Positions 1 to 64,000 of a stretch of 64,000 bases of DNA are shown in pieces. Numbering within the stretch: the stretch's first letter is position 1; each line of letters begins with the position of its first letter. The notes under the pieces are model-generated. The model did no database searches. It worked only from the letters and a program-made list of their open reading frames with translations, and had not been told where the DNA came from. A program made the position numbers and the translations under genes. Where the stretch lies: assembly GCF_002288325.1 (NCBI RefSeq), contig NZ_CP016780.1, positions 124,001-188,000 of the forward strand. The letters are read 5' to 3'. Source of the stretch: Candidatus Planktophila lacus (lineage in GTDB: Bacteria; Actinomycetota; Actinomycetes; Nanopelagicales; Nanopelagicaceae).

Positions 1-985
1 ACGCATATGGTTTGCCTGACTTATCAAGGCCTTTAACTAAAGTGCCGGCGCAAGTTTTTCCGCGCATACGTTCACCAAGAGTTGCTGGATCTGGAAGAGA
101 TGCGGCAAGCAGATCGCGCGGTGAAACGGGGTGGCCTTGAACTTCAACTGTCTCTTTACGATCCATACCGAGCATATGAATTGTCTTTAGAGTTGTGATG
201 AATTGCGCACCAAGTCCGTACTTGAAGTTAACTTTCTTGGCATCGACTTTCTGCGGAATCAAAACAACTTCTTCGTGCTCAACGTTTACGCACTCAACAG
301 GCCCGATTCCTTCAGGGAAATCAAAGACCTCTAGCTCGCTAAATGGTTCAGTTGTAAACCAACCGCGACCATCTTCCCAAACTAGTGGCGGATTCAAACA
401 CTCTTCAATAGTTGTCCAGATTGAAAAAGATGGAGCAAAGTCAGCGCCTTCAACTACCAAGTTAGAACCGTCGAGAATGGTTACTTCATCGATTCGGCTA
501 AAGAGATGGTCAGATGCATATTTAGCAAAGACATCGCTCATTCCTGGCTCGATACCCATACCGACTAGCGCGTAAATACCGCGTTCGCACCAGTTCCAGT
601 CACGAGCGAATTGTTCATCGCCGAGCTTTACTCCAGTTTCAGAATTTGGGTAATGCGGATGCGGACGAGAAAGAGACATCGCCATATCCATGTAATTTGT
701 ATTTTCAATTTCACAAGCTAAGAAGATCGGCATAACAAAGCGCGGATCTACGGCGTTAATGACAATATCTGGATTGGCCTTGCGAATCAGTGCGCGAATA
801 TCCTCGAGTTCTGCGGCGTTCACCTCCGCAGCTGAAAAGCGGGGATCTTTTACTCTTGCTACTGCTTCTTCGGCGCGTGACAGGTTGCGGTCTGCAATGA
901 CCATTGAAGTAATAAATGGTCGACGAGATGCGATATTTGCTATTGCCCTGCCAACTCCGCCTGCGCCGATAACGAGCGCTTTCAT
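1..985 (-). CDS. Saccharopine dehydrogenase-like NAD(P)-dependent oxidoreductase, 3' end cut by window edge
   Basis: This minus-strand frame is open from ATG at 985 to the left edge, giving 328 residues of a family usually near 400. The N terminus is a Rossmann fold (ALVIGAGGVGRAIANIA) followed by an acidic residue in IADRNLSRAE and by NAVDPRFV. The middle contains LVGMGIEPGMSDVFAKYA, typical of the saccharopine dehydrogenase / carboxynorspermidine synthase family, and the rest matches the catalytic C-terminal domain (SFSIWTTIEECLNPP, LKTIHMLGMD). An AAAGG ribosome-binding site lies before the ATG. The family joins or splits amino acids through a secondary amine in lysine or polyamine metabolism. 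The exact substrate cannot be told from this fragment. Confidence 0.8.
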   Translation of the reverse strand, partial: MKALVIGAGGVGRAIANIASRRPFITSMVIADRNLSRAEEAVARVKDPRFSAAEVNAAELEDIRALIRKANPDIVINAVDPRFVMPIFLACEIENTNYMDMAMSLSRPHPHYPNSETGVKLGDEQFARDWNWCERGIYALVGMGIEPGMSDVFAKYASDHLFSRIDEVTILDGSNLVVEGADFAPSFSIWTTIEECLNPPLVWEDGRGWFTTEPFSELEVFDFPEGIGPVECVNVEHEEVVLIPQKVDAKKVNFKYGLGAQFITTLKTIHMLGMDRKETVEVQGHPVSPRDLLAASLPDPATLGERMRGKTCAGTLVKGLDKSGKPYA

Positions 986-1090
986 GGGTGGCCTTTCATT
1001 CTTTAATACACACGATTCATTGTTGAACGCGTTAGCCCTATGTTAATCGTAGAGATAACCTTTGCCAAGCGAAGATAACTTTTACGCAGG

Positions 1091-1165
1091 TCCCCGTAGC
1101 TCAGTGGATAGAGCAACCGCCTCCTAAGCGGTAGGTCGCAGGTTCAACTCCCGCCGGGGACACCA
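1091..1165 (+). tRNA. tRNA-Arg (anticodon CCU)
   Basis: The sequence folds as a standard cloverleaf. The acceptor stem is GTCCCCG with CGGGGAC. The anticodon stem ACCGC/GCGGT encloses the loop CTCCTAA, so the anticodon is CCU, reading AGG. The T arm carries TTCAACT. The 3' CCA is encoded at 1163-1165. It stands alone between the saccharopine-dehydrogenase-like gene and purU. Confidence 0.95.
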
Positions 1166-1173
1166 ATTAAGAA

Positions 1174-2013
1174 TTAGCTGAAAATAACTGTGCGATGTCC
1201 AACGATAAAGATGCGATCTTCAGCATAGAGTTTTACCGCTTTAGCAAGTACGCGACGTTCGATATCTCGACCAAGTGCGATTAACTCTTCAGGTGAAGAT
1301 GAATGAGTTACATGTGCAACATCTTGTTCGATGATTGGACCTTCATCTAAATCAGCAGTAACAAAGTGTGCGGTTGCACCAATTATTTTTACACCGCGAT
1401 CATGGGCTTGGTGATAAGGCTTAGCGCCTTTAAATCCTGGCAAGAACGAGTGATGAATATTGATGATCTTGCCCGGAAGTGCCGCGCAGAAATCGTTTGA
1501 TAGAACCTGCATGTAACGAGCCAATACAACAAAATCAATTTTTAACTCTGCAACTTTTGCCAGCATAGCCTTCTCCTGAGCAGCTTTATTTGAGACATCA
1601 ACTGGCAGATACATAAATGGAATTCCATGAGATTCAACCAACTGCTTCAGATCTTCACGGTTTGAAACGACTAGTGGGATTTCAATCGGTAGCTCACCGA
1701 GTTCAAGGAGATACATTAAATCACGCAGGCAGTGGCTCTCTTTAGTAACCATAACGAGCGCTCGTGGCTTCTTTGCAGTCTCGCGAATATGTAGCGCTGG
1801 TGAGAATTTTCCTAAACCTTCGCCCAAACTCTTCTCGGCAGCGGCCAGGCCTTGTGATGTTTCGAAGCGAGTGCGCATCACAAATGTATTTGTTGTGTGA
1901 TCTGTGAACTGCTGATTTTCAATGATGTTGCCACCGCAGTTAAGCACGGCAGTTGTCATCGCATGGACAATGCCTGGTTGGTCTGCGCATTGCAGATTTG
2001 CGATGAGATCCAT
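1174..2013 (-). CDS. purU: Formyltetrahydrofolate deformylase
   Basis: The 279-residue protein hydrolyses 10-formyl-tetrahydrofolate to formate and tetrahydrofolate, balancing one-carbon units and supplying formate. Residues 1 to about 80 form an ACT-type regulatory domain (LQCADQPGIVHAMTTAVLNC). Residues 85-275 are the formyltransferase fold with the Asn-His motif NIHHSFLPGFKGAKPYHQA and the catalytic Asp in DLDEGPIIEQD. The length is normal for PurU. The ATG lies 6 bases after a TACCCT -10 box, so the mRNA is probably leaderless. Another folate gene, fthC, lies at 8210-8767. Confidence 0.95.
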   Translation of the reverse strand: MDLIANLQCADQPGIVHAMTTAVLNCGGNIIENQQFTDHTTNTFVMRTRFETSQGLAAAEKSLGEGLGKFSPALHIRETAKKPRALVMVTKESHCLRDLMYLLELGELPIEIPLVVSNREDLKQLVESHGIPFMYLPVDVSNKAAQEKAMLAKVAELKIDFVVLARYMQVLSNDFCAALPGKIINIHHSFLPGFKGAKPYHQAHDRGVKIIGATAHFVTADLDEGPIIEQDVAHVTHSSSPEELIALGRDIERRVLAKAVKLYAEDRIFIVGHRTVIFS

Positions 2014-2019
2014 GTCGTA

Positions 2020-2025
2020 AGGGTA
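2020..2025 (-). promoter_or_regulatory. Putative -10 box of purU (leaderless)
   Basis: TACCCT on the minus strand fits TANNNT and is followed by exactly 6 bases (TACGAC) and the purU ATG. This places the expected transcription start at or next to the start codon. No Shine-Dalgarno sequence is present. The same geometry recurs elsewhere in the window. Confidence 0.5.
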
Positions 2026-2063
2026 CGCGTTAGCGGTTATAGATAGAAATTAGTGGGTCAGTC

Positions 2064-4172
2064 CTAGTGGGTCATTGTGAAGCGGCGCAGCGGCTTTGGC
2101 GCCCACCAGTTGGTCTCACCAAAGAGTCTCATCAGCGCTGGAACTAATAAGGCGCGAATTAGCGTGGCATCGAGCAATACGGCGAGTGAAACGCCAAAGC
2201 CCAACATCTTGATGGATGTAACGCCACTTGTCATAAATGCAGCGAAGACGACTGCGAGCAGGAGCGCTGCTGCAGTAATAATGCGTGCAGAACGTTGCAG
2301 ACCAGTTGCTACAGATTCGATATTGCTCTTGCCAGCCATATGTTCTTCGCGAATGCGAGAGAGTAGGAAGAGTTCATAATCCATTGAAAGCCCAAAGACA
2401 ACAACGGCAACCAAGATAACGGTTCCAGAATCTAGCGTTCCGGTAACGGTGAAATCACCCACTAACCATTTGAGATTACCGTCGATAAATATCCAAGTGA
2501 CTGCGCCAAGAGTTGCAGTTAGCGATAGAGCATTTAGCAACACCGCTTTAATCGGCAAGATAATTGAACCGGTAAAGATAAAGATCAAGATCATTACCCA
2601 GAATGCGATCCAACCAAGTGCCAGCGGCAAAGTTCTGGAGATTCCACTCTGTGAATCTGTGAAATCGGCAGCTGCACCACCAATTAAAGTCCCTGCAGGT
2701 TTATCCAAGGCGCGAATCTCTTTAATTAGCCTTTCAGCATCCATGGTGCGAGAAGATTGGCCCGGAATGACTTGAATACGTAAATCACTTCCGTAAGTTT
2801 CGATTTCTCCGACGCGTGCAATTCCGTCAACTTTGGCGACCGATGTAAGGAAATCACTTACTTGGCTTTCTCTTCCGACACCGTTGGGAATAACAACTTC
2901 GATGGGGCTGCCTTCAAATCCGCTAAATCGTTCGGTGATCTTTGCTGAACTAATCGCAGCAGGATCACTTGCTGGCAGAACGCGAGAATCTACTTGCGCA
3001 AATGCAATATTTGTAATTGGCGCAGCCATTACTCCAAGCAACAGAAGTGAACCAATCACAACAGGCACTGGTCGCTTCATGACATTGCGCGCAGTGTGCG
3101 CCCAACGACCATCTTCTTTTGGAGTTATTCCACCTTTTCGTACAGCACCCTTATCAATTTTGTGTCCAAGTAGCGCCATGATTGCAGGTAGCGGAATTAA
3201 CGCGCCAAGAACTGCCAAGGTAACAACGCTTACCCCGGCATAACCAAATGATTTAAGGAAATCTAATGGAAAGAATAAGAGCGCACTAAGCGTTACAAGC
3301 ACAGTGAGACCTGAGTAGAAAACTGTCTTTCCGGCAGTGTTAATCGTTGTGCGCACCGAGTCTTCAACGCTCTTTCCAGAGTGCAACTCTTCACGGAAGC
3401 GATTGACCATTAATAAGGCGTAATCAATACCAAGACCTAGCCCTAGACCGGTGATCAAGTTAAGGGCAAAAATGCTCACATTGGTAAAGAGAGTGATTAG
3501 ATAAATAATAAAGAAAGCGCCAAGGATTGCACTTATTCCAACAACCAGTGGCATCGCTGATGCAACGAGTGCTCCAAATACAAAGATAAGTAGTAAGAAA
3601 GTCAGTGGTATCGCGATGGATTCGGCAAGTAACAAATCTTGTTCAATTTTATGGTTAATCGCATAAGTGACTACACCGGCACCTGCTGCATAGATCGTCA
3701 GATCTCCGCGCTTGCCATCGAAAGCAGCTTGAATATCTTTACCAATTTGTCCGATCGAATCAAAGTCACCTACCTCGGTATTTGCATAGGCAAATAAAAA
3801 TGCCGCTTTACCGTCAGTTGATTTCAAGTTAGGTGCGCCGCCTGTTGACCAGAAAGAGAGAGTCTTTGAGATTCCGGCTATTTGCCCAACTTCTTTCTCA
3901 ACTGCAAGTGCTTGTTGTGAAATCGCAGCGTCATCAACGTTCTTGTCACCGCTATCAATAATTAAAATAGCAACAGGTTCTTCAACTTTGAACTTTTCAG
4001 ATAAGTACGTTGCTGCTTTTGCAGATTCGCTATTGAGATCTGAATATCCACCCGAATCTAATTTTCCGAAAGCGAGTGAACCAATGCCACCGGCAAGGAG
4101 AATTCCGAGAGTGAAGAGGATTAAAACGCGCTTGCTGCGCTTAACTATGAAATGACCGAGGCGTTCGAACAC
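2064..4172 (-). CDS. MMPL-family (RND superfamily) membrane transporter
   Basis: About 702 residues form an inner-membrane exporter with the MmpL architecture: an N-terminal helix (residues 14-36), a periplasmic domain, a block of five helices, then a second copy of the same plan. Both halves carry the Asp-Tyr proton-relay motif of MmpL proteins, GLGLGIDYALLMVNRF and VFGLSMDYELFLLSRI. Substrates in the family are lipids, siderophores or drugs, and nothing here fixes one. The GTG at 4172 is preferred because a CATAGT hexamer ends 6 bases upstream. A TTG at 4178 is the alternative. It lies downstream of purU on the same strand's opposite side, with only 50 bases between the two genes. Confidence 0.9.
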   Translation of the reverse strand: MFERLGHFIVKRSKRVLILFTLGILLAGGIGSLAFGKLDSGGYSDLNSESAKAATYLSEKFKVEEPVAILIIDSGDKNVDDAAISQQALAVEKEVGQIAGISKTLSFWSTGGAPNLKSTDGKAAFLFAYANTEVGDFDSIGQIGKDIQAAFDGKRGDLTIYAAGAGVVTYAINHKIEQDLLLAESIAIPLTFLLLIFVFGALVASAMPLVVGISAILGAFFIIYLITLFTNVSIFALNLITGLGLGLGIDYALLMVNRFREELHSGKSVEDSVRTTINTAGKTVFYSGLTVLVTLSALLFFPLDFLKSFGYAGVSVVTLAVLGALIPLPAIMALLGHKIDKGAVRKGGITPKEDGRWAHTARNVMKRPVPVVIGSLLLLGVMAAPITNIAFAQVDSRVLPASDPAAISSAKITERFSGFEGSPIEVVIPNGVGRESQVSDFLTSVAKVDGIARVGEIETYGSDLRIQVIPGQSSRTMDAERLIKEIRALDKPAGTLIGGAAADFTDSQSGISRTLPLALGWIAFWVMILIFIFTGSIILPIKAVLLNALSLTATLGAVTWIFIDGNLKWLVGDFTVTGTLDSGTVILVAVVVFGLSMDYELFLLSRIREEHMAGKSNIESVATGLQRSARIITAAALLLAVVFAAFMTSGVTSIKMLGFGVSLAVLLDATLIRALLVPALMRLFGETNWWAPKPLRRFTMTH

Positions 4173-4178
4173 AAGCAA

Positions 4179-4184
4179 ACTATG
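4179..4184 (-). promoter_or_regulatory. Possible -10 box of the MMPL gene
   Basis: The minus strand reads CATAGT, one base from TATAGT, followed by 6 bases and GTG at 4172. This spacing supports a leaderless GTG start. The site is one of the weaker members of the set. Confidence 0.35.
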
Positions 4185-4241
4185 TAGGATTAGCCATAGT
4201 TAGGCAATTGAGAATTGCGTATTGAGGGGGTGAAACGCGTC

Positions 4242-4361
4242 ATGTCACAACTGTTCCCAGAATCTTCTAAAGATGAACGCGATCCGCGTGAGGATGAAAA
4301 CGAATCAAAGCGACGCGAGGAAGAGATTAAAGGCGATAAGCCGCCTCATCACGACGACTGA
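4242..4361 (+). CDS. Small, highly charged 39-residue protein
   Basis: An ATG at 4242 opens a 39-codon frame ending in TGA at 4359-4361. It is preceded by a GAGGGGGTG ribosome-binding site about 10 bases upstream. The product starts MSQLFPESSKDE and is almost wholly Glu, Asp, Lys and Arg, ending PPHHDD. It has no hydrophobic segment or cysteine and is probably disordered. It fills the gap between the MMPL gene and fmdB, converging on fmdB with 9 bases between. I do not recognise a family. The ribosome-binding site and gap-filling position argue for a real gene, but coding potential in 39 codons is hard to judge. Confidence 0.5.
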   Translation: MSQLFPESSKDERDPREDENESKRREEEIKGDKPPHHDD

Positions 4362-4370
4362 TCTCAGCAA

Positions 4371-4577
4371 CTATTCAGATTTAGATGGTGTTGCAGGTTT
4401 TGGTGCTGAATCTGTTTTATAGAAACCAGATCCTTTAAATACAACGCCAACTGCAGAATAAACTTTTTTAACTTCGCCCTTACATTCAGGGCAGGAAGTT
4501 AGGGGCTCATCAGAGAAGCTCTGGAAAGCCTCAAAGGCGTGCTCGCAAGCAGAACATTGATATTGATATGTAGGCAC
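4371..4577 (-). CDS. FmdB-family zinc ribbon protein
   Basis: This 68-residue protein has the FmdB/Cxxc_CxxC_SSSS pattern. It opens PTYQYQCSACEHAFE, has a second Cys pair in TSCPECKGEV, and then the hydrophobic VGVVFKGSGFYKTD segment. Four cysteines should bind one zinc ion. The start is GTG at 4577 with a GAAGGAG ribosome-binding site 9 bases upstream. Family function is poorly defined; it was named from a formamidase regulator in methylotrophs. In many actinobacteria it lies close to the 5-formyltetrahydrofolate cyclo-ligase gene, which here is 3.6 kb away. Confidence 0.85.
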   Translation of the reverse strand: MPTYQYQCSACEHAFEAFQSFSDEPLTSCPECKGEVKKVYSAVGVVFKGSGFYKTDSAPKPATPSKSE

Positions 4578-4683
4578 GCGCTATCACTCCTTCTCTTATT
4601 CGTTTAAATCACAGCCCCAGGGGCTGGTGGTTAAGTCTAAAGAAGTGAGACGATAGAGGCGAATTGAGAGGCAGGTCTACCAA

Positions 4684-5199
4684 GTGAAGCGTTTAGCGGC
4701 AGTTATTGCAGCGCTGGGATTTACCGTTCTTCTAGCAGCGCCTGCGCTTGCTAACTCTCTTGTTGCCACATCACCAATCGCTGGTTCGACTCTCAAAGTA
4801 GAGCCAAGTGCAGTGACGATCACTGTTGAAATCACACCTATGGATATGGGCAATGAAGTAACTGTCACAGATCCATCCGGTCGTCGCGTAGATGATGGCA
4901 CCTTAACTGTCGCCGGAAACGATTTGATTGTTGGAATGAAACCAATTACTCAGTCAGGTGTTTATAAAGTCTCTTACAACATTATCTCCGAAATGGATCT
5001 GCCACTCGAAGGATCTTTCGTCTTTAACTTTTCAACTCCAACAATTTCCGTGCCTGAAGAAGTGGTTCCAACAACGCCTGCAAAGATAGAAGGCAGCGAC
5101 TTCGGAACCAACTTATTTGTAATCGGACTGCTGGTTGCTTCACTAGCGGTACTGATTGCACTTGCGCTGTATGCGCGAAAGATTTTTAACGAGCGATGA
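4684..5199 (+). CDS. CopC-domain protein, membrane-anchored, without histidines
   Basis: The 171-residue protein has a signal peptide (residues 1-23, ending APALA), a CopC-like beta domain (24-120), a Pro/Thr/Glu linker and a C-terminal helix (LFVIGLLVASLAVLIALALYA). CopC proteins carry copper in the periplasm through His1 of the mature protein and a His in a DGHP motif. Here the mature start is NSLV instead of AHA, the DGHP position reads EMDLPL, and the protein has no histidine at all. Methionines in TPMDMG and SEMD remain. The start is GTG. The stop overlaps the next gene as ATGA, so translation is probably coupled. Confidence 0.8.
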   Translation: MKRLAAVIAALGFTVLLAAPALANSLVATSPIAGSTLKVEPSAVTITVEITPMDMGNEVTVTDPSGRRVDDGTLTVAGNDLIVGMKPITQSGVYKVSYNIISEMDLPLEGSFVFNFSTPTISVPEEVVPTTPAKIEGSDFGTNLFVIGLLVASLAVLIALALYARKIFNER

Positions 5200-7049
5200 A
5201 TTTACTGGAGATAAGTAAATTCTTATCCCTAGCTGCGGGCATTACCACAATCGGTTTGCTCCTGGCCATCGCCTTCTTTTTAAATGATGTTGAGGGAAAG
5301 CTTGGGGAAACCGCCAAAGCCTTAAGAAATATAACGGCAATTGCGGCTCTGACTTGGGCGATAACAACCGGAATTTCGATAGTTGCAACTTTGGCGAATA
5401 TTCTCGGAACAGATTTATCGGAAGCTTTAGATCCAACGTCAATGCGTTCCTTTATCTCGCAGGTAACGCTCGGCAAATATATGTTTGCGCAACTCTGTTT
5501 GGCGCTACTAGTTGCATTAGTAGCGATTCGTATCAGAGGCGTTGCCGGTGCAAATGCACTGCTCTTGCTAAGTCTGGCAGCGATCATTGCACCAGTCTTT
5601 GAAAGCCACTCTGCATCTAGTGGTTCGCACGCGCTGGCCATCGGGTCTTTAGTAGTACACGTCATTGCAATTTCTCTTTGGGTTGGTGGTTTAGTAGCGA
5701 TCACCTTCTTAAGGGCGCAAGATCGTGCAATGGCGCTGCCACGCTTTAGCGCCCTAGCTTTATGGACAGCGATCGCGGTATCCGCTAGCGGAACTGCAAA
5801 TGCTTGGGCCAGACTTAATTTTCAAAGCGCCTGGAGTTCAGAGTATGCGCGTATGGTGTTGCTTAAAATCTTATTAACGGCAGCGCTTATCTTTTTTGGC
5901 TATTTGAACCGTCGCCAACTGAAAGGTTCACTTAAATTAAATGGAAAGCAATTAGGACGTTTAATTTCAGTTGAAGTTTTGATCATGGCTATAACTACCG
6001 TTGTTGGCTCCAAACTTTCAACTATGCAACCACCTTTGCGTGCCGAAAGCTCTGTACTTGATCCCGGCTTAGCAGTTGCTGGAATTGCAACGCCACCACC
6101 TCCAAACCTTTGGCGCTTAGTCTCTCTCTACGATCCTGATGCGTTGATGATTGGCGTTTTGGTAACTGCCGTCGCACTCTATATAAGAGGAGTAATTATT
6201 CTTACGCGGCGTGGTGATAAGTGGCCAGTAGGACGAACCGTTGCCTTTGCTCTTGGAATTAGCGCAATTGATTATGCGACAAGCGGTGGCTTAGGTGTTT
6301 ATGCCAAGTTCTCATTTGAGTATCACATGATTGCTCACATGCTTCTTGGAATGGTTGCACCAATCGGAATTGTTCTAGGAGCACCGATTACCTTGGCGCT
6401 GCGCACTTTGCCACAAGGTCGTACGAACCAAGAACGCGGAGTTCGTGGAACGCTAATTGCATTGCTCCATTCAAAACCTGCAGCAGTGTTTACCAACCCA
6501 GTATCTGCTCTGGCCCTCTTTGATGGCTCACTCTTTGTTCTATATATGACACCGCTCTTTGGAAATCTGATGCAGTCACATCTCGGTCACCTTGTCATGA
6601 GCGTTCACTTCTTACTTGCCGGAATTCTTTTCTTCCACGTCATTATCGGAATTGATCCCAATCCAAGAAAAGTTCCACACATCGTGCGCATAGTTATTCT
6701 CTTCGCAGCGATGAGCATCCACGCCTTCTTTGCGGTCGCACTCATTTCCACTTCGACTCTGCTTGATCAGGGTTACTTTGCTTCACTGCAAACACCCTGG
6801 AATTTGGATTTGCTTGCCGACCAGCATGCAGGTGGTTCAGTCGCATGGGCGATGGGCGAGATCCCAATCCTGCTTGCGCTGGTAGCCACGTTTATTCAAT
6901 GGATGCGCGATGACTCTCGCGAGACTAAGCGCATTGATCGAAATGAAGCGCGATTAGCGGCCATGGGTGAACCTGATGAACTTGCTCAATACAATGCATA
7001 CTTATCTAACCTTGCAGCACAAGACCGAGAAAGAAAAGGCAGAGGCTAA
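5196..7049 (+). CDS. CopD - CtaG (Caa3_CtaG) fusion, copper transport / cytochrome oxidase assembly membrane protein
   Basis: The 617-residue polytopic protein joins two families. The first half is CopD-like, with ESHSASSGSHALA followed by HVIAISLWVGGLVAI. The second half, from about residue 310, is a cytochrome c oxidase assembly domain of the CtaG type, with FEYHMIAHMLLGMVAPIG and LGHLVMSVHFLLAG carrying its conserved histidines. Fusion of these two is common in actinobacteria. It probably moves copper across the membrane toward the oxidase. It is coupled to the upstream CopC-like gene by a 4-base overlap. A SURF1 gene for the same oxidase lies at 45116. Confidence 0.9.
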   Translation: MNLLEISKFLSLAAGITTIGLLLAIAFFLNDVEGKLGETAKALRNITAIAALTWAITTGISIVATLANILGTDLSEALDPTSMRSFISQVTLGKYMFAQLCLALLVALVAIRIRGVAGANALLLLSLAAIIAPVFESHSASSGSHALAIGSLVVHVIAISLWVGGLVAITFLRAQDRAMALPRFSALALWTAIAVSASGTANAWARLNFQSAWSSEYARMVLLKILLTAALIFFGYLNRRQLKGSLKLNGKQLGRLISVEVLIMAITTVVGSKLSTMQPPLRAESSVLDPGLAVAGIATPPPPNLWRLVSLYDPDALMIGVLVTAVALYIRGVIILTRRGDKWPVGRTVAFALGISAIDYATSGGLGVYAKFSFEYHMIAHMLLGMVAPIGIVLGAPITLALRTLPQGRTNQERGVRGTLIALLHSKPAAVFTNPVSALALFDGSLFVLYMTPLFGNLMQSHLGHLVMSVHFLLAGILFFHVIIGIDPNPRKVPHIVRIVILFAAMSIHAFFAVALISTSTLLDQGYFASLQTPWNLDLLADQHAGGSVAWAMGEIPILLALVATFIQWMRDDSRETKRIDRNEARLAAMGEPDELAQYNAYLSNLAAQDRERKGRG

Positions 7050-7051
7050 CG

Positions 7052-8203
7052 ATGAGCGCGAACGATCTTTACGCACTTCCATCTGAGTACAACGATCTAC
7101 GTGAAAGCGTTCGTGCGCTTGCTGAACATGAGATTGCTCCACATGCTGCAGCTGTAGATGAAGACCATCGCTATCCGCAAGAAGCAGCAGATGCGTTACT
7201 TAAAGCCGGACTAAGCGCTGCACATGTTCCAACTGAATTTGGTGGAGAAGGCGCAGATGCTGTTGCCACAGTAATAATTATTGAAGAAGTTGCGCGAGTT
7301 TGCGGTTCATCTTCGCTAATTCCAGCGGTAAATAAACTTGGATCGTTGCCACTAATTCTGAGTGGAAGCAAAGCGCAGAAAGAAAAGTGGCTGCCACAAC
7401 TTGCAAAAGGTAAAGGATTTTCTTACTGCCTCTCTGAATCTGAAGCGGGCTCAGATGCATCTGCCCTGAAAACTAAAGCAGAGTTAAAAGATGGATCTTG
7501 GGTAATCAATGGAAGTAAGAAATGGATTTCTCACGCTGGAGTATCTGAGTTCTATACAGTTATTGCGCAGACAGATCCAAGTAAAGGATCTAAAGGAATA
7601 ACCGCCTTTATCGTTGAAAAATCTGATCCCGGAGTTTCCTTCGGAGCTCCAGAGAAGAAGATGGGTTTTCGCGGATCTCCAACTCGCGAAGTTTATTTCG
7701 ATAACGTAACAATCGGAGATGATCGCCGGATCAGCGAAGTCGGCGCAGGGTTTGCACTTGCGATGGATACTTTGGATCACACTCGCATCACCATCGCGGC
7801 ACAAGCTTTAGGTATTGCACAGGGTGCGTTAGATGTTGCGACCAAGTACTCACACGAGCGTAAACAATTTGGCAAAGAGATCTTTGATTTCCAAGGCGTT
7901 CAATTTATCTTGGCAGATATGGCGATGAATATTGAGGCTGCTCGTCAATTAACTTATGCAGCAGCAGCACGTAGCGAACGAGGCGATAAAGACCTGAAAT
8001 TTTTCTCTGCAGCAAGCAAAACTTTCGCAAGCGATGTCGCAATGAAGGTAACAACAGATGCAGTGCAGGTTCTGGGAGGATATGGCTATGTCTCTGACTA
8101 TCCAGTCGAACGTATGATGCGCGATGCCAAATTAACTCAGATTTACGAAGGCACCAATCAGATTCAACGAATTGTTATGGCGCGCAATCTACCTAGAGGT
8201 TAA
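7052..8203 (+). CDS. Acyl-CoA dehydrogenase
   Basis: The 383-residue FAD enzyme introduces an alpha-beta double bond into acyl-CoA. It shows the signature CLSESEAGSDASALKTKAE around residues 130-148, the FAD/substrate segment GVQFILADMAMNIEAARQL, and the C-terminal IYEGTNQIQRIVMARNLPRG, whose Glu is the catalytic base in short- and medium-chain members. Full length. The gene starts 2 bases after the CopD-CtaG stop. No beta-oxidation partner lies next to it, so the chain length or branched-chain substrate is open. Confidence 0.93.
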   Translation: MSANDLYALPSEYNDLRESVRALAEHEIAPHAAAVDEDHRYPQEAADALLKAGLSAAHVPTEFGGEGADAVATVIIIEEVARVCGSSSLIPAVNKLGSLPLILSGSKAQKEKWLPQLAKGKGFSYCLSESEAGSDASALKTKAELKDGSWVINGSKKWISHAGVSEFYTVIAQTDPSKGSKGITAFIVEKSDPGVSFGAPEKKMGFRGSPTREVYFDNVTIGDDRRISEVGAGFALAMDTLDHTRITIAAQALGIAQGALDVATKYSHERKQFGKEIFDFQGVQFILADMAMNIEAARQLTYAAAARSERGDKDLKFFSAASKTFASDVAMKVTTDAVQVLGGYGYVSDYPVERMMRDAKLTQIYEGTNQIQRIVMARNLPRG

Positions 8204-8209
8204 TTGAAG

Positions 8210-8767
8210 CTAAGAATTGAATCTAAGAATTAAATCTGGAGTTGCTGCAGCGTTTAGCGGCACATCAAATTCTTCACGAGGTAGATCAACGCTAGAGATC
8301 TCATCTGGATGGATCAATCCGATACTCCATGCAGAAAGTTTTGGAAGTGCGCGATCGTAGAAGCCCCCACCTTGCCCCAAGCGATATCCAGATCTATCAA
8401 TTCGTAGAGCCGGTACAACAATTAGATTGATAAGTGAAAGATCTGTAAGTGCGGCTCCAGTTGGTTCGAGAAGTTGTTTTGATAACTTGCTTGGCGCAAG
8501 TTGATCTCTTGATCCGTTCCAAAGTACCCATTCGAGATCGATGCCATTTACTCGCGGCAGATAAAGATCTTTGCCACTTTTCAAAAGCGCCTGATTTAGC
8601 TCTTTCGTATTTGGCTCATCTCCATAAGAGATATAACTAGCGATAGCGCTTGCCTTAGAAAATTCTAAAGATGTAGCAAGGTATGAAAAAGAGTGATCTA
8701 GATATCTTTCGCGGCGTTCAAAACGATAGCGAGTGCGAAGTTCAGACTTCTCGCTTGCTGCACTCAT
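8210..8767 (-). CDS. fthC: 5-formyltetrahydrofolate cyclo-ligase
   Basis: The 185-residue enzyme converts 5-formyl-THF to 5,10-methenyl-THF using ATP. The C-terminal signature SGYRLGQGGGFYDRALPKL includes the phosphate-binding Gly-rich loop and the FYDR motif. The N-terminal RTRYRFERRERYLD is the usual basic start. It converges on the acyl-CoA dehydrogenase and diverges from glp. This position beside glp-rimJ-glpR is widely kept in actinobacteria, where galU often lies between; galU is absent here. Confidence 0.93.
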   Translation of the reverse strand: MSAASEKSELRTRYRFERRERYLDHSFSYLATSLEFSKASAIASYISYGDEPNTKELNQALLKSGKDLYLPRVNGIDLEWVLWNGSRDQLAPSKLSKQLLEPTGAALTDLSLINLIVVPALRIDRSGYRLGQGGGFYDRALPKLSAWSIGLIHPDEISSVDLPREEFDVPLNAAATPDLILRFNS

Positions 8768-8812
8768 CTAAATCCCCAATTATCTACTGCACTAGAAGTA
8801 TTGTTTCCGATT

Positions 8813-9739
8813 ATGTCAGACCGCACTCGTGTAGATGAGTTCCTGTCCTCTCTATTAGCGATCTGTCGACCACTCGAAGCATTTGAGATGTCCCTGCTAG
8901 ATGCGCATGGCGCAACTCTTGCCGAGGATATTTATGCCGGAGAACGTCTTGTCCTCAAGTCCGGTTCCAGAATTCGCTCGACACAGATCGGACTAGCGGC
9001 ATCTATTGGTCGCGATCATTTACCAACACGTCCACATCCCCGTGTTGTTGTGCTTTCGGCAGGCCCAGATTTAGTTGAACCAGGTAAAGAGTTAAAGGCT
9101 GGCGAAGAGTACGAGACTAATTCGTGGTTGTTAACTACTGCTGTGCGTGAAGTTGGAGCAGTTGCATATCGCGTCCACACAATTCCTGACGACGAAGCCC
9201 AACTGCAGGCGGTTATTGAAGATCAATTGGTTCGCGCTGATTTGATTATTATCAGTGGAGAACGCCACGATGATTCATTTGATCTAATTACTCGCACACT
9301 TTCGGCAATGGGTGAGATAACAACCGTGGATATCGCTATCGAATCTAGCGGCCGCCATAACTTTGGTGTGATTGGCCCAGATAAAACTCCGGTTGTTACA
9401 TTGCCAGGTGATCCAGTCGCTGCCTACATCTCATTCGAACTTTTCATACGCCCGATGATTCGCACAATGCTTGGTGCGGCAACAATTCATCGCCCATCAA
9501 TTAAGGCAAAGCTTGAGAAAGCAATTACCTCATCTGGCGGATATCGCTCCTACATCCGAGCCGTCTTATCTGAAGATGGAAAATCGGTTCTCCCATTGTT
9601 ATCTCAAGGTTCAAGTACTCAGGATGAACAAGCCACGCTCTCTGATGCCAATGCATTTATTGCAGTTCCAGAAGGCGATTTAAATATCGCCGCAGGCAGT
9701 GATGTCACTGTTGTCGTGCTCGAGCGCCGTTATATATAA
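8813..9739 (+). CDS. glp: Glp-like MoeA/gephyrin homologue lacking domain II (probable cell-division protein)
   Basis: About 308 residues against roughly 400 for MoeA. The N terminus matches MoeA domain I (VDEFLSSLLAICRPLE, LAEDIYAG). It then jumps straight to LVLKSGSRIRSTQIGLAASIG, so the segment with the DNSAMDGYA motif and domain II is gone. In domain III (PRVVVLSAGPDLVEPG) the usual GVSVGDYD is GERHDDSF and the KPG region is ESSGRHNFG; TLPGDPVA replaces LPGNPVS. Molybdenum insertion is therefore unlikely. In corynebacteria the homologue Glp binds FtsZ and the membrane protein GlpR, and glpR lies two genes downstream here. ATG 8813 is preferred; TTG 8801 is in frame. Confidence 0.7.
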   Translation: MSDRTRVDEFLSSLLAICRPLEAFEMSLLDAHGATLAEDIYAGERLVLKSGSRIRSTQIGLAASIGRDHLPTRPHPRVVVLSAGPDLVEPGKELKAGEEYETNSWLLTTAVREVGAVAYRVHTIPDDEAQLQAVIEDQLVRADLIIISGERHDDSFDLITRTLSAMGEITTVDIAIESSGRHNFGVIGPDKTPVVTLPGDPVAAYISFELFIRPMIRTMLGAATIHRPSIKAKLEKAITSSGGYRSYIRAVLSEDGKSVLPLLSQGSSTQDEQATLSDANAFIAVPEGDLNIAAGSDVTVVVLERRYI

Positions 9740-9759
9740 GTATTGATATAGGTCTAGAT

Positions 9760-10344
9760 ATGTCTGAGCACTGGCCGATTTTCTTAACTCAGGGCGAGTT
9801 GCAATTACGCCCGCTGCGAATCCGCGATCGTCGTCGTTGGCTACTAGTCCGCGCCGAAAATAAAGATTGGCTCTCTGAATGGGAGGCAACGCTTCCAAAA
9901 GTTCCGGGAGAGAAGAACTCCAGCCAACTACCTTCATTTAGCGAGATGGTCAGATGGCATCGCCGTGAAGGGCGAAACGGACGCTCTTATTCACTAGCTA
10001 TTTGGCAGATTAACCAGCAAGGGCGCAACCTAATCGGGCAGATAACTATGGGCGGAGTTTCATACGGTGCGATGCGCGGGGCGCATATCGGCTACTGGAT
10101 CGATCGCGCATATGCCAACCGTGGATTTACAACACAAGCGGTAAATATGTTGACCCGCTTTGGCTTTGAAGAACTGGCCTTGCATCGAATCGAAATAAAT
10201 ATTCGCCCCGAAAATGCACCTTCGATAAAGGTCGCCGAGAAAGCTGGCTATATTTTTGAAGGTTTACGACCTAGGTATTTACATATCGATGGAAAATGGC
10301 GTGACCATCACTGTTATGTGAAAGAAAATTCCCAGGTCATTTAA
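9760..10344 (+). CDS. GNAT N-acetyltransferase, RimJ/RimL type
   Basis: The 194-residue protein has the GNAT fold. Its features are IGYWIDRAYANRGFTTQAVN, the pyrophosphate-binding strand-helix, and the C-terminal HRIEINIRPENAPSIKVAEK with AGYIFEG typical of RimJ/RimL. Family members acetylate alpha-amino groups of ribosomal or other proteins using acetyl-CoA. It sits between glp and glpR, as in many actinobacteria, but a link to cell division is only positional. The target protein is unknown. Confidence 0.88.
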   Translation: MSEHWPIFLTQGELQLRPLRIRDRRRWLLVRAENKDWLSEWEATLPKVPGEKNSSQLPSFSEMVRWHRREGRNGRSYSLAIWQINQQGRNLIGQITMGGVSYGAMRGAHIGYWIDRAYANRGFTTQAVNMLTRFGFEELALHRIEINIRPENAPSIKVAEKAGYIFEGLRPRYLHIDGKWRDHHCYVKENSQVI

Positions 10345-10394
10345 CCCTCTAAATCCACGGGGCGGCGGGGGTGCTCCTCTAACCTTGACCCATC

Positions 10395-11171
10395 ATGGCT
10401 TCTGGAATTATTTATCTTTCGATTATCGGCATGTGGGTGGCTTACTTCCTCCCACGCTGGGTTCACGATCGAAACGAGTTCTCTGGAAAAAATGTAGAGA
10501 GATATAAAAGCGCACTTCGCATAGTTGCAGAAAATTCTCCGGGTGGAAGTTCTGGAACCGGGGTAATTCATACCGACCTAGATCGTGAAGCAAAAATTGC
10601 TCAACAACTTATGCGCCGCAGAATTATCTTCTCAATAATTATTATCGCTTTCGTAATGACGACAGTAGGTGCGATTATGCAAACTCTTGCAATTTCATTT
10701 ATCGGAGTACCAGTAGTTGGATTGGTTCTCTACTTGGTACATGTTCGCCACCAAACAACAACCGACCGAGCGCGTCGTCGCCGCGTTACTCAGATTCATC
10801 GCACAACAGTTGGTGTCTCATCAACAAACTTGGCAGAGGTTGTCGCACCGAAGCCTTCGACTGAACATTGGATTCCACTTTCCGAACGTGAACTAACTGG
10901 TGTAACGCTTTTGCCTAAGGGAACAGCAGCCGCTCGTGGAGAATGGCAACCAAACTCTGTGCCGGTTCCAACTTATGTAAATGCTCCAAAGGCGATTACT
11001 CCAAAGCGGGTTATTGATCTAACGACACCTGGTCAGTGGAGTGAAGAACAAGAACGCCTAGAACGCGAAGCCCTTGCCGCGGCTGCGCCATCGCGCGATG
11101 AAATCTTTGATCAACAACTTGCAGATGAAGCTGTAGAGCGCATGAAGCGCAACCGCGCTGCCAACGAATAG
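10395..11171 (+). CDS. glpR: Divisome membrane protein GlpR/SepX
   Basis: The 258-residue protein begins with a membrane helix containing the hallmark GMWVAYFLPRWVHDR. A basic stretch follows, then two close helices (residues 77-115, FSIIIIAFVMTTVGAIMQ and SFIGVPVVGLVLYLV), and a long polar C-terminal region with an acidic-basic tail. This is the plan of SepX of Streptomyces and GlpR of Corynebacterium, which act at the division site; GlpR binds the gephyrin-like Glp. The neighbouring glp and rimJ give the expected order glp-rimJ-glpR. Identification rests on the N-terminal motif, topology and synteny. Confidence 0.8.
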   Translation: MASGIIYLSIIGMWVAYFLPRWVHDRNEFSGKNVERYKSALRIVAENSPGGSSGTGVIHTDLDREAKIAQQLMRRRIIFSIIIIAFVMTTVGAIMQTLAISFIGVPVVGLVLYLVHVRHQTTTDRARRRRVTQIHRTTVGVSSTNLAEVVAPKPSTEHWIPLSERELTGVTLLPKGTAAARGEWQPNSVPVPTYVNAPKAITPKRVIDLTTPGQWSEEQERLEREALAAAAPSRDEIFDQQLADEAVERMKRNRAANE

Positions 11172-11177
11172 TTAGAT

Positions 11178-12491
11178 TTAAACCCAGGAAGGCAGCCACA
11201 TACGCGCCTGCCATGAATCGTAAGTAATCACATCTCCTGTGAAAAGTGGCAGGAAGAAGATGAAATTTACAAAGATCGCAAAGGCGATAAAGCCCAGCAC
11301 CACATAGCTATTTCGCTTGTTTTCAAAGTGCATCAATAGCGCGTAGGCGCAGTAAATAACGGCAAGAATCAAGAAGGGCTGAAAGACAATTGCGTAGAAG
11401 GTAAAAACCGTGCGCTCTTGAAAGAAGAACCAAGGTAGATATCCAGCAGCCATTCCAGCAATAATTAAATTTAGTGGTGGTTCATAACGTTTAACGGCTA
11501 TCGATCTAATCCAAAAACCCAGCACTACAGTAAGTGCGATAGTTCCCAACCACCAGAGCAGCGGTGTTCCAAGAGCGAGAACTTCCTGCGAGCAATTCTC
11601 TGCCCCGCAATTCTTTGGGGTCTCATAGTAGAAAGAGGTTGGTCTTCCCATAATCAACCAACTCCACGGGTTGGATTGGTAAGAGTGTTTTTCTACTAGC
11701 CCGGTGTGAAAGCCCAACATCTGAGAGTGATAATAAATAAAAGATGTAACAACATTTTCAGAGTAATCGCGCGCCCACCCACGGCTGCTGGCAAACCAAC
11801 CAGACCAAGAAGTTATATATAGCGACATTGGGACCAACCCATATTGAGCAGCCGTCTTTAGCGTTGGCTTAATTAAATCGCGACCAGTGTTATGTGCGAA
11901 CGCTCGATAGAGCGCAACAACTGCAAAGAGTGCAAGGAAGTAAAGACCACTCCATTTGGTTGCAACCGCTAAGCCGAGTGCGATGCCAGCCCACCAGTGC
12001 CAACGCGCCATGAAGAAATAAGTCGCCAGCAAAATGAAGAATGAGAGATAGATATCCAGTAACGCGGTACGAGAATGTACTAAAGCCAATCCATCCATCG
12101 CCATAAGCGCACTTGCCGCAATTGTTATGTAGGAATTTCTAAACAGGCGCTGCGCTATGAGCGCGATTAAAACGATCATGGCAGAGCCAAGAAGTGCGCC
12201 CATAAAACGCCAACCAAATTCGTTATCGCCGAATAGCTTTATACCTAGCGCTATCAGCCACTTTCCAACCGGTGGGTGAACGACAAATTCTGGGTCATCT
12301 CCAGATATTTCAACGCCATGGGCCAAATAATCGCGCGCACCATCTACGTAATAAACCTCGTCAAAGACGAAGCCCTTTGGAGTTCCGAGATTGAAGAGCC
12401 GCAAGGCAAGTGAGATCAAAGTGATCGCGCCAACGTAGATGCGGGTTTTCACATACCTAGCGTACTGAGAGGATGTACCCATGGCGCTCAC
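11178..12491 (-). CDS. Dolichyl-phosphate-mannose-protein mannosyltransferase (PMT family, GT39)
   Basis: A polytopic 437-residue enzyme transferring mannose from polyprenyl-phosphate-mannose to Ser/Thr of exported proteins at the membrane. The first loop has the catalytic Asp-Glu in FVFDEVYYVDGARDYL, followed by VVHPPVGKWLIALGIKLFGD, and many hydrophobic helices. It is shorter than the roughly 520 residues of many actinobacterial members. GTG at 12491 has AGAGGAG 11 bases upstream. An ATG at 12482 overlaps the ATG of divergent rsmI as CATG. Its targets may include the secreted proteins in this window, but that is inference. Confidence 0.9.
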   Translation of the reverse strand: MSAMGTSSQYARYVKTRIYVGAITLISLALRLFNLGTPKGFVFDEVYYVDGARDYLAHGVEISGDDPEFVVHPPVGKWLIALGIKLFGDNEFGWRFMGALLGSAMIVLIALIAQRLFRNSYITIAASALMAMDGLALVHSRTALLDIYLSFFILLATYFFMARWHWWAGIALGLAVATKWSGLYFLALFAVVALYRAFAHNTGRDLIKPTLKTAAQYGLVPMSLYITSWSGWFASSRGWARDYSENVVTSFIYYHSQMLGFHTGLVEKHSYQSNPWSWLIMGRPTSFYYETPKNCGAENCSQEVLALGTPLLWWLGTIALTVVLGFWIRSIAVKRYEPPLNLIIAGMAAGYLPWFFFQERTVFTFYAIVFQPFLILAVIYCAYALLMHFENKRNSYVVLGFIAFAIFVNFIFFLPLFTGDVITYDSWQARMWLPSWV

Positions 12492-13323
12492 GTTGGCAGC
12501 AACTCCTCTGGGAAATCCCGGCGATGCAAGCCCGCGCCTAAAAGATGCGATCGCAAACGCTGAAGTTATCGCCGCTGAAGATTCGCGCCGCTTTCATCGC
12601 TTATGTTCTGATATCGAAGTTACCTTTACTGGCCGAGTTATTTCATTCTTTGATGGCAACGAAACAGAACGCACACAAGAGATTCTTGAACTACTGCGCG
12701 CCGGAAAGAACGTATTAGTTGTATCGGATGCTGGAATGCCAACCATTAGCGATCCGGGTTTTCGTCTAGCACGTGATGCGATCGCTGAAAATTTAACGGT
12801 AACAGTTATTCCTGGACCAAGTGCACCGGTTATGGCGCTTGCGTTATCTGGACTTGCAACAGATCGCTTTACCTTTGAAGGGTTTGCACCGCGCGCACTT
12901 GGCGCGCGTCAAGCACTCTATGAATCACTCCGCTTTGAAGAGCGCACGATGGTTTTCTTCGAAGCGCCACATCGCATCACCGAATCACTGCAAGATGCCC
13001 TTGCGGTATTTGGTAGCGATCGCAAGGCAGCGATCTGTCGCGAGATGACCAAGACTTATGAAGAAACAGTTCGCGGAACTCTTGCTGAACTAGTTGCTTG
13101 GTCCACCTCAAAAGAGATTTTGGGGGAGATAACCATGGTTATTGCAGGCGCGGCTGTCGGAACAGCGGAAGTGACTGCAGATCAGGTGGTTGCGCGAGTT
13201 CGTGAATTTGAGGCGGCGGGCATGGATCGCAAGGCGGCAATTGCAACTGTGGCCGATGAATTCGACCTGCCTAAGCGGATCGTTTATGCAGCGGTAGTTG
13301 ATGCGAATAAGATGCGTTCGTGA
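12481..13323 (+). CDS. rsmI: 16S rRNA (cytidine(1402)-2'-O)-methyltransferase
   Basis: The 280-residue SAM-dependent enzyme 2'-O-methylates C1402 of 16S rRNA. It begins LTLAATPLGNPGDASPRL and has AEDSRRFHRL, VVSDAGMPTISDPGFRL and VIPGPSAPVMALALSGL, all signature blocks of the tetrapyrrole-methylase-like RsmI family. A GAGAGGA ribosome-binding site lies 7 bases before the ATG, inside the divergent pmt reading frame. It leads a tight operon: rsmI overlaps metG by 4 bases (GTGA), and tatD, rsmA and ispE follow. Confidence 0.95.
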   Translation: MALTLAATPLGNPGDASPRLKDAIANAEVIAAEDSRRFHRLCSDIEVTFTGRVISFFDGNETERTQEILELLRAGKNVLVVSDAGMPTISDPGFRLARDAIAENLTVTVIPGPSAPVMALALSGLATDRFTFEGFAPRALGARQALYESLRFEERTMVFFEAPHRITESLQDALAVFGSDRKAAICREMTKTYEETVRGTLAELVAWSTSKEILGEITMVIAGAAVGTAEVTADQVVARVREFEAAGMDRKAAIATVADEFDLPKRIVYAAVVDANKMRS

Positions 13324-14882
13324 AATCTTTCTACCTAACAACGCCGATTTACTATGTAAATGATGCGCCGCATATTGGCCATGCATATACAACCGTTGCC
13401 GGCGATGTCTTAACTCGTTGGCATCGCCAACGCGGTGAATCTGTTTGGTTCTTAACTGGAACTGACGAGCATGGTCAGAAAGTAATGCGTACCGCTGAGC
13501 AAAATAACGTTGCTCCACAAGCTTGGGTAGATCGCTTGGTGCAAGAAGCCTGGAAGCCAAATTGGACCGCGCTAAATATCGCAAACGATGATTTCATCCG
13601 TACCACCGAAGCCCGTCACACCGAACGCGTACAAAAGTTTCTGCAATCACTTAAAGATGCTGGGCATATTTACGCTGGTAAATATGAAGGCCCATATTGC
13701 GTCGGCTGTGAAGAATTTAAATTACCTGGCGATCTAATCGATGCCGATGGACAGAAGCTCTGTCCAATTCATAGCAAGCCGGTTGAACTCGTAAATGAAA
13801 ATAACTGGTTCTTCCGCTTATCGGCATTTGTTGAGTCGCTCTTAGAGCACTACCGCAAAAATCCAGATGCCTGCCAACCAGAAAGTGCGCGCAACGAAGT
13901 TGTCTCATTCCTTGAAGGCGGCGTTTCTGATCTTTCAATTTCACGTTCTACATTTGATTGGGGCATTCCAGTTCCTTGGGATACCGATCAAGTTGTCTAC
14001 GTTTGGTTTGATGCGCTCCTTAACTACGCAACTGCAGTTGGTTTAACTGATGCGCCAGATACAGAAGGCGGCAAGAAGTTTGCTCAAACTTGGCCAGCAG
14101 ATGTTCACTTAGTTGGAAAAGATATTTTGCGTTTCCATGCTGTTATTTGGCCGGCGATGTTGATGGCTGCAGGCCTTGAAGTACCTAAAAAAGTATTTGC
14201 TCACGGTTGGTTGCTAGTTGGCGGCGAGAAGATGAGCAAGAGCAAGCTAACCGGTATCGCACCTTCTGATATCACCGATCATTTCGGCGTCGATGCCTTC
14301 CGTTATTACTTCTTGCGCGCTATTCCTTTTGGCAGCGATGGCTCTTTCTCTTGGGAAGATATGTCGGCTCGCTATACATCAGAGCTCGCAAATGACTTTG
14401 GCAACCTAGCTTCACGCTTGGCTGCGATGATTGAAAAATACTGCGAAGGTAAAGTGCCGGCGAAAGCTGCCGATGCCGGACTTTCTGCAGCGCTAACTAG
14501 CACCGTTGAAAAAGCCGATGCTGCAATGGTCGCACTTGATTTCCAGGGTGGAATCAACGCGGTTATGGATTTCTGCAAGAAGGTAAATGGCTATGTAACC
14601 GAGAAAGAGCCATGGATCCTGGCGAAAGATCCAGCAAATAAAGCAGCGCTAGAAGAAGTTTTATATAACACCGCCGAATCACTTCGCGCACTTGCCGTCT
14701 TGTTGCATCCGGTAATGCCGGCAACAACAGAAATTTTGTGGGAATCACTTGGTGCAAATGCAACTATTGGTGCACTTGCAGATCAACAGATCTCAAAGGT
14801 TGCACAATGGGGACAACTTCCCGAAGGAACTCTTGTAACTAAGACTCCAGTGCTGTTTCCACGACTCGAGACTAAAGAGTAA
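13320..14882 (+). CDS. metG: Methionyl-tRNA synthetase
   Basis: The 520-residue class I synthetase charges tRNA-Met. It shows the HIGH motif as APHIGHAYTT and the KMSKS loop as GEKMSKSKLTGIAP. A connective-peptide zinc knuckle has YCVGCEEF and KLCPIHSKP. The anticodon-binding helical domain fills the C-terminal third, and there is no C-terminal dimerisation (Arc1/EMAP) domain. The start is GTG overlapping the rsmI stop. Second gene of the rsmI-ispE operon. Confidence 0.97.
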   Translation: MKSFYLTTPIYYVNDAPHIGHAYTTVAGDVLTRWHRQRGESVWFLTGTDEHGQKVMRTAEQNNVAPQAWVDRLVQEAWKPNWTALNIANDDFIRTTEARHTERVQKFLQSLKDAGHIYAGKYEGPYCVGCEEFKLPGDLIDADGQKLCPIHSKPVELVNENNWFFRLSAFVESLLEHYRKNPDACQPESARNEVVSFLEGGVSDLSISRSTFDWGIPVPWDTDQVVYVWFDALLNYATAVGLTDAPDTEGGKKFAQTWPADVHLVGKDILRFHAVIWPAMLMAAGLEVPKKVFAHGWLLVGGEKMSKSKLTGIAPSDITDHFGVDAFRYYFLRAIPFGSDGSFSWEDMSARYTSELANDFGNLASRLAAMIEKYCEGKVPAKAADAGLSAALTSTVEKADAAMVALDFQGGINAVMDFCKKVNGYVTEKEPWILAKDPANKAALEEVLYNTAESLRALAVLLHPVMPATTEILWESLGANATIGALADQQISKVAQWGQLPEGTLVTKTPVLFPRLETKE

Positions 14883-14888
14883 TTTCCT

Positions 14889-15761
14889 ATGGCAGATCGC
14901 CACAATCGCGATATTGATCGCCCTCTGGCGCCAGCGCCAAAACCACTTCCTGTTCCTACGGTTGATGCACATGCACATTTGGAAATCGTTACCGATGCTG
15001 CACCTGATTCAGCAGAAGTAAAACAAGTTTTAGATGATGCAAAAGCTGCTGGCGTAGATCGCGTTGTACAGGTTGGGTACTCAGCAGAACAATCAAAATG
15101 GTGTGTTGCAGCGGCTGAACACTTTAACGACCGCGTGCTTGCCGCAGTTGCGCTGCATCCCAATGAAGCGCCCGTTGTTCCTGATTTAGAAGCCGACTTA
15201 AAGATCATCGAAGAACTTGCGAGCCACCCACGCGTTCGCGCAATTGGTGAGACCGGTTTAGATTATTTCCGCACTCCACCCGAACTGCGCAAACGTCAAC
15301 AAGATTCCTTTAAATGGCATATCGAGTTAGCGAAGAAGACAAAGAAGGCGTTAGTGATTCACGATCGCGATTCGCATGATGAAGTCTTATCTATCTTGCT
15401 CGAAGTCGGGGCTCCCGAAAAGACTGTCTTTCACTGCTTCTCAGGCGGAGTAGATATGGCCAAGCTCTGTATCGATCGCGGATACATACTTTCATTCGCA
15501 GGCACGTTAACTTTTAAAAACGCACCCGAACTTCGCGATGCGGTAAAACTTGTGCCGCACGATCAGTTATTGGTTGAAACAGATTCTCCTTTCTTGGCTC
15601 CTATGCCAAATCGCGGCGCGTTAAATACTCCAGCACAAATCGCAAACATTGTTCGCGCCATGGCTGAAGAACGTAACGAGAGCGTTGGCGCACTCGCCCA
15701 ATCACTCTCCGATAACGCCGAACGTATCTTCGGGCCATTTGCCGCAGGAACCACGTTATGA
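14889..15761 (+). CDS. tatD: TatD-family metal-dependent hydrolase
   Basis: The 290-residue TIM-barrel protein belongs to the TatD family of 3'-5' DNases and related hydrolases. Metal ligands are visible in VDAHAHLE, GETGLDYFR, VIHDRDSHDE, FHCFSGG and VETDSPFLAP. The N terminus carries about 25 extra polar and Pro-rich residues before the first strand. The stop overlaps the rsmA ATG by 4 bases. The metG-tatD-rsmA-ispE order is usual in actinobacteria. Confidence 0.93.
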   Translation: MADRHNRDIDRPLAPAPKPLPVPTVDAHAHLEIVTDAAPDSAEVKQVLDDAKAAGVDRVVQVGYSAEQSKWCVAAAEHFNDRVLAAVALHPNEAPVVPDLEADLKIIEELASHPRVRAIGETGLDYFRTPPELRKRQQDSFKWHIELAKKTKKALVIHDRDSHDEVLSILLEVGAPEKTVFHCFSGGVDMAKLCIDRGYILSFAGTLTFKNAPELRDAVKLVPHDQLLVETDSPFLAPMPNRGALNTPAQIANIVRAMAEERNESVGALAQSLSDNAERIFGPFAAGTTL

Positions 15762-16597
15762 CCCTGCTTGGTGCTGCAGAAATTCGCGCCCTTGCTGAAA
15801 AGTTAGATTTAAAACCTGCCAAAGCACTTGGCCAGAATTTTGTAATTGATGCCAATGTTTGCCGCAAGATTGTTCGCACCGCTGGCGTTACTGCCGGTGA
15901 TGTCGCACTAGAGATCGGTCCCGGCCTCGGTTCGCTAACTCTTGCGCTAATGGAAGAAGCAACCAGCGTAATTGCCATTGAAATTGATTCACGTTTAGCA
16001 AACCAACTACCTATAACAGCTGCGCTACATAGCGATCGCAGCGAAATTCTCACTGTCATCAATCAAGATGCTCTTCAAGTTAAATCACTTCCAGGTGAGC
16101 CAACAGTCTTAGTTGCGAACTTGCCTTACAACGTTTCAGTTCCGGTCTTCTTACATCTTTTAGAAATCTTGCCAACTCTGCGCAGTGGCGTTGTTATGGT
16201 GCAAGCTGAAGTTGCAGATCGTCTAGCTGCAAAACCAAATACCAAAGAATATGGAATTCCGAGCGTTAAAGCCGCCTGGTGGGCAGATGTAACAGGTGCT
16301 GGTTCAGTTTCTCGTTCGATCTTCTGGCCGGCGCCAAATGTGGATTCAAAGTTAGTTGGATTTAAACGCCGTGAAACACCAGGTAATGAAACTCTGCGCA
16401 AGGAAGTCTTTACGATTATCGATTTAGCATTTGCACAACGTCGCAAGATGCTGCGTGCTGCTTTATCTTCTCGCTATGGCGGTTCCGCTGCTGCTGAAGC
16501 GCACTTGATCGCTGCCGGAATCGACCCAACTCTGCGCGGTGAATCACTCGATATCCATGGCTTCTGCAAAATTGCCCAACAAGGTTTAGAGTCTTAG
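15758..16597 (+). CDS. rsmA: 16S rRNA (adenine(1518/1519)-N6)-dimethyltransferase
   Basis: The 279-residue enzyme dimethylates two adjacent adenines in the 3' hairpin of 16S rRNA during small-subunit assembly. It shows ALGQNFVIDANVC, the SAM-binding motif VALEIGPGLGSLTLALME, and the catalytic motif NLPYNVSVPVFLHLLE. The C-terminal domain has FWPAPNVDSKLV and FAQRRKMLRAAL, typical of KsgA/RsmA. ATG overlaps the tatD stop, and ispE starts one base after its own stop. Confidence 0.96.
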   Translation: MTLLGAAEIRALAEKLDLKPAKALGQNFVIDANVCRKIVRTAGVTAGDVALEIGPGLGSLTLALMEEATSVIAIEIDSRLANQLPITAALHSDRSEILTVINQDALQVKSLPGEPTVLVANLPYNVSVPVFLHLLEILPTLRSGVVMVQAEVADRLAAKPNTKEYGIPSVKAAWWADVTGAGSVSRSIFWPAPNVDSKLVGFKRRETPGNETLRKEVFTIIDLAFAQRRKMLRAALSSRYGGSAAAEAHLIAAGIDPTLRGESLDIHGFCKIAQQGLES

Positions 16598-16598
16598 C

Positions 16599-17519
16599 GT
16601 GTCCAGAACCAACCGCAACTCTGTCACCGTACGAGTTCCTGCCAAGGTAAATCTGCAATTGGCGGTTGGCCCACGTGAGGCCGATGGTTTCCATAATTTA
16701 GTCACTGTTTTTCAAGCGATCTCAATTTATGACGATGTCACAATTACTAAATCTGCACCAGGTAACGGAATCACTATTTCAATCATTGGTGATCACACAC
16801 ACGGAGTACCAGCAGATGCCACAAATTTAGCCGTGAAAGCAGCACAGTTAATCGCTGATGACTATGACTTTGTTATTGATGCCCATATAGAAGTGAATAA
16901 ATCGATTCCCGTTGCAGGTGGCATGGCAGGTGGCAGCGCCGATGCCGCCGCAGTAATAGTTGGCGTAAATGAACTTTACGAACTCGAGATGTCACGAGAA
17001 GAGATGCACGAATTCGGCTCACAACTTGGTAGCGATGTTCCATTTATGATTTCTGGTGGCACTGCAATTGGTCAAGGTCGCGGCGATCAATTAACTGCAG
17101 CGTTATCGCGCGGCACATATCACTGGGTTTTAGCGCTCTCAACCGTTGGTTTATCAACTCCTGCGGTTTATCAAGAGTGCGATCGACTGCGCGCCGGTTT
17201 AGATATCGCAGCTCCGCAAACTAGCGATGCGCTGATGCAATCTTTACTTGCCGCAGATTCGAAAGCAGTTGGTCAAGCGCTACATAACGATCTGCAATCA
17301 GCGGCTTGTTCGCTGCGCCCGGCGCTAACTTTGGTTCTCGATGTCGGCGAAGAATATGGCGCACTTGGTTCGATCGTTTCTGGTTCCGGGCCAACCGTTG
17401 CATTCTTAGTTGCCGATGAAGAGCAAGGTTTGGATTTAGCAGTTGCCTTAACTTCTAGCGGAGTTGTTGGCAGCGTTGCCCGAGCCTATGGCCCAGTGCA
17501 TGGTGCCAAGGTCATCTAA
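16599..17519 (+). CDS. ispE: 4-diphosphocytidyl-2-C-methyl-D-erythritol kinase
   Basis: The 306-residue GHMP kinase phosphorylates CDP-methylerythritol in the non-mevalonate isoprenoid pathway. The motifs are VRVPAKVNLQLAVGPREADG near the N terminus, the ATP loop PVAGGMAGGSADAAAV around residue 105, and SIVSGSGPTVAFLV near the C terminus. The start is GTG one base after the rsmA stop. Another gene of the same pathway, ispH, is at 52325, and a cis-prenyltransferase is at 46109. Confidence 0.95.
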   Translation: MSRTNRNSVTVRVPAKVNLQLAVGPREADGFHNLVTVFQAISIYDDVTITKSAPGNGITISIIGDHTHGVPADATNLAVKAAQLIADDYDFVIDAHIEVNKSIPVAGGMAGGSADAAAVIVGVNELYELEMSREEMHEFGSQLGSDVPFMISGGTAIGQGRGDQLTAALSRGTYHWVLALSTVGLSTPAVYQECDRLRAGLDIAAPQTSDALMQSLLAADSKAVGQALHNDLQSAACSLRPALTLVLDVGEEYGALGSIVSGSGPTVAFLVADEEQGLDLAVALTSSGVVGSVARAYGPVHGAKVI

Positions 17520-17532
17520 TTATTTTAGTTAT

Positions 17533-18027
17533 CTAGTTTTCTTCGAGATGCGCAGCGAGTGCGCTAAGTAAATCGGCTAGAGCTACTTTCTGATCACGGG
17601 TTAAGCCCTTTAATAATTCACGTTCTTGTTCAAGCAAACCTTCTAGCGCCTCATCAACTGCGCGCATTCCGGATGCAGTTAAAGTAACAAGTGAACCGCG
17701 GCCATCGTCAGGATCTGGCTGACGCGTAATTAACTTCAACTCTTCTAAACGATCTAAACGATTTGTCATGGTGCCACTTGTAACAAGTGTTTCTTGCATA
17801 AGTGCGCCAGGGGAGAGTTGATATGGATCGCCAGAACGACGCAGTGCAGCTAAAACATCGAAGCCCGAAGTTTCCAGATCGGCGAAAGCATCACGACGGG
17901 CGATATCTAAATTTCGAGAGATACGCGAAATACGGCTAAGCACCGCAAAGGGGCTGATATCTAAATCGGGGCGCTCGCGCTTCCAATCCGCGATTAGGCG
18001 GTCGACTTCATCACGGTGCGCGCTCAT
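17533..18027 (-). CDS. MarR-family transcriptional regulator
   Basis: The 164-residue winged-helix protein has the MarR layout. A recognition region QLSPGALMQETLVTSGTMTN is followed by RLDRLEELKLITRQPDPDDG and RGSLVTLTASGMRAVDEALEG. The DP.D.R.....LT wing motif is clear. Such proteins bind DNA as dimers and respond to small ligands. The frame stays open upstream through the tRNA-Gln gene, so ATG 18027 is chosen as the start. It converges on ispE with 13 bases between. The ligand and targets are unknown. Confidence 0.88.
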   Translation of the reverse strand: MSAHRDEVDRLIADWKRERPDLDISPFAVLSRISRISRNLDIARRDAFADLETSGFDVLAALRRSGDPYQLSPGALMQETLVTSGTMTNRLDRLEELKLITRQPDPDDGRGSLVTLTASGMRAVDEALEGLLEQERELLKGLTRDQKVALADLLSALAAHLEEN

Positions 18028-18106
18028 AGGTCTAGAGGATATATCGCTTACGGGGATCGCCCTGAAATGGTCGCGAGCACACATGGATATGAGGGAGAAT
18101 ATGCGT

Positions 18107-18178
18107 TCCGCCATTGTGTAGTGGCTAGCACATGGGCCTTTGAAGCCCAGGGTCCAGGATCGATACCTGGTGGCGGAG
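18107..18178 (+). tRNA. tRNA-Gln (anticodon UUG)
   Basis: The acceptor stem TCCGCCA pairs with TGGCGGA, followed by discriminator G at 18178. The anticodon stem TGGGC/GCCCA encloses CTTTGAA, giving anticodon UUG (reads CAA). The T arm has CCAGGATCGATACCTGG. The full 3' CCA is not encoded, since the next bases are CAATT. The gene lies between marR and glmU. Confidence 0.95.
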
Positions 18179-18215
18179 CAATTTAGATTGCCCGCCGATG
18201 GTGCTAGCGGAGCGT

Positions 18216-18221
18216 TAGACT
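18216..18221 (+). promoter_or_regulatory. Putative -10 box of glmU (leaderless)
   Basis: TAGACT is followed by 7 bases (TAACTAC) and the glmU ATG at 18229. There is no ribosome-binding site between them. The same hexamer and 7-base spacing occur before ispH. Confidence 0.5.
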
Positions 18222-18228
18222 TAACTAC

Positions 18229-19665
18229 ATGAGTGCAAATCTCGAAACGGTTGTTGTTCTCGCCGCCGGTGAAGGCACTCGCATGAAATCATCAACGCCA
18301 AAGGTTTTGCACGAAGTTGCCGGCCGCTCACTTGTTGGCCATGTTCTAAACGCCGTTAGCGCGCTTGCTCCAAAGCAAGTGCGAGTTGTTGTTGGCGCAG
18401 GACGCGAAGCAGTTGAAGAACATTTACGCGAAGTCGCACCTAACGTCACAACAGTCTTCCAAGAACGTCGCGGTGGCACTGGCCATGCAACGCAGTTGGC
18501 GCTCGCAGGTACAGATATTTCAGGAACTATCTTGATCTTGGCGGGCGATACGCCGATGCTTACCGGGGAATCACTTAAGCAACTCCTTGCCACTCACCAC
18601 GAAGGTGGCTTCACCGCATCAGTTTTAACTGCAGAACATCCCGACCCAACTGGTTACGGGCGCATAGTTCGTAGTGATGATGGCTCACTTCTTCGCATCG
18701 TTGAAGAACGCGATGCTGATGACTTTGTTAAGGAGATCTACGAAGTTAATTCAGGGGTTTACGCATTCGATGCTAAGAAACTTGCTGGAGCGATTGGCAA
18801 GCTAACTAACGATAATTCCCAAGGCGAGCTATATCTAACTGATGTCATCGAAATTCTGCGCAATGAAGGCGGAACAATCGCAGCTGCGCTAATCGAAGAT
18901 TTCATCGAAATCTTGGGCGTAAACGATCGGGTGCAGTTAGCCGAAAGTGCGGCTTTGCTCCGTGATCGTATTAACGAAGGTTTCATGCGCGCTGGAGTAA
19001 CAATTGTCGATCCGACAACAACTTGGATTGATGCAACTGCTGAAATCGCAAACGATGTAACTATATTTCCTGGCTCTGCGATCTTGGGATCTTCAAAGAT
19101 CGCAACTGGCGCCGTTATTGGCCCTCGCACAACGCTGGAATCTTGCAAGGTACTTGAGGGCGCAAACATTGTTGAATCTAATTGTTTTGAAGCAACAATC
19201 GGAGCCGGTGCAAACGTTGGCCCTTATTCATATCTACGCACAGGAACAGTTCTTGGTGCCGGTGCAAAAGCTGGCGCATTCGTTGAAATTAAGAATGCAA
19301 AAGTCGGCGATGGTTCTAAAGTTCCACATCTTTCATATGTGGGCGATGCCACCATCGGTGAAGGCTCAAATATTGGTGCGGCCACAATCTTTGTTAACTA
19401 TGACGGAGTAGATAAGCATCACACCACTATCGGAGATCATGTCCGAATCGGAAGCGATTCGATGTTAGTTGCGCCAGTTTCAATTGGTGACGGGGCTTAC
19501 ACCGCCGCCGGATCTGTAATTACTGAAGATGTTCCGGCCGGTGCCATGGGTGTCGCTAGAGGTAAGCAACGAAATGTATTAGGTTGGGTCATGCGCAAGC
19601 GATCTGGCACTAAATCTGCAATTGCTGCCGAAGCTTCAGAAAAACGCAACGAGAAGAAAGGCTAA
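18229..19665 (+). CDS. glmU: Bifunctional N-acetylglucosamine-1-phosphate uridyltransferase / glucosamine-1-phosphate acetyltransferase
   Basis: The 478-residue enzyme makes UDP-GlcNAc for peptidoglycan. The N-terminal pyrophosphorylase domain (1-230) has VLAAGEGTRMKSSTPKVLHE. The C-terminal half is a left-handed beta helix of hexapeptide repeats with the acetyltransferase segment SYVGDATIGEGSNIGAATIF and NYDGVDKHHT. A polar Lys-rich tail ends the protein. It is followed after 5 bases by prs, a common actinobacterial pair. Confidence 0.96.
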   Translation: MSANLETVVVLAAGEGTRMKSSTPKVLHEVAGRSLVGHVLNAVSALAPKQVRVVVGAGREAVEEHLREVAPNVTTVFQERRGGTGHATQLALAGTDISGTILILAGDTPMLTGESLKQLLATHHEGGFTASVLTAEHPDPTGYGRIVRSDDGSLLRIVEERDADDFVKEIYEVNSGVYAFDAKKLAGAIGKLTNDNSQGELYLTDVIEILRNEGGTIAAALIEDFIEILGVNDRVQLAESAALLRDRINEGFMRAGVTIVDPTTTWIDATAEIANDVTIFPGSAILGSSKIATGAVIGPRTTLESCKVLEGANIVESNCFEATIGAGANVGPYSYLRTGTVLGAGAKAGAFVEIKNAKVGDGSKVPHLSYVGDATIGEGSNIGAATIFVNYDGVDKHHTTIGDHVRIGSDSMLVAPVSIGDGAYTAAGSVITEDVPAGAMGVARGKQRNVLGWVMRKRSGTKSAIAAEASEKRNEKKG

Positions 19666-19670
19666 TTTCC

Positions 19671-20651
19671 TTGAGCGAAATTCGTTTGTCCTCAGAGAAA
19701 AGACTTCGACTCTTTTCAGGCCGCGGATTTCCAGAGCTCAGCGAAGCAGTCGCCGCAGAACTCGGTATTCCATTAACACCAACATCTGCATATGACTTTG
19801 CAAATGGTGAAATCTTTGTTCGCTTCGAAGAATCAGTTCGTGGTTGCGATGCCTTCGTTCTTCAAAGCCACACCGCTCCAGTAAATAAACAGATCATGGA
19901 ACAACTAATCATGGTCGATGCGCTAAAGCGCGCATCTGCAAAGCGCATCACAGTTGTTGCACCTTTCTACGGTTATGCGCGTCAAGATAAGAAACACCGT
20001 GGTCGCGAGCCAATTACCGCACGTCTGATGGCAGATCTCTACAAGGCAGCTGGCGCTGACCGCCTAATGGTTGTTGATCTTCACACTTCACAGATTCAAG
20101 GATTCTTCGACGGACCAGTCGATCACTTATTTGCACTACCAATGCTCGCAAACTACGTTGGCAGCAAAGTAGATCGCACTCGCTTAACAATTGTTTCTCC
20201 TGACTCAGGTCGCGTACGCGTTGCCGAGCGCTGGTCAGAACTACTTGGCGGCTGCCCAATTGCTTTTATCCATAAAACCCGCGATCCACGAGTTCCAAAC
20301 GAATCAGTTACCGGAAAAGTTGTCGGTGAAGTCGAAGGCCAGACTTGCGTAGTAATTGATGACATGATCGATACCGCAGGAACAATTACCAAAGCAGTAG
20401 ATGCCTTATTCGCAGCAGGTGCAAAAGAAGTTATTGTTGCGGCAACGCACGCGGTCTTTTCTGGCCCAGCAGTTGATCGCCTAAAGGCTTCCAAGGTCAC
20501 CGAAGTTGTCGTTACCGACTCACTTCCGATCGATGAAGATAAGCGTTTTGATGGGCTGACCGTCCTCTCAATCGCGCCGCTTCTGGCTCGTGCGATCCGC
20601 GAAGTCTTCGAAGATGGCTCCGTAACAAGCCTTTTTGACGGACACAGCTAA
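19671..20651 (+). CDS. prs: Ribose-phosphate pyrophosphokinase
   Basis: The 326-residue enzyme makes PRPP from ribose 5-phosphate and ATP for nucleotide, His and Trp synthesis. It shows FANGEIFVRFEESVRG, the ATP region GYARQDKKHRGREPITARLM, DLHTSQIQGFFDGPVDHL, and the PRPP loop VVIDDMIDTAGTI. The start is TTG at 19671, supported by GAAAGG 9 bases upstream within the end of glmU. Confidence 0.96.
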   Translation: MSEIRLSSEKRLRLFSGRGFPELSEAVAAELGIPLTPTSAYDFANGEIFVRFEESVRGCDAFVLQSHTAPVNKQIMEQLIMVDALKRASAKRITVVAPFYGYARQDKKHRGREPITARLMADLYKAAGADRLMVVDLHTSQIQGFFDGPVDHLFALPMLANYVGSKVDRTRLTIVSPDSGRVRVAERWSELLGGCPIAFIHKTRDPRVPNESVTGKVVGEVEGQTCVVIDDMIDTAGTITKAVDALFAAGAKEVIVAATHAVFSGPAVDRLKASKVTEVVVTDSLPIDEDKRFDGLTVLSIAPLLARAIREVFEDGSVTSLFDGHS

Positions 20652-20792
20652 GCCGCGCTAACCTTTGCCCAGGTTTCCGGCGAGGGTGAAAAACTCCGTA
20701 ATCGACGGTAAGGATTTAACTCCTGCTGGAACTTCGTGTTAAAAAAGTAAAGCCCCGAAGTATTCAGATCAAAACAAACAGGAGTAATAAAA
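20652..20792 (+). other. 141-base leader region upstream of rplY
   Basis: No gene was found here. Close to rplY there is a CAGGAG ribosome-binding site 8 bases before the ATG. Upstream, ACTTCG and CGAAGT form a possible 6-bp stem around an A-rich loop, and CCGT-AATCG-ACGG can form a small hairpin. Leader control of a ribosomal protein gene is possible, but the structures are weak. Confidence 0.3.
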
Positions 20793-21413
20793 ATGGCTGA
20801 AATCAAGATCACCGGCACAACACGTACTGAGTTCGGTAAAGGTGCCTCACGTCGTGCACGCGTTGCAGGTCTAGTTCCTGCAGTTATCTACGGCCATGGC
20901 GAGAAGCCACAGCACATCACTCTTCCAGCGCGCGAACTCGGCGTTGCTTTGAAGCAATCAAACGTTCTCCTTCAAATCGATATCGATGGCAAGGATCAAC
21001 TAACACTTCCAAAGGCGATTGTTCGCCACCCACTTAAGCAGATCCTTGAGCACATCGACCTAGTTGCTGTTCGTCGTGGTGAAAAAGTTACCGTTGGCGT
21101 TCCTGTTCACACAGAAGGCGAACACGATCGTGACGGAATTCTTGAGCACGTTAACCACACAATTGAAGTTGAAGTTGAAGCAACTGCTATTCCTTCATTC
21201 TTCACACTTGATCTAACAGGTCTTGCAGCTGGTCAATCACTCTATGCAGAGAACGTTGCACTTCCTGCTGGCGTTAAGTTGATCTCTGATCCAAAGACAA
21301 TCGTTGTTCACCTCTCAGAGCGTTCAACTGCAGTTGAAGAAGTTGCAGTAGTCGCACCGGCTGCAGATGCAGCAGCGGCACCAGCAGCTGATGCAGAGAA
21401 GAAAGACGCTTAA
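20793..21413 (+). CDS. rplY: 50S ribosomal protein L25 / general stress protein Ctc
   Basis: The 206-residue protein is the long L25 (TL5/Ctc) form. An N-terminal 5S-rRNA-binding domain (GASRRARVAGLVPAVIYGHG) is followed by a second beta domain (about 95-185, VPVHTEGEHDRDGILEHVNH) and an Ala-rich acidic tail ending EKKDA. It binds 5S rRNA in the large subunit. It has a strong ribosome-binding site (CAGGAG) and lies 17 bases before pth, the usual actinobacterial pair. Confidence 0.95.
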   Translation: MAEIKITGTTRTEFGKGASRRARVAGLVPAVIYGHGEKPQHITLPARELGVALKQSNVLLQIDIDGKDQLTLPKAIVRHPLKQILEHIDLVAVRRGEKVTVGVPVHTEGEHDRDGILEHVNHTIEVEVEATAIPSFFTLDLTGLAAGQSLYAENVALPAGVKLISDPKTIVVHLSERSTAVEEVAVVAPAADAAAAPAADAEKKDA

Positions 21414-21430
21414 GCCTTACTCTTTATCTC

Positions 21431-22015
21431 GTGAGTACATCTCCTTGGATAATTGTTGGGCTCGGTAACCCGGGCGAACAATATGAAGCCACTCGCCATA
21501 ACGTTGGCCAGATGGTTATTGATGAACTCGCTAGGCGTCATAACGTAAAGCTAAGTACACATAAGTCACGCACCGACATCGCCGCCTACAAGTTAGGCGT
21601 CGGTGTCGATGCTTTTTCTGTGATTCTTTCTAAATCTAAGGGTTACATGAACGAATCTGGCGGACCAATCAAAGCTCTCGCTAACTTCTATTCAGTAGAA
21701 CCACAACAAATAATTGTTCTTCACGATGAGCTCGATATTCCCTTTGCGGCAATTCGCTCCAAGATTGCTGGTGGCGATAACGGACATAACGGTTTGAAAT
21801 CACTTACCTCAGCATTTGGCACTGCTGAGTACTACCGAGTTCGCCTTGGCATAGGGCGCCCAATGGGACAGCAAGATCCAGCCGACTTTGTATTGAAGCA
21901 ATTTAGTAAGGAAGAGAAGAAAGATTTAGGAGAATTTCTAGATCGTGGCGCAGATGTTGTTGAGTCGCTAATTACTAAAGGGCTTGATTTAACTCAATCG
22001 CAATTTAATTCTTAA
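21431..22015 (+). CDS. pth: Peptidyl-tRNA hydrolase
   Basis: The 194-residue enzyme recycles peptidyl-tRNA released from stalled ribosomes. It starts IVGLGNPGEQYEATRHNVGQ, with the catalytic His in RHN, and has VLHDELDIPFAAIRSKIAGG then DNGHNGLKSL, all Pth signatures. The start is GTG. The stop lies one base from the convergent ppc stop at 22017, leaving no room for a separate terminator. Confidence 0.96.
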   Translation: MSTSPWIIVGLGNPGEQYEATRHNVGQMVIDELARRHNVKLSTHKSRTDIAAYKLGVGVDAFSVILSKSKGYMNESGGPIKALANFYSVEPQQIIVLHDELDIPFAAIRSKIAGGDNGHNGLKSLTSAFGTAEYYRVRLGIGRPMGQQDPADFVLKQFSKEEKKDLGEFLDRGADVVESLITKGLDLTQSQFNS

Positions 22016-22016
22016 A

Positions 22017-24737
22017 TCAGCCCGTATTACGAAGGCCAGCTGCGACGCCGTTAATAGTCAGCAACAGCGCACGAACCAACATCGCATCTGATGATTCTCC
22101 AGCAGTGCGCACGCGGTGCAAGAGGTTTACCTGCAGCAGATGCAGCGGAGAAAGATAGGCATCGCGTACCTGCAAGGTACGAGCCAAAATTGGTTGATCT
22201 CCCAGCAGCGTCTCTTTCTCAGTCAGAGCAAGGATCTCTTTAACTGTCAGCTCGAATTCCTCAGTAATAGTGTCGAGGAAGTGATGAAGCTCGGCCGGAA
22301 CCAGAGTTTCAACATAACGTTTTGCAGTTACGAGATCTGTCTTCGCTAAAGTCATCTCCACGTTGCTAATAAAGGTGTGGAAGAAGTGCCATTCCTTAAG
22401 CATCTTCTTTAATACATCTGATTTACCAGCCTCGCGCGCTGCCTTAAGTCCGGTACCAACGCCGAACCAACCTGGCACGATCTGTCGTGATTGGGTCCAA
22501 CCAAATACCCACGGAATCGCACGGAGTGAATCGAGCCCACCTGCAGCATCTGGGCGACGTGATGGACGTGAACCCAGGAAGAGATTTCCAAGTTGTTCAA
22601 CCGGAGTTGAGGCATAGAAGTAAGCAGGAAGATCTGGATGATCAATCAACTTTCGGTAGCGCGCAAAAGAGTTATCGCTAATCAAGTTCATGCATTCGTT
22701 CCATTGCGCTAAATCTTCAGGGCTTTGACGAGCTGCGCGATTAAGAATCGTTGCTTCAAGGGATGCGGCAAGAGTTAACTCAACATTTTCGCGAGCAAGT
22801 GCGGGAAGTGCGTACTTGTCGCTAATAACCTCGCCTTGTTCAGTCATCTTGATCTGACCATCAACTGATCCCCATGGAAGTGCAACCAACGCATCGTAAG
22901 TAGGTCCGCCACCACGGCCGACAGAACCACCGCGACCATGGAATAAACGAAGTTTTACGCCGTACTTCATAGCGACATCACGGAGCGCACGTTGTGCACG
23001 GTGGATCTCCCACTGGCTTGTTGCAATACCTGCATCTTTATTTGAATCTGAATATCCCAACATCACTTCTTGCACATCATCGCGCAGCGCAACAAGTGCA
23101 CGATAGGTTGGATCCGAAAGAAGCTTTTCGAGGATCGCACCAGCGGAACGAAGTTCTGCAACTGTTTCAAGCAGCGGTGCAAAACCGATCTTGGCGACCT
23201 TCTTATCGAGATCAACTAGCCCGGCAGCCTTACCGATGACCGCTGCAGCGACTAGATCATCTGCACCCTTTGTCATTGAGATGATGTAAGTCTCGATGAC
23301 TTCAGGACCGAATCTTGCAATCAGATCATCAATTGCTTTAAAGGTATCGAAAGTCTTCTTACCGGCTGCGTCTAGCGTTGATAGATCAAGCGAACTCTTC
23401 TTACCTAACTCTGAAATGAGCAGCGGAAACTTTTCGTCATGTGACAGGTCAATGTAGCCAGTAGGCATGACTTGCTTTAGAAGGCCGTGGTGGGCATCTG
23501 AATGTTCGCGCACATCGAGAGTTGCATGGGTAAGTCCGAAGGCGGCGATACTTCGGATTGTGCGCTCTAGAAAGCCGGTTGCGATTAGCTCGCCACGATG
23601 GGCAGCCAATGAATCGCGCATCAAAGTTAAATCTGCAATTAGTTCTGCAGAGTTCGCATAGTCGCGTCCTGGAACGTGTGCAGCCTGTGAAGCATGGCGA
23701 GTGCGCGTAAAGACCAAACGATGAACGATCGCTGTGGCCTTCAAGCGATATGGCTCTTGTTGATTTAAACGTAAGAAACGTGGCTCAAACTCTGGAATAT
23801 TCTTTAAATCTTTTTCGATAGATGCCTGTAATTCAGGGGTTGTGCCAACGATGCGAGTTGAAATAGAGAGCATCTGGCGCAGCTCATCCATAGCCGAAAT
23901 CGTGGTGCGGATCGCATGAGCAACCTGTAGCGCAATTGCATCTTCAGTTACTTGCGCAGTGATATTCGGATTACCGTCTCGATCGCCACCGATCCAGGTG
24001 CCGAAGGTAAGTGGGCGGGCAGATACTGGAAGATTGATTTCAAGACGCTTTAGCTCGCGTGCAAAATCATTTAAAACTTCTGGAACGGTATTCAAAGCAA
24101 GATCATCTAGGTAATAAAGAGCGTTCATCGCTTCATCAAGTGGTTCTGGGCGATTTAAACGAAGTTCATCGGTCTGCCAAAGGAGATCTACAGTTTCTGC
24201 CAGGCGCTCGTTCTGGCGCGGATTTAAATCTTGGTCTAACAACTTTGCTACTTCACCAAGTTTATTGAGGATCGAACGACGTGCAGCTTCGGTTGGGTGT
24301 GCGGTAAATACGGGGCGAACCATAAGTTCGCTAACCCATTGTTCTAAATCTGCCTGAGTAAAGGAATGGCCCGGAGTTTGTGCTTTATAAGCCTCTTCAA
24401 TTTTATCGATCGCGCGACTTAGCCAAGAGCCACCTACTGCACGAGATTGCGCAAGAACACGTGCGCGGTGAACTTGTTCTGCGACATTTGCTAAATGGAA
24501 GTAAGTACTGAAGGCGCGCACCAATTGCACGGAATCTTCGACAGAGAGTTTTTCTAGTAGTTCAATACCGCCACCTTCGCGGACCGCTTTACGTACAGAT
24601 TCAACGAGGTCGAGAAGTTCTTGTCCTTCTTGGCGAACAAGTGATTGACCTAGTAGATCGCCAAGTTTTCGCACATCGCTTCGCAAAATCGCATCATCGC
24701 TTGCGATGTTATTGGCGTTAGCGGGGCTCTGTGTCAC
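22017..24737 (-). CDS. ppc: Phosphoenolpyruvate carboxylase
   Basis: A full-length enzyme of about 906 residues making oxaloacetate from PEP and bicarbonate to refill the TCA cycle. Visible motifs are the catalytic His segment VFTAHPTEAARRS, GTWIGGDRDGNPNITAQVT, VMLGYSDSNKDAG, the Arg/Gly-rich LFHGRGGSVGRGGGPT, and the C-terminal RNTG that forms the active-site tail. GTG 24737 is preferred because AGAGGA lies 7 bases before it. The in-frame ATG at 24743 has the same element only one base away. Confidence 0.95.
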   Translation of the reverse strand: MTQSPANANNIASDDAILRSDVRKLGDLLGQSLVRQEGQELLDLVESVRKAVREGGGIELLEKLSVEDSVQLVRAFSTYFHLANVAEQVHRARVLAQSRAVGGSWLSRAIDKIEEAYKAQTPGHSFTQADLEQWVSELMVRPVFTAHPTEAARRSILNKLGEVAKLLDQDLNPRQNERLAETVDLLWQTDELRLNRPEPLDEAMNALYYLDDLALNTVPEVLNDFARELKRLEINLPVSARPLTFGTWIGGDRDGNPNITAQVTEDAIALQVAHAIRTTISAMDELRQMLSISTRIVGTTPELQASIEKDLKNIPEFEPRFLRLNQQEPYRLKATAIVHRLVFTRTRHASQAAHVPGRDYANSAELIADLTLMRDSLAAHRGELIATGFLERTIRSIAAFGLTHATLDVREHSDAHHGLLKQVMPTGYIDLSHDEKFPLLISELGKKSSLDLSTLDAAGKKTFDTFKAIDDLIARFGPEVIETYIISMTKGADDLVAAAVIGKAAGLVDLDKKVAKIGFAPLLETVAELRSAGAILEKLLSDPTYRALVALRDDVQEVMLGYSDSNKDAGIATSQWEIHRAQRALRDVAMKYGVKLRLFHGRGGSVGRGGGPTYDALVALPWGSVDGQIKMTEQGEVISDKYALPALARENVELTLAASLEATILNRAARQSPEDLAQWNECMNLISDNSFARYRKLIDHPDLPAYFYASTPVEQLGNLFLGSRPSRRPDAAGGLDSLRAIPWVFGWTQSRQIVPGWFGVGTGLKAAREAGKSDVLKKMLKEWHFFHTFISNVEMTLAKTDLVTAKRYVETLVPAELHHFLDTITEEFELTVKEILALTEKETLLGDQPILARTLQVRDAYLSPLHLLQVNLLHRVRTAGESSDAMLVRALLLTINGVAAGLRNTG

Positions 24738-24788
24738 GGGCATATCCTCTCAGGAATACTCATGAGTTTGATACGCGATTATGCGCGT

Positions 24789-24862
24789 TAGACTTGATCC
24801 ATCAAGCCCCCTCCCTTTTGGGAACGGGGCCTTACGGCGTTTTCTCTTGAGAAATCGCCCGT
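24789..24862 (+). promoter_or_regulatory. mfd leader: -10-like box, palindrome and two tandem hairpins
   Basis: TAGACT at 24789-24794 could be a -10 box. CTTGAT-CC-ATCAAG at 24793-24806 is a perfect 6-bp palindrome overlapping the expected start point. Next come two hairpins: GCCCC/GGGGC (24806-24830) with an inner CCC-TTTT-GGG, and a longer stem at 24834-24862 built on TTTCTC/GAGAAA and ACGG/CCGT arms. They lie 40-100 bases before the mfd ATG. Confidence 0.4.
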
Positions 24863-24902
24863 AGGGATTGCGTTTTCTCACATATTGGAAAGGGTTGATC
24901 AA

Positions 24903-27900
24903 ATGCGCGCATTAGTGCAGATGCTTGGGGCAGATACTGCCGTTGCATCCTGTATCGAAGGTGCGCAAAAGATAATTTCACCAGCTCCGACCTATCCATT
25001 TTTGCTTGCACTGCGCGCACAGAGTAAACCGCTACTTGTAATCACTAGCTCAAGTCGTGGCGCTGAGGATTTAGCGAGCGAACTCCGAGAGTTACATCAG
25101 AACGTTCTTGAATTTCCGGCCTGGGAAACTCTGCCTCACGAGCGCTTAAGCCCGCGCAGTGACACTGTTGCCAGAAGGCTAGCGACGCTATCAACGCTTG
25201 CGAGAAAAGATTTAGAGAGCCCAATTGTTGTTGCACCAATCCGCGCAGTAATACATAGATTCATCGCCAATTTAGCAACATCGCCTCTGCAAACTTTAGA
25301 AATAGGCGGCGAAGTAGATCTAACTTCGTTGGTGGAGCATTTAACACAGTTGGCATATACCCGCACCGACTTAGTTGAAAAGCGTGGTGAGTTTGCCGTG
25401 CGCGGTGGAATTGTTGATCTCTTCTTACCGCTATCGGAACATCCGATACGCATTGACTTCTTTGGCGATGAGATCGAAGAGTTAAGTTATTTCGAGGTTT
25501 CATCGCAGAGAACCACCAGCCCAGTTGTTGGGAAGCTTTCAATTCTGCCGTGCCGCGAACTTTTACTAACTGAAGAAATTCGTTTTCGCGCAGAGAAGGC
25601 GAAGGATAAGTACCCGGCAGCGCTAGAAATTCTCGATCGCATGGCGCAAGGCATCATTTCCGAAGGAATGGAATCGCTAATTCCCATTCTCATCAATGAA
25701 ACGGAGACAATTTTTCAAAGAATTCCAGTAGGCAGTGAAGTTGTATTTATTGATGACGAGCGAATTCGTATGCGCACCATGGATTTACTTGCCACAAATG
25801 AAGAGTTCTTTGAGGCAGCCTGGTCCCACGCCGCACTCGGCGCTGTTGCACCCTTACCCGTTACTGATGCGACCTATCTTTCATGGGATGCGCTAAATGA
25901 AGAAGTAGTTCGTTGCGGTTTAAAGCAACGCGCCCTTAATCCATTTGGCACGGATTTAGATACCGAAGCCACCTTCTTAGATTTCAGCGCCATCGATCCG
26001 CTGCGAGGAGATGCCGATCGCGCAGTTACCGCAATGCAGGAAGCGGTAAGCCAAGGATTTTCAATTATCTTCTCAACTGCTGGCCAAGGAATGGCTGAAC
26101 GTTATGCCGGCATCTTCCGCGATGCCGATCTGCCGGTCTTCATTACGCCAGAGCTAAAAGCAATCCCAACTAAGGCAACGATTCATATAACGCAATCATC
26201 TATTGCACAGGGATTCTCTTCTCTGGAATCGCGAATTCTATTTATGACCGAACGCGATTTAACTGGCAGCAAGGCTTCAGCAAAAGATGGCGTGCGCATG
26301 CCATCGAAACGTAAACAAGCTGTTGATCCGCTAGAACTACGCGCTGGAGATTTTGTGGTGCATGAGCAACACGGCATCGGTCGCTATGTAGAGATGGTGC
26401 AGCGCACCATCAATGGTGTCACTCGCGAGTACTTAGTTATTGAATACGCACCCGCTAAACGCGGCCAACCCGGAGATCGCATCTTTGTTCCAACGGATAC
26501 TTTGGAACAAGTTTCCAAATACGTTGGCGGTGAAGCACCTGCAGTGCACCGCATCGGCAGCGGCGAATGGCAGAAAGCAAAGGGTCGCGCCCGCAAGGCG
26601 GTTAAACAGATCGCTGGCGAGTTAATTCGCTTATATGCCGCACGTACATCTTCACCTGGTTATGCATTCTCTGCGGATACGCCTTGGCAGCGCGAGTTAG
26701 AAGATGCCTTCTCTTACATCGAAACGCCAGATCAACTTTCGACTATTGAAGAAGTAAAGCGCGATATGGAGAAGCCTTATCCAATGGATCGCATCATTTG
26801 CGGCGATGTTGGTTATGGAAAGACCGAGATCGCAATCCGCGCAGCATTTAAAGCGGTGCAAGATGGCAAGCAAGTTGCAGTTCTAGTTCCAACAACACTT
26901 CTTGTGCAGCAGCATGCCAAGACTTTTGCAGAGCGATATTCAGGTTTCCCAATTCGCGTCGCCGGAATGTCACGCTTTAACACCGCTAAAGAATCGAAAG
27001 AGATCCTCGCCGAATTAGCGGCCGGTAGCGTCGATGTTGTAATCGGAACCCATCGCCTGCTTTCACAAGATGTGATCTTCAAAGATCTGGGGCTCGTCAT
27101 TGTCGATGAAGAACAACGCTTTGGCGTTGAGCAGAAGGAATCTCTTAAGAAGATGCGCACAACGGTCGATGTTTTAGCGATGTCGGCAACACCTATTCCG
27201 CGCACCTTGGAAATGGCGGTTACTGGTATTCGTGAGATGTCGACGATTACAACGCCACCCGAAGAGCGCCATCCGATTCTTACCTACGTTGGACCAAGTG
27301 AAGATGCGCAGATTCGCGCAGCAATTCACCGCGAGCTATTGCGTGATGGGCAGATCTTCTACATCCATAACCGCGTTGAATCTATCGATCGCGCGGCGGC
27401 AAAGATCCAAGAGTTAGTTCCAGAAGCGCGTATTCGTATCGCACATGGACAGATGTCCGAAGGTGCACTCGAAGATGTAATCCTGGGATTCTGGAACCGC
27501 GACTTCGATGTTCTTGTCTGCACCACGATTGTCGAAAGCGGCCTAGATATTGCAAATGCCAATACTTTAATTGTGGAGCGCGCTGAAAACTTCGGGCTTT
27601 CACAACTGCACCAGTTGCGTGGACGCGTTGGTCGCGGCCGCGATCGTGCATATGCATATTTCCTTTATCCGCAAGATCAACCACTTACTGAAATTGCGCT
27701 AGATCGTTTGAAAACAATCGCTACTAACACTGACTTAGGTGCGGGTATGCGCGTTGCACTTAAAGATCTGGAAATTCGCGGCGCCGGTAACTTACTGGGC
27801 GGTGAACAATCAGGGCACATTGCCGATGTCGGATTTGATTTGTATATGCGCATGGTTGGTGAAGCGGTTAATGATTACAAGACAGGCATTATTGATAAGG

Positions 27901-28388
27901 AAGAAGAGAGCCACGAATGTAAAGTCGAGCTTCCAGTTAATGCGCATCTGGCCGAAAGTTATGTACCAGGAGAGCGTTTACGACTTGATCTCTATCGCCG
28001 ATTAGCTGATGTTGCTAAACCTGAAGATGTGCAATCAATTCGTGAAGAGTTACTAGATAGATTCGGCGAACTTCCCGAAGAAGCGGTGGCTTTACTTGCA
28101 GTTGCACAATTACGCGCGCTAGCTAAATCGCAAGGAATCCGTGAAGTAGTCGCCACTGGAAAATTCTTACGCCTGTCACCTATTTCCCTGCCCGAATCAC
28201 GTCAATTACGACTTGCACGGTTGTATCCAGGGTCTATCTATAAGGGCCCAACGAATACTGCGCTGGTCACATTGCCGAAAAACCCTGCATGGAACCCGTC
28301 TAATCCCACCGCTGAAATAGTGGATACTTCTCTCCTGACCTGGGTAACTGAGGTCGTCAACCAGCTAACGAAAGCGAGCACCACGTGA
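24903..28388 (+). CDS. mfd: Transcription-repair coupling factor
   Basis: About 1161 residues. Mfd removes RNA polymerase stalled at lesions and recruits UvrA. N-terminal UvrB-like modules (LVEKRGEFAVRGGIVDLF) are followed by the RNA-polymerase-interacting domain (GDFVVHEQHGIGRY), the RecG-like helicase with Walker A GDVGYGKTE and the DEEQ box IVDEEQRFGVEQKE, and the C-terminal TRCF domain. ATG 24903 is preferred because GAAAGGG lies 8 bases upstream; TTG 24885 is in frame. The stop overlaps the next gene as GTGA. Confidence 0.95.
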   Translation: MRALVQMLGADTAVASCIEGAQKIISPAPTYPFLLALRAQSKPLLVITSSSRGAEDLASELRELHQNVLEFPAWETLPHERLSPRSDTVARRLATLSTLARKDLESPIVVAPIRAVIHRFIANLATSPLQTLEIGGEVDLTSLVEHLTQLAYTRTDLVEKRGEFAVRGGIVDLFLPLSEHPIRIDFFGDEIEELSYFEVSSQRTTSPVVGKLSILPCRELLLTEEIRFRAEKAKDKYPAALEILDRMAQGIISEGMESLIPILINETETIFQRIPVGSEVVFIDDERIRMRTMDLLATNEEFFEAAWSHAALGAVAPLPVTDATYLSWDALNEEVVRCGLKQRALNPFGTDLDTEATFLDFSAIDPLRGDADRAVTAMQEAVSQGFSIIFSTAGQGMAERYAGIFRDADLPVFITPELKAIPTKATIHITQSSIAQGFSSLESRILFMTERDLTGSKASAKDGVRMPSKRKQAVDPLELRAGDFVVHEQHGIGRYVEMVQRTINGVTREYLVIEYAPAKRGQPGDRIFVPTDTLEQVSKYVGGEAPAVHRIGSGEWQKAKGRARKAVKQIAGELIRLYAARTSSPGYAFSADTPWQRELEDAFSYIETPDQLSTIEEVKRDMEKPYPMDRIICGDVGYGKTEIAIRAAFKAVQDGKQVAVLVPTTLLVQQHAKTFAERYSGFPIRVAGMSRFNTAKESKEILAELAAGSVDVVIGTHRLLSQDVIFKDLGLVIVDEEQRFGVEQKESLKKMRTTVDVLAMSATPIPRTLEMAVTGIREMSTITTPPEERHPILTYVGPSEDAQIRAAIHRELLRDGQIFYIHNRVESIDRAAAKIQELVPEARIRIAHGQMSEGALEDVILGFWNRDFDVLVCTTIVESGLDIANANTLIVERAENFGLSQLHQLRGRVGRGRDRAYAYFLYPQDQPLTEIALDRLKTIATNTDLGAGMRVALKDLEIRGAGNLLGGEQSGHIADVGFDLYMRMVGEAVNDYKTGIIDKEEESHECKVELPVNAHLAESYVPGERLRLDLYRRLADVAKPEDVQSIREELLDRFGELPEEAVALLAVAQLRALAKSQGIREVVATGKFLRLSPISLPESRQLRLARLYPGSIYKGPTNTALVTLPKNPAWNPSNPTAEIVDTSLLTWVTEVVNQLTKASTT

Positions 28389-28990
28389 AGAAGATCCTTG
28401 TAGCCCTAACTATCGCAACAGGGTTGCTCCTTACCGGCTGCTCACAGTCCAATGAAGCAGCAACAGTTGGTGACTTTAAAATTACCCAAACCGAACTACA
28501 GAGCAGCATCGATGCAGTGATGGCAGAGCGCTCAAAGGTTGATACATCTCAGATGCAGCTCGAAACTGGCGATGCGCTAAACCGCGGCCAGCTTCGCTTT
28601 AAGATTTTGATGCACACCTTTGATGAGATCGCTAAAGAGTTGGATCTTGAAATTACTTCCAGCCAAGTTGTAGCTCGCAAACAGCAGATCTCTCAATCTC
28701 TCGGTGGCGATGCTGAACTTCCAAAGAACTTAGTTAACGCTGCGATTGCACCGCAAGATTTTGATACCTATGTGCGTGCGATTCTTATCTCTGAACGCAT
28801 TACTTCAGCGCTTGCCCAATCTGGCGTTGCCGAAGCCGATGTTGCAACACAACTAGGCAAGTTACTTTCTGCAAAAGCTAAAGAGCTCGGCGTTAAAATC
28901 AATCCACGCTACGGCTTCTGGGATACCGAAGCAGGCGATGTTGTCGCAGCTGATGTAACTGGCGGCGCCGTAACGCCATCTGCTGAATAA
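28385..28990 (+). CDS. Lipoprotein with SurA N-terminal-like domain
   Basis: The 201-residue protein has a lipoprotein signal (KKILVALTIATGLLLTGC) with Cys near residue 19. It then resembles the SurA/PrsA N-terminal chaperone fold: VGDFKITQTELQSSIDAVMA, a region of helices, and VNPRYGFWD-like INPRYGFWDTEAG near the end. No rotamase domain is present. It is translationally coupled to mfd and followed by mazG, as in other actinobacteria. The expected role is folding or quality control of exported proteins at the outer face of the membrane. Confidence 0.75.
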   Translation: MKKILVALTIATGLLLTGCSQSNEAATVGDFKITQTELQSSIDAVMAERSKVDTSQMQLETGDALNRGQLRFKILMHTFDEIAKELDLEITSSQVVARKQQISQSLGGDAELPKNLVNAAIAPQDFDTYVRAILISERITSALAQSGVAEADVATQLGKLLSAKAKELGVKINPRYGFWDTEAGDVVAADVTGGAVTPSAE

Positions 28991-29009
28991 CACCAACCGC
29001 GATACTTCG

Positions 29010-29654
29010 ATGGCTGGCTCAGAACTTCAACGCCTCGTTGAGGTAATGGATCGGTTGCGTTCTCCGGGCGGTTGTCCTTGGGATGCAGAACAAACTCACG
29101 AGTCGCTCGTTAAATACTTACTTGAAGAGTCATACGAATTTATCGATTCCGTTGATGCAAAAGACCGCGAAGGTATGCGTGAAGAACTCGGCGATGTTTT
29201 GCTGCAGGTCTATTTCCACTCACGCATCGCCGAAGATCATCCAACAGATCCATTTTCAATCGAAGATGTAGCGCGCGCAATCGCAGATAAGTTGATTCGC
29301 CGCCACCCTCATGTATTTGAAGGTTTAGAAGTATCTGGAACAGATGAAATCATCGATAACTGGGAAGAGATCAAGGCAAAAGAAAAGGGCCGCACATCAG
29401 CCCTTGATGGCGTCGCGCTTGCACAGCCTGCGCTGCCACTTGTTGAAAAACTTCTCTATCGCGCCGAAAAATATAAAGTTCCAGTTGCGCTAAAGAAATA
29501 TGAAAGTGATCAGCCCGCGACAAATGAAAGCGTGGGCGAGGCGCTAGCTTCAATAATTGCGTGGGCGCGAGATAACGAAATTGACCCAGAAAACGCGCTG
29601 CGCCTATATGGGCGCCAAATTGCCGAGCAAATTAAGGCTACTGAGTCGCGGTAG
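29010..29654 (+). CDS. mazG: Nucleoside triphosphate pyrophosphohydrolase MazG
   Basis: The 214-residue protein has the MazG domain: SPGGCPWDAEQTHESLVKYL, EESYEFIDSVDAKDREGMRE, ELGDVLLQVYFHSRIAEDHP, with the EExxE and ExxD metal ligands. ADKLIRRHPHVFEGLEVSG follows. It hydrolyses NTPs or dNTPs to NMPs as a house-cleaning enzyme. It is shorter than many actinobacterial MazG proteins, which have extra N-terminal sequence. No obvious ribosome-binding site precedes the ATG. Confidence 0.92.
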   Translation: MAGSELQRLVEVMDRLRSPGGCPWDAEQTHESLVKYLLEESYEFIDSVDAKDREGMREELGDVLLQVYFHSRIAEDHPTDPFSIEDVARAIADKLIRRHPHVFEGLEVSGTDEIIDNWEEIKAKEKGRTSALDGVALAQPALPLVEKLLYRAEKYKVPVALKKYESDQPATNESVGEALASIIAWARDNEIDPENALRLYGRQIAEQIKATESR

Positions 29655-29680
29655 TATTGCCCTATACCGTTCAGCGCTGA
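29653..29680 (+). promoter_or_regulatory. Possible eno promoter and palindrome
   Basis: TAGTAT (29653-29658) and TATACC (29663-29668) are -10-like. TCAGCGCTGA at 29671-29680 is a perfect 10-base palindrome placed where a start site or operator would be. eno has a normal AGGAGA ribosome-binding site downstream, so this mRNA has a leader. Confidence 0.3.
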
Positions 29681-30997
<1,317 letters not shown>

Positions 30998-31010
30998 TTA
31001 AGGCTTAAAG

Positions 31011-31451
31011 ATGCGACGCGGGCGACGTAGTTACTCTTCACGTCGTCCGTCTCGCCGTCTTTCATCTAACCGCCGCAGATCTCGCGCCAATGCACGTCCG
31101 TTAGCGCTTATTGCGATCATCTTTATCTTCACGTTAACTCTTGCTCCACCAATTAAGAATTACTTCACTCAGCGCGCCCAGATCAGCGCACTCAAATCTC
31201 AAGTAGTCACAGACCGCGCAGCACTTGATGCCGCTCGCGCTGAACTAGAACTTTGGAAAGATCCTGATTACGTAAAGTCACAAGCGCGCGAACGTCTGCA
31301 CTTTGTCTTACCCGGTGAGCGTCAATACATTGTGACCGGCACCAAAGATGATCCAACGCTTCCTGATACAACAAAGGTAGTTTCACAATTGCCTGAAGGT
31401 GCCCCTTGGTACACCAAGTTGATCGCATCCGTTACTGAATCTGGTCTTTAA
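31011..31451 (+). CDS. ftsB: FtsB/DivIC-family septum formation initiator
   Basis: The 146-residue bitopic protein has a very basic cytoplasmic N terminus (RRGRRSYSSRRPSRRLSS), one membrane helix (ALIAIIFIFTLTLAPPI), then a coiled coil (about 50-80, RAQISALKSQVVTDRAALDA) and the conserved DPDYVKSQARERLHFVLPGE. The protein acts in the FtsQ-FtsB-FtsL divisome subcomplex. The Arg-rich N terminus is unusually dense, with about 15 Arg in the first 35 residues. DUF501 starts 2 bases after its stop. Confidence 0.9.
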   Translation: MRRGRRSYSSRRPSRRLSSNRRRSRANARPLALIAIIFIFTLTLAPPIKNYFTQRAQISALKSQVVTDRAALDAARAELELWKDPDYVKSQARERLHFVLPGERQYIVTGTKDDPTLPDTTKVVSQLPEGAPWYTKLIASVTESGL

Positions 31452-31453
31452 CA

Positions 31454-31945
31454 ATGACCGATAAGGCAACACAGAAAGATTTAGATTGCATTGAACTTCA
31501 ACTGGGGCGCACACCGCGCGATGTACATGCCATCGCCTACCGCTGTCCTTGCGGCAACCCAGCAGTCGTTGAAACACCACCACGCCTTAGCCATGGCGAA
31601 CCATTCCCTACTTTCTATTACGCAACCTGCCCACGTTTAACAGGTGCAATCTCCACACTCGAATCAACAGGTTTGATGGCAGAGATGAATGAGCGCCTTG
31701 CCGTTGATGCCGATCTAGCTGGTGCATATGCCGCAGCACATGATGATTACCTAGCTGCACGAGCAGCGCTAAAAATGGATGTTCCTGAAGTCGAAGGAAT
31801 CTCTGCCGGCGGAATGCCCAACCGTGTTAAATGTTTACATTCACTAGTTGCACATTCACTTTCTGCAGGTCCTGGTGTTAATCCTCTAGGCGATGAAGCT
31901 CTAGCCAAGTTACCTGAATGGTGGAAGGACGAACCATGCGAGTAG
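31454..31945 (+). CDS. DUF501 domain-containing protein
   Basis: The 163-residue protein matches the DUF501 family: QLGRTPRDVHAIAYRCPCGN, PTFYYATCPRLTGAISTLES, and a C-terminal VKCLHSLVAHSLSAGPGVNP with LGDEAL. Conserved Cys and His residues suggest metal binding, but the function is unknown. It is nearly always found between ftsB/divIC and ppx in actinobacteria. Its last 10 bases overlap the ppx start. Confidence 0.92.
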   Translation: MTDKATQKDLDCIELQLGRTPRDVHAIAYRCPCGNPAVVETPPRLSHGEPFPTFYYATCPRLTGAISTLESTGLMAEMNERLAVDADLAGAYAAAHDDYLAARAALKMDVPEVEGISAGGMPNRVKCLHSLVAHSLSAGPGVNPLGDEALAKLPEWWKDEPCE

Positions 31946-32844
31946 CAGCCATCGATTGCGGCACCAACTCAATTCGTTTACTTATTGCAGATATTGACGG
32001 AACCAACTTTCGTGAAGTAACTCGTCTAATGGAAGTTGTCCGCTTAGGACAAGGCGTTGATAAAACTGGTCAATTCCACCCAGATGCAATCGCTCGCACA
32101 CTCGCTGCAGTTGATATCTACGCCGCAGAGATTGCAAAGCGCGGTGTTGAAAAGATTCGCTTCTGTGCAACCAGCGCCACTCGCGATGCCACAAACCGCG
32201 ATCTCTTTATTGAAGGCGTCTTCGAACGCTTAGGAATCCGCCCAGAAGTTATCTCGGGTGATGAAGAAGCGCGCCTTTCTTTCATGGGCGCAACTAAAGA
32301 TCTACCAGCAGCCGACGGCCCATTCCTCGTGGTTGATATTGGCGGGGGATCTACCGAATTCGTTTTCGGCACCGAAACTGTTGAAGCAGCAAAGAGCGTA
32401 AACATCGGCTGCGTACGTATGTCAGAGCGCCACTTCACCGGTGATCTTCCAGATCCCGGCCAAGTAGCTGCAGCAACTGAAGATATTGATGAAGCAATTG
32501 CGCAGGCTGCAAAGTTAGTTCCAATCACTAAAGCCAAAACACTCATCGCTGTAGCCGGAACCGCAACAACTGTTGCCGCAGCCGCACTAGATCTACCTGA
32601 ATACGACAGATACGCAATTCATCTTTCACATATTCCTGCTGAAAAAGTTCACCAAGTTTCACAAGCCTTTATCAAGATGACCCGCTCCCAACGCGAATCA
32701 CTTGGCTATATGCACCCAGGTCGCGTCGACGTAATCTCTGCAGGCTCTCTCGTTCTCTCACGAATCATGCGCGCAACGGGCGCTACTGAATTCGTTGCCT
32801 CCGAATCAGATATTCTCGATGGAATGGCTTGGTCGCTTGTATAA
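31936..32844 (+). CDS. ppx: Ppx/GppA family exopolyphosphatase
   Basis: About 302 residues with the actin-like ATPase fold: phosphate-1 loop AAIDCGTNSIRLLIADID and phosphate-2 VVDIGGGSTEFVFG, plus CATSATRDATNRD and ISGDEEARLSF. It degrades polyphosphate and possibly pppGpp. It lacks the C-terminal HD domain of long Ppx proteins. ATG 31936 follows a GGAAGGA ribosome-binding site inside the DUF501 gene. Confidence 0.92.
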   Translation: MRVAAIDCGTNSIRLLIADIDGTNFREVTRLMEVVRLGQGVDKTGQFHPDAIARTLAAVDIYAAEIAKRGVEKIRFCATSATRDATNRDLFIEGVFERLGIRPEVISGDEEARLSFMGATKDLPAADGPFLVVDIGGGSTEFVFGTETVEAAKSVNIGCVRMSERHFTGDLPDPGQVAAATEDIDEAIAQAAKLVPITKAKTLIAVAGTATTVAAAALDLPEYDRYAIHLSHIPAEKVHQVSQAFIKMTRSQRESLGYMHPGRVDVISAGSLVLSRIMRATGATEFVASESDILDGMAWSLV

Positions 32845-33529
32845 ATCGCTCGACCTGCTGGATTCAGCAATTGTTAAATGTAAGAAATGTCCGCGCCTCG
32901 TTGAATGGCGCGAAGAAGTAGCCGTTACAAAACGTAAAGCGTACGAAAACGAAAAATACTGGGGAAAGCCAGTTCCAGGTTTCGGACCAGCAAATGCGCA
33001 AATAGTCATCCTCGGTCTAGCACCAGGTGCACACGGCGCGAATCGCACTGGCCGCGTATTCACCGGTGATTCATCAGGTGATTGGCTTTACAAGTCACTA
33101 TATAAAAATGGTTTAGCAAAGATCGCTACAAGTAAGAATAAAGACGATGGCCAACAGTTAATAAACACACGCATTCTCTGTGCTGTTCGATGTGCACCGC
33201 CAGATAACAAGCCAACAACTGAAGAGAAAAACACTTGCGCGCCTTTTTACAAAGATGAGATTGCTCTTCTTATGCCCACAGCCAAATCATTTCTAGCTCT
33301 TGGAAATCTTGCTTGGACAACGCTGCTTACAACTCTCCAAGAACTTGGTTGCGAGATTCCAAAACCGAAACCAAAGTTTGGTCACGGTGCCAGCGCTGTA
33401 TTTATTGGGCCAGATGGAATCAAACGAACCATCATCGGCAGTTACCATCCCAGCCAACAGAACACTTTTACGGGAAAATTGACCGAGAAGATGTTGGATT
33501 CAGTGATTAAAAAGGCAAGTAGACTCTGA
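32819..33529 (+). CDS. Family 5 uracil-DNA glycosylase (UDGb type)
   Basis: About 236 residues. Iron-sulfur ligands are likely in VKCKKCPRLVEW, RILCAVRCAPPDNKP and the later NTCAP. The active-site block is VILGLAPGAHGANRTGRVF then TGDSSGDWLYKSL, which matches the A-x-x-x-H-G-x-N-R-T-G pattern of UDGb and not the usual UDG polar loop. The C-terminal motif GSYHPSQQNTFTGKL is the expected H-P-S block. It excises uracil and other deaminated bases. The start overlaps ppx; ATG 32819 is chosen and TTG 32837 is possible. Confidence 0.88.
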   Translation: MEWLGRLYKSLDLLDSAIVKCKKCPRLVEWREEVAVTKRKAYENEKYWGKPVPGFGPANAQIVILGLAPGAHGANRTGRVFTGDSSGDWLYKSLYKNGLAKIATSKNKDDGQQLINTRILCAVRCAPPDNKPTTEEKNTCAPFYKDEIALLMPTAKSFLALGNLAWTTLLTTLQELGCEIPKPKPKFGHGASAVFIGPDGIKRTIIGSYHPSQQNTFTGKLTEKMLDSVIKKASRL

Positions 33530-33539
33530 CCTTCGCATG

Positions 33540-33615
33540 GCCCCGATAGCCCAATGGCAGAGGCAGAGGACTTAAAATCCTCCAAGTGTGGGTTCGACCC
33601 CCACTCGGGGCACCA
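33540..33615 (+). tRNA. tRNA-Leu (anticodon UAA), short variable loop
   Basis: The acceptor stem GCCCCGA pairs with TCGGGGC, discriminator A, and the 3' CCA is encoded. The anticodon stem GAGGA/TCCTC encloses CTTAAAA, giving UAA for leucine codon UUA. The T arm is GTGGG-TTCGACC-CCCAC. Only about 5 bases (CAAGT) separate the anticodon and T stems, so this is a type I shape of 73 bases before CCA, not the long-arm form expected of tRNA-Leu. Confidence 0.88.
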
Positions 33616-33671
33616 AACTAATATTTGCAGGAGTAAAGTCCCTTTAACTAGAAACTTCTATGGGAGCGCAA

Positions 33672-35237
33672 ATGAAATTTAAAGGTTTTAAAGTTTCCGG
33701 TGCCCTAGTTTTGTTATTGTCTTTTACTGTTACCACTGCGACGTTTGCCGCCCCTCCAACAGGACCAGCTAATGCAAATGCTTTTACTCAAGATCAAATG
33801 AAGGGCGATTTTGCCCTGATCTTTACCGAGGCCAATGCAGGTGGAAGTTACAAGCCCGTATTTAGCGGAATTATTGAATATCCGGATTCAAAAGGATACG
33901 TCTCTGTTCTTCCAAATTGTCAGGATGATCCAGCTAACCCATGCGTTAAATCATTCGAAGCTTCGATTGATAATGGAAAAACTTGGATTCAATCAGCAAC
34001 CGCTAAAACATACGCAGCAAAAACTTTTGATCAATCCAAATATCCAGCGGGCTCATACATAGTTCAGACCAGAAACTGGGTAGGCGAAGAAAAAACCTTG
34101 CTTCCTTCTGGTACAGACTCAAGCGTGTTTTCATTTCCTAAGGCACCCCACCACGGCGGTCCAGAGTACTTACTCCAACCAATAATTGAAGGTGTAAGTT
34201 CAACTCAAAATGCTAACGCTAGGGCGCATAAACTTTCGCTTTCGATCATTCCGATAAAGACTTACACCGCACCCAATCCAAATAACTGTAGTTTGTGGAT
34301 TACAACTTGCTTTGATTTATTCAACTTCAAAGCGGAAACCACCTTTCGAGTTGTACTAGATCTTAAGTACCTTGCCCCCACTTTCAGCGGATGGTTTCAG
34401 AGCAGAGTTAAAAATAGTGAGATCCAGCAGCTTAGTTCAACCGAATTTGCATTTTCCGGTTCAGCGATCACTGTAAGTAGCGTTATTGCCGAGTTTAGTA
34501 AGCCTTACCCAGAAGCTTTGATTGCTTCCTATCCAAATGTTAAAACTGGAGTTTGGTTTGGAAACCAGCCGTATTGGGCTCAAGGCGTAACCAGCAATAC
34601 AAATGCAGCTATTAAAGATTGGATTAATTTCGAAAGTTCAATTTCTAAGCAAGCCAAATGGGAATCTTCTATCTGGAGTGCAGTTTCGTATTCGACTGCG
34701 ACCAGTAGCTTCATCTACACGCAGATGAATGGTTGTTTACAATCTTCAAAAGGCCTTTTGGGACAAGTAAGTACAAATGCAACGGTTTACACAATCTCTG
34801 CGCCACTTTGGGACGCAACGACCGATTCACTCTCTTTCACCGTTGCATCGCCAACCTTTGAATCAGATGGTGATAAAAAGCAAGGATTGTACGACTTGGT
34901 TCTCAGAGAAGATGTAGCCAAATGTCTTTGGGGCAAGAATCTACTCAATACGAACGCTGTAATCGAGGTTTTGAATTCTGATGGCACGAGTCAAGTTGCG
35001 ACAACGACTTTCAAGGTTCTGAATGGTTATGTTTATTTCCGCGCAGCAGGCTTTCACTTCTCGGTTCCAAAAATTAAGGTTTCAGTTGTTGACGCCGTGA
35101 CAGTTGCTAGCCCTACCCCTACCCCTAGAGTCTTAACTCCAGTTTCTAAAAAGTCGATCAAATGTGTAAAGGGCAAAGTTGCGAAGAAGGTGACTGGCAT
35201 CAACCCTAAATGCCCTTCCGGATTTAAAAAGGCGTGA
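33672..35237 (+). CDS. Secreted protein of unknown function with shared Cys/Lys C-terminal tail
   Basis: About 521 residues. A signal peptide (KFKGFKVSGALVLLLSFTV to about TFAA) is followed by a long, beta-rich-looking domain with scattered Cys pairs (DDPANPCV, NNCSLWITTCFDLF). A short TPTPTPR linker precedes the tail IKCVKGKVAKKVTGINPKC. ATG 33672 has GGGAG in good position; ATG 33660 overlaps that element. It resembles the protein at 53288 in overall plan and in the FSVPKIKV segment before the tail. I know no domain for it. It follows tRNA-Leu and adjoins another secreted gene, so the patch may be accessory. Confidence 0.8.
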   Translation: MKFKGFKVSGALVLLLSFTVTTATFAAPPTGPANANAFTQDQMKGDFALIFTEANAGGSYKPVFSGIIEYPDSKGYVSVLPNCQDDPANPCVKSFEASIDNGKTWIQSATAKTYAAKTFDQSKYPAGSYIVQTRNWVGEEKTLLPSGTDSSVFSFPKAPHHGGPEYLLQPIIEGVSSTQNANARAHKLSLSIIPIKTYTAPNPNNCSLWITTCFDLFNFKAETTFRVVLDLKYLAPTFSGWFQSRVKNSEIQQLSSTEFAFSGSAITVSSVIAEFSKPYPEALIASYPNVKTGVWFGNQPYWAQGVTSNTNAAIKDWINFESSISKQAKWESSIWSAVSYSTATSSFIYTQMNGCLQSSKGLLGQVSTNATVYTISAPLWDATTDSLSFTVASPTFESDGDKKQGLYDLVLREDVAKCLWGKNLLNTNAVIEVLNSDGTSQVATTTFKVLNGYVYFRAAGFHFSVPKIKVSVVDAVTVASPTPTPRVLTPVSKKSIKCVKGKVAKKVTGINPKCPSGFKKA

Positions 35238-35290
35238 TGGACACTCGAAAAAATTGAATCCAGCCGCAGGCGGTTCGCAATTCAGGCTGA

Positions 35291-36415
35291 CTATTTCTTT
35301 GTGTACCCCTTTGGGCAATTTGGATTTTTACCCATTACGGAAATAGTTTTCTTCCCATCGCTGCACCTTATAAACGAACTCACGAATCCGCCACCAATGG
35401 GCTTTTTTGATGCAGAAGCGGTTGGAGAGGGATTCGGACCTACACCTGCTGAACAAGTTGGCTTAATCGGAAAACCTTGCAAAGCTCCACAATACTTTAT
35501 GGTCTTTAAAGAGTAATTGCGGTTAAAAGGGTCTTGTCCAATAATTTTTAGGTTCGTTGGCAATGAAACTGAGTTCAGTTTAGTCATTCCCGCAAATGCG
35601 TAGTCGCCGATTTCCTCGACTCCATCAGGAATTGATAATGTAGTAATTGTTGATACATTCGCAAAAACGCTACTACCAATGTAACTCAATGATTTCGGCA
35701 ATTTTATAGAAGTTAACTTGGTGTCCGCGAAGTCCTGCTCAGCGATGTAATTCAAAGAATCTGGAAGATTTACAGATGTCAGAGGAACTCCCGCAAAGGT
35801 ACTTCCTTCAAGTCGAGTCACAGACTTCGGTATTGTGATCGAAGTTAGTTCAGTCAAAACAAAGGCTGCAATCCCTATCTTGGTAACTGAGCCAGGAATT
35901 ATGATTGTGGTGATTGGATTTTGCATTAATGCAGCGTCACCAATTGTTTCAAGCGTACTCGACAACTTGACTGATGTTAAACCAATCCGGGCTAATGCCT
36001 CTCTTTCCAAGACTTTTACAGAATTGGGGATTGTCAATGTCTTCAAGTTTGTATAACTAAAAGTATTGCTGTTAATTGTCGTTAATGAATTAGACAGAAC
36101 AATTTCACTCAGCTGCTTGGATCCATAAAAAGCGCCGCCGCCGATTTTTGTAACCGTATTTGGCATTTTTAGCGAAGTCAGTTTTGAATTTCGGAATGCA
36201 CCAGCGTCAATCACTTTGATTCCATCAATCAAGGTCAATGATCCTGAACATTTACTTCCGTCTAACACAACACCTTCGGGCATAAGGACGCTGTAGGTCG
36301 AGCCTTCTCCGCACGGGATGCTTTGCTCAGCAGCCCAGGATGATTGAGGAAGAGAAGCCGCAGAAATAAGCATCAGGGTCACAGCCAAGACCATTTTCTT
36401 AATGTTTCGGCGCAC
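35291..36415 (-). CDS. Secreted BspA-type leucine-rich repeat protein with shared Cys/Lys C-terminal tail
   Basis: About 374 residues. GTG 36415 has a GGAGG ribosome-binding site and gives a good signal peptide (RRNIKKMVLAVTLMLISAAS ... WAA). Then come about ten repeats of 22-23 residues of the LRR_5/BspA kind, such as LTSITIPKSVTRLEGSTFAG and LTSIKLPKSLSYIGSSVFAN. After a CG...C pair and a Pro/Ser linker (NPSPTASASKKP), it ends IRCSDGKKTISVMGKNPNC then PKGYTKK. BspA-type repeats usually bind proteins or surfaces outside the cell. An upstream in-frame start at 36481 lacks a ribosome-binding site and would spoil the signal. Confidence 0.85.
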   Translation of the reverse strand: MRRNIKKMVLAVTLMLISAASLPQSSWAAEQSIPCGEGSTYSVLMPEGVVLDGSKCSGSLTLIDGIKVIDAGAFRNSKLTSLKMPNTVTKIGGGAFYGSKQLSEIVLSNSLTTINSNTFSYTNLKTLTIPNSVKVLEREALARIGLTSVKLSSTLETIGDAALMQNPITTIIIPGSVTKIGIAAFVLTELTSITIPKSVTRLEGSTFAGVPLTSVNLPDSLNYIAEQDFADTKLTSIKLPKSLSYIGSSVFANVSTITTLSIPDGVEEIGDYAFAGMTKLNSVSLPTNLKIIGQDPFNRNYSLKTIKYCGALQGFPIKPTCSAGVGPNPSPTASASKKPIGGGFVSSFIRCSDGKKTISVMGKNPNCPKGYTKK

Positions 36416-36666
36416 TCTTCCTCCAAAATTGTTTAAGCTTGTTGGGCTTATCTCTATGCTTGCCACCGCAGGCAAGGTCACAATTTATGCAGTCATGGGA
36501 CGCGTTGTCCAGAGAATCAATTCGGGCTATTGAGCGTGGTTTAGCCCGACGCACGCTCAGTTTGAGCGCGGCCTGACTTTTGAAATGAAATTCTCAGGAA
36601 AGTGGTTTTAAATAGTCCTACCTACCTCGCCCCGAAGGGGGCGGGATTTCCTAGAAAGGGAAATTA
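36416..36666. other. 251-base intergenic region with several inverted repeats
   Basis: No convincing gene was found. A frame of 29 codons at 36487 has no ribosome-binding site. TGAGCGTG and CACGCTCA form an 8-bp inverted repeat around 13 bases near 36532-36560. CGCCCC-GAAG-GGGGCG at 36628-36643 is a strong hairpin just before the downstream GTG. The region separates two divergent genes, so it should hold both promoters. Confidence 0.4.
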
Positions 36667-37419
36667 GTGCGCAGTTCAAATCCAGTTCTAACTCGTTCGA
36701 ACCGTGGTTTTGCTCAAATGGATCCAACTCGTTTGGGTAACGATTCACTCGAAGCAACATACGCAGCACCAGCAGCATCATCACTTCGTACCGGTCGTAT
36801 GACAATGGACGATGTCGTGATGCGCACTGCAACTTTGTTTGCGGTTTTGGTTGCAGTCGGTGCATTTGCATGGGGCGCTAATAGCCCAGGGCTTGCACTT
36901 GTTGGCTTCCTCGGTGGTTTTGTTCTTGCAATGGTTAACACTTTTTCCAAGAAAGTTCGTGTACCTCTAATCGTTGCCTATGCAGCAGCGCAAGGACTTG
37001 CACTCGGAACAATTAGCCGTATCTACAACGAAGCGTATTCAGGCATCGTCGGCCAAGCAGTCATCGGAACACTTTGTGCATTCGGTGGAATCTTGGTTGC
37101 ATACCGCAGCGGCAAGATCCGCGTAACACCTAAGTTCACTCGCATCATGGTTGGTGCGTTGATGGGTTATTTGGTCTTCTCGCTCATCACAATCTTTACA
37201 GGACGTCCTGGGGGAGCTACAGGTCTTCTAGTGGCAGTTGCCGCTGTTGCGCTGGCAACATTCTTCCTTGTACTTGATTTCGATCAGATTGAAAAATCAA
37301 TTGCTGCAGGCGCTCCTCAAGAAGAGTCATGGCGCATGGCATTTGGTTTGATGGTCACAATCGTTTGGTTGTACCTAGAAGTATTGAGACTGCTCTCAAT
37401 CCTTCGCAATAGTGACTAA
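36667..37419 (+). CDS. Bax inhibitor-1/YccA family membrane protein
   Basis: The 250-residue protein has a polar N terminus followed by about seven hydrophobic helices, including VAYAAAQGLALGTISRIYN, QAVIGTLCAFGGILVAY and FFLVLDFDQIEKSIAAGAP. The conserved acidic residues in LDFDQIE and the final EEESWRMAFGL-like EESWRMAFGLMVTIVWLYLE fit the Bax1-I/YccA family of membrane channels or stress proteins. The start is GTG with AAAGGG 9 bases upstream. A terminator follows at 37437. Confidence 0.9.
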   Translation: MRSSNPVLTRSNRGFAQMDPTRLGNDSLEATYAAPAASSLRTGRMTMDDVVMRTATLFAVLVAVGAFAWGANSPGLALVGFLGGFVLAMVNTFSKKVRVPLIVAYAAAQGLALGTISRIYNEAYSGIVGQAVIGTLCAFGGILVAYRSGKIRVTPKFTRIMVGALMGYLVFSLITIFTGRPGGATGLLVAVAAVALATFFLVLDFDQIEKSIAAGAPQEESWRMAFGLMVTIVWLYLEVLRLLSILRNSD

Positions 37420-37428
37420 ATAAATAGA

Positions 37429-38646
37429 TTAACTAGATTGCCCGAGATGCGAAGCCCGCGTCTCGGGCAATTTTGTTGCTACAAAAAGTGCGAAGAACAT
37501 TAATCCAGCGCTAACAGCAAATGCCGGGCGGAATCCGTAATGGTCTGCGATAAAGCCAAGGGCCACTGGGGCAACCATCGCACCGGCATCACCGGACATC
37601 TGGAAGAGCGCAATCACTTGTCCACCCTTGCCCTTCATAACATCGCCGACGATTGCCGCAGTTGAAGATAAGAAGATAGAACCGAATGCGCCAATAACCA
37701 TTGAAAGTAAGAACATCCAAGGCTGAACGGTTCCGACAAGAACAACGACTGAAATTGCGAGTAGGGATGTGCCCATAATTGCAGAGAATTTGCGACCTCT
37801 GGAATCTGAAAGCCCACCAGCTTTAATTAGTAGCAAACCTTGAATTACCGATGAGATTGTGAAACCAAGTCCCAGATAACCGGCAGTTGATTTCATCTCT
37901 TCCACCATAAATAGCGGCAAGATCGAACGACTCATTCCGAACAACACTGATGCGCTGCAGAAAGAGATTGTTAAGGCGATTAGATATGGCTTACTGGAAA
38001 GTGCTTCACGTATAGAAGTCTTCTCCTGAACGTTCTTCTCTGTAGGGCGCGCAGCAAGAACAGAATTGCGGAGCAAGAAACCTCCTGCAACGCTAGAAAC
38101 GATTAGCAGTACACCATAAACAAGCAGTGGTGCGCGCAAAGAGAAAGCGGTTAGGAATCCGCCGATAACTGGACCGGCCATCATTCCAACTAGAAAACTA
38201 GAGTTATAAAGTGACTGTGCGCGGGCACGTCTTGAATCATCTGTCGCACGCAACATGATCGAACCAGCTGCAACTGAGAACATTGATGAACCAAGTCCAC
38301 CGGCTGCTCTAAAACTCAACAACTGTTCGTAATTTTGAGCGAATGCCGCAGCAAATGAAGAGATGGCAACGAACCCAATTCCTGTCGTGTAAACAATTCT
38401 TTCACCGAATTTATCAACTAACTTTCCTGCAAATAGCCCACTAGCGAATCGAGCAAATGCGAAGGAGGAGATAATTAAGCCCACTTGAGCGTTATTGACG
38501 CCAAATGACTTTGCAAAGAGTGGAATTGTTGGTGCGATGATTCCAAACCCAACTGCCACGAAGAAAGAAGAGAAGACCAGAACGCTGACTTCTCTCGGAA
38601 ATTCCGCAAAAGGATTAGAACGTTTGAATCGGGCCGAAAGGTTCAA
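37429..38646 (-). CDS. MFS transporter
   Basis: The 405-residue protein has twelve predicted helices. The MFS motif between helices 2 and 3 reads GLFAGKLVDKFGERIVY, and the second half has an equivalent GGLSDSRGRKFSAIMG. It resembles drug or metabolite exporters of the major facilitator superfamily, with no specific substrate. The start is TTG at 38646, 7 bases after TACGGT, suggesting a leaderless mRNA. Its 3' end contains the hairpin that terminates the convergent gene. Confidence 0.9.
   Translation of the reverse strand: MNLSARFKRSNPFAEFPREVSVLVFSSFFVAVGFGIIAPTIPLFAKSFGVNNAQVGLIISSFAFARFASGLFAGKLVDKFGERIVYTTGIGFVAISSFAAAFAQNYEQLLSFRAAGGLGSSMFSVAAGSIMLRATDDSRRARAQSLYNSSFLVGMMAGPVIGGFLTAFSLRAPLLVYGVLLIVSSVAGGFLLRNSVLAARPTEKNVQEKTSIREALSSKPYLIALTISFCSASVLFGMSRSILPLFMVEEMKSTAGYLGLGFTISSVIQGLLLIKAGGLSDSRGRKFSAIMGTSLLAISVVVLVGTVQPWMFLLSMVIGAFGSIFLSSTAAIVGDVMKGKGGQVIALFQMSGDAGAMVAPVALGFIADHYGFRPAFAVSAGLMFFALFVATKLPETRASHLGQSS
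37437..37474 (+). terminator. Rho-independent terminator between convergent genes
   Basis: ATTGCCCGAGA (37437-37447) and TCTCGGGCAAT (37461-37471) form an 11-bp perfect stem with a 13-base loop, followed by TTTG. It lies after the Bax inhibitor gene stop and inside the last codons of the MFS gene. Confidence 0.8.
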
Positions 38647-38653
38647 AGTTTTT

Positions 38654-38659
38654 ACCGTA
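38654..38659 (-). promoter_or_regulatory. Putative -10 box of the MFS gene (leaderless TTG)
   Basis: The minus strand reads TACGGT followed by 7 bases and TTG at 38646. There is no ribosome-binding site in the 7 bases, so this spacing supports the unusual TTG start. Confidence 0.4.
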
Positions 38660-38707
38660 TGCCTTTCAGGCGTAGCGAGAGAGTTTCAAAGTTGGGGTTG
38701 ATTGCGC

Positions 38708-38713
38708 TAAGTT
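38708..38713 (+). promoter_or_regulatory. Putative -10 box of the ABC transporter operon (leaderless GTG)
   Basis: TAAGTT fits TANNNT and is followed by 6 bases (TACTCC) and GTG 38720. No ribosome-binding site is present. Confidence 0.45.
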
Positions 38714-38719
38714 TACTCC

Positions 38720-39715
38720 GTGAAATCTGTTATCGCTGAAGACTTAGTTAAAACTTATCGCAATGGGGCAGTTCGTGCCTTAGATCACCTCTCACTTGAT
38801 GTTGAAGAAGGCACAGTGTTGAGCGTGCTTGGACCAAATGGTGCAGGTAAAACAACTTCTGTTCGCATTCTTGCAACGCTACTTCGCCCTGATTCAGGTC
38901 GAGCAATGGTCGGTGGCATCGATGTGATCAAGCATCCTGAAAAAGTGCGCGAAGTAATTGGTTTATCAGGTCAATATGCAGCCGTAGATGAGATTTTAAC
39001 TGGCTGGGATAACTTGGTGATGTTCGGTCAGCTCTATCACTTAGGAAAGAAAGCATCTGTCGCTCGCGCTGAAGAGTTGCTAGAGCGATTTTCACTTACC
39101 GAAAGTGCAAAGCGCCCGATCAAGACTTACTCCGGTGGAATGCGTCGTCGCCTAGACCTAGCGGCATCCCTAATCGTTAAGCCAAAAGTTTTATTCCTTG
39201 ATGAGCCAACCACGGGCCTTGATCCACGCGGCCGTCAGGAAATGTGGAGCGTTATTGAAGAGTTAGTTAAAGGCGGAGTTACTTTGCTTTTGACTACTCA
39301 GTACCTTGAAGAAGCCGATCAACTTGCTGATGAAATTGCAGTTATCGATCACGGCAAAGTAATCGCGCGCGGAACATCAGATGTATTAAAGAAGCAGGTT
39401 GGCGGCGAACGCCTTGAGATCGTTGTTGAAACACAGCACATCGCCAAGACGGTTGAAGTTGTATCGACCGTCAGTGGCCATAAAGCAATTGTTGATGAAG
39501 GTCTGCGCATGATCTCGGCCCCTGTTTCAACTGGTGCAACAGCGCTAATCGAAACACTTCGTTCGCTAGATATTGCTGGTATTCATCCGCTCGATGTGAG
39601 CCTAAAGCGCCCATCACTCGATGATGTGTTTCTTTCGCTTACCGGACATGCTGCCGAGGAGAAGAAAGAAGAAGAAGTTGAAACCAAGGGACGCAGAAAG
39701 AAGGCAAAGAAATGA
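38720..39715 (+). CDS. ABC transporter ATP-binding protein, DrrA type
   Basis: The 331-residue ATPase has Walker A VLGPNGAGKTTSVRIL, signature TYSGGMRRRLDLAASL, Walker B VLFLDEPTTGLDPRG, and the switch His in LLLTTQYLEEADQLAD. The DrrA C-terminal extension is present (SLKRPSLDDVFLSLTG), then a charged EEKKEEEVETKGRRKKAKK tail. It powers an exporter with the next gene, overlapping by 4 bases (ATGA). Family members export drugs or lipids; the substrate is unknown. Confidence 0.93.
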   Translation: MKSVIAEDLVKTYRNGAVRALDHLSLDVEEGTVLSVLGPNGAGKTTSVRILATLLRPDSGRAMVGGIDVIKHPEKVREVIGLSGQYAAVDEILTGWDNLVMFGQLYHLGKKASVARAEELLERFSLTESAKRPIKTYSGGMRRRLDLAASLIVKPKVLFLDEPTTGLDPRGRQEMWSVIEELVKGGVTLLLTTQYLEEADQLADEIAVIDHGKVIARGTSDVLKKQVGGERLEIVVETQHIAKTVEVVSTVSGHKAIVDEGLRMISAPVSTGATALIETLRSLDIAGIHPLDVSLKRPSLDDVFLSLTGHAAEEKKEEEVETKGRRKKAKK

Positions 39716-40503
39716 GCGCTGTAACTGACACGCTAATCATTACGCAACGTCAATTGCGTTTGCTCACTCGCGTTCCAGAAGTTTTAATCTTCTCGACTAT
39801 TCAGCCGGTGATGTTCGTACTTCTCTTCCGCTACGTATTTGGCGGTTCAATTGATACCGGACAACCTGGGGGATATGTACAACTTTTGATGCCAGGTATT
39901 TTCGTGCAGACCGTTGCCTTCACTCTGGCTGGAACTGCATCTGGACTTGCTGAAGATATGAAGAAAGGTTTGATCGATCGCTTTAGGTCGCTACCTATCT
40001 CACAATCTGCGCTTGTTATCGGCCGCACACTTGGAGATTCACTTCTAAACATTGTGGTTCTCGCAGTTATGGGTATCGCAGGATACTTAGTTGGATGGCG
40101 TCCATCATCTGGTGCGTTAAACGTCGCCGTTGGTTTCTTATTCCTACTCTTCTTTGGTTACGCACTTTCTTGGGTGGGTATCTATGTTGGTCTTTCGGCA
40201 TCTGATGCGCGTGTTGTGCAGAACGTCAGCTTCCTTGTGACATTCCCGCTTACCTTCTTATCAAATGCATTTGCGCCAACAACCGGAATGCCGCGTGCGC
40301 TGCAGTACTTTGCGGAGTGGAACCCAGTCTCAACGATGGTTGCCGCTTGTCGCGAGCTCTTCGGCCTTGAAAACCAGTTCGGTGCAACCGCTGGCTCATT
40401 CCCAAGCGAGAACCCGCTGCTGACTTCATTTATCTACATGATCATCATCATGGCGATATTTATCCCGATCAGCGTCAGAAAATATAAGCGCGCAGCTGAT
40501 TAA
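39712..40503 (+). CDS. ABC-2 type permease, DrrB type
   Basis: The 263-residue membrane protein has six helices with the ABC-2 pattern: RVPEVLIFSTIQPVMFVLLF, DMKKGLIDRFRSLPISQSAL (coupling helix), and NAFAPTTGMPRALQYFAEWN near the end. It pairs with the upstream ATPase through a 4-base overlap. Together they form a DrrAB-like exporter. Confidence 0.92.
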   Translation: MSAVTDTLIITQRQLRLLTRVPEVLIFSTIQPVMFVLLFRYVFGGSIDTGQPGGYVQLLMPGIFVQTVAFTLAGTASGLAEDMKKGLIDRFRSLPISQSALVIGRTLGDSLLNIVVLAVMGIAGYLVGWRPSSGALNVAVGFLFLLFFGYALSWVGIYVGLSASDARVVQNVSFLVTFPLTFLSNAFAPTTGMPRALQYFAEWNPVSTMVAACRELFGLENQFGATAGSFPSENPLLTSFIYMIIIMAIFIPISVRKYKRAAD

Positions 40504-40519
40504 GAACTGATCTAGATAA

Positions 40520-42226
40520 TTAGTGAGATTCGCGGGAGATATGTTCTCCGCTAGATCCAACTAAGAAATCAAGATCGCAACCTGAATCTGCCTGCATTAC
40601 ATGCTCGATATACAGCTTCTGCCATCCGCGTGAAGATTTAGCGAAACCATCGACGGTTGCGGTATTTGGTTTGCGTGCAGCAAGGTCAGCATCGGAGATA
40701 TCTATATTTAGCGTGCGGGCTTCTACATCGAGTTCAACGAAGTCACCTGTCTGAACAAGACCGAGTGGTCCACCTGCTGCAGCTTCTGGCGCAACGTGCA
40801 GAACAACAGTTCCGTAGGCAGTACCGCTCATGCGGCCATCGCAGATACGCACCATGTCACGCACACCTTTATCAAGCATCTTCTGTGGCATTGGCATATT
40901 GGAAACTTCTGGCATTCCGGGATAACCCTTAGGTCCGCATCCGCGCAGAATCAAAACTGAATTTTCATCAACATCAAGATTTGGATCGTTGATGCGCGCT
41001 TTGAAATCTTCAATGCTGTCGAAGACCATCGCTTTACCGCGGTGCTTTAACAAGTTGGCACTTGCTGCAGCTGGCTTAATAACTGCGCCAAGTGGAGCAA
41101 GATTTCCGCGCAGAACGGCAATTCCAGCACTTGGCTGCAATGGTTCTTTGCGAGAGCGGATCACATCTGTGTCATAAATTTCAGCTTCTGATAAGCCTTT
41201 AACCAATGGAGTTCCGAGCACTGTAATCGCTTTTGGATCAAGTAGATCTTCAAGCTCTTTAAACACTGCGCGTAAACCACCAGCGCGATGGAAATCTTCC
41301 ATCAAGTACTTGCCGGCAGGTTGGAGATTAACTAGTAGCGGAACACGAGAACCCGTGCGATCGAAATCATCGAGCGTTAGATCAATACCTAAGCGGCCAG
41401 CAATCGCGAGCAAGTGCACAACCGCATTGGTTGATCCACCGATACCAGCAAGGGCCACGATGGCATTTAAGAATGAACCTTTAACCATGATGTCACTTGG
41501 CTTTAAACCTTCATGCACCATCTCAACGATGCGGCGACCAGACTCTTGTGAGTACTGAAGCAAGCGGCTATCCGGTGCTGGCGTGCCAGCAATTCCTGGA
41601 ATAACCATGCCAAGTGCTTCAGCCATGATTCCCATAGTTGATGCAGTTCCCATGGTGTTGCAATGTCCACGGCTACGGATCATCGCGGATTCTGAATCTA
41701 AGAACTTTGCTTCGCTTAGTTTTTTAGCGCGCACTTCTTCGCTCAATCTAAATACATCTGTGCCGCAGCCAAGTGGCGTTCCTTGGAAAGTTCCGTTCAA
41801 CATCGGCCCACCCGGAACAACTAGCGCTGGAATATCAACTGAAGATGCCGCCATCAATAAAGATGGAATCGTCTTATCGCAACCGCCGAGAAGAACTACG
41901 CCATCAATTGGATTAGCGCGGATTAATTCCTCCGTTGCCATTGCCGCCATATTGCGCCACAACATCGCAGTAGGGCGAACCAGAGTTTCACCCAATGAAA
42001 CAGCTGGCATATTTAGTGGAACGCCACCGGCTTCCCAGATTCCGTTCTTTACATACTCCATCACTTCATTTAAGTGAGAGTTGCAGGGAGTTAAATCTGA
42101 TGCGGTATTTGCAATCGCGATATGCGGGCGGCCATCAAAGGCATCTTTCGGCAAACCGCGGCGCATCCATGCGCGGTGAATGAATCCATCACGGTCTTTG
42201 CCTCCATACCAATGGGCGCTGCGCAT
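40520..42226 (-). CDS. IlvD/Edd family dehydratase, probable sugar-acid (aldonate) dehydratase
   Basis: The 568-residue iron-sulfur enzyme has cluster Cys in DLTPCNSHLNE, LLGGCDKTIPSLL and SRGHCNTMGTASTMG. It starts RSAHWYGGKDRDGFIHRAW, a pattern I associate with arabinonate/xylonate dehydratases, not with the branched-chain IlvD. The divergent neighbours are a zinc dehydrogenase and an SDR, which fits oxidation of a sugar to its acid and then to a 2-keto-3-deoxy acid. AAAGGAG lies 9 bases before the ATG. Dihydroxy-acid dehydratase activity cannot be ruled out. Confidence 0.8.
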   Translation of the reverse strand: MRSAHWYGGKDRDGFIHRAWMRRGLPKDAFDGRPHIAIANTASDLTPCNSHLNEVMEYVKNGIWEAGGVPLNMPAVSLGETLVRPTAMLWRNMAAMATEELIRANPIDGVVLLGGCDKTIPSLLMAASSVDIPALVVPGGPMLNGTFQGTPLGCGTDVFRLSEEVRAKKLSEAKFLDSESAMIRSRGHCNTMGTASTMGIMAEALGMVIPGIAGTPAPDSRLLQYSQESGRRIVEMVHEGLKPSDIMVKGSFLNAIVALAGIGGSTNAVVHLLAIAGRLGIDLTLDDFDRTGSRVPLLVNLQPAGKYLMEDFHRAGGLRAVFKELEDLLDPKAITVLGTPLVKGLSEAEIYDTDVIRSRKEPLQPSAGIAVLRGNLAPLGAVIKPAAASANLLKHRGKAMVFDSIEDFKARINDPNLDVDENSVLILRGCGPKGYPGMPEVSNMPMPQKMLDKGVRDMVRICDGRMSGTAYGTVVLHVAPEAAAGGPLGLVQTGDFVELDVEARTLNIDISDADLAARKPNTATVDGFAKSSRGWQKLYIEHVMQADSGCDLDFLVGSSGEHISRESH

Positions 42227-42247
42227 CTTTGCTAACTCCTTTAATTC

Positions 42248-42263
42248 GCACCGCTATCGGTGC
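42248..42263. promoter_or_regulatory. Inverted repeat between divergent dehydratase and dehydrogenase genes
   Basis: GCACCG-CTAT-CGGTGC is a perfect 6-bp inverted repeat with a 4-base centre, placed in the 64-base gap between the two divergent starts. It lies just upstream of the -10 box of the dehydrogenase gene and close to the dehydratase start. An operator for a sugar-responsive regulator is likely, but none is encoded nearby. Confidence 0.5.
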
Positions 42264-42278
42264 TGATATCGGTTTGAG

Positions 42279-42284
42279 TATAGT
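42279..42284 (+). promoter_or_regulatory. Putative -10 box of the dehydrogenase-SDR operon (leaderless)
   Basis: TATAGT, one mismatch from TATAAT, is followed by 6 bases (GACGGC) and the ATG at 42291. No ribosome-binding site lies between. Confidence 0.55.
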
Positions 42285-42290
42285 GACGGC

Positions 42291-43307
42291 ATGAAGGCCC
42301 TGACTATAACTTCGCCAAACAATTCCATTGTCGAAGATGTTCCAGAGCCAGTAGCAGGGGATAACCAAGTCGTTGTCGATGTAACGCGCGTTGGAATCTG
42401 CGGGACTGATCAAGAGTTCTTCACCGGAGAAATGGTTTATCTCCACAGCAATCAAGCGAAGTATCCAGTTCGCATCGGCCACGAATGGTGCGGCATTGTT
42501 TCTGAAATTGGTAAAGGTGTAAATCCCAAGTGGCTTGGTCAACGCGTCACTGGTGACACGATGCTCGGATGCGGAACTTGTTACCGCTGCACGTCAGGTC
42601 GCCAACATGTTTGCGATGATCGCTATGAAATCGGAGTTCGCAACGGATGGCCGGGTGCTTGCGCTGAAAAACTTCTAGTTCCAGAACGCGCGCTACACGC
42701 ACTCCCAGATTCAATTGATGATGCCATTGGCGCACTTATCGAACCCGCAGGAAATTCGCTTCGTGCGGTTGAGGCTGCACTTGCCGGCCCTAGAAAAGAA
42801 ATCTTGATCTACGGAACTGGCACCATCGGACTTCTCTGCGCACAACTTGCTCAAGCCGCAGGTGCCAACGTGCACCTAGTCGGTCGCAACGAACGCACTA
42901 TAAAACTTGCGCATGAAATCGGAATCAAAAACGCAGGAACTGATTTGGTAAAACCAAAGACTGGCTTTGACGGAATTATTGATGCAACCAATCACAAATC
43001 AATTCCGCACGAAATAGTGCAGGCTGTTGAACCTGGTGGCCGCGTTGTTTACATCGGCATCTCAGGAGAGCCAAGCCTCATCGATTCACGCGATCTGGCA
43101 CTTAAAGATGTAACCGCAGTTGGAATTTTGTCAGCATCTCCTGGCCTGAAAGGCGCTATCGAGATCTTCGCGCGCGGTGAAGTAGATCCTCGCCCGCTTA
43201 TTGCTGCAACAATTTCGCTCAATGAAGTACACGATGTCTTTATGGGCAAGCGTCCTGCAGGTGCTGGCGATGGCCCAAAGATCCATATCGATCCTCGGAT
43301 GAAGTAA
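42291..43307 (+). CDS. Zinc-dependent alcohol/polyol or aldose dehydrogenase (MDR family)
   Basis: The 338-residue protein has catalytic-zinc residues in GICGTDQEF and IGHEWCGIVSE, four structural-zinc Cys in LGCGTCYRCTSGRQHVCDD, and the NAD(P) loop IYGTGTIGLLCAQLAQ. The profile fits sugar or polyol dehydrogenases of the medium-chain family. It starts the operon with the SDR gene, divergent from the sugar-acid dehydratase. The substrate is unknown; aldose oxidation is inferred from context. Confidence 0.87.
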   Translation: MKALTITSPNNSIVEDVPEPVAGDNQVVVDVTRVGICGTDQEFFTGEMVYLHSNQAKYPVRIGHEWCGIVSEIGKGVNPKWLGQRVTGDTMLGCGTCYRCTSGRQHVCDDRYEIGVRNGWPGACAEKLLVPERALHALPDSIDDAIGALIEPAGNSLRAVEAALAGPRKEILIYGTGTIGLLCAQLAQAAGANVHLVGRNERTIKLAHEIGIKNAGTDLVKPKTGFDGIIDATNHKSIPHEIVQAVEPGGRVVYIGISGEPSLIDSRDLALKDVTAVGILSASPGLKGAIEIFARGEVDPRPLIAATISLNEVHDVFMGKRPAGAGDGPKIHIDPRMK

Positions 43308-43316
43308 GGAATAGAA

Positions 43317-44078
43317 ATGACCAGCACTTCATCAGTTGAATTCAATGGCCAAGTAGTAGTTATCTCAGGAGCAGCAACCGGTATCGGTAAAGCCAGCGCA
43401 CAGTTAATCGCAGCTCGTGGTGCAACAGTTATCGCACTCGATTTCAACGCCGTTGCACTTACCGATCTATCAAAAGAGCTTTCGCTTGCCGCAAACCAAA
43501 GCCACGTCTGCGATATTTCTAGCCAAGATCAGATAGATAAAGCGATCTCAGCAATCTTGAAAGACCACGGCAAGATCGATGCGCTAATAAATACCGCCGG
43601 AATCGTTGGCCCTTCAAACACAATCCTCGAAGATGTTAAATGGTCAGACTTTGAAAAGGTTTTACAAGTAAATCTCTATGGAGCGATCTGGCTTACTCAA
43701 GCTGTTGTTCCATCAATGAAAGAAAAAAAGTACGGCCGCATCGTGCATCTTGCATCTATCGCAGGTAAAGAAGGAAACCCAGGATTTTCTCCTTACAACA
43801 CTTCAAAAGCCGGAATGATCGGTTTTGTTAAGGGCGTTGCAAAAGAAGTTGCACCACATGGTGTTGTAATCAACGCACTTGCTCCTGCAGTCATCAGCAC
43901 GCCTATGAATTCAAATACCAGCGAAGAAACTCTGAAGTACATGATCAGCCGAATCCCAATGGGACGTGTAGGCCAGCCTGAAGAAGTCGCTGAGATTGTT
44001 GCCTTTATGGCATCTAAGGCGTGCTCATTTACAACTGGCTTTACCTTTGATGCCTCCGGCGGAAGAGCCACTTACTAA
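43317..44078 (+). CDS. Short-chain dehydrogenase/reductase
   Basis: The 253-residue protein has the cofactor motif SGAATGIGKASAQLIA, NTAGIVGPS, the catalytic Ser in VHLASIAGKEG and the catalytic YNTSKAGM. The C-terminal TTGFTFDASGGRATY is typical. AAGGAA precedes the ATG. It lies 9 bases after the zinc dehydrogenase and may carry out a second oxidation or reduction in the same sugar route. Confidence 0.9.
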   Translation: MTSTSSVEFNGQVVVISGAATGIGKASAQLIAARGATVIALDFNAVALTDLSKELSLAANQSHVCDISSQDQIDKAISAILKDHGKIDALINTAGIVGPSNTILEDVKWSDFEKVLQVNLYGAIWLTQAVVPSMKEKKYGRIVHLASIAGKEGNPGFSPYNTSKAGMIGFVKGVAKEVAPHGVVINALAPAVISTPMNSNTSEETLKYMISRIPMGRVGQPEEVAEIVAFMASKACSFTTGFTFDASGGRATY

Positions 44079-44555
44079 TTAATAAGCCGTTGCGGCTTTA
44101 ATCTCGACTTTGATCTCTTTGCCGTTTGGCGCGGTGTAAGAAACTGTGTCACCGATCTTTGCACCCATGACTGCAGCGCCAAGTGGAGATTTTTCGCTGT
44201 AAACGCTTAGGTCTCCAGATGCTATTTCGCGTGAACCAAGTAAGAATTTTTCTTCATCGCCAGCAATGATTGCGGTGATAACCATGCCGGGGCCAACGGT
44301 GCCATCTTCAGATGCTGGCGGAGTTCCGATGTGTGCGTTCTCGAGCATCTGCTTAAGTTGGCGAATACGCGCTTCCATCTTGCCTTGTTCATCGCGCGCA
44401 GCGTGATAGCCGCCGTTCTCCTTTAGATCTCCTTCTGCGCGAGCAGCCTCAATCTTTGCGGTGACTTCTTTACGGCCAACGTTCTCGAGGTTTTCGAGTT
44501 CGGCGCGTAAGCGATCAGCGGCTTCTTGGGTAAGCCAAGTTTGTGGGGTACTCAT
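44079..44555 (-). CDS. greA: Transcription elongation factor GreA
   Basis: About 158 residues. The N-terminal coiled coil (RLRAELENLENVGRKEVTAK ... EGDLKENGGYHAARDEQGKM) carries the acidic tip in GDLKENGGY. The FKBP-like C-terminal half ends GDTVSYTAPNGKEIKVEIKA. It rescues backtracked RNA polymerase. ATG 44555 is preferred over the in-frame TTG 44564. It is followed on the opposite side by DUF4307, as in many actinobacteria. Confidence 0.95.
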   Translation of the reverse strand: MSTPQTWLTQEAADRLRAELENLENVGRKEVTAKIEAARAEGDLKENGGYHAARDEQGKMEARIRQLKQMLENAHIGTPPASEDGTVGPGMVITAIIAGDEEKFLLGSREIASGDLSVYSEKSPLGAAVMGAKIGDTVSYTAPNGKEIKVEIKAATAY

Positions 44556-44579
44556 AAGGGGCAACGGTATACGAAGTAA

Positions 44580-44969
44580 TTATTCGGCGCGACAACGGGC
44601 GATGCTGGCAGTGAAGGGCGCTGAGCGTGTGGGAATAGCAGTTACTTGCTGGCTAAAGCGCTCACCCGCAGGGATAGTGTCATCAATTTGGCCGACAACG
44701 CTTTTATCTTGATCTAAAGCTTTTAGCGTGCAGATAACTACTTGATCTGAATTTGTGCGATTTATTGAATAACGAAGCGAGATCTCTTTTTCACCTGTTA
44801 CTTCAAATGAAATTAATTGGCTGCTAATTGATGGATTTGCATGATGAAGTCCCGCCCAGAAAATCCACAGAAGTCCAACGATAGAAATCGCAAAGGCATA
44901 TGCAACCCAACGATTTCCGCCGGCTTTGCCATAGCGATCTTCGTAGGAAAACTCCTGCGCTTCTTTCAT
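44580..44969 (-). CDS. DUF4307 domain-containing membrane protein
   Basis: The 129-residue protein has a short polar start with EDRYGKAGGNRWVAYAFAI leading into one helix (VAYAFAISIVGLLWIFWAGL), then an extracytoplasmic beta domain with RYSINRTNSDQVVICTLKAL. This is the DUF4307 pattern, of unknown function. The usual actinobacterial neighbour mca (mycothiol conjugate amidase) is not here. ATG 44969 lies 6 bases after CATAAT, giving strong support for a leaderless start. Confidence 0.85.
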   Translation of the reverse strand: MKEAQEFSYEDRYGKAGGNRWVAYAFAISIVGLLWIFWAGLHHANPSISSQLISFEVTGEKEISLRYSINRTNSDQVVICTLKALDQDKSVVGQIDDTIPAGERFSQQVTAIPTRSAPFTASIARCRAE

Positions 44970-44975
44970 GAGTTG

Positions 44976-44981
44976 ATTATG
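44976..44981 (-). promoter_or_regulatory. Putative -10 box of DUF4307 gene (leaderless)
   Basis: The minus strand reads CATAAT, one base from TATAAT, then 6 bases (CAACTC) and ATG 44969. It sits one base from the -10 box of the divergent gene. Confidence 0.6.
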
Positions 44982-44982
44982 G

Positions 44983-44988
44983 CATGAT
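44983..44988 (+). promoter_or_regulatory. Putative -10 box of the 47-residue protein gene (leaderless)
   Basis: CATGAT is followed by 6 bases (TAGGGT) and ATG 44995. It keeps A at position 2 and T at position 6 of the hexamer. It is divergent from, and one base away from, the CATAAT box. Confidence 0.5.
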
Positions 44989-44994
44989 TAGGGT

Positions 44995-45138
44995 ATGCGT
45001 GAAACTGTAGATCAAGGCTGGCCCGGATCACTTACCGTTTTATTTCTCTGTATATCTGTTGCCTTTTTACTGCGTAGTTTCTACAAGCGTTACATGCGTA
45101 TGAACGCCCGCAAAGATGAAAACCCAACCGATAATTAA
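44995..45138 (+). CDS. Small single-span membrane protein, 47 residues
   Basis: ATG 44995 opens 47 codons to TAA at 45136-45138. The product begins RETVDQGWPGSLTVLFLC, has one hydrophobic helix (SLTVLFLCISVAFLLRSFY), then a basic patch KRYMRMNARKD and a polar end. The last 23 bases overlap the SURF1 start, so translation may be coupled. A well-placed -10 box precedes it. I have a weak memory of similar short proteins near the mca region in other actinobacteria. The function is unknown; a role with SURF1 in oxidase assembly is only positional. Confidence 0.7.
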   Translation: MRETVDQGWPGSLTVLFLCISVAFLLRSFYKRYMRMNARKDENPTDN

Positions 45139-45832
45139 AAAGTTTTTTCAAGGCGCTGCGGTTATTTCGCTAGCGCTAATTTTTATAGCCTTAGGTAATT
45201 GGCAGTTAGATCGCTCAGTAATTGTTAAAGAGTTAAATGCCGCAGCCAAAGTCATTGACCCAAAGATCTATTCATTAGGTGAATTAGCAAAGCCTTCGGT
45301 AACCCTTGATTCAAGAAATGTAAATAAGAGCGTTGCCGTATCTGGGTTTTATGTTGCCAACTTCAAAGCGCCCGTGCAGAAAGATATTGATGGCCAGGTA
45401 AGTGATTGGGAAGTTGCTTTGTTGCAGGTGGATGGTTCTGACCCACTATCTGGAATATTGGTAGTTCGCGGGCTTTGGGCAGATCGTTTGAATAACCCTG
45501 AAGTTGCGATGTCTACGAGGGTTGAAATTGTTGGCACTATGCAGCCGCATCAAAACGATGATCGCGCAGAAAATGTACCTGGGGTTATCTCAAGGTTGGA
45601 TAGCAGCGTCATCGTAGGTCTTACAGATCTTGAACTATATGACGGATTCGTTGTCGCAAAATCTGAAAAGACTGGCGCCGGTGAATTAATCCGCGATCGC
45701 GTGGTTGCCGCACCGCCCGTTTCCAAAGTGGCCGGTTATTACTGGCAACATATTTCATATGTCGCCATTTGGTGGCTCATGGCAGCAATCGTTCTTTACC
45801 TTCCCTTCTATCGCCGTAGTATTAAGCCATGA
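45116..45832 (+). CDS. SURF1-family cytochrome oxidase biogenesis protein
   Basis: The 238-residue protein has an N-terminal helix (FFQGAAVISLALIFIALGNW QLDR region) and a C-terminal helix (SYVAIWWLMAAIVLYLPFY) around an extracytoplasmic domain with LVVRGLWADRL. LGNWQLDR and VRGLW are SURF1 hallmarks. SURF1 helps insert heme A or assemble subunit I of the oxidase. It is coupled with DUF3817 by a 4-base overlap. Confidence 0.85.
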   Translation: MKTQPIIKKFFQGAAVISLALIFIALGNWQLDRSVIVKELNAAAKVIDPKIYSLGELAKPSVTLDSRNVNKSVAVSGFYVANFKAPVQKDIDGQVSDWEVALLQVDGSDPLSGILVVRGLWADRLNNPEVAMSTRVEIVGTMQPHQNDDRAENVPGVISRLDSSVIVGLTDLELYDGFVVAKSEKTGAGELIRDRVVAAPPVSKVAGYYWQHISYVAIWWLMAAIVLYLPFYRRSIKP

Positions 45833-46128
45833 GCGGTGCAGTAAAGAGATTTCGAGTAATGGCGGTAATCGCCGGAGTAATGTCCCTGCTTCTCTGGTTT
45901 GTTGATCTGCCAGTGGCTTATCTATTTAACAACGAAGACTGGAAAGCCAAAGTGGCCTGGATTCCCTTCGTTCACGGCTGGGTCTATGCCGTTTACCTTT
46001 TAGCAGCGATCCAATTTTCTGTAAAAGCGCGCTGGGAGTTGCGCCGGGTTATCTGGCTGGCTCTAGCTGGCACTTTGCCAATTGCTTCATTTATTGCAGA
46101 GCGCAAAATTGTTAAGACCTATTCGTAA
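45829..46128 (+). CDS. DUF3817 domain-containing membrane protein
   Basis: The 99-residue protein has three hydrophobic helices and the DUF3817 blocks WIPFVHGWVYAVYLLAAIQF, RWELRRVIWLALAGTLPIAS and FIAERKI. The function is unknown; it resembles the C-terminal membrane part of some transporters. It is coupled to SURF1 by ATGA overlap, and overlaps the next gene by about 20 bases. Confidence 0.88.
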   Translation: MSGAVKRFRVMAVIAGVMSLLLWFVDLPVAYLFNNEDWKAKVAWIPFVHGWVYAVYLLAAIQFSVKARWELRRVIWLALAGTLPIASFIAERKIVKTYS

Positions 46129-46885
46129 CGCAATTAAATCTGCGCTCTACCCACTTTATGAGTGGCGGATTGTTAAAGATCTAGATTTCTCAAAGACCCC
46201 GCGCCACGTTGGAGTAATCCTCGATGGCAACCGCCGCTTTGCGAAAGAGAATCCAAGCCTGAATGATCCAAAGGGCCATCGCCGTGGGGCGAGCAAGATC
46301 GTGGAATTTCTCGGCTGGTGCGATGAAGCCCAAGTAGAAGTTGTAACGCTCTGGTTGTTATCTACCGAAAACTTTAAACGTACCCCTGAAGAGCTCGATG
46401 GCTTGCTAAAGATTATTGGCGATACCGTCGATGAACTCTGTGCAACAGGTAAGTGGAATATCAAGGCTGTTGGCGCGCTAGACCTCTTGCCGCTTTGGCT
46501 TAGCGAGAAGCTTGCAAACCTGCCGCCAGTAACCGATGGCGGAGTCGAAGTAAATGTTGCAATTGGCTACGGCGGACGGCGCGAAATAGTGGATGCTGTT
46601 AAGGGATATCTGCAGGACAAGAGCGCACTTGGCGCAACGCTAGAAAGTGCAGCCAACGAGTTAAGCGCCGATGAGATTTCGAAGTTTTTATATACCGCCG
46701 GCCAACCCGACCCGGAACTTTTGATCCGCACATCCGGCGAACAACGCCTGGGCGGATTCTTATTATGGCAGAGCGCGTTATCGGAGTTCTATTTCTGCGA
46801 AGCCTATTGGCCTGATTTCCGCCGCGTTGATTTCTTACGTGCTCTTCGCGCATATTCACAGCGCCATCGTCGTCTTGGGGCGTAA
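46109..46885 (+). CDS. uppS: Cis-prenyltransferase (UppS / Z-farnesyl diphosphate synthase family)
   Basis: About 258 residues. The active-site Asp is in HVGVILDGNRRFAKEN, followed by HRRGASKIVEFLGWC and VTLWLLSTENFKR. The C-terminal PPi-binding block is PDPELLIRTSGEQRLGGFLL. The enzyme adds isoprene units in cis to make the lipid carrier for cell-wall synthesis; actinobacteria have short (C15) and long types, and this sequence does not decide. TTG 46109 gives the usual N terminus; TTG 46082 is also open. Confidence 0.9.
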   Translation: MLRPIRNAIKSALYPLYEWRIVKDLDFSKTPRHVGVILDGNRRFAKENPSLNDPKGHRRGASKIVEFLGWCDEAQVEVVTLWLLSTENFKRTPEELDGLLKIIGDTVDELCATGKWNIKAVGALDLLPLWLSEKLANLPPVTDGGVEVNVAIGYGGRREIVDAVKGYLQDKSALGATLESAANELSADEISKFLYTAGQPDPELLIRTSGEQRLGGFLLWQSALSEFYFCEAYWPDFRRVDFLRALRAYSQRHRRLGA

Positions 46886-47022
46886 TTAAGTTTCTGAGTT
46901 AATCAAGCGTTAATAAATCGCTATGGCGTGTCGCACTTAAAAGCCGTGCTCTGCGTTCTATCTTTTTCTAGTCAGAAGCAAGTCCCATCGGATACAACTA
47001 AAGAGAATGTGAGAGCTGGCCA

Positions 47023-48351
47023 TTGGCTACTCCAGTATCTTCCAGTAAGAAAAAGAATTTAATAAAGACTTACGTCATAGATACCAGCGTTCTATTGGCT
47101 GATCCGAACGCGCTCTCGAAATTTGAAGAGCACGAAGTCATCATCCCAATCGCAGTTATTGGCGAGCTAGAGACCAAGCGCGATCACCCAGAACTTGGAT
47201 ACTTTGCCCGCGCCGCACTTCGCACCCTTGATGATTTACGCGTTTCACACGGCCGCCTCGATCAACCACTGGTGATTACCCCAGAAGGTGGAACGCTTTC
47301 AGTTGAGTTAAACCACACTGATTTGAGCACCTTGCCGCACGGCTTCTTGCGTGATGGCACAAACGATTCGCGCATTCTGGCGATCGCAAAGAATTTAATG
47401 TCTGATGGAAAACAAGTTGTTCTCGTTACTAAAGATCTGCCGCTTCGCGTTAAGGCATCTTCAGTTGGCGTTGAAGCGCAAGAGTATTTAGCCGAACTCG
47501 TTTCCAATAGCGGCTGGACTGGTATCGAAGAAGTCGATTGCGGTCACAACGTAATCGATGAGCTCTATGCCTCAGATCGCGCAGACCATGAAGCTGCACA
47601 TCAATTACCGGTGCACACCGGAATCGTTTTACATTCTGAAAAAGGCAGCGCACTGGCCCGAGTAACCGCCGACAAGCGCCTGCAGTTGGTGCGCGGTGAT
47701 CGCAACGCCTTTGGTCTTCACGGTCGATCGGCCGAACAACGCATCGCCCTCGACCTTTTATTAGATCCAGATATCGGAATCGTTTCTCTCGGTGGTCGCG
47801 CCGGAACCGGAAAGTCAGCGCTCGCACTTTGCGCCGGCCTTGAAGCGGTTATGGAAAAGCGCCTCCATAAAAAGGTAATCATCTTCCGTCCGCTCTATCC
47901 AGTTGGCGGACAAGAGCTCGGCTACCTGCCGGGCAGCGAAGGCGAGAAGATGTCGCCTTGGGCCCAAGCCGTCTTCGATACTTTGGGCGCTCTCGTTTCA
48001 GAAGCTGTGATCGAAGAGGTCATGGCGCGCGGCCTAATCGAAGTTCTGCCGCTGACCCATATCCGTGGACGTTCGCTCCACGACTCATTCGTGATTGTTG
48101 ACGAAGCCCAGTCGCTCGAACGCGGCGTCTTGCTCACCGTCCTGTCCCGAATCGGCCAATCCTCACGAGTTGTGCTGACCCACGACGTCGCCCAGCGCGA
48201 CAACCTGCGCGTTGGTCGCCATGATGGCGTTGTCGCCGTCGTTGAAACCCTCAAAGGCCATCCGCTCTTCGCCCACGTGACCCTGACCCGAAGCGAGCGC
48301 TCGCCGATCGCAGCGCTTGTGACCGAGATGCTCGAAGGGCCTATCGCCTAA
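47023..48351 (+). CDS. PhoH-family ATPase with N-terminal PIN domain
   Basis: The 442-residue protein joins a PIN nuclease domain (residues 15-150, [16 protein letters not shown] and [24 protein letters not shown]) to a PhoH ATPase (about 225-435) with Walker [17 protein letters not shown] and Walker [13 protein letters not shown]. This is the actinobacterial PhoH2 type, an RNA helicase-nuclease in studied cases. The start is TTG with GAGAG upstream. The last third (48,000-48,350) is visibly richer in G and C than the rest of the gene and its neighbours. Confidence 0.92.
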
Positions 48352-48595
48352 CCCCCTTATTTAAATCTCACAGTCACAATTCGGACATTACGGACTTCGC
48401 CCTAACTGAGCAGGACTTTTACTCATCCACAGCCAGCGACTTTCCTGAGAATTTCCGCCACACGCATACTTTAATTTGCGACATCTCACCCACCTTGCCA
48501 CCCTTAACTCATTCCCCGCAGGTCATCAACCTATTTTTAGGTCGATGCGCCACGGGCACAGGAAGCAAACTCGAGAGAGAAAGGCAGGGACAGAG
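48352..48595 (+). other. 244-base leader/intergenic region with a hairpin
   Basis: No separate gene was found. An open frame from TTG 48476 joins the transglycosylase frame but would hide the signal peptide. CATCAACCT-ATTTTT-AGGTCGATG at 48524-48547 is a 9-bp stem with one mismatch. Downstream, CGCCACGGGCACAGGAAGC and a GA-rich run lead to the ATG at 48596. The length suits a structured 5' leader of a cell-wall hydrolase gene. Confidence 0.35.
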
Positions 48596-49204
48596 ATGGC
48601 AGCGTTAACGGCAAAACTTTTCGGCAACTTCAAATCCCGCGCCCTTTGGACTCTGGTCGCCACTTTCATTCTGACGACCGCCGCCCAACCAACGGCTAAC
48701 GGTCTCGACTTCCCAACGACTACAAGTCTTGCTTTGCCGACTTCGGCGAAGTTGATGAAATCAGTCAGCCTTAGCTTTGAGGTAGATCTTTCAGAGGGCG
48801 CCGCTCTTTACACCCAACTCGATGAAAAGGCCGATCTCTTTGCTTCGCAGATGGCGCTCGCCGCCGCAGTGAGCCAGCAAGTTGAAGCAGCTCGCACAAT
48901 CATCGGCGCCAAGAAGGTTGCCAAGGCGATCGCGCTAACTGAATATGCCTGGGGCGAAGATCAGTACCTCTGCCTAAACCGTCTTTGGACTAAAGAGAGC
49001 CACTGGAATTACAAGGCTCGCAACAGGGTCTCTGGCGCACATGGAATTCCGCAAGCTCTGCCGGCATCACGTATGGATGTTGTTTCAACCGATTGGCGCA
49101 CCAACCCAGTAACGCAGATTCGTTGGGGACTTCGCTATATCGAGGCGCGCTATGACAACCCATGTAAGGCATGGGCAAAGTTCAAGCGCAGCAATTACTA
49201 CTAA
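48596..49204 (+). CDS. Secreted lytic-transglycosylase-like (SLT/lysozyme fold) protein
   Basis: About 202 residues. ATG 48596 gives a signal peptide (FGNFKSRALWTLVATFILTT AAQ). A helical central part (residues 40-105) precedes a C-terminal domain with LCLNRLWTKESHWNYKARN, SGAHGIPQALPASRMD, and TQIRWGLRYIEARYDNPCKA. The ESxWxxxA block with the catalytic Glu and the GIPQ motif fit the resuscitation-factor/transglycosylase group found in many actinobacterial secreted proteins. It should cut or remodel peptidoglycan. Confidence 0.85.
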   Translation: MAALTAKLFGNFKSRALWTLVATFILTTAAQPTANGLDFPTTTSLALPTSAKLMKSVSLSFEVDLSEGAALYTQLDEKADLFASQMALAAAVSQQVEAARTIIGAKKVAKAIALTEYAWGEDQYLCLNRLWTKESHWNYKARNRVSGAHGIPQALPASRMDVVSTDWRTNPVTQIRWGLRYIEARYDNPCKAWAKFKRSNYY

Positions 49205-49207
49205 AAA

Positions 49208-50866
49208 TTAAATCTCTGGTTTTTTCCCTATGGAGACCATTTTCAAAGACTCCGCAAAAAAGTCATTTCCCTTATCGTCGACAACGATAAATGCTGGGAA
49301 GTCCACGACATCGATCTTCCAAACCGCTTCCATCCCTAAATCTTCGAAATCCAAGACTTCAACTTTCTTGATGCAATCTTGAGCAAGGCGTGCTGCTGGT
49401 CCGCCGATTGATCCAAGATAAAAACCACCGTGTGATTTACATGCATCGGTTACAGCCTTTGAACGATTTCCTTTAGCGAGCATTACAAATGAACCGCCGG
49501 CTGCTTGGAATTGATCAACGTATGAATCCATACGACCTGCAGTTGTTGGACCAAATGAACCTGATGCAAAACCTGTTGGCGTCTTGGCCGGACCTGCGTA
49601 GTAAACGGCGTAATCCTTCATGTACTGAGGCAAACCCTTGCCTGCATCTAAGCCTTCTTTAATGCGTGCATGTGCCAAGTCGCGGGCGACAACGATTGTG
49701 CCGGTTAGCGAAACGCGTGTCTTAACCGGGTGCTTAGAAAGTTCGGCGCGCACCGCATCCATTGGTTGATTTAAATCAATCTTTACAACGTTATCGTCCA
49801 AGTGAGAATCGGTTGTTTCAGGTAAGAAATGCGCTGGATCGCGTTCTAACTCTTCAAGGAAGATGCCATCTTTGGTGATCTTCGCCTTTGCTTGGCGGTC
49901 AGCCGAACAAGAAACAGCGATAGCAATCGGCAGAGATGCCCCGTGACGAGGCAGGCGAACAACGCGAACATCGTGGCAGAAGTACTTGCCACCGAACTGC
50001 GCACCAATTCCTAGTGTGCGAGTTAGTTCTAGAACCTCTTTTTCAAGTTCAATATCGCGGAAACCATGGCCAGTTGCGGCATCTCCTGATGTTGGAAGTG
50101 AATCTAAATACTTAGTGCTGGCTAACTTTGCCGTCTTTACTGTGTGCTCTGCACTTGTTCCGCCGATGACAATTGCCAAGTGATACGGCGGACATGCTGC
50201 AGTACCGATAGAACGGAGCTTTTCATCGAGCCAGGTCATAAATGACTTGGGATTCAAAACCGCTTTAGTCTCTTGATACAAGAATGATTTATTAGCGCTG
50301 CCGCCGCCTTTGGCGATAAACATGAAGTTGTATTCGTCCTGGTGATCTGAGTCCGCAAAAATCTCAATCTGTGCAGGCAAGTTATTGCCAGTGTTCTTCT
50401 CATCCCATGTGGTGACAGGAGCCATCTGCGAATAACGCAGGTTTAGCTTTGTGTAGGCGTCATAAATTCCCTGCGAGATCGCAACTTCATCTTTAGCGGT
50501 GGTCAATACATATTGACCCTTCTTGCCCATGACAAGTGCGGTGCCAGTGTCTTGGCACATTGGCAGAATTCCACCGGCTGAAATGTTGGCGTTCTTCAAT
50601 AGATCCAGCGCCACAAAGCGATCGTTAGGTGAAGCCTCTGGATCCTTCAAAATATTTGCCAACTGCTGCAAGTGTTCTGCGCGCAGGTAATGTGAAATAT
50701 CGTGGATCGCGGTTTCGGTAAGCAAAGTCAAAGCCTCTGGCGCAACTTGCAAGAATTCGCGATCACCAAGCTTGACAACGCTTACGCCATCTTTACCTAT
50801 GTTGCGGTACTTAGTTTTATCTTCGCCAATTGGCAGCAAATCAGAGTATGAAAATTGTGGAGCCAT
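49208..50866 (-). CDS. Fumarate hydratase class I (iron-sulfur)
   Basis: The 552-residue class I enzyme interconverts fumarate and malate. Cluster-binding Cys lie in [31 protein letters not shown] and SCSADRQAK-type positions, with [15 protein letters not shown] near the end. Both halves (alpha and beta of two-subunit fumarases) are in one chain. The ATG overlaps the xseB stop by one base (TAATG), so the two are translationally coupled. It converges on the transglycosylase gene. Confidence 0.93.
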
Positions 50867-51069
50867 TATTGCGCCGGCTTCTTTGCGGCATCTAACTTCT
50901 TCTTAGCTCCGTCCAACCATTCTTGGCAGATCTTGGCTAACTCTTCGCCGCGCTCCCAGAGCTTTAACGATTCTTCTAAAGTGGCGCTGCCATCTTCAAG
51001 TGATTCAACGATTTCAGCGAGTTCATCGCGAGCTTCTTCATATGAAGGTTTTCCATCTTTAGCGGCCAT
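50866..51069 (-). CDS. xseB: Exonuclease VII small subunit
   Basis: The 67-residue protein has the XseB signature [40 protein letters not shown], and a Lys-rich C terminus. It forms helical bundles around XseA. It sits between xseA (18 bases upstream) and the fumarase gene, in one minus-strand operon. Confidence 0.93.
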
Positions 51070-51086
51070 GGGTTAAATCTACTCTT

Positions 51087-52298
51087 TCATTCTGGTTTAA
51101 GTTCAAGAACGCTTGCGCGTGCTTCGCCCTTAGCGGCCCGGATACGCAGCACAGCGCCAGCCTTTAACTTTGTGGCATCGCGCACAATCTTTCCATCATC
51201 GCTTTGGACCACTGAATATCCGCGGTCCATCGTTGATTGCGGCGAAAGCGAACGCAGATGGGCAATCACGCCCTTGATCTCTTTCTTCTCAATATCAAGC
51301 AGCGCTTTGAATCCGCGATGGGAACGATCGCGCAAAGCGTTCAACTCTTCCACGCGAACTTTGACCATAACGCTCGGGTCTTTCATCACCGGGCGATTGC
51401 GCAGTTGAGATATCTGGTTTAACTCGTAATCAATCGTTGAAACCAAGCGGCGATAAATGCGATCGCGAATCTTATTTATATCGGCTATCTCTTGCTCGAT
51501 ATCGGGCACCACGCGCTTTGCCGCATCGGTGGGCGTTGATGCGCGATAGTCGGCGACTAAATCAAGGAGCGGTGAATCTTTCTCGTGGCCAATTGCGCTA
51601 ACGATCGGGGTTTCACAACTTGCCGCCAAGCGAACCAGACTCTCATCGTTAAAGGGCAATAAGTCTTCGAATGATCCGCCACCACGAGTAATGATGATGA
51701 CATCGACATCTTCGATACTTTCTAATTCGCGCAGCGCTTCAGAGACTTCAACGACAGCTGCGGCGCCTTGCACCGCAACTTCGCGGATCTCAAATTCAAC
51801 TGCCGGCCAACGACGTCGTGCGTTTTCAACAACATCTTTCTCGGCATCGGTATTGCGACCACAGATCAGACCAACTTTGCGTGGCAAGAGTGGAAGAGCG
51901 ACTTTGCGATCTGCGCTAAACAAACCTTCAGCCGCCAGCACGCCCTTAAGCGCTTCAAGCCTTGCAAGTAGTTCACCAACGCCAACTTGGCGGATCTCTT
52001 TTGCGGACATGGTGAGTGAACCATTTTTGGTAAACCAAGATGCTTTGGCATGAATTACTACGCGCGCATTTGCCGGCAGAGGTTGAACAGCAGCTAAAAC
52101 GTTTTTGTAACACATCACCGAAAGGCTCATATCAACTGATGTATCGCGCAGGCGCATAAAGGCCATTCCACCGCTGCGTTCGTTGAGTTCTGAGATCTCG
52201 CCTTCAATCCATATTGGCCCGAGGCGTTCTACATATTCTTTGATCGCCTCAGAAACCACCCGAACTGGCGCGGGGGATTCACTTGAAGTTTCGAACAT
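51087..52298 (-). CDS. xseA: Exonuclease VII large subunit
   Basis: The 403-residue protein has an N-terminal OB fold ([19 protein letters not shown]) and the catalytic region ([33 protein letters not shown]) with [20 protein letters not shown]. The C-terminal helical part is shorter than in E. coli. It degrades single-stranded DNA from both ends. The ATG lies 6 bases after TAGGCT. It starts the xseA-xseB-fumarase operon. Confidence 0.94.
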
Positions 52299-52304
52299 GG
52301 GGCG

Positions 52305-52310
52305 AGCCTA
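52305..52310 (-). promoter_or_regulatory. Putative -10 box of xseA (leaderless)
   Basis: The minus strand reads TAGGCT, 6 bases (CGCCCC), ATG 52298. The base between this box and the ispH box is 52311, a single A. Confidence 0.5.
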
Positions 52311-52311
52311 A

Positions 52312-52317
52312 TAGACT
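52312..52317 (+). promoter_or_regulatory. Putative -10 box of ispH (leaderless)
   Basis: TAGACT is followed by 7 bases (CACCCAC) and ATG 52325, the same hexamer and spacing as in front of glmU. It lies one base from the xseA box. Confidence 0.5.
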
Positions 52318-52324
52318 CACCCAC

Positions 52325-53278
52325 ATGGCTAAGAGAGTTCTCCTTGCAGCGCCACGCGGATATTGCGCCGGCGTAGACCGTGCGGTCATTACCGTGGAAA
52401 AGTCGCTTGAACTCTATGGCGCTCCAATTTATGTCCGTAAAGAGATCGTCCACAACAAGCACGTGGTCTCTACCCTCGAAGCCCGCGGCGTTATCTTCGT
52501 TAACGAAACTGATGAAGTTCCGGAAGGTTCAACGGTTGTCTTCTCAGCTCACGGCGTTTCACCGGCAGTTCACGAACAAGCTGCAGCTCGAAATCTAAAG
52601 ACTATTGATGCAACTTGTCCTTTGGTAACGAAAGTCCACCACGAGGTAAAACGTTTTGCCGATGATGAGACTGAAATTCTCTTAATTGGCCACAACGGCC
52701 ACGAAGAAGTTGAAGGTACCGCTGGAGAAGCTCCAGGAAAGGTACGCATCGTTGATGGTCTTGATGAAGCGCGCACAATCGTGCCAACACCTGGCAAGAA
52801 ATTAGTTTGGCTAACTCAAACAACTTTGAGCGTTGATGAAACTATGCAATCAGTTGCAATCCTTAAAGAGCGTTTCCCAGAGATTGCTAATCCACCATCA
52901 GATGACATTTGTTATGCAACACAGAACCGTCAAGAAGCGATTAAGCAGATCGCACCTCAAGCAGATCTAGTAATCGTCGTTGGTTCAACTAACTCTTCAA
53001 ACTCAGTTCGCTTAGTTGAAGTTGCCAAAGAATATGGCGCAAAGAACGCCTATCTAATTGATTATGCTGAAGAAGCAATTGATGACTGGCTAGTTGGCGT
53101 TGAAACTATCGGTGTAACTAGTGGTGCATCAGTTCCTGAGATTTTGGTTCGCGATTTGCTTGCTTGGCTTGCAGAACGCGGCTTTGGCAGCGTTGAAGAA
53201 GTTACTGCAACGCAAGAATCGCTGCTCTTTGCTCTGCCACCTGAACTACGTAAAGATTTAAAGACCGCCGGTAAGTAA
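52325..53278 (+). CDS. ispH: 4-hydroxy-3-methylbut-2-enyl diphosphate reductase
   Basis: About 317 residues. This iron-sulfur enzyme makes IPP and DMAPP in the last step of the non-mevalonate pathway. Its three cluster cysteines are seen in [27 protein letters not shown] and [12 protein letters not shown]. The catalytic Glu is in EGTAGE, and the [14 protein letters not shown] block is standard. ATG 52325 agrees with the promoter; an upstream open frame from 52283 has no conserved sequence. Confidence 0.96.
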
Positions 53279-53287
53279 GGATCTAAA

Positions 53288-54784
53288 GTGAAAAAGATCG
53301 GATTATTGTTTTCGATCTTGGCGTTAGTTCTATCCTCAACACAAGCGATAGCGGCTGAAAACGTCTCAGTAAGTATTGGTGTAGATAATCAGAACGATAA
53401 CGTTTATGAATCTGAGATAAAAAAAGTTAACTGGATTGGGGTTAATAACGGCCTGCCCTACATGTATGGTCTCCAAAAGTGTGAAAGTTTCAACGATTTA
53501 GATTGCCTTAATTCCAATCCGGTCGGAATCGTGGCTACAACTATTCTGCCGCTCTGCAATGCGGAGAATAAATCCAATTGCCTTCTACTTCTACGAATAG
53601 GCATCGCTGGTGGCGATAAAGTTGAAGCCAGTTATTTGGGCTCCGCTGACGGGAACAAGTTTCCTAGCGATGCTGCCAATGGAATTTCGGCAGGATCTAC
53701 TTCGAGCATTTTTTTAGTAAAGGATAAAGACGGCGTCCAGCGATACTTTGCATTGACAGCACAGATACAACAATTAAAGTCTCGTAAATTACCTGTTGGG
53801 TATCGCGACGTACAGGTTCCATACTTTAGCGTTGACATTAAAGAGATTAATTTAAATTCACTAGGGCAATGCCTATTCTTGTTTAAAGATAAATGTGTAA
53901 CTCATAAAACCACTGGAACATTTTCTGCAGAAGTTAAATTACGCCTCAGTAATGATCCACCAAAGTGGCTCGCGGGAAGAATGGCAGATCCAACAATTAA
54001 GTTCACCAAGTTAGCTCAGGGCAAGGAAGTAGTTATCTCCGGCGCAAGTGTTGCTGTGCCACTAATCGAAGGTAGCGTCCCTACATCATTATTCGCTAAA
54101 TACCCAAGAGGCATAACTAGCCAAATGGTAAACACTGCCGCGCAAAATGGAACAAATGTAGAAATCGATTCAGGACTTGCAATTATGTATGCCACAGATG
54201 TGTTTACTGCGCTAAAAGAGAAATCAACTAAAGTTGTGAATTTCTGGAATATAAATGGATCTTCTCCGTTTACCGCTTTTTGTGCCGAGGATCTACAAGT
54301 TGACTGTCTTCAAGGTGGTAGCGGACCCTGCGTTGAGCAATCTAAAGACTTTGTTGGATTGCTTGCCACGAATGCCCTTATATTTAATAGAAACCCACCT
54401 CGTTTAATTGGCGATGAAATACAGTTTTTACTCGCATCCCCACACTTGTTGCCGAACTCCCAAGCCACAGTTGGAAACTTCAATTTAGAAGCGTCATCGA
54501 GCATGCTCCGATGTATTTATGGGCTGCCCGATCTACCGCTCTTTGCTGAAATCTCAGTGGTAAATGATGCAGGTATAGAGAAAATTGCCACTAAGTCGTT
54601 CTTGGAGAAAAAAGGAGTCTCATATATTTCCGTGAATAACTTTTCGTTTTCAGTGCCGAAAATTAAGATCAAGCTGTATCAATCAAAGAAGCGAGTAACA
54701 ATTAACTGCGTTAAGGGAAAAGTTAAGAAGTCAGTTAGCGGAGTAAAGCCAACCTGCCCAAAGGGCTATAAAAAAGTTGCTTAA
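53288..54784 (+). CDS. Secreted protein of unknown function, relative of the protein at 33672, with shared Cys/Lys tail
   Basis: The 498-residue protein has a signal peptide (KKIGLLFSILALVLSSTQAI AA), several Cys pairs (KCESFNDLDC, CNAENKSNC), and segments aligning with the gene at 33672, such as VNDAGIEKIATKSF against a similar NSDGTSQVATTTF, and FSFSVPKIKIKL. The C terminus is INCVKGKVKKSVSGVKPTC then PKGYKKVA. The GTG at 53288 has GGATCT upstream and follows ispH by 9 bases. The 3' end overlaps the convergent DUF6542 gene by 4 bases. Function unknown. Confidence 0.8.
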   Translation: MKKIGLLFSILALVLSSTQAIAAENVSVSIGVDNQNDNVYESEIKKVNWIGVNNGLPYMYGLQKCESFNDLDCLNSNPVGIVATTILPLCNAENKSNCLLLLRIGIAGGDKVEASYLGSADGNKFPSDAANGISAGSTSSIFLVKDKDGVQRYFALTAQIQQLKSRKLPVGYRDVQVPYFSVDIKEINLNSLGQCLFLFKDKCVTHKTTGTFSAEVKLRLSNDPPKWLAGRMADPTIKFTKLAQGKEVVISGASVAVPLIEGSVPTSLFAKYPRGITSQMVNTAAQNGTNVEIDSGLAIMYATDVFTALKEKSTKVVNFWNINGSSPFTAFCAEDLQVDCLQGGSGPCVEQSKDFVGLLATNALIFNRNPPRLIGDEIQFLLASPHLLPNSQATVGNFNLEASSSMLRCIYGLPDLPLFAEISVVNDAGIEKIATKSFLEKKGVSYISVNNFSFSVPKIKIKLYQSKKRVTINCVKGKVKKSVSGVKPTCPKGYKKVA

Positions 54785-55194
54785 CCGCGTGGCTTTGGTT
54801 TACGCGCTTTTGCTTTCTTGTTAAGAAATACAAACCAGCCGTAAAGTGCGCTAACAAGTAAGTACGGCGCGATGCTGGCAAGAGATGCGATGAAATCAAT
54901 TCCTAAACGAGATGGCTTAAATCCAACAGAGAGAATTAGATAGAGCAAGACTGTTGCTGCATATGCCAAAGGCGGCGTAACAACAGAGACGTATGTTGTG
55001 CCTTTGCGCCCAAAGCGAAGACCTCCGTAGAGAACAAAGCAGATGATTAGGCCTGAGACGATGCCGGCGCCGCTGCGGATTAGAAGTTCAAGACCGGCAA
55101 AGAGCGCGATAAATAAAGTTTGCAGAACGACTACGCCTTCTTTCTTTAGGCCAGGGCCTTTGATCAAAGGTTTTGTATCTACATTTGTGCTCAT
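54781..55194 (-). CDS. DUF6542-type small membrane protein
   Basis: The 137-residue protein has three or four hydrophobic helices (VLQTLFIALFAGLELLI, GAGIVSGLIICFVLYGGLRF, TPPLAYAATVLLYLILSVGF, ASIAPYLLVSALYGWFVFL) and a Lys/Arg-rich end. It resembles the DUF6542 proteins placed next to rmuC, ispH or xseA in other actinobacteria. Its ATG overlaps the rmuC stop by 4 bases (ATGA). Function unknown. Confidence 0.75.
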   Translation of the reverse strand: MSTNVDTKPLIKGPGLKKEGVVVLQTLFIALFAGLELLIRSGAGIVSGLIICFVLYGGLRFGRKGTTYVSVVTPPLAYAATVLLYLILSVGFKPSRLGIDFIASLASIAPYLLVSALYGWFVFLNKKAKARKPKPRG

Positions 55195-56348
55195 TCTTCA
55201 TCCTTTACTTCTTCTGCATCAATGAAATCTTCTTCGCCGCCGAGTTCGGCGTTCTTTAACTCACGCACTTCAGCAGGCGCATCTGGGTAAGTAAGTGAGA
55301 GTTTATCTTTATCTCCCGATACTCCAAAGCTAATGATCTTGGCTGCTGCGCGCTTAACTGTAGATTCGGCGGTTGGAATTAACTCACCATAAGCCTTTGA
55401 GAGTGAGTTAAGCGCTGTTCCAACCTTGATTATCTTGGTGTGTAGCAGCGTTAAATCTTTCATAAAGAGCCCAGCAGATTTCGCGATGTTTTCAGCGTTT
55501 AGAGCCACAGAGTTGCGTGAGTAAACGTTGCCGATAGTGCGCAGTAGAGCCATCATCGATGTTGGCGTTGCAATAGTGACGTTTTGCTTAAAGGCGGTGT
55601 CTAGGAAGAGCGGATCAACGCGTAGCGCCTCTGTGAGCAGTGATTCAAATGGAACAAAGAGAATTACAAAATCTGGTGAATCTTGTGACTCGTGATAACC
55701 GCGCTTGGCAAGGGCGGTAACGTGGCTAGCGAGATCTTTCTTATGTTCATGGAATAAACGCTCGCGTTCGGCGCCATCTTCAACTTCGTGGGCTTCAATG
55801 AAGCGATCGAATGGAAACTTGGAGTCGATAAATAATTTTGTACCGCCAGGCATGCGCACGGTTATATCTGGAATGCCGGATGAATCATCATCAGTTGTTG
55901 AACGCTGTGCGGTGTATTCGATGCCTTTATGTAAGCCCGCATCTTCCAGCATCAATTCAAGTTGTGCTTCACCGAATTTTCCGCGCTTCTGTGAATGTGA
56001 AAGTGCGCCTGCAATTGCTTTGGTCTGCGCAACAAGTGATTCGTTGTGGTTAGACATCGCCTTTACCTGTGTGCGGATATCGGATTCGGCTTCGATGCGA
56101 CGACGGTCGGCATCAGATGCTTCCTTCTGCAATTTCTCCATCGCACTTTTCATCGCTTCAATTTCGGTTGCAAGTTTTGAGCCGGCCATCGCGTTATCGC
56201 GTTCGGATTTATATAAATCGCGTTCGGCGCGCACTGATGCAAACTCTGCAGCAGAGACGCCATCTTTCGAGGTGCGCCTGCTGGCGATGAAATAACCGAG
56301 AACGAGCCCGATAACGAGTGTAAGAATGGCCACTGCTGCGCTTGACAT
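55191..56348 (-). CDS. rmuC: RmuC-family DNA recombination protein
   Basis: The 385-residue protein has an N-terminal membrane helix (VAILTLVIGLVLGYFIA), a coiled coil (about 35-115), and the RmuC domain with KRGKFGEAQLELMLEDAGL, RMPGGTKLFIDSKFPFDRFI and FVPFESLLTEALR. RmuC is thought to limit inversion at short inverted repeats, probably as a nuclease. Divergent from ychF with 51 bases between. Confidence 0.92.
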   Translation of the reverse strand: MSSAAVAILTLVIGLVLGYFIASRRTSKDGVSAAEFASVRAERDLYKSERDNAMAGSKLATEIEAMKSAMEKLQKEASDADRRRIEAESDIRTQVKAMSNHNESLVAQTKAIAGALSHSQKRGKFGEAQLELMLEDAGLHKGIEYTAQRSTTDDDSSGIPDITVRMPGGTKLFIDSKFPFDRFIEAHEVEDGAERERLFHEHKKDLASHVTALAKRGYHESQDSPDFVILFVPFESLLTEALRVDPLFLDTAFKQNVTIATPTSMMALLRTIGNVYSRNSVALNAENIAKSAGLFMKDLTLLHTKIIKVGTALNSLSKAYGELIPTAESTVKRAAAKIISFGVSGDKDKLSLTYPDAPAEVRELKNAELGGEEDFIDAEEVKDEE

Positions 56349-56399
56349 GGGCCTATCGTGGCAGGAAGCACTGACAATGGCGCGTAGGCTCTACTCCTT

Positions 56400-57473
56400 A
56401 TGAGCCTGTCAATTGGAATCGTCGGACTGCCAAACGTTGGAAAGTCGACCCTTTTTAATGCGCTCACCAAAAATAACGTCCTCGCCGCTAACTATCCCTT
56501 CGCCACAATCGAGCCAAATGTCGGCGTCGTAGGCGTACCGGATGAGCGCTTAGCCAAACTGGCCACAATCTTTAGCTCTGAGAAGTTGCTCCCAGCGGCC
56601 CTATCTTTCGTAGATATCGCAGGCATTGTTAAGGGCGCATCTGAAGGTGCTGGCCTTGGAAATAAATTCTTAGCCAATATCCGCGAAACCGATGCGATCT
56701 GTCAGGTTATCCGCGTCTTCAACGACGGCGATGTTGTGCACGTTGATGGGCGCATCGATCCAGGTAGCGATATGGAAACAATTAATACAGAACTGGCGCT
56801 CGCTGATTTACAGACAATTGAGAAAGCGCTGCCCCGTCTTGAAAAAGAAGCACGTACCAATAAAGAGATTGTGCCAGTTGTAGAAGCAGTTAAGAAAGCT
56901 GAAGCGCACTTGCAGAGCGGAAAGCCACTTTCATCATCAGGTCTTGATCTCGACCTTCTGCGCGATCTTCACTTGTTAACTGCGAAGCCATTCTTATATG
57001 TATTTAACGTTGATGCCGCAGAACTTAACGATGGCGACCTACGTAAGAAGTTGGCTGATCTTGTTGCACCAGCTGAAGCGATTTTCCTCGATGCTAAAAC
57101 CGAAGCAGAGCTTGCTGAACTAAGCGATGAAGACGCGCTCGAACTTCTGCAATCAATCGGAATGAAAGAGCCGGGACTTGCTACGCTGGCCCGTGTTGGA
57201 TTTAGCGTTCTTGGACTACAGACTTATTTAACTGCTGGTCCAAAAGAAGCGCGCGCTTGGACAATTCATAAAGGTGACACTGCGCCAATGGCTGCCGGAG
57301 TTATCCATACCGATTTCCAAAAAGGATTTATCAAAGCCGAAATCGTTAGCTTTGAAGATCTAATTGCCGCAGGATCAATGGCTGAAGCGAAAGCTAAAGG
57401 CAAGGTCCGTATGGAAGGCAAGGAATATGTGATGGCCGATGGAGACGTTGTGGAGTTTAGATTTAACGTCTAA
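56400..57473 (+). CDS. ychF: Redox-regulated ATPase YchF (Obg-like)
   Basis: The 357-residue protein has the P loop [18 protein letters not shown], switch regions [20 protein letters not shown], the NVDA (KxD equivalent) FVFN-like [10 protein letters not shown], and a C-terminal TGS domain with [19 protein letters not shown] and [19 protein letters not shown]. YchF binds ATP rather than GTP and associates with ribosomes. It converges on the aminotransferase gene with 14 bases between. Confidence 0.96.
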
Positions 57474-57487
57474 ATTTTTTGAAGAAC

Positions 57488-58840
57488 TTAAGCGCCGGTG
57501 TAGTGCTTCGCAATCTCACCAAGTGATTTATCAATAATCTCTAAACCAAGTTTCGCATCTGCTTCACTGATATTGCATGGTGGGCATAAGTGAATACGGT
57601 TGAAGTTATTAAATGGCATTAGCCCGTTCTTCTTACAGGCCGCTACTAATTCATTCATCGCAGGACTTGATGCGCCATAAGGTGCAAGTGGTGCACGGGT
57701 TGCGCGATCAGTAACAAGATCTACGCCCCAGAAAACACCCATGCCGCGAATATCGCCGATTAACTTATGTTTCTTCGCCATTTCGTGAAGCCCAGGGCCA
57801 AGAATCTTTTCACCGATAGTCGCTGCATTCTCGACCATCTTCTCTTCCTTCATTACTTGAATCGTTGCAACGGCAGTTGCAGTGGCAAGTGGGTGGCCCA
57901 TATATGTCAGTCCACCTGGGAAAACGGTTTCATCAAAGGTCTTTGCAACATCGCCACTGATTACAACGCCACCAAGTGGGATGTAACCGGATGTAACGCC
58001 CTTCGCGAAGGTAATTAGATCTGGCGTAGCTGCTGAGTGCTGGAATCCAAACCATTTACCAGTGCGACCAAAGCCAGCCATAACTTCATCTGCAATCCAA
58101 AGAATCTTGTACTTATCGCAGAGCGCACGAACGCCTTCGAGATAACCCTTAGGTGGAACCAATACACCAGCAGTTCCAGGAATTGATTCGATCAAAATTG
58201 CGGCAATTGTGTTTGGACCTTCAAAGATAATGGTCTGCTCAAGATGTTCTAAAGCGCGTGCACATTCTTGCGCTTCATCAGTTGCCCAGAATGAAGTGCG
58301 GTAAAGGTAAGGGCCCCAGAAGTGAACATGTCCGAAGGCAAATTCATTTGGGAAGCGGCGTGGATCGCCAGTTGCATTAATCGCAGCACCGGTGTTGCCG
58401 TGATAAGAACGGTAGGTAGAGAGAACCTTATGTTTGCGAGTATGTAAACGCGCCATGCGAATTGCGTTTTCAATCGCGTCGGCACCGGCTGTTGTGAAAA
58501 ATACTTTTGCGAAGTTATCGCCGGCTAGCTCAACGATGTCGCGCGCTGCTTGGTTACGAACTTCGCTGGCATGTTGTGGCGCCATAGTTGTAATAACAGC
58601 GGCCTGTTCTTGAATCGCTTTTACAACTTTAGGATGTTGGTGACCAATGTTGGTAAAGACAAGTTGTGAAGAGAAATCTAAGTATGTGTTGCCTTCGTAA
58701 TCCCAGAAACGTGATCCAGCGCTACCTGAAATTGGAAGTGGCTTAATTGCGCCCTGCGCAGACCATGAGTGAAAGACAAATTCATGATCATCAGCTGAAA
58801 TCGCTGCGCTCTTTGCTGGATCATTAACTGCTTGTGACAT
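57488..58840 (-). CDS. Class III (PLP-dependent) aminotransferase, taurine- or omega-amino-acid-type
   Basis: The 450-residue enzyme has TAGADAIENAIRMARLHTRK, STYRSYHGNTGAAINATGDP, the PLP Asp in LWIADEVMAGFGRTGKWFGF, and the Schiff-base Lys in DLITFAKGVTSGYIPLGGVV. The WDYEGNTYLDFSSQLVFTNI start and the GGLTYMGHPLA block resemble taurine-pyruvate and beta-alanine aminotransferases. No transporter or linked catabolic gene is adjacent, so the substrate is uncertain. A TTGGAAG sequence precedes the ATG. Confidence 0.85.
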   Translation of the reverse strand: MSQAVNDPAKSAAISADDHEFVFHSWSAQGAIKPLPISGSAGSRFWDYEGNTYLDFSSQLVFTNIGHQHPKVVKAIQEQAAVITTMAPQHASEVRNQAARDIVELAGDNFAKVFFTTAGADAIENAIRMARLHTRKHKVLSTYRSYHGNTGAAINATGDPRRFPNEFAFGHVHFWGPYLYRTSFWATDEAQECARALEHLEQTIIFEGPNTIAAILIESIPGTAGVLVPPKGYLEGVRALCDKYKILWIADEVMAGFGRTGKWFGFQHSAATPDLITFAKGVTSGYIPLGGVVISGDVAKTFDETVFPGGLTYMGHPLATATAVATIQVMKEEKMVENAATIGEKILGPGLHEMAKKHKLIGDIRGMGVFWGVDLVTDRATRAPLAPYGASSPAMNELVAACKKNGLMPFNNFNRIHLCPPCNISEADAKLGLEIIDKSLGEIAKHYTGA

Positions 58841-59045
58841 CTTCCAACCTCTTCATTATTGGGTTCGTACTTGAATCTTATTTGGATCCAATAGGCATTT
58901 AGTATGTAGTAAATCACTCAAATAATGAAGAATTCTCATCGCCTCTACGCGGGTAATTAGTCCTTATGCAGAGCCTTTAGTACGATCGCCTCTTGCCTGA
59001 ATGAGATCTCCTTATTCCTAGTGATGCCTAACGAAAGTTGCTCCT
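58841..59045. promoter_or_regulatory. 205-base divergent promoter region with an inverted repeat and palindrome
   Basis: The region lies between the aminotransferase and typA genes. CTTCATTATT (58851-58860) and AATAATGAAG (58921-58930) are perfect 10-base inverted repeats whose outer ends span 80 bases, with TTGGATCCAA (58882-58891), a perfect palindrome, near the middle. The aminotransferase start lies just beyond the first repeat. These look like paired operator sites. Confidence 0.4.
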
Positions 59046-59053
59046 TTGTCTAA
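59024..59053 (+). CDS. Possible 9-codon leader frame overlapping the typA start
   Basis: ATG 59024 opens nine codons (MPNESCSFV) to TAA at 59051-59053, which overlaps the TTG start of typA by 8 bases in another frame. If translated, ribosomes could stop and restart on typA, whose TTG has no strong ribosome-binding site. This may be chance. Confidence 0.2.
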   Translation: MPNESCSFV

Positions 59054-60950
59054 GAAACAAGCCCACCTAAAAGATCTGCCAGTTAAAAAGCGCGAAGATT
59101 TGCGTAACGTAGCGATCATCGCTCACGTTGACCATGGCAAGACCACACTGGTCGATGCCATGCTTTGGCAATCCGGTGCATTTGCAGCACACAAGGTTCA
59201 GGGCGAAGGCCAAGATCGCATGATGGATTCAATGGATCTAGAACGCGAAAAGGGAATTACGATCCTTGCCAAGAACACTGCGGTAAAGCGCGGCAACACA
59301 ATCGTTAACATTATTGATACTCCAGGCCACGCTGACTTCGGTGGCGAAGTAGAACGCGGACTTGAAATGGTCGACGGCGTAATTTTGCTAGTTGATGCTT
59401 CTGAAGGCCCACTTCCACAGACACGTTTCGTATTGCGTAAAGCGTTAGAAAAGAATTTGCCAGTGATCTTGTTGATCAACAAGGTTGACCGTCCCGATTC
59501 ACGTATCGCTGAAGTTGTCGATGAAGCCTACGAACTCTTCCTTGATCTTGGCGCAACTGAAGAACAAATCGAATTCCCAGTTGTGTACGCATCTGCCAAA
59601 GCAGGTCGTGCATCACTAAAGCGTCCTGCTGATGGCGGAATGCCAGAAGAAGAGAACCTCGATGTTTTATTTGACACTATCTTCTCTGCAATTCCAGCAC
59701 CTGAATATCACGAAGGTGCACCACTACAAGCGCACGTTACAAACCTTGACTCATCACCATTCTTAGGGCGCCTTGCACTATGTCGCGTCCGCGAAGGTGT
59801 AATTAAAAAGGGCCAGACCGTTACTTGGATTAAGACAGATGGAACTCAAGAGCGCGTAAAGATTTCAGAACTACTAATTACTGAAGCGCTAGAACGCGTT
59901 CCAGCACTTGAGGCTCACCCAGGTGACATCATCGCTGTTGCAGGTATCGAAACAATTACCTTGGGCGAAACTTTGGCCGATAACGAGAGCCCGCATGCGC
60001 TTCCACTGATCATCGTGGATGAACCATCTATCTCAATGACAATTGGTATCAATACTTCTCCACTTGCTGGCAAGAGTGGAAAAATGCTTACTGCGCGCCA
60101 AGTTAAGGGCCGCCTTGATGCAGAGCTCGTCGGTAACGTTTCACTTCGCGTTCTAAACACTGAACGTCCAGATACTTGGGAAGTACAGGGCCGCGGAGAA
60201 CTTCAGCTTGCTGTTCTTGTTGAAATCATGAAGCGCGAAGGTTTCGAACTAACTGTTGGTAAGCCACAGGTAGTTATCAAGAAGATCGATGGAAAAATTC
60301 ACGAACCGATGGAGCGTTTAACAATTGATGCACCTGAAGAATATCTCGGTGTACTTACTCAGTTGATGGCGCTTCGCAAGGGCCGCATGGAACAAATGGT
60401 TAACCACGGAACCGGTTGGATCCGTCTGGATTACAAAGTCCCATCACGTGGCTTGATCGGTTTCCGTACTGAGTTCTTAACTGAAACTCGCGGTACAGGT
60501 TTGCTCCACCACGTCTTCGATGGTTACGAGCCTTGGTACGGCGATATCCGCACACGTGCAACTGGATCACTTGTTTCAGACCGTATGGGAACAGTTACTT
60601 CTTACGCACTTTACGGAACACAAGATCGCGGAACAATATTTGTTGAGCCAGGCGATGAAGTTTACGAAGGCATGGTTATCGGTGAGAACTCTCGCAGTGA
60701 TGACATGGACGTTAACTGTGTTCGCGAAAAGAAACTTACAAATATGCGCGCATCAGGAACTGATGAATCAGAGCGTTTGATTCCGCCAAAGAAGTTAAAT
60801 ATGGAAGGCGCTCTCGAATTCTGTCGCGAAGATGAATGCGTAGAAGTAACTCCTGCTGTAGTACGTATCCGTAAGGTGACTTTAAATGGTGACGAGCGCG
60901 CACGTGCGACTTCTCGCCAGAAGAAAGCCAACCTGGCCGCAGATAGTTAA
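59046..60950 (+). CDS. typA: Ribosome-associated GTPase TypA/BipA
   Basis: The 634-residue GTPase has AIIAHVDHGKTTLVDAML (G1), EKGITILAKNTAV (G2), IIDTPGHADFGGEVERG (G3) and LINKVDRPDSR (G4), then EF-G-like domains and the BipA C-terminal block with RGLIGFRTEFLTETRGTG. It binds 70S ribosomes and helps assembly and stress adaptation. The start is TTG at 59046, and SKKQAHLKDLPVKKRED precedes the GTPase domain. A nine-codon frame overlaps the start. Confidence 0.96.
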   Translation: MSKKQAHLKDLPVKKREDLRNVAIIAHVDHGKTTLVDAMLWQSGAFAAHKVQGEGQDRMMDSMDLEREKGITILAKNTAVKRGNTIVNIIDTPGHADFGGEVERGLEMVDGVILLVDASEGPLPQTRFVLRKALEKNLPVILLINKVDRPDSRIAEVVDEAYELFLDLGATEEQIEFPVVYASAKAGRASLKRPADGGMPEEENLDVLFDTIFSAIPAPEYHEGAPLQAHVTNLDSSPFLGRLALCRVREGVIKKGQTVTWIKTDGTQERVKISELLITEALERVPALEAHPGDIIAVAGIETITLGETLADNESPHALPLIIVDEPSISMTIGINTSPLAGKSGKMLTARQVKGRLDAELVGNVSLRVLNTERPDTWEVQGRGELQLAVLVEIMKREGFELTVGKPQVVIKKIDGKIHEPMERLTIDAPEEYLGVLTQLMALRKGRMEQMVNHGTGWIRLDYKVPSRGLIGFRTEFLTETRGTGLLHHVFDGYEPWYGDIRTRATGSLVSDRMGTVTSYALYGTQDRGTIFVEPGDEVYEGMVIGENSRSDDMDVNCVREKKLTNMRASGTDESERLIPPKKLNMEGALEFCREDECVEVTPAVVRIRKVTLNGDERARATSRQKKANLAADS

Positions 60951-61014
60951 GCCTGCGCGCTATAAAAGCGTGTAATTGGAATAAAAGTCAGTGGTGTGGG
61001 GTTCAATACCTCAT

Positions 61015-64000
61015 ATGACCACGCCATCCATAAAGCTCACTCGCGCACCCGCTGCGCCTGCGCTTTTGGAGCTAGATGCCACACAGGCAAAGGCGGTGGC
61101 ACACCGCGGATCACCGCTCTTAATTGCAGGTGGCCCGGGCACAGGCAAAACATCTGTATTAATCGAATCTGCGTTATCTCGAATTTCGGCAGGACAAGAT
61201 CCTGATTCAATTCTGCTGATTACTTACGGCCGCGAACGCGCATCCGAACTCCGCGATGCAATTGCACTTCGCACAACTGTGACGATGCACGAACCACTAG
61301 CGCGTACTTTCCACTCACTTGCTTACTCAATTTTGAAAATGGACTCTGGCGATAACTACCACGAACCAATTCTGTTATCTGGCCCCGAACAAGAAAACTT
61401 TATCGGCCAACTTCTCGAAGGTGATGTACAAGATGGTTATCGCAAATGGCCAACGGATTTACATGATGGTGAAGATAAGAAAGGCAATCCGCTTTTAACC
61501 CAGGGCTTTATCCGCGAACTCCGCGATTTAATTATGCGCGCCAACGAACGCGGCATCACACCTGAAGAACTTGCTACCCGCGGCGAACTAGTAAATGAAA
61601 AATACTGGGCGCCAGCTGCAGATTTCTGGAAGCGCTACAAAGAAGTTATGGCGATCCGTGAAGACACTGCCGGTGATTCCAAGATGCGTATCGATCCTTC
61701 AGAATTGATTAATGTGGCAATTGCTTATCTGCAGAAAAATGAAAAGCTGCGTGCACAGTTGCAGGCGCGTTTTGCCACGATCATGGTCGATGAATTCCAA
61801 GAAAGCGATCCTGCACAACGCAAACTCCTTGATCTTCTCTCGGGTCCCGACTTAGTTATTGCCTATGATGCTGATTCTTCTGTTGGTCGCTTCCGCGGTG
61901 CAGATCCCGATGGGCTAAAACAGGTTGTTGATTCATACCTTGAAAAGGGTGCAACCCAAATACTTTTGCAGAACTCTTATCGCTGCCGCCCCGAGATTTT
62001 TGAGATCGGCCAGAAAGTTACAGCGGCCTTCCGCGCACCGTCTAGTACTCGTTCTCGCACCTGCACATATAGCGCCAAACCAGCGCTAGATAACCCTTTC
62101 ACCACTGCACGACTTAATTCACAATCTGAAGAAGCGCAATACATCGCCTACCTTTTCAAGCGCGCCCATTTAATGCACGGCATTCCATATTCGCAGATGG
62201 CAGTTATCTTGCGTTCTGCGGGCACGCAAGCAAGTGCACTACGACGCGCCTTTGCCCAAGTTTCAATTCCTGTTGCCGGAGACCTTGAAGCGCTCTCCAC
62301 TAACCCTGCAATCGCGCCATTTATTCTTATTGCACGAGTTGCAACTGGTGATCAAACGCTAAACCTCGACACTTGCGAACGTTTACTGCTCGCCGAATTC
62401 GGGGGATCAGATTCAATTTCTCTTCGCCGAATTCGCACAGCGCTTTTAGCTGCGCGCGATGATGCCACCGACACCCGTGGTGGAACACAGCTCTTAATCG
62501 ATGCCATTGATAAGGGCGAGATCAACATTGAAGAAAGTGCTGCACTCACCCGTGTTCACGAACTATTGCTGGCTGCTCGTAAAGTATTAACATCGATCGA
62601 TGCTCGCCCCGAGGATTTACTTTGGGCAATTTGGGATAACGCAAAAACCAGTGACAATGAAAAGTTAAGCACCGCTTGGCGTAACACCGCACTACGTGGC
62701 GGCAATCGTGGCGCAGCAGCCGATCGCGATCTCGATGCGATGATCCAACTCTTTGATTCGGCACAGCGCTTCTCTGAGCGTTTCCCGTATTCCAAACCTT
62801 CAGCATTCCTTGACGAACTTTCTCGCGAATCCATAGTTGGTGACATCATCACCGCGCAAGGCGTTCGCCCTGATGTAGTTGAAATCCTTACCGTGCACTC
62901 TGCCAAGGGGCGCCAATGGGAAGTCGTTGCAGTTGCCGGTTTGCAAGAAGGCGTTTGGCCAAACTTGCGCCAACGCAGTTCGTTGCTCGGCAGCGAAAGA
63001 CTTGTAGAACGCGAACGCCATGGTGACTTAGCGCGTTTGGAACTAGATCTAATCGCAGCTGGTGCACTGGCCGAAGATGAGCGTCGTTTGCTGCATGTGG
63101 CTGTAACCCGCGCCCGCCAGGCTTTAATCGTCACTGCAGTTCAACGCGAAGATGACGAACCATCTGCTTACTTTGAAGAACTCGATAACACCGGAGATCT
63201 CGATGCTCCCGTGATTACTAAAGTGCCACGTCCTCTTACAACGTCTGCACTTGTCGCAATGCTGCGCCAGAACTTAAGTGGAGATTCAGCAGATACCGCC
63301 GCATCGATTTTAAAGACCCTTTCCCAATCACAAATCACTTCAGCAGATCCAGCACACTGGACCGGCTCACTTCCAATCTCTTCAACGGACACCGTGGTTG
63401 CTGCTGATGATCTAGTACCGGTTTCACCATCAGGTGCCGAAAACTTCACCGAGTGCGGCGTTAAGTGGTTCCTCGAACGCAGTGGTGGAACAAATGGAGA
63501 TTCAACGGCGCAGATATTAGGTTCGGCAATTCACGAATTCGCACGGATCAAAGTAGAAGATCCATCTATCTCTGAAACCGATTTGATTTCAAAACTCGAA
63601 TCCTCTTGGTCTTTAATTGATCCAACAGAAGGCTGGATCAGCAACTCATCCCTTAAGCGCGCGGTAAAGATGCTCGAGCGCTTTAGCCGTTATCACGAAG
63701 CAACAACCCGCGATGTTGTCGGTGCCGAACTTAACTTTAAGATCCAAGTTGGTCGCGCCGAAATCCGCGGAAGCGTCGATCGCATTGAAGTCGATTCAGA
63801 CGGCAACCACTATGTAATTGATTTCAAGACTGGCAAGACCCAGATCACAGCCGAAAAAGCGAAAGAGAATTTGCAACTTGCTTGCTACCAGTTAGCTGTT
63901 GCCCTTGATGGCTTTGAAAAGAAGTTATCTTCAACCTCTTCATCCGGTGCCGAACTCGTCTACCTTGCAAAAGATTCCGTAAAGGTCACAACTCGTCAGC
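61015..64000 (+). CDS. adnA: AdnA-like UvrD/Rep helicase with C-terminal RecB-type nuclease, 3' end cut by window edge
   Basis: The frame is open from ATG 61015 to the right edge, about 995 residues. Walker A is LLIAGGPGTGKTSVLIESAL, then ILLITYGRERASELRDAI, Walker B IMVDEFQESDPAQRKLL, and the helicase motifs TVHSAKGRQWEVVAVAG and LLHVAVTRARQALIVTAV. The C-terminal nuclease shows GSVDRIEVDSDGNHYVIDFK then TGK, the PD-(D/E)XK core of RecB. This layout is that of AdnA, half of the actinobacterial AdnAB double-strand-break resection machine. The partner adnB would be expected just beyond the edge. Confidence 0.82.
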   Translation, partial: MTTPSIKLTRAPAAPALLELDATQAKAVAHRGSPLLIAGGPGTGKTSVLIESALSRISAGQDPDSILLITYGRERASELRDAIALRTTVTMHEPLARTFHSLAYSILKMDSGDNYHEPILLSGPEQENFIGQLLEGDVQDGYRKWPTDLHDGEDKKGNPLLTQGFIRELRDLIMRANERGITPEELATRGELVNEKYWAPAADFWKRYKEVMAIREDTAGDSKMRIDPSELINVAIAYLQKNEKLRAQLQARFATIMVDEFQESDPAQRKLLDLLSGPDLVIAYDADSSVGRFRGADPDGLKQVVDSYLEKGATQILLQNSYRCRPEIFEIGQKVTAAFRAPSSTRSRTCTYSAKPALDNPFTTARLNSQSEEAQYIAYLFKRAHLMHGIPYSQMAVILRSAGTQASALRRAFAQVSIPVAGDLEALSTNPAIAPFILIARVATGDQTLNLDTCERLLLAEFGGSDSISLRRIRTALLAARDDATDTRGGTQLLIDAIDKGEINIEESAALTRVHELLLAARKVLTSIDARPEDLLWAIWDNAKTSDNEKLSTAWRNTALRGGNRGAAADRDLDAMIQLFDSAQRFSERFPYSKPSAFLDELSRESIVGDIITAQGVRPDVVEILTVHSAKGRQWEVVAVAGLQEGVWPNLRQRSSLLGSERLVERERHGDLARLELDLIAAGALAEDERRLLHVAVTRARQALIVTAVQREDDEPSAYFEELDNTGDLDAPVITKVPRPLTTSALVAMLRQNLSGDSADTAASILKTLSQSQITSADPAHWTGSLPISSTDTVVAADDLVPVSPSGAENFTECGVKWFLERSGGTNGDSTAQILGSAIHEFARIKVEDPSISETDLISKLESSWSLIDPTEGWISNSSLKRAVKMLERFSRYHEATTRDVVGAELNFKIQVGRAEIRGSVDRIEVDSDGNHYVIDFKTGKTQITAEKAKENLQLACYQLAVALDGFEKKLSSTSSSGAELVYLAKDSVKVTTRQ

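Follow-up and report, generated by a model that had tools for sequence, protein, structure and literature searches.

In published work, Glp is a four-domain protein and a bacterial parallel to gephyrin, i.e. an enzyme turned scaffold at the junction of cytoskeleton and membrane (PMC10522489). In C. glutamicum, domain II of Glp comprises residues 46–145, and binding of the FtsZ tail as well as of GlpR depends on the domain IV hairpin, which lies at the dimer centre far from the molybdenum site (PMC10522489). Removal of the domain IV loop abolished the binding of FtsZ and of GlpR, and deletion of IDR2 of GlpR, which corresponds to the tail region considered below, partly mimics the loss of Glp (PMC10522489). 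Glp, GlpR and their divisome role are already known; what is new here is a Glp without domain II, repeated in three other families, where moaC-mog left the glp operon. In the Glp literature searched by word (open-licence main texts), no mention was found of a Glp lacking domain II, of its recurrence, of a tie to moaC-mog or of the order studied here.

The protein is encoded in a stretch of 64,000 nucleotides of the Candidatus Planktophila lacus genome (NZ_CP016780.1, positions 124,001 to 188,000), hereafter called the window (Table 1). We consider it probable that it represents the Glp orthologue of the acI (Candidatus Planktophila) lineage and has been pared down to a divisome scaffold without enzymatic function.

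A Glp homologue without domain II

The locus reads 5-FCL (on the opposite strand), glp, rimJ and glpR, and the order glp-rimJ-glpR recurs in relatives, which include Candidatus Planktophila and further freshwater actinobacteria; glpR was thus correctly placed two genes downstream of glp by the original prediction, with rimJ in between. That prediction, made from the DNA alone, described the product as a MoeA/gephyrin homologue stripped of domain II, and the open reading frame, the partial Pfam and NCBIfam matches and the alignment agree with this. Pfam assigns MoCF_biosynth to residues 91–217 and MoeA_C to residues 231–303, while MoeA_N, which covers domains I and II, is matched over only the first 42 of its 160 model positions, under the Pfam cut-off. 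The NCBIfam model Glp_gephyrin (NF045515) is matched at positions 138–403 of 403, with 275 bits against a cut-off of 475. The best PDB match, by sequence as well as by Foldseek, is C. glutamicum Glp (8bve/8bvf), followed by the MoeA family, and the alignment with 8bve begins at residue 147 of the latter.

In an alignment of approximately 100 Glp and MoeA proteins, short Glps lack approximately residues 45–143 of the full-length Glp of genome G034. Judged by this alignment, the missing stretch (about 100 residues, including DNSAMDGYA, as had been proposed) corresponds to a cleanly removed domain II, with domains I, III and IV remaining. Beyond the junction comes ERLVLKSGSRIRSTQIG, which the alignment places in the second half of domain I, where full-length relatives read GDLILTAGTQL; the earlier labelling of LVLKSGSRI as domain IV-like was therefore mistaken. 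Altered domain III motifs had also been proposed and are indeed present: SGERHDDSFD stands where GGVSxGxYD is expected and AGPDL where TGDEL is expected, and DNSAMDG is absent, such that the catalytic set of MoeA (domain II, DNSAMDG, TGxEL, GGVSxGxYD and PGKP) is not carried by the window Glp. Hinge 2 (RPHPRV) is retained; hinge 1 (CRPLEAFEMS) is short of Pro residues, the corresponding sequence in many relatives being PLxPFDMP, and the two Pro-rich hinge regions between domains I and III were scored as present. The window protein is, on its sequence, a domain-II-less variant of Glp, which fails the four-domain architecture of MoeA and the NF045515 cut-off and is hence no typical member.

The AF2 monomer of the window Glp (pLDDT 85, pTM 0.84) superposes nearly all of its residues on MoeA, gephyrin, Cnx1E and Glp, domain II being simply missing. 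It is nearer to closed MoeA (rmsd 2.2–2.6) than to open Glp (3.5), and an open, Glp-like hinge is therefore unsupported; the closed fit of this monomeric model would say little of the dimer.

Table 1. Features of the glp locus in the window, and the operon of genome G034
Feature	Position	Strand	Basis or remark
glp, domain-II-less Glp, 308 aa	8813..9739	+	open ORF, Pfam, NCBIfam, PDB match, AF2 model
Glp domain III N-terminal helix, residues 1-19	8813..8869	+	alignment to 8bve/8bvf domain limits; AF2 helix 7-16
Glp domain I first half, residues 20-43, ends ...LAEDIYAG	8870..8941	+	alignment
Junction ...DIYAG|ERLVL..., point where domain II (~100 residues) is absent	8939..8944	+	alignment
Glp domain I second half, residues 44-73, ERLVLKSGSRIRSTQIGLAASIGRDHLPTR	8942..9031	+	alignment
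Glp domain III, MoCF fold, residues 74-222, starts with Pro-rich hinge 2 PHPRVVV	9032..9478	+	Pfam, conservation alignment
Glp domain IV, residues 223-308, MoeA_C	9479..9736	+	Pfam, AF2
Glp domain IV hairpin, residues 245-261, shortened counterpart of the C. glutamicum FtsZ/GlpR-binding loop	9545..9595	+	AF2, alignment
rimJ-like GNAT acetyltransferase, between glp and glpR	9760..10344	+	Pfam, NCBIfam, synteny
glpR/sepX-like protein, 258 aa, 3 predicted TM segments	10395..11171	+	NCBIfam, TM prediction
GlpR C-terminal tail short motif, WQPNSVPVPTYVNAPKAITPKRVIDLTTPGQW, candidate Glp-binding peptide (inferred)	10944..11039	+	motif comparison
5-formyltetrahydrofolate cyclo-ligase (5-FCL), divergent conserved neighbour of glp	8210..8767	-	Pfam, synteny
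Ancestral-looking operon galU-glp(full)-moaC-mog-rimJ-glpR	L075 (G034) 5009-9435		candidate bifunctional Glp, glp being the sole MoeA found

Molybdenum cofactor genes in the window genome and the order

The window genome (1.38 Mb, one contig, 99.97% complete) was searched for MoeA_N, MoCF, MoaC and, as Mo-enzyme families, MoCoBD_1 and PF00384. Its one MoCF domain is that of the window Glp itself, and no match to MoeA_N, to MoaC or to MoCoBD_1 (the Mo domain of xanthine/CO-dehydrogenase type) was obtained anywhere in the genome. The single PF00384 match (1229 bits) was rejected as a molybdoenzyme, the protein being NuoG. Since no other MoeA-family protein and no MoaC were found, and NuoG is the sole match to the two Mo-enzyme families searched, this gene content makes it very unlikely that the window Glp acts as a Mo-insertase; a surviving insertase was set aside on the absence of the searched markers together with the loss or alteration of the catalytic motifs. 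The proposal that the enzyme parts have been dropped is well supported by this absence, and the use of molybdopterin enzymes by a genome with no other moeA, which would have spoken against that proposal, is not what was found with the families searched.

A metabolic protein, in which the MoCF domain III still binds pterin, nucleotide or molybdate for another reaction or a sensing role, would be in keeping with the retained MoCF fold and with the conservation of the LPGDP and SGExxDxSFDLI segments of domain III in most family members. We regard such a role as improbable, however: in domains II and III the catalytic residues have been lost or changed, the window genome lacks the searched markers, and the gene remains linked to glpR and not to genes of metabolism.

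Among genomes of the order that possess MoaC and no full-length Glp, 56 of 57 have a separate full MoeA, as do three of the 134 MoaC-negative genomes. One short-Glp genome (G006) carries its separate MoeA in an apparent Moco island (L078, G006:C2:180000-195000). This island reads fdhF-fdhD-modA-modB and moaA-moaE-mog-moaC-moeA-mobA, the names being taken from translations and supported by NCBIfam for MoeA only; its MoeA has approximately 26% identity to Glp, carries TSSMDGWA and may be of separate origin. A genome of 3.5 Mb from family f38 (G442; loci L128 and L139) combines a short Glp at the glp locus with a separate MoeA linked to moaC-mog; given the size of this genome, the loss of domain II is more than a matter of genome reduction.

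Conservation of the short form across the order

The Glp model is matched in 196 of the 201 genomes of the window's order (Planktophila/acI), and only four of these, all from genera g8 and g15, reach the full-length cut-off. The other listed matches start at model position 137–145, and a fifth genome, from g8, holds a fragment that contains domain II. An assembly error, which the original prediction had allowed for, does not account for a gap common to nearly the whole order: the identical junction occurs in independently assembled genomes, including single-contig ones and the complete genome of Ca. Planktophila versatilis MMS-IA-79 (L257), which rules out an assembly or frameshift artefact as the cause of the missing domain and leaves it next to no probability.

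Between Planktophila species, dN/dS of glp is 0.01–0.03 (approximately 0.02), and the gene is under purifying selection. Within the short Glps, domain I is the most conserved (0.81–0.84 versus 0.71 in size-matched samples of full-length Glp) and domain IV the least (0.56 versus 0.66), domains III and IV both being less conserved than in full-length Glp. This lower conservation of domains III and IV, the reduced genome and the absence of the searched Moco markers would be expected of a decaying pseudogene or MoeA vestige in a streamlined genome, heading for loss. The gene nevertheless has an intact reading frame in almost every genome of the order, with dN/dS of about 0.02, which is why a pseudogene was set aside; in addition, domain I conservation exceeds that of full-length Glp and GlpR is found in 192 of the 201 genomes, and we consider decay highly improbable.

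Full-length Glp in sister genera and repeated loss in the class

In g8, the locus consists of 5-FCL (opposite strand), galU, full-length glp, moaC, mog, rimJ and glpR, and that of g15 reads galU, glp and moaC up to the contig end. The Glp of both genera has intact catalytic motifs (DNSAMDG, TGDEL, GGVSxGxYD and LPGNP), and no second MoeA_N was found in these genomes, which hold Mo domains of the xanthine/CO-dehydrogenase type and, in two cases, further PF00384 proteins. As a full-length Glp is the sole MoeA detected alongside molybdoenzymes, this gene content indicates that it probably doubles as the MoeA of g8 and g15.

A search with the junction region over 395 genomes of the class yielded contiguous matches outside the order in f39/g93, f38/g123 and f5/g71. 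Reading of these loci placed the short Glp between galU and rimJ-glpR in all three, and neither moaC nor mog was detected there. Full-length but motif-degraded Glps occupy the same locus in f39/g94 and f5/g20, and other f38 genera have a full-length Glp adjoining moaC. In genera g5 and g13 of f1, moaC-mog and domain II are gone and galU is retained, which is an intermediate state. Of the class loci that were read, none of the 58 in which moaC adjoins glp lacks domain II, versus 21 of the 31 in which it does not, a comparison of loci that were picked as best matches to the short form, hence non-randomly, and that are not independent where related. A full set of motifs is carried by 54 of the 58 full-length Glps with moaC versus two of the ten without. 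Fisher values for the association of moaC with domain II ignore relatedness and are descriptive; for the correlated loss of moaC and motifs only three independent pairs fall on starred branches, too few for significance, and the correlation thus rests on few independent events.

In a gene tree built without the domain II columns, the domain-II-less clade of the window's family (100*) groups with the Glp of g8 and g15 (93) and lies well apart from the MoeAs of the islands (100*); as four further MoeA rows are placed within the Glps, the border of the Glp clade is not sharp in this tree. The domain II trait needs four changes on the best tree. A single origin of the loss was rejected, as the constraint of all short forms to one clade gave a p-AU of 0.0045; holding the short forms of f1 and f39 together was not rejected (p-AU 0.198), so that, taken by itself, the gene tree requires fewer than four losses. 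Since each of the four short-Glp families has members with full-length Glp, and since junction lengths differ, four losses are the simplest reading, with two as the cautious minimum; several groups appear to have lost domain II separately. The suggestion that the protein is a minimal form showing which parts division needs is strengthened by the absence of domain II in three other families.

The pattern of operon-borne moaC-mog and domain II is in keeping with a bifunctional ancestor that discarded domain II after its enzymatic task had ended. An ancestral operon galU-glp-moaC-mog-rimJ-glpR would have encoded a full-length MoeA-like protein with probably two jobs, namely molybdenum insertion and the binding of FtsZ and the membrane receptor GlpR. 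Its Mo active site would have used domain II of one subunit, and FtsZ and GlpR would have used domain IV and the dimer centre. Once moaC and mog had gone from the operon, the enzyme would no longer have been under selection, and domain II, which is inserted into domain I at a distance from the FtsZ/GlpR site, could be deleted at its boundaries, which should spare the face formed by the domain IV hairpin and the dimer centre. The remainder (domain I, the Pro-rich hinges, domain III and domain IV) would be expected to dimerise and to bridge the FtsZ tail and GlpR. More broadly, Glp may have begun as, and in many actinobacteria may remain, a bifunctional Mo insertase and scaffold in one operon with moaC/mog, whose enzyme half decayed each time moaC-mog left the operon, domain II being deleted in at least two and probably four lineages, and whose minimal form would present domain I as the main surface, docking the GlpR motif W-x-P-x3-P-x-P-[TS]-Y; this wider scheme is tentative, and we would put it slightly below an even chance.

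Link to the divisome

The preferred reading of the window Glp as a non-enzymatic scaffold builds on the deletion, its lineage-wide conservation under purifying selection and its appearance in several lineages, together with the predicted fold, the absence of the searched Moco markers and synteny. We infer its divisome role, and with it dimerisation, binding of FtsZ and GlpR and action at the septum, from orthology, the glp-rimJ-glpR linkage, the prevalence of GlpR and the canonical FtsZ tail. In the domain-II-less loci of all four families glpR lies downstream of glp, and the FtsZ of the window genome ends in EDEIDVPDFMK, in which the V-P-x-F pattern is kept. SepF is also present in this genome.

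The domain IV hairpin is present in the AF2 model, albeit shorter than that of C. glutamicum. The residues through which C. glutamicum Glp contacts FtsZ (L343, M361 and Y369) were sought in the short Glps and are not conserved, M361 and Y369 not being kept in the window Glp; nor is the Met of the FtsZ loop a general feature of the full-length Glps in other families. As the pocket residues have changed, and as domain IV is the least and domain I the most conserved, binding may use another surface. The window GlpR, with its predicted membrane segments and two apparently disordered parts, has SepX_GlpR_2 as its best NCBIfam match. Its tail peptide, WQPNSVPVPTYVNAPKA, belongs to a motif (W-x-P-x3-P-x-P-[TS]-Y...IDLT-x-PG-x-W) that is found widely across the class, all four short-Glp families among them, and that putatively binds Glp. 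The VP-x-P-TYV core of this motif loosely resembles VP-x-F-M of the FtsZ tail.

These observations bear on a scaffold for GlpR only, in which domain I, exposed without domain II, would dock the GlpR tail motif and SepF would handle FtsZ. The shift of conservation to domain I, the shortened hairpin with its changed pocket, the conserved tail motif in all four families and the presence of SepF are what it would predict. The retained V-P-x-F pattern of FtsZ and the loss of both FtsZ and GlpR binding upon removal of the C. glutamicum loop (PMC10522489) argue against it, and we rate it as rather unlikely, though the strongest of the alternatives to a scaffold that joins FtsZ and GlpR.

No DivIVA/Wag31 (PF05103) was found in 108 well-assembled genomes of the order, and a weak match occurred in one incomplete genome. 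In actinobacteria, the usual place of divIVA is the site after sepF-yggT; in the dcw cluster of the window genome (L303, G000:C1:545000-563000), sepF-yggT is directly followed by ileS in the opposite orientation. It is accordingly unlikely that the corynebacterial link to polar growth applies, and the conservation of Glp and GlpR with no DivIVA detected suggests that this link is not their core function.

With 275 of 475 bits for Glp and 99 of 150 bits for GlpR, the two proteins remain under their NCBIfam cut-offs, and automatic annotation would probably miss both as divisome proteins.

Comparison with known systems

The repeated deletion of an exact domain with glpR kept indicates that domain II is dispensable for whatever holds glp together with glpR, and the natural short Glps constitute ready-made minimal proteins. 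The full-length Glp of g8 and g15 resembles the window Glp in locus and clade, yet differs in having kept domain II and its motifs, in an operon with galU and moaC (and mog in g8) and in its co-occurrence with molybdoenzymes. With an intact-motif Glp as the sole MoeA found in a Mo-using cell, these genera make the question of moonlighting versus repurposing testable, and their gene content challenges the generalisation that bacteria with Glp carry at least two copies. If the bifunctional-ancestor reading is true, the published view of a repurposed extra copy without catalysis would cover the derived lineages only.

Compared with MoeA, the gephyrin E-domain and Cnx1E, the window Glp has the predicted fold of domains I, III and IV in common (Z approximately 30), but lacks domain II, DNSAMDG, the TGDEL glutamate and GGVS, and the searched Moco markers are absent from its genome. 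The downstream protein is similar to GlpR/SepX (PMC10522489, PMC8748795) in its three predicted TM segments, two apparently disordered parts and SepX_GlpR_2 match, while its first disordered part has approximately 50 residues instead of approximately 190 and its score is under the curated cut-off. A further close system is C. glutamicum Glp (Cgl0883; 8bve, 8bvf; PMC10522489), which, as the original prediction had stated, retains the full MoeA fold. It is the top match by sequence and by Foldseek, and it has in common with the window protein the locus order glp-x-glpR, degraded catalytic motifs and the Pro-rich hinge 2, to which most relatives add hinge 1; in contrast to its four domains, the window Glp is devoid of domain II, has a shortened hairpin in domain IV and differs in its pocket residues, in a host without detected DivIVA/Wag31.
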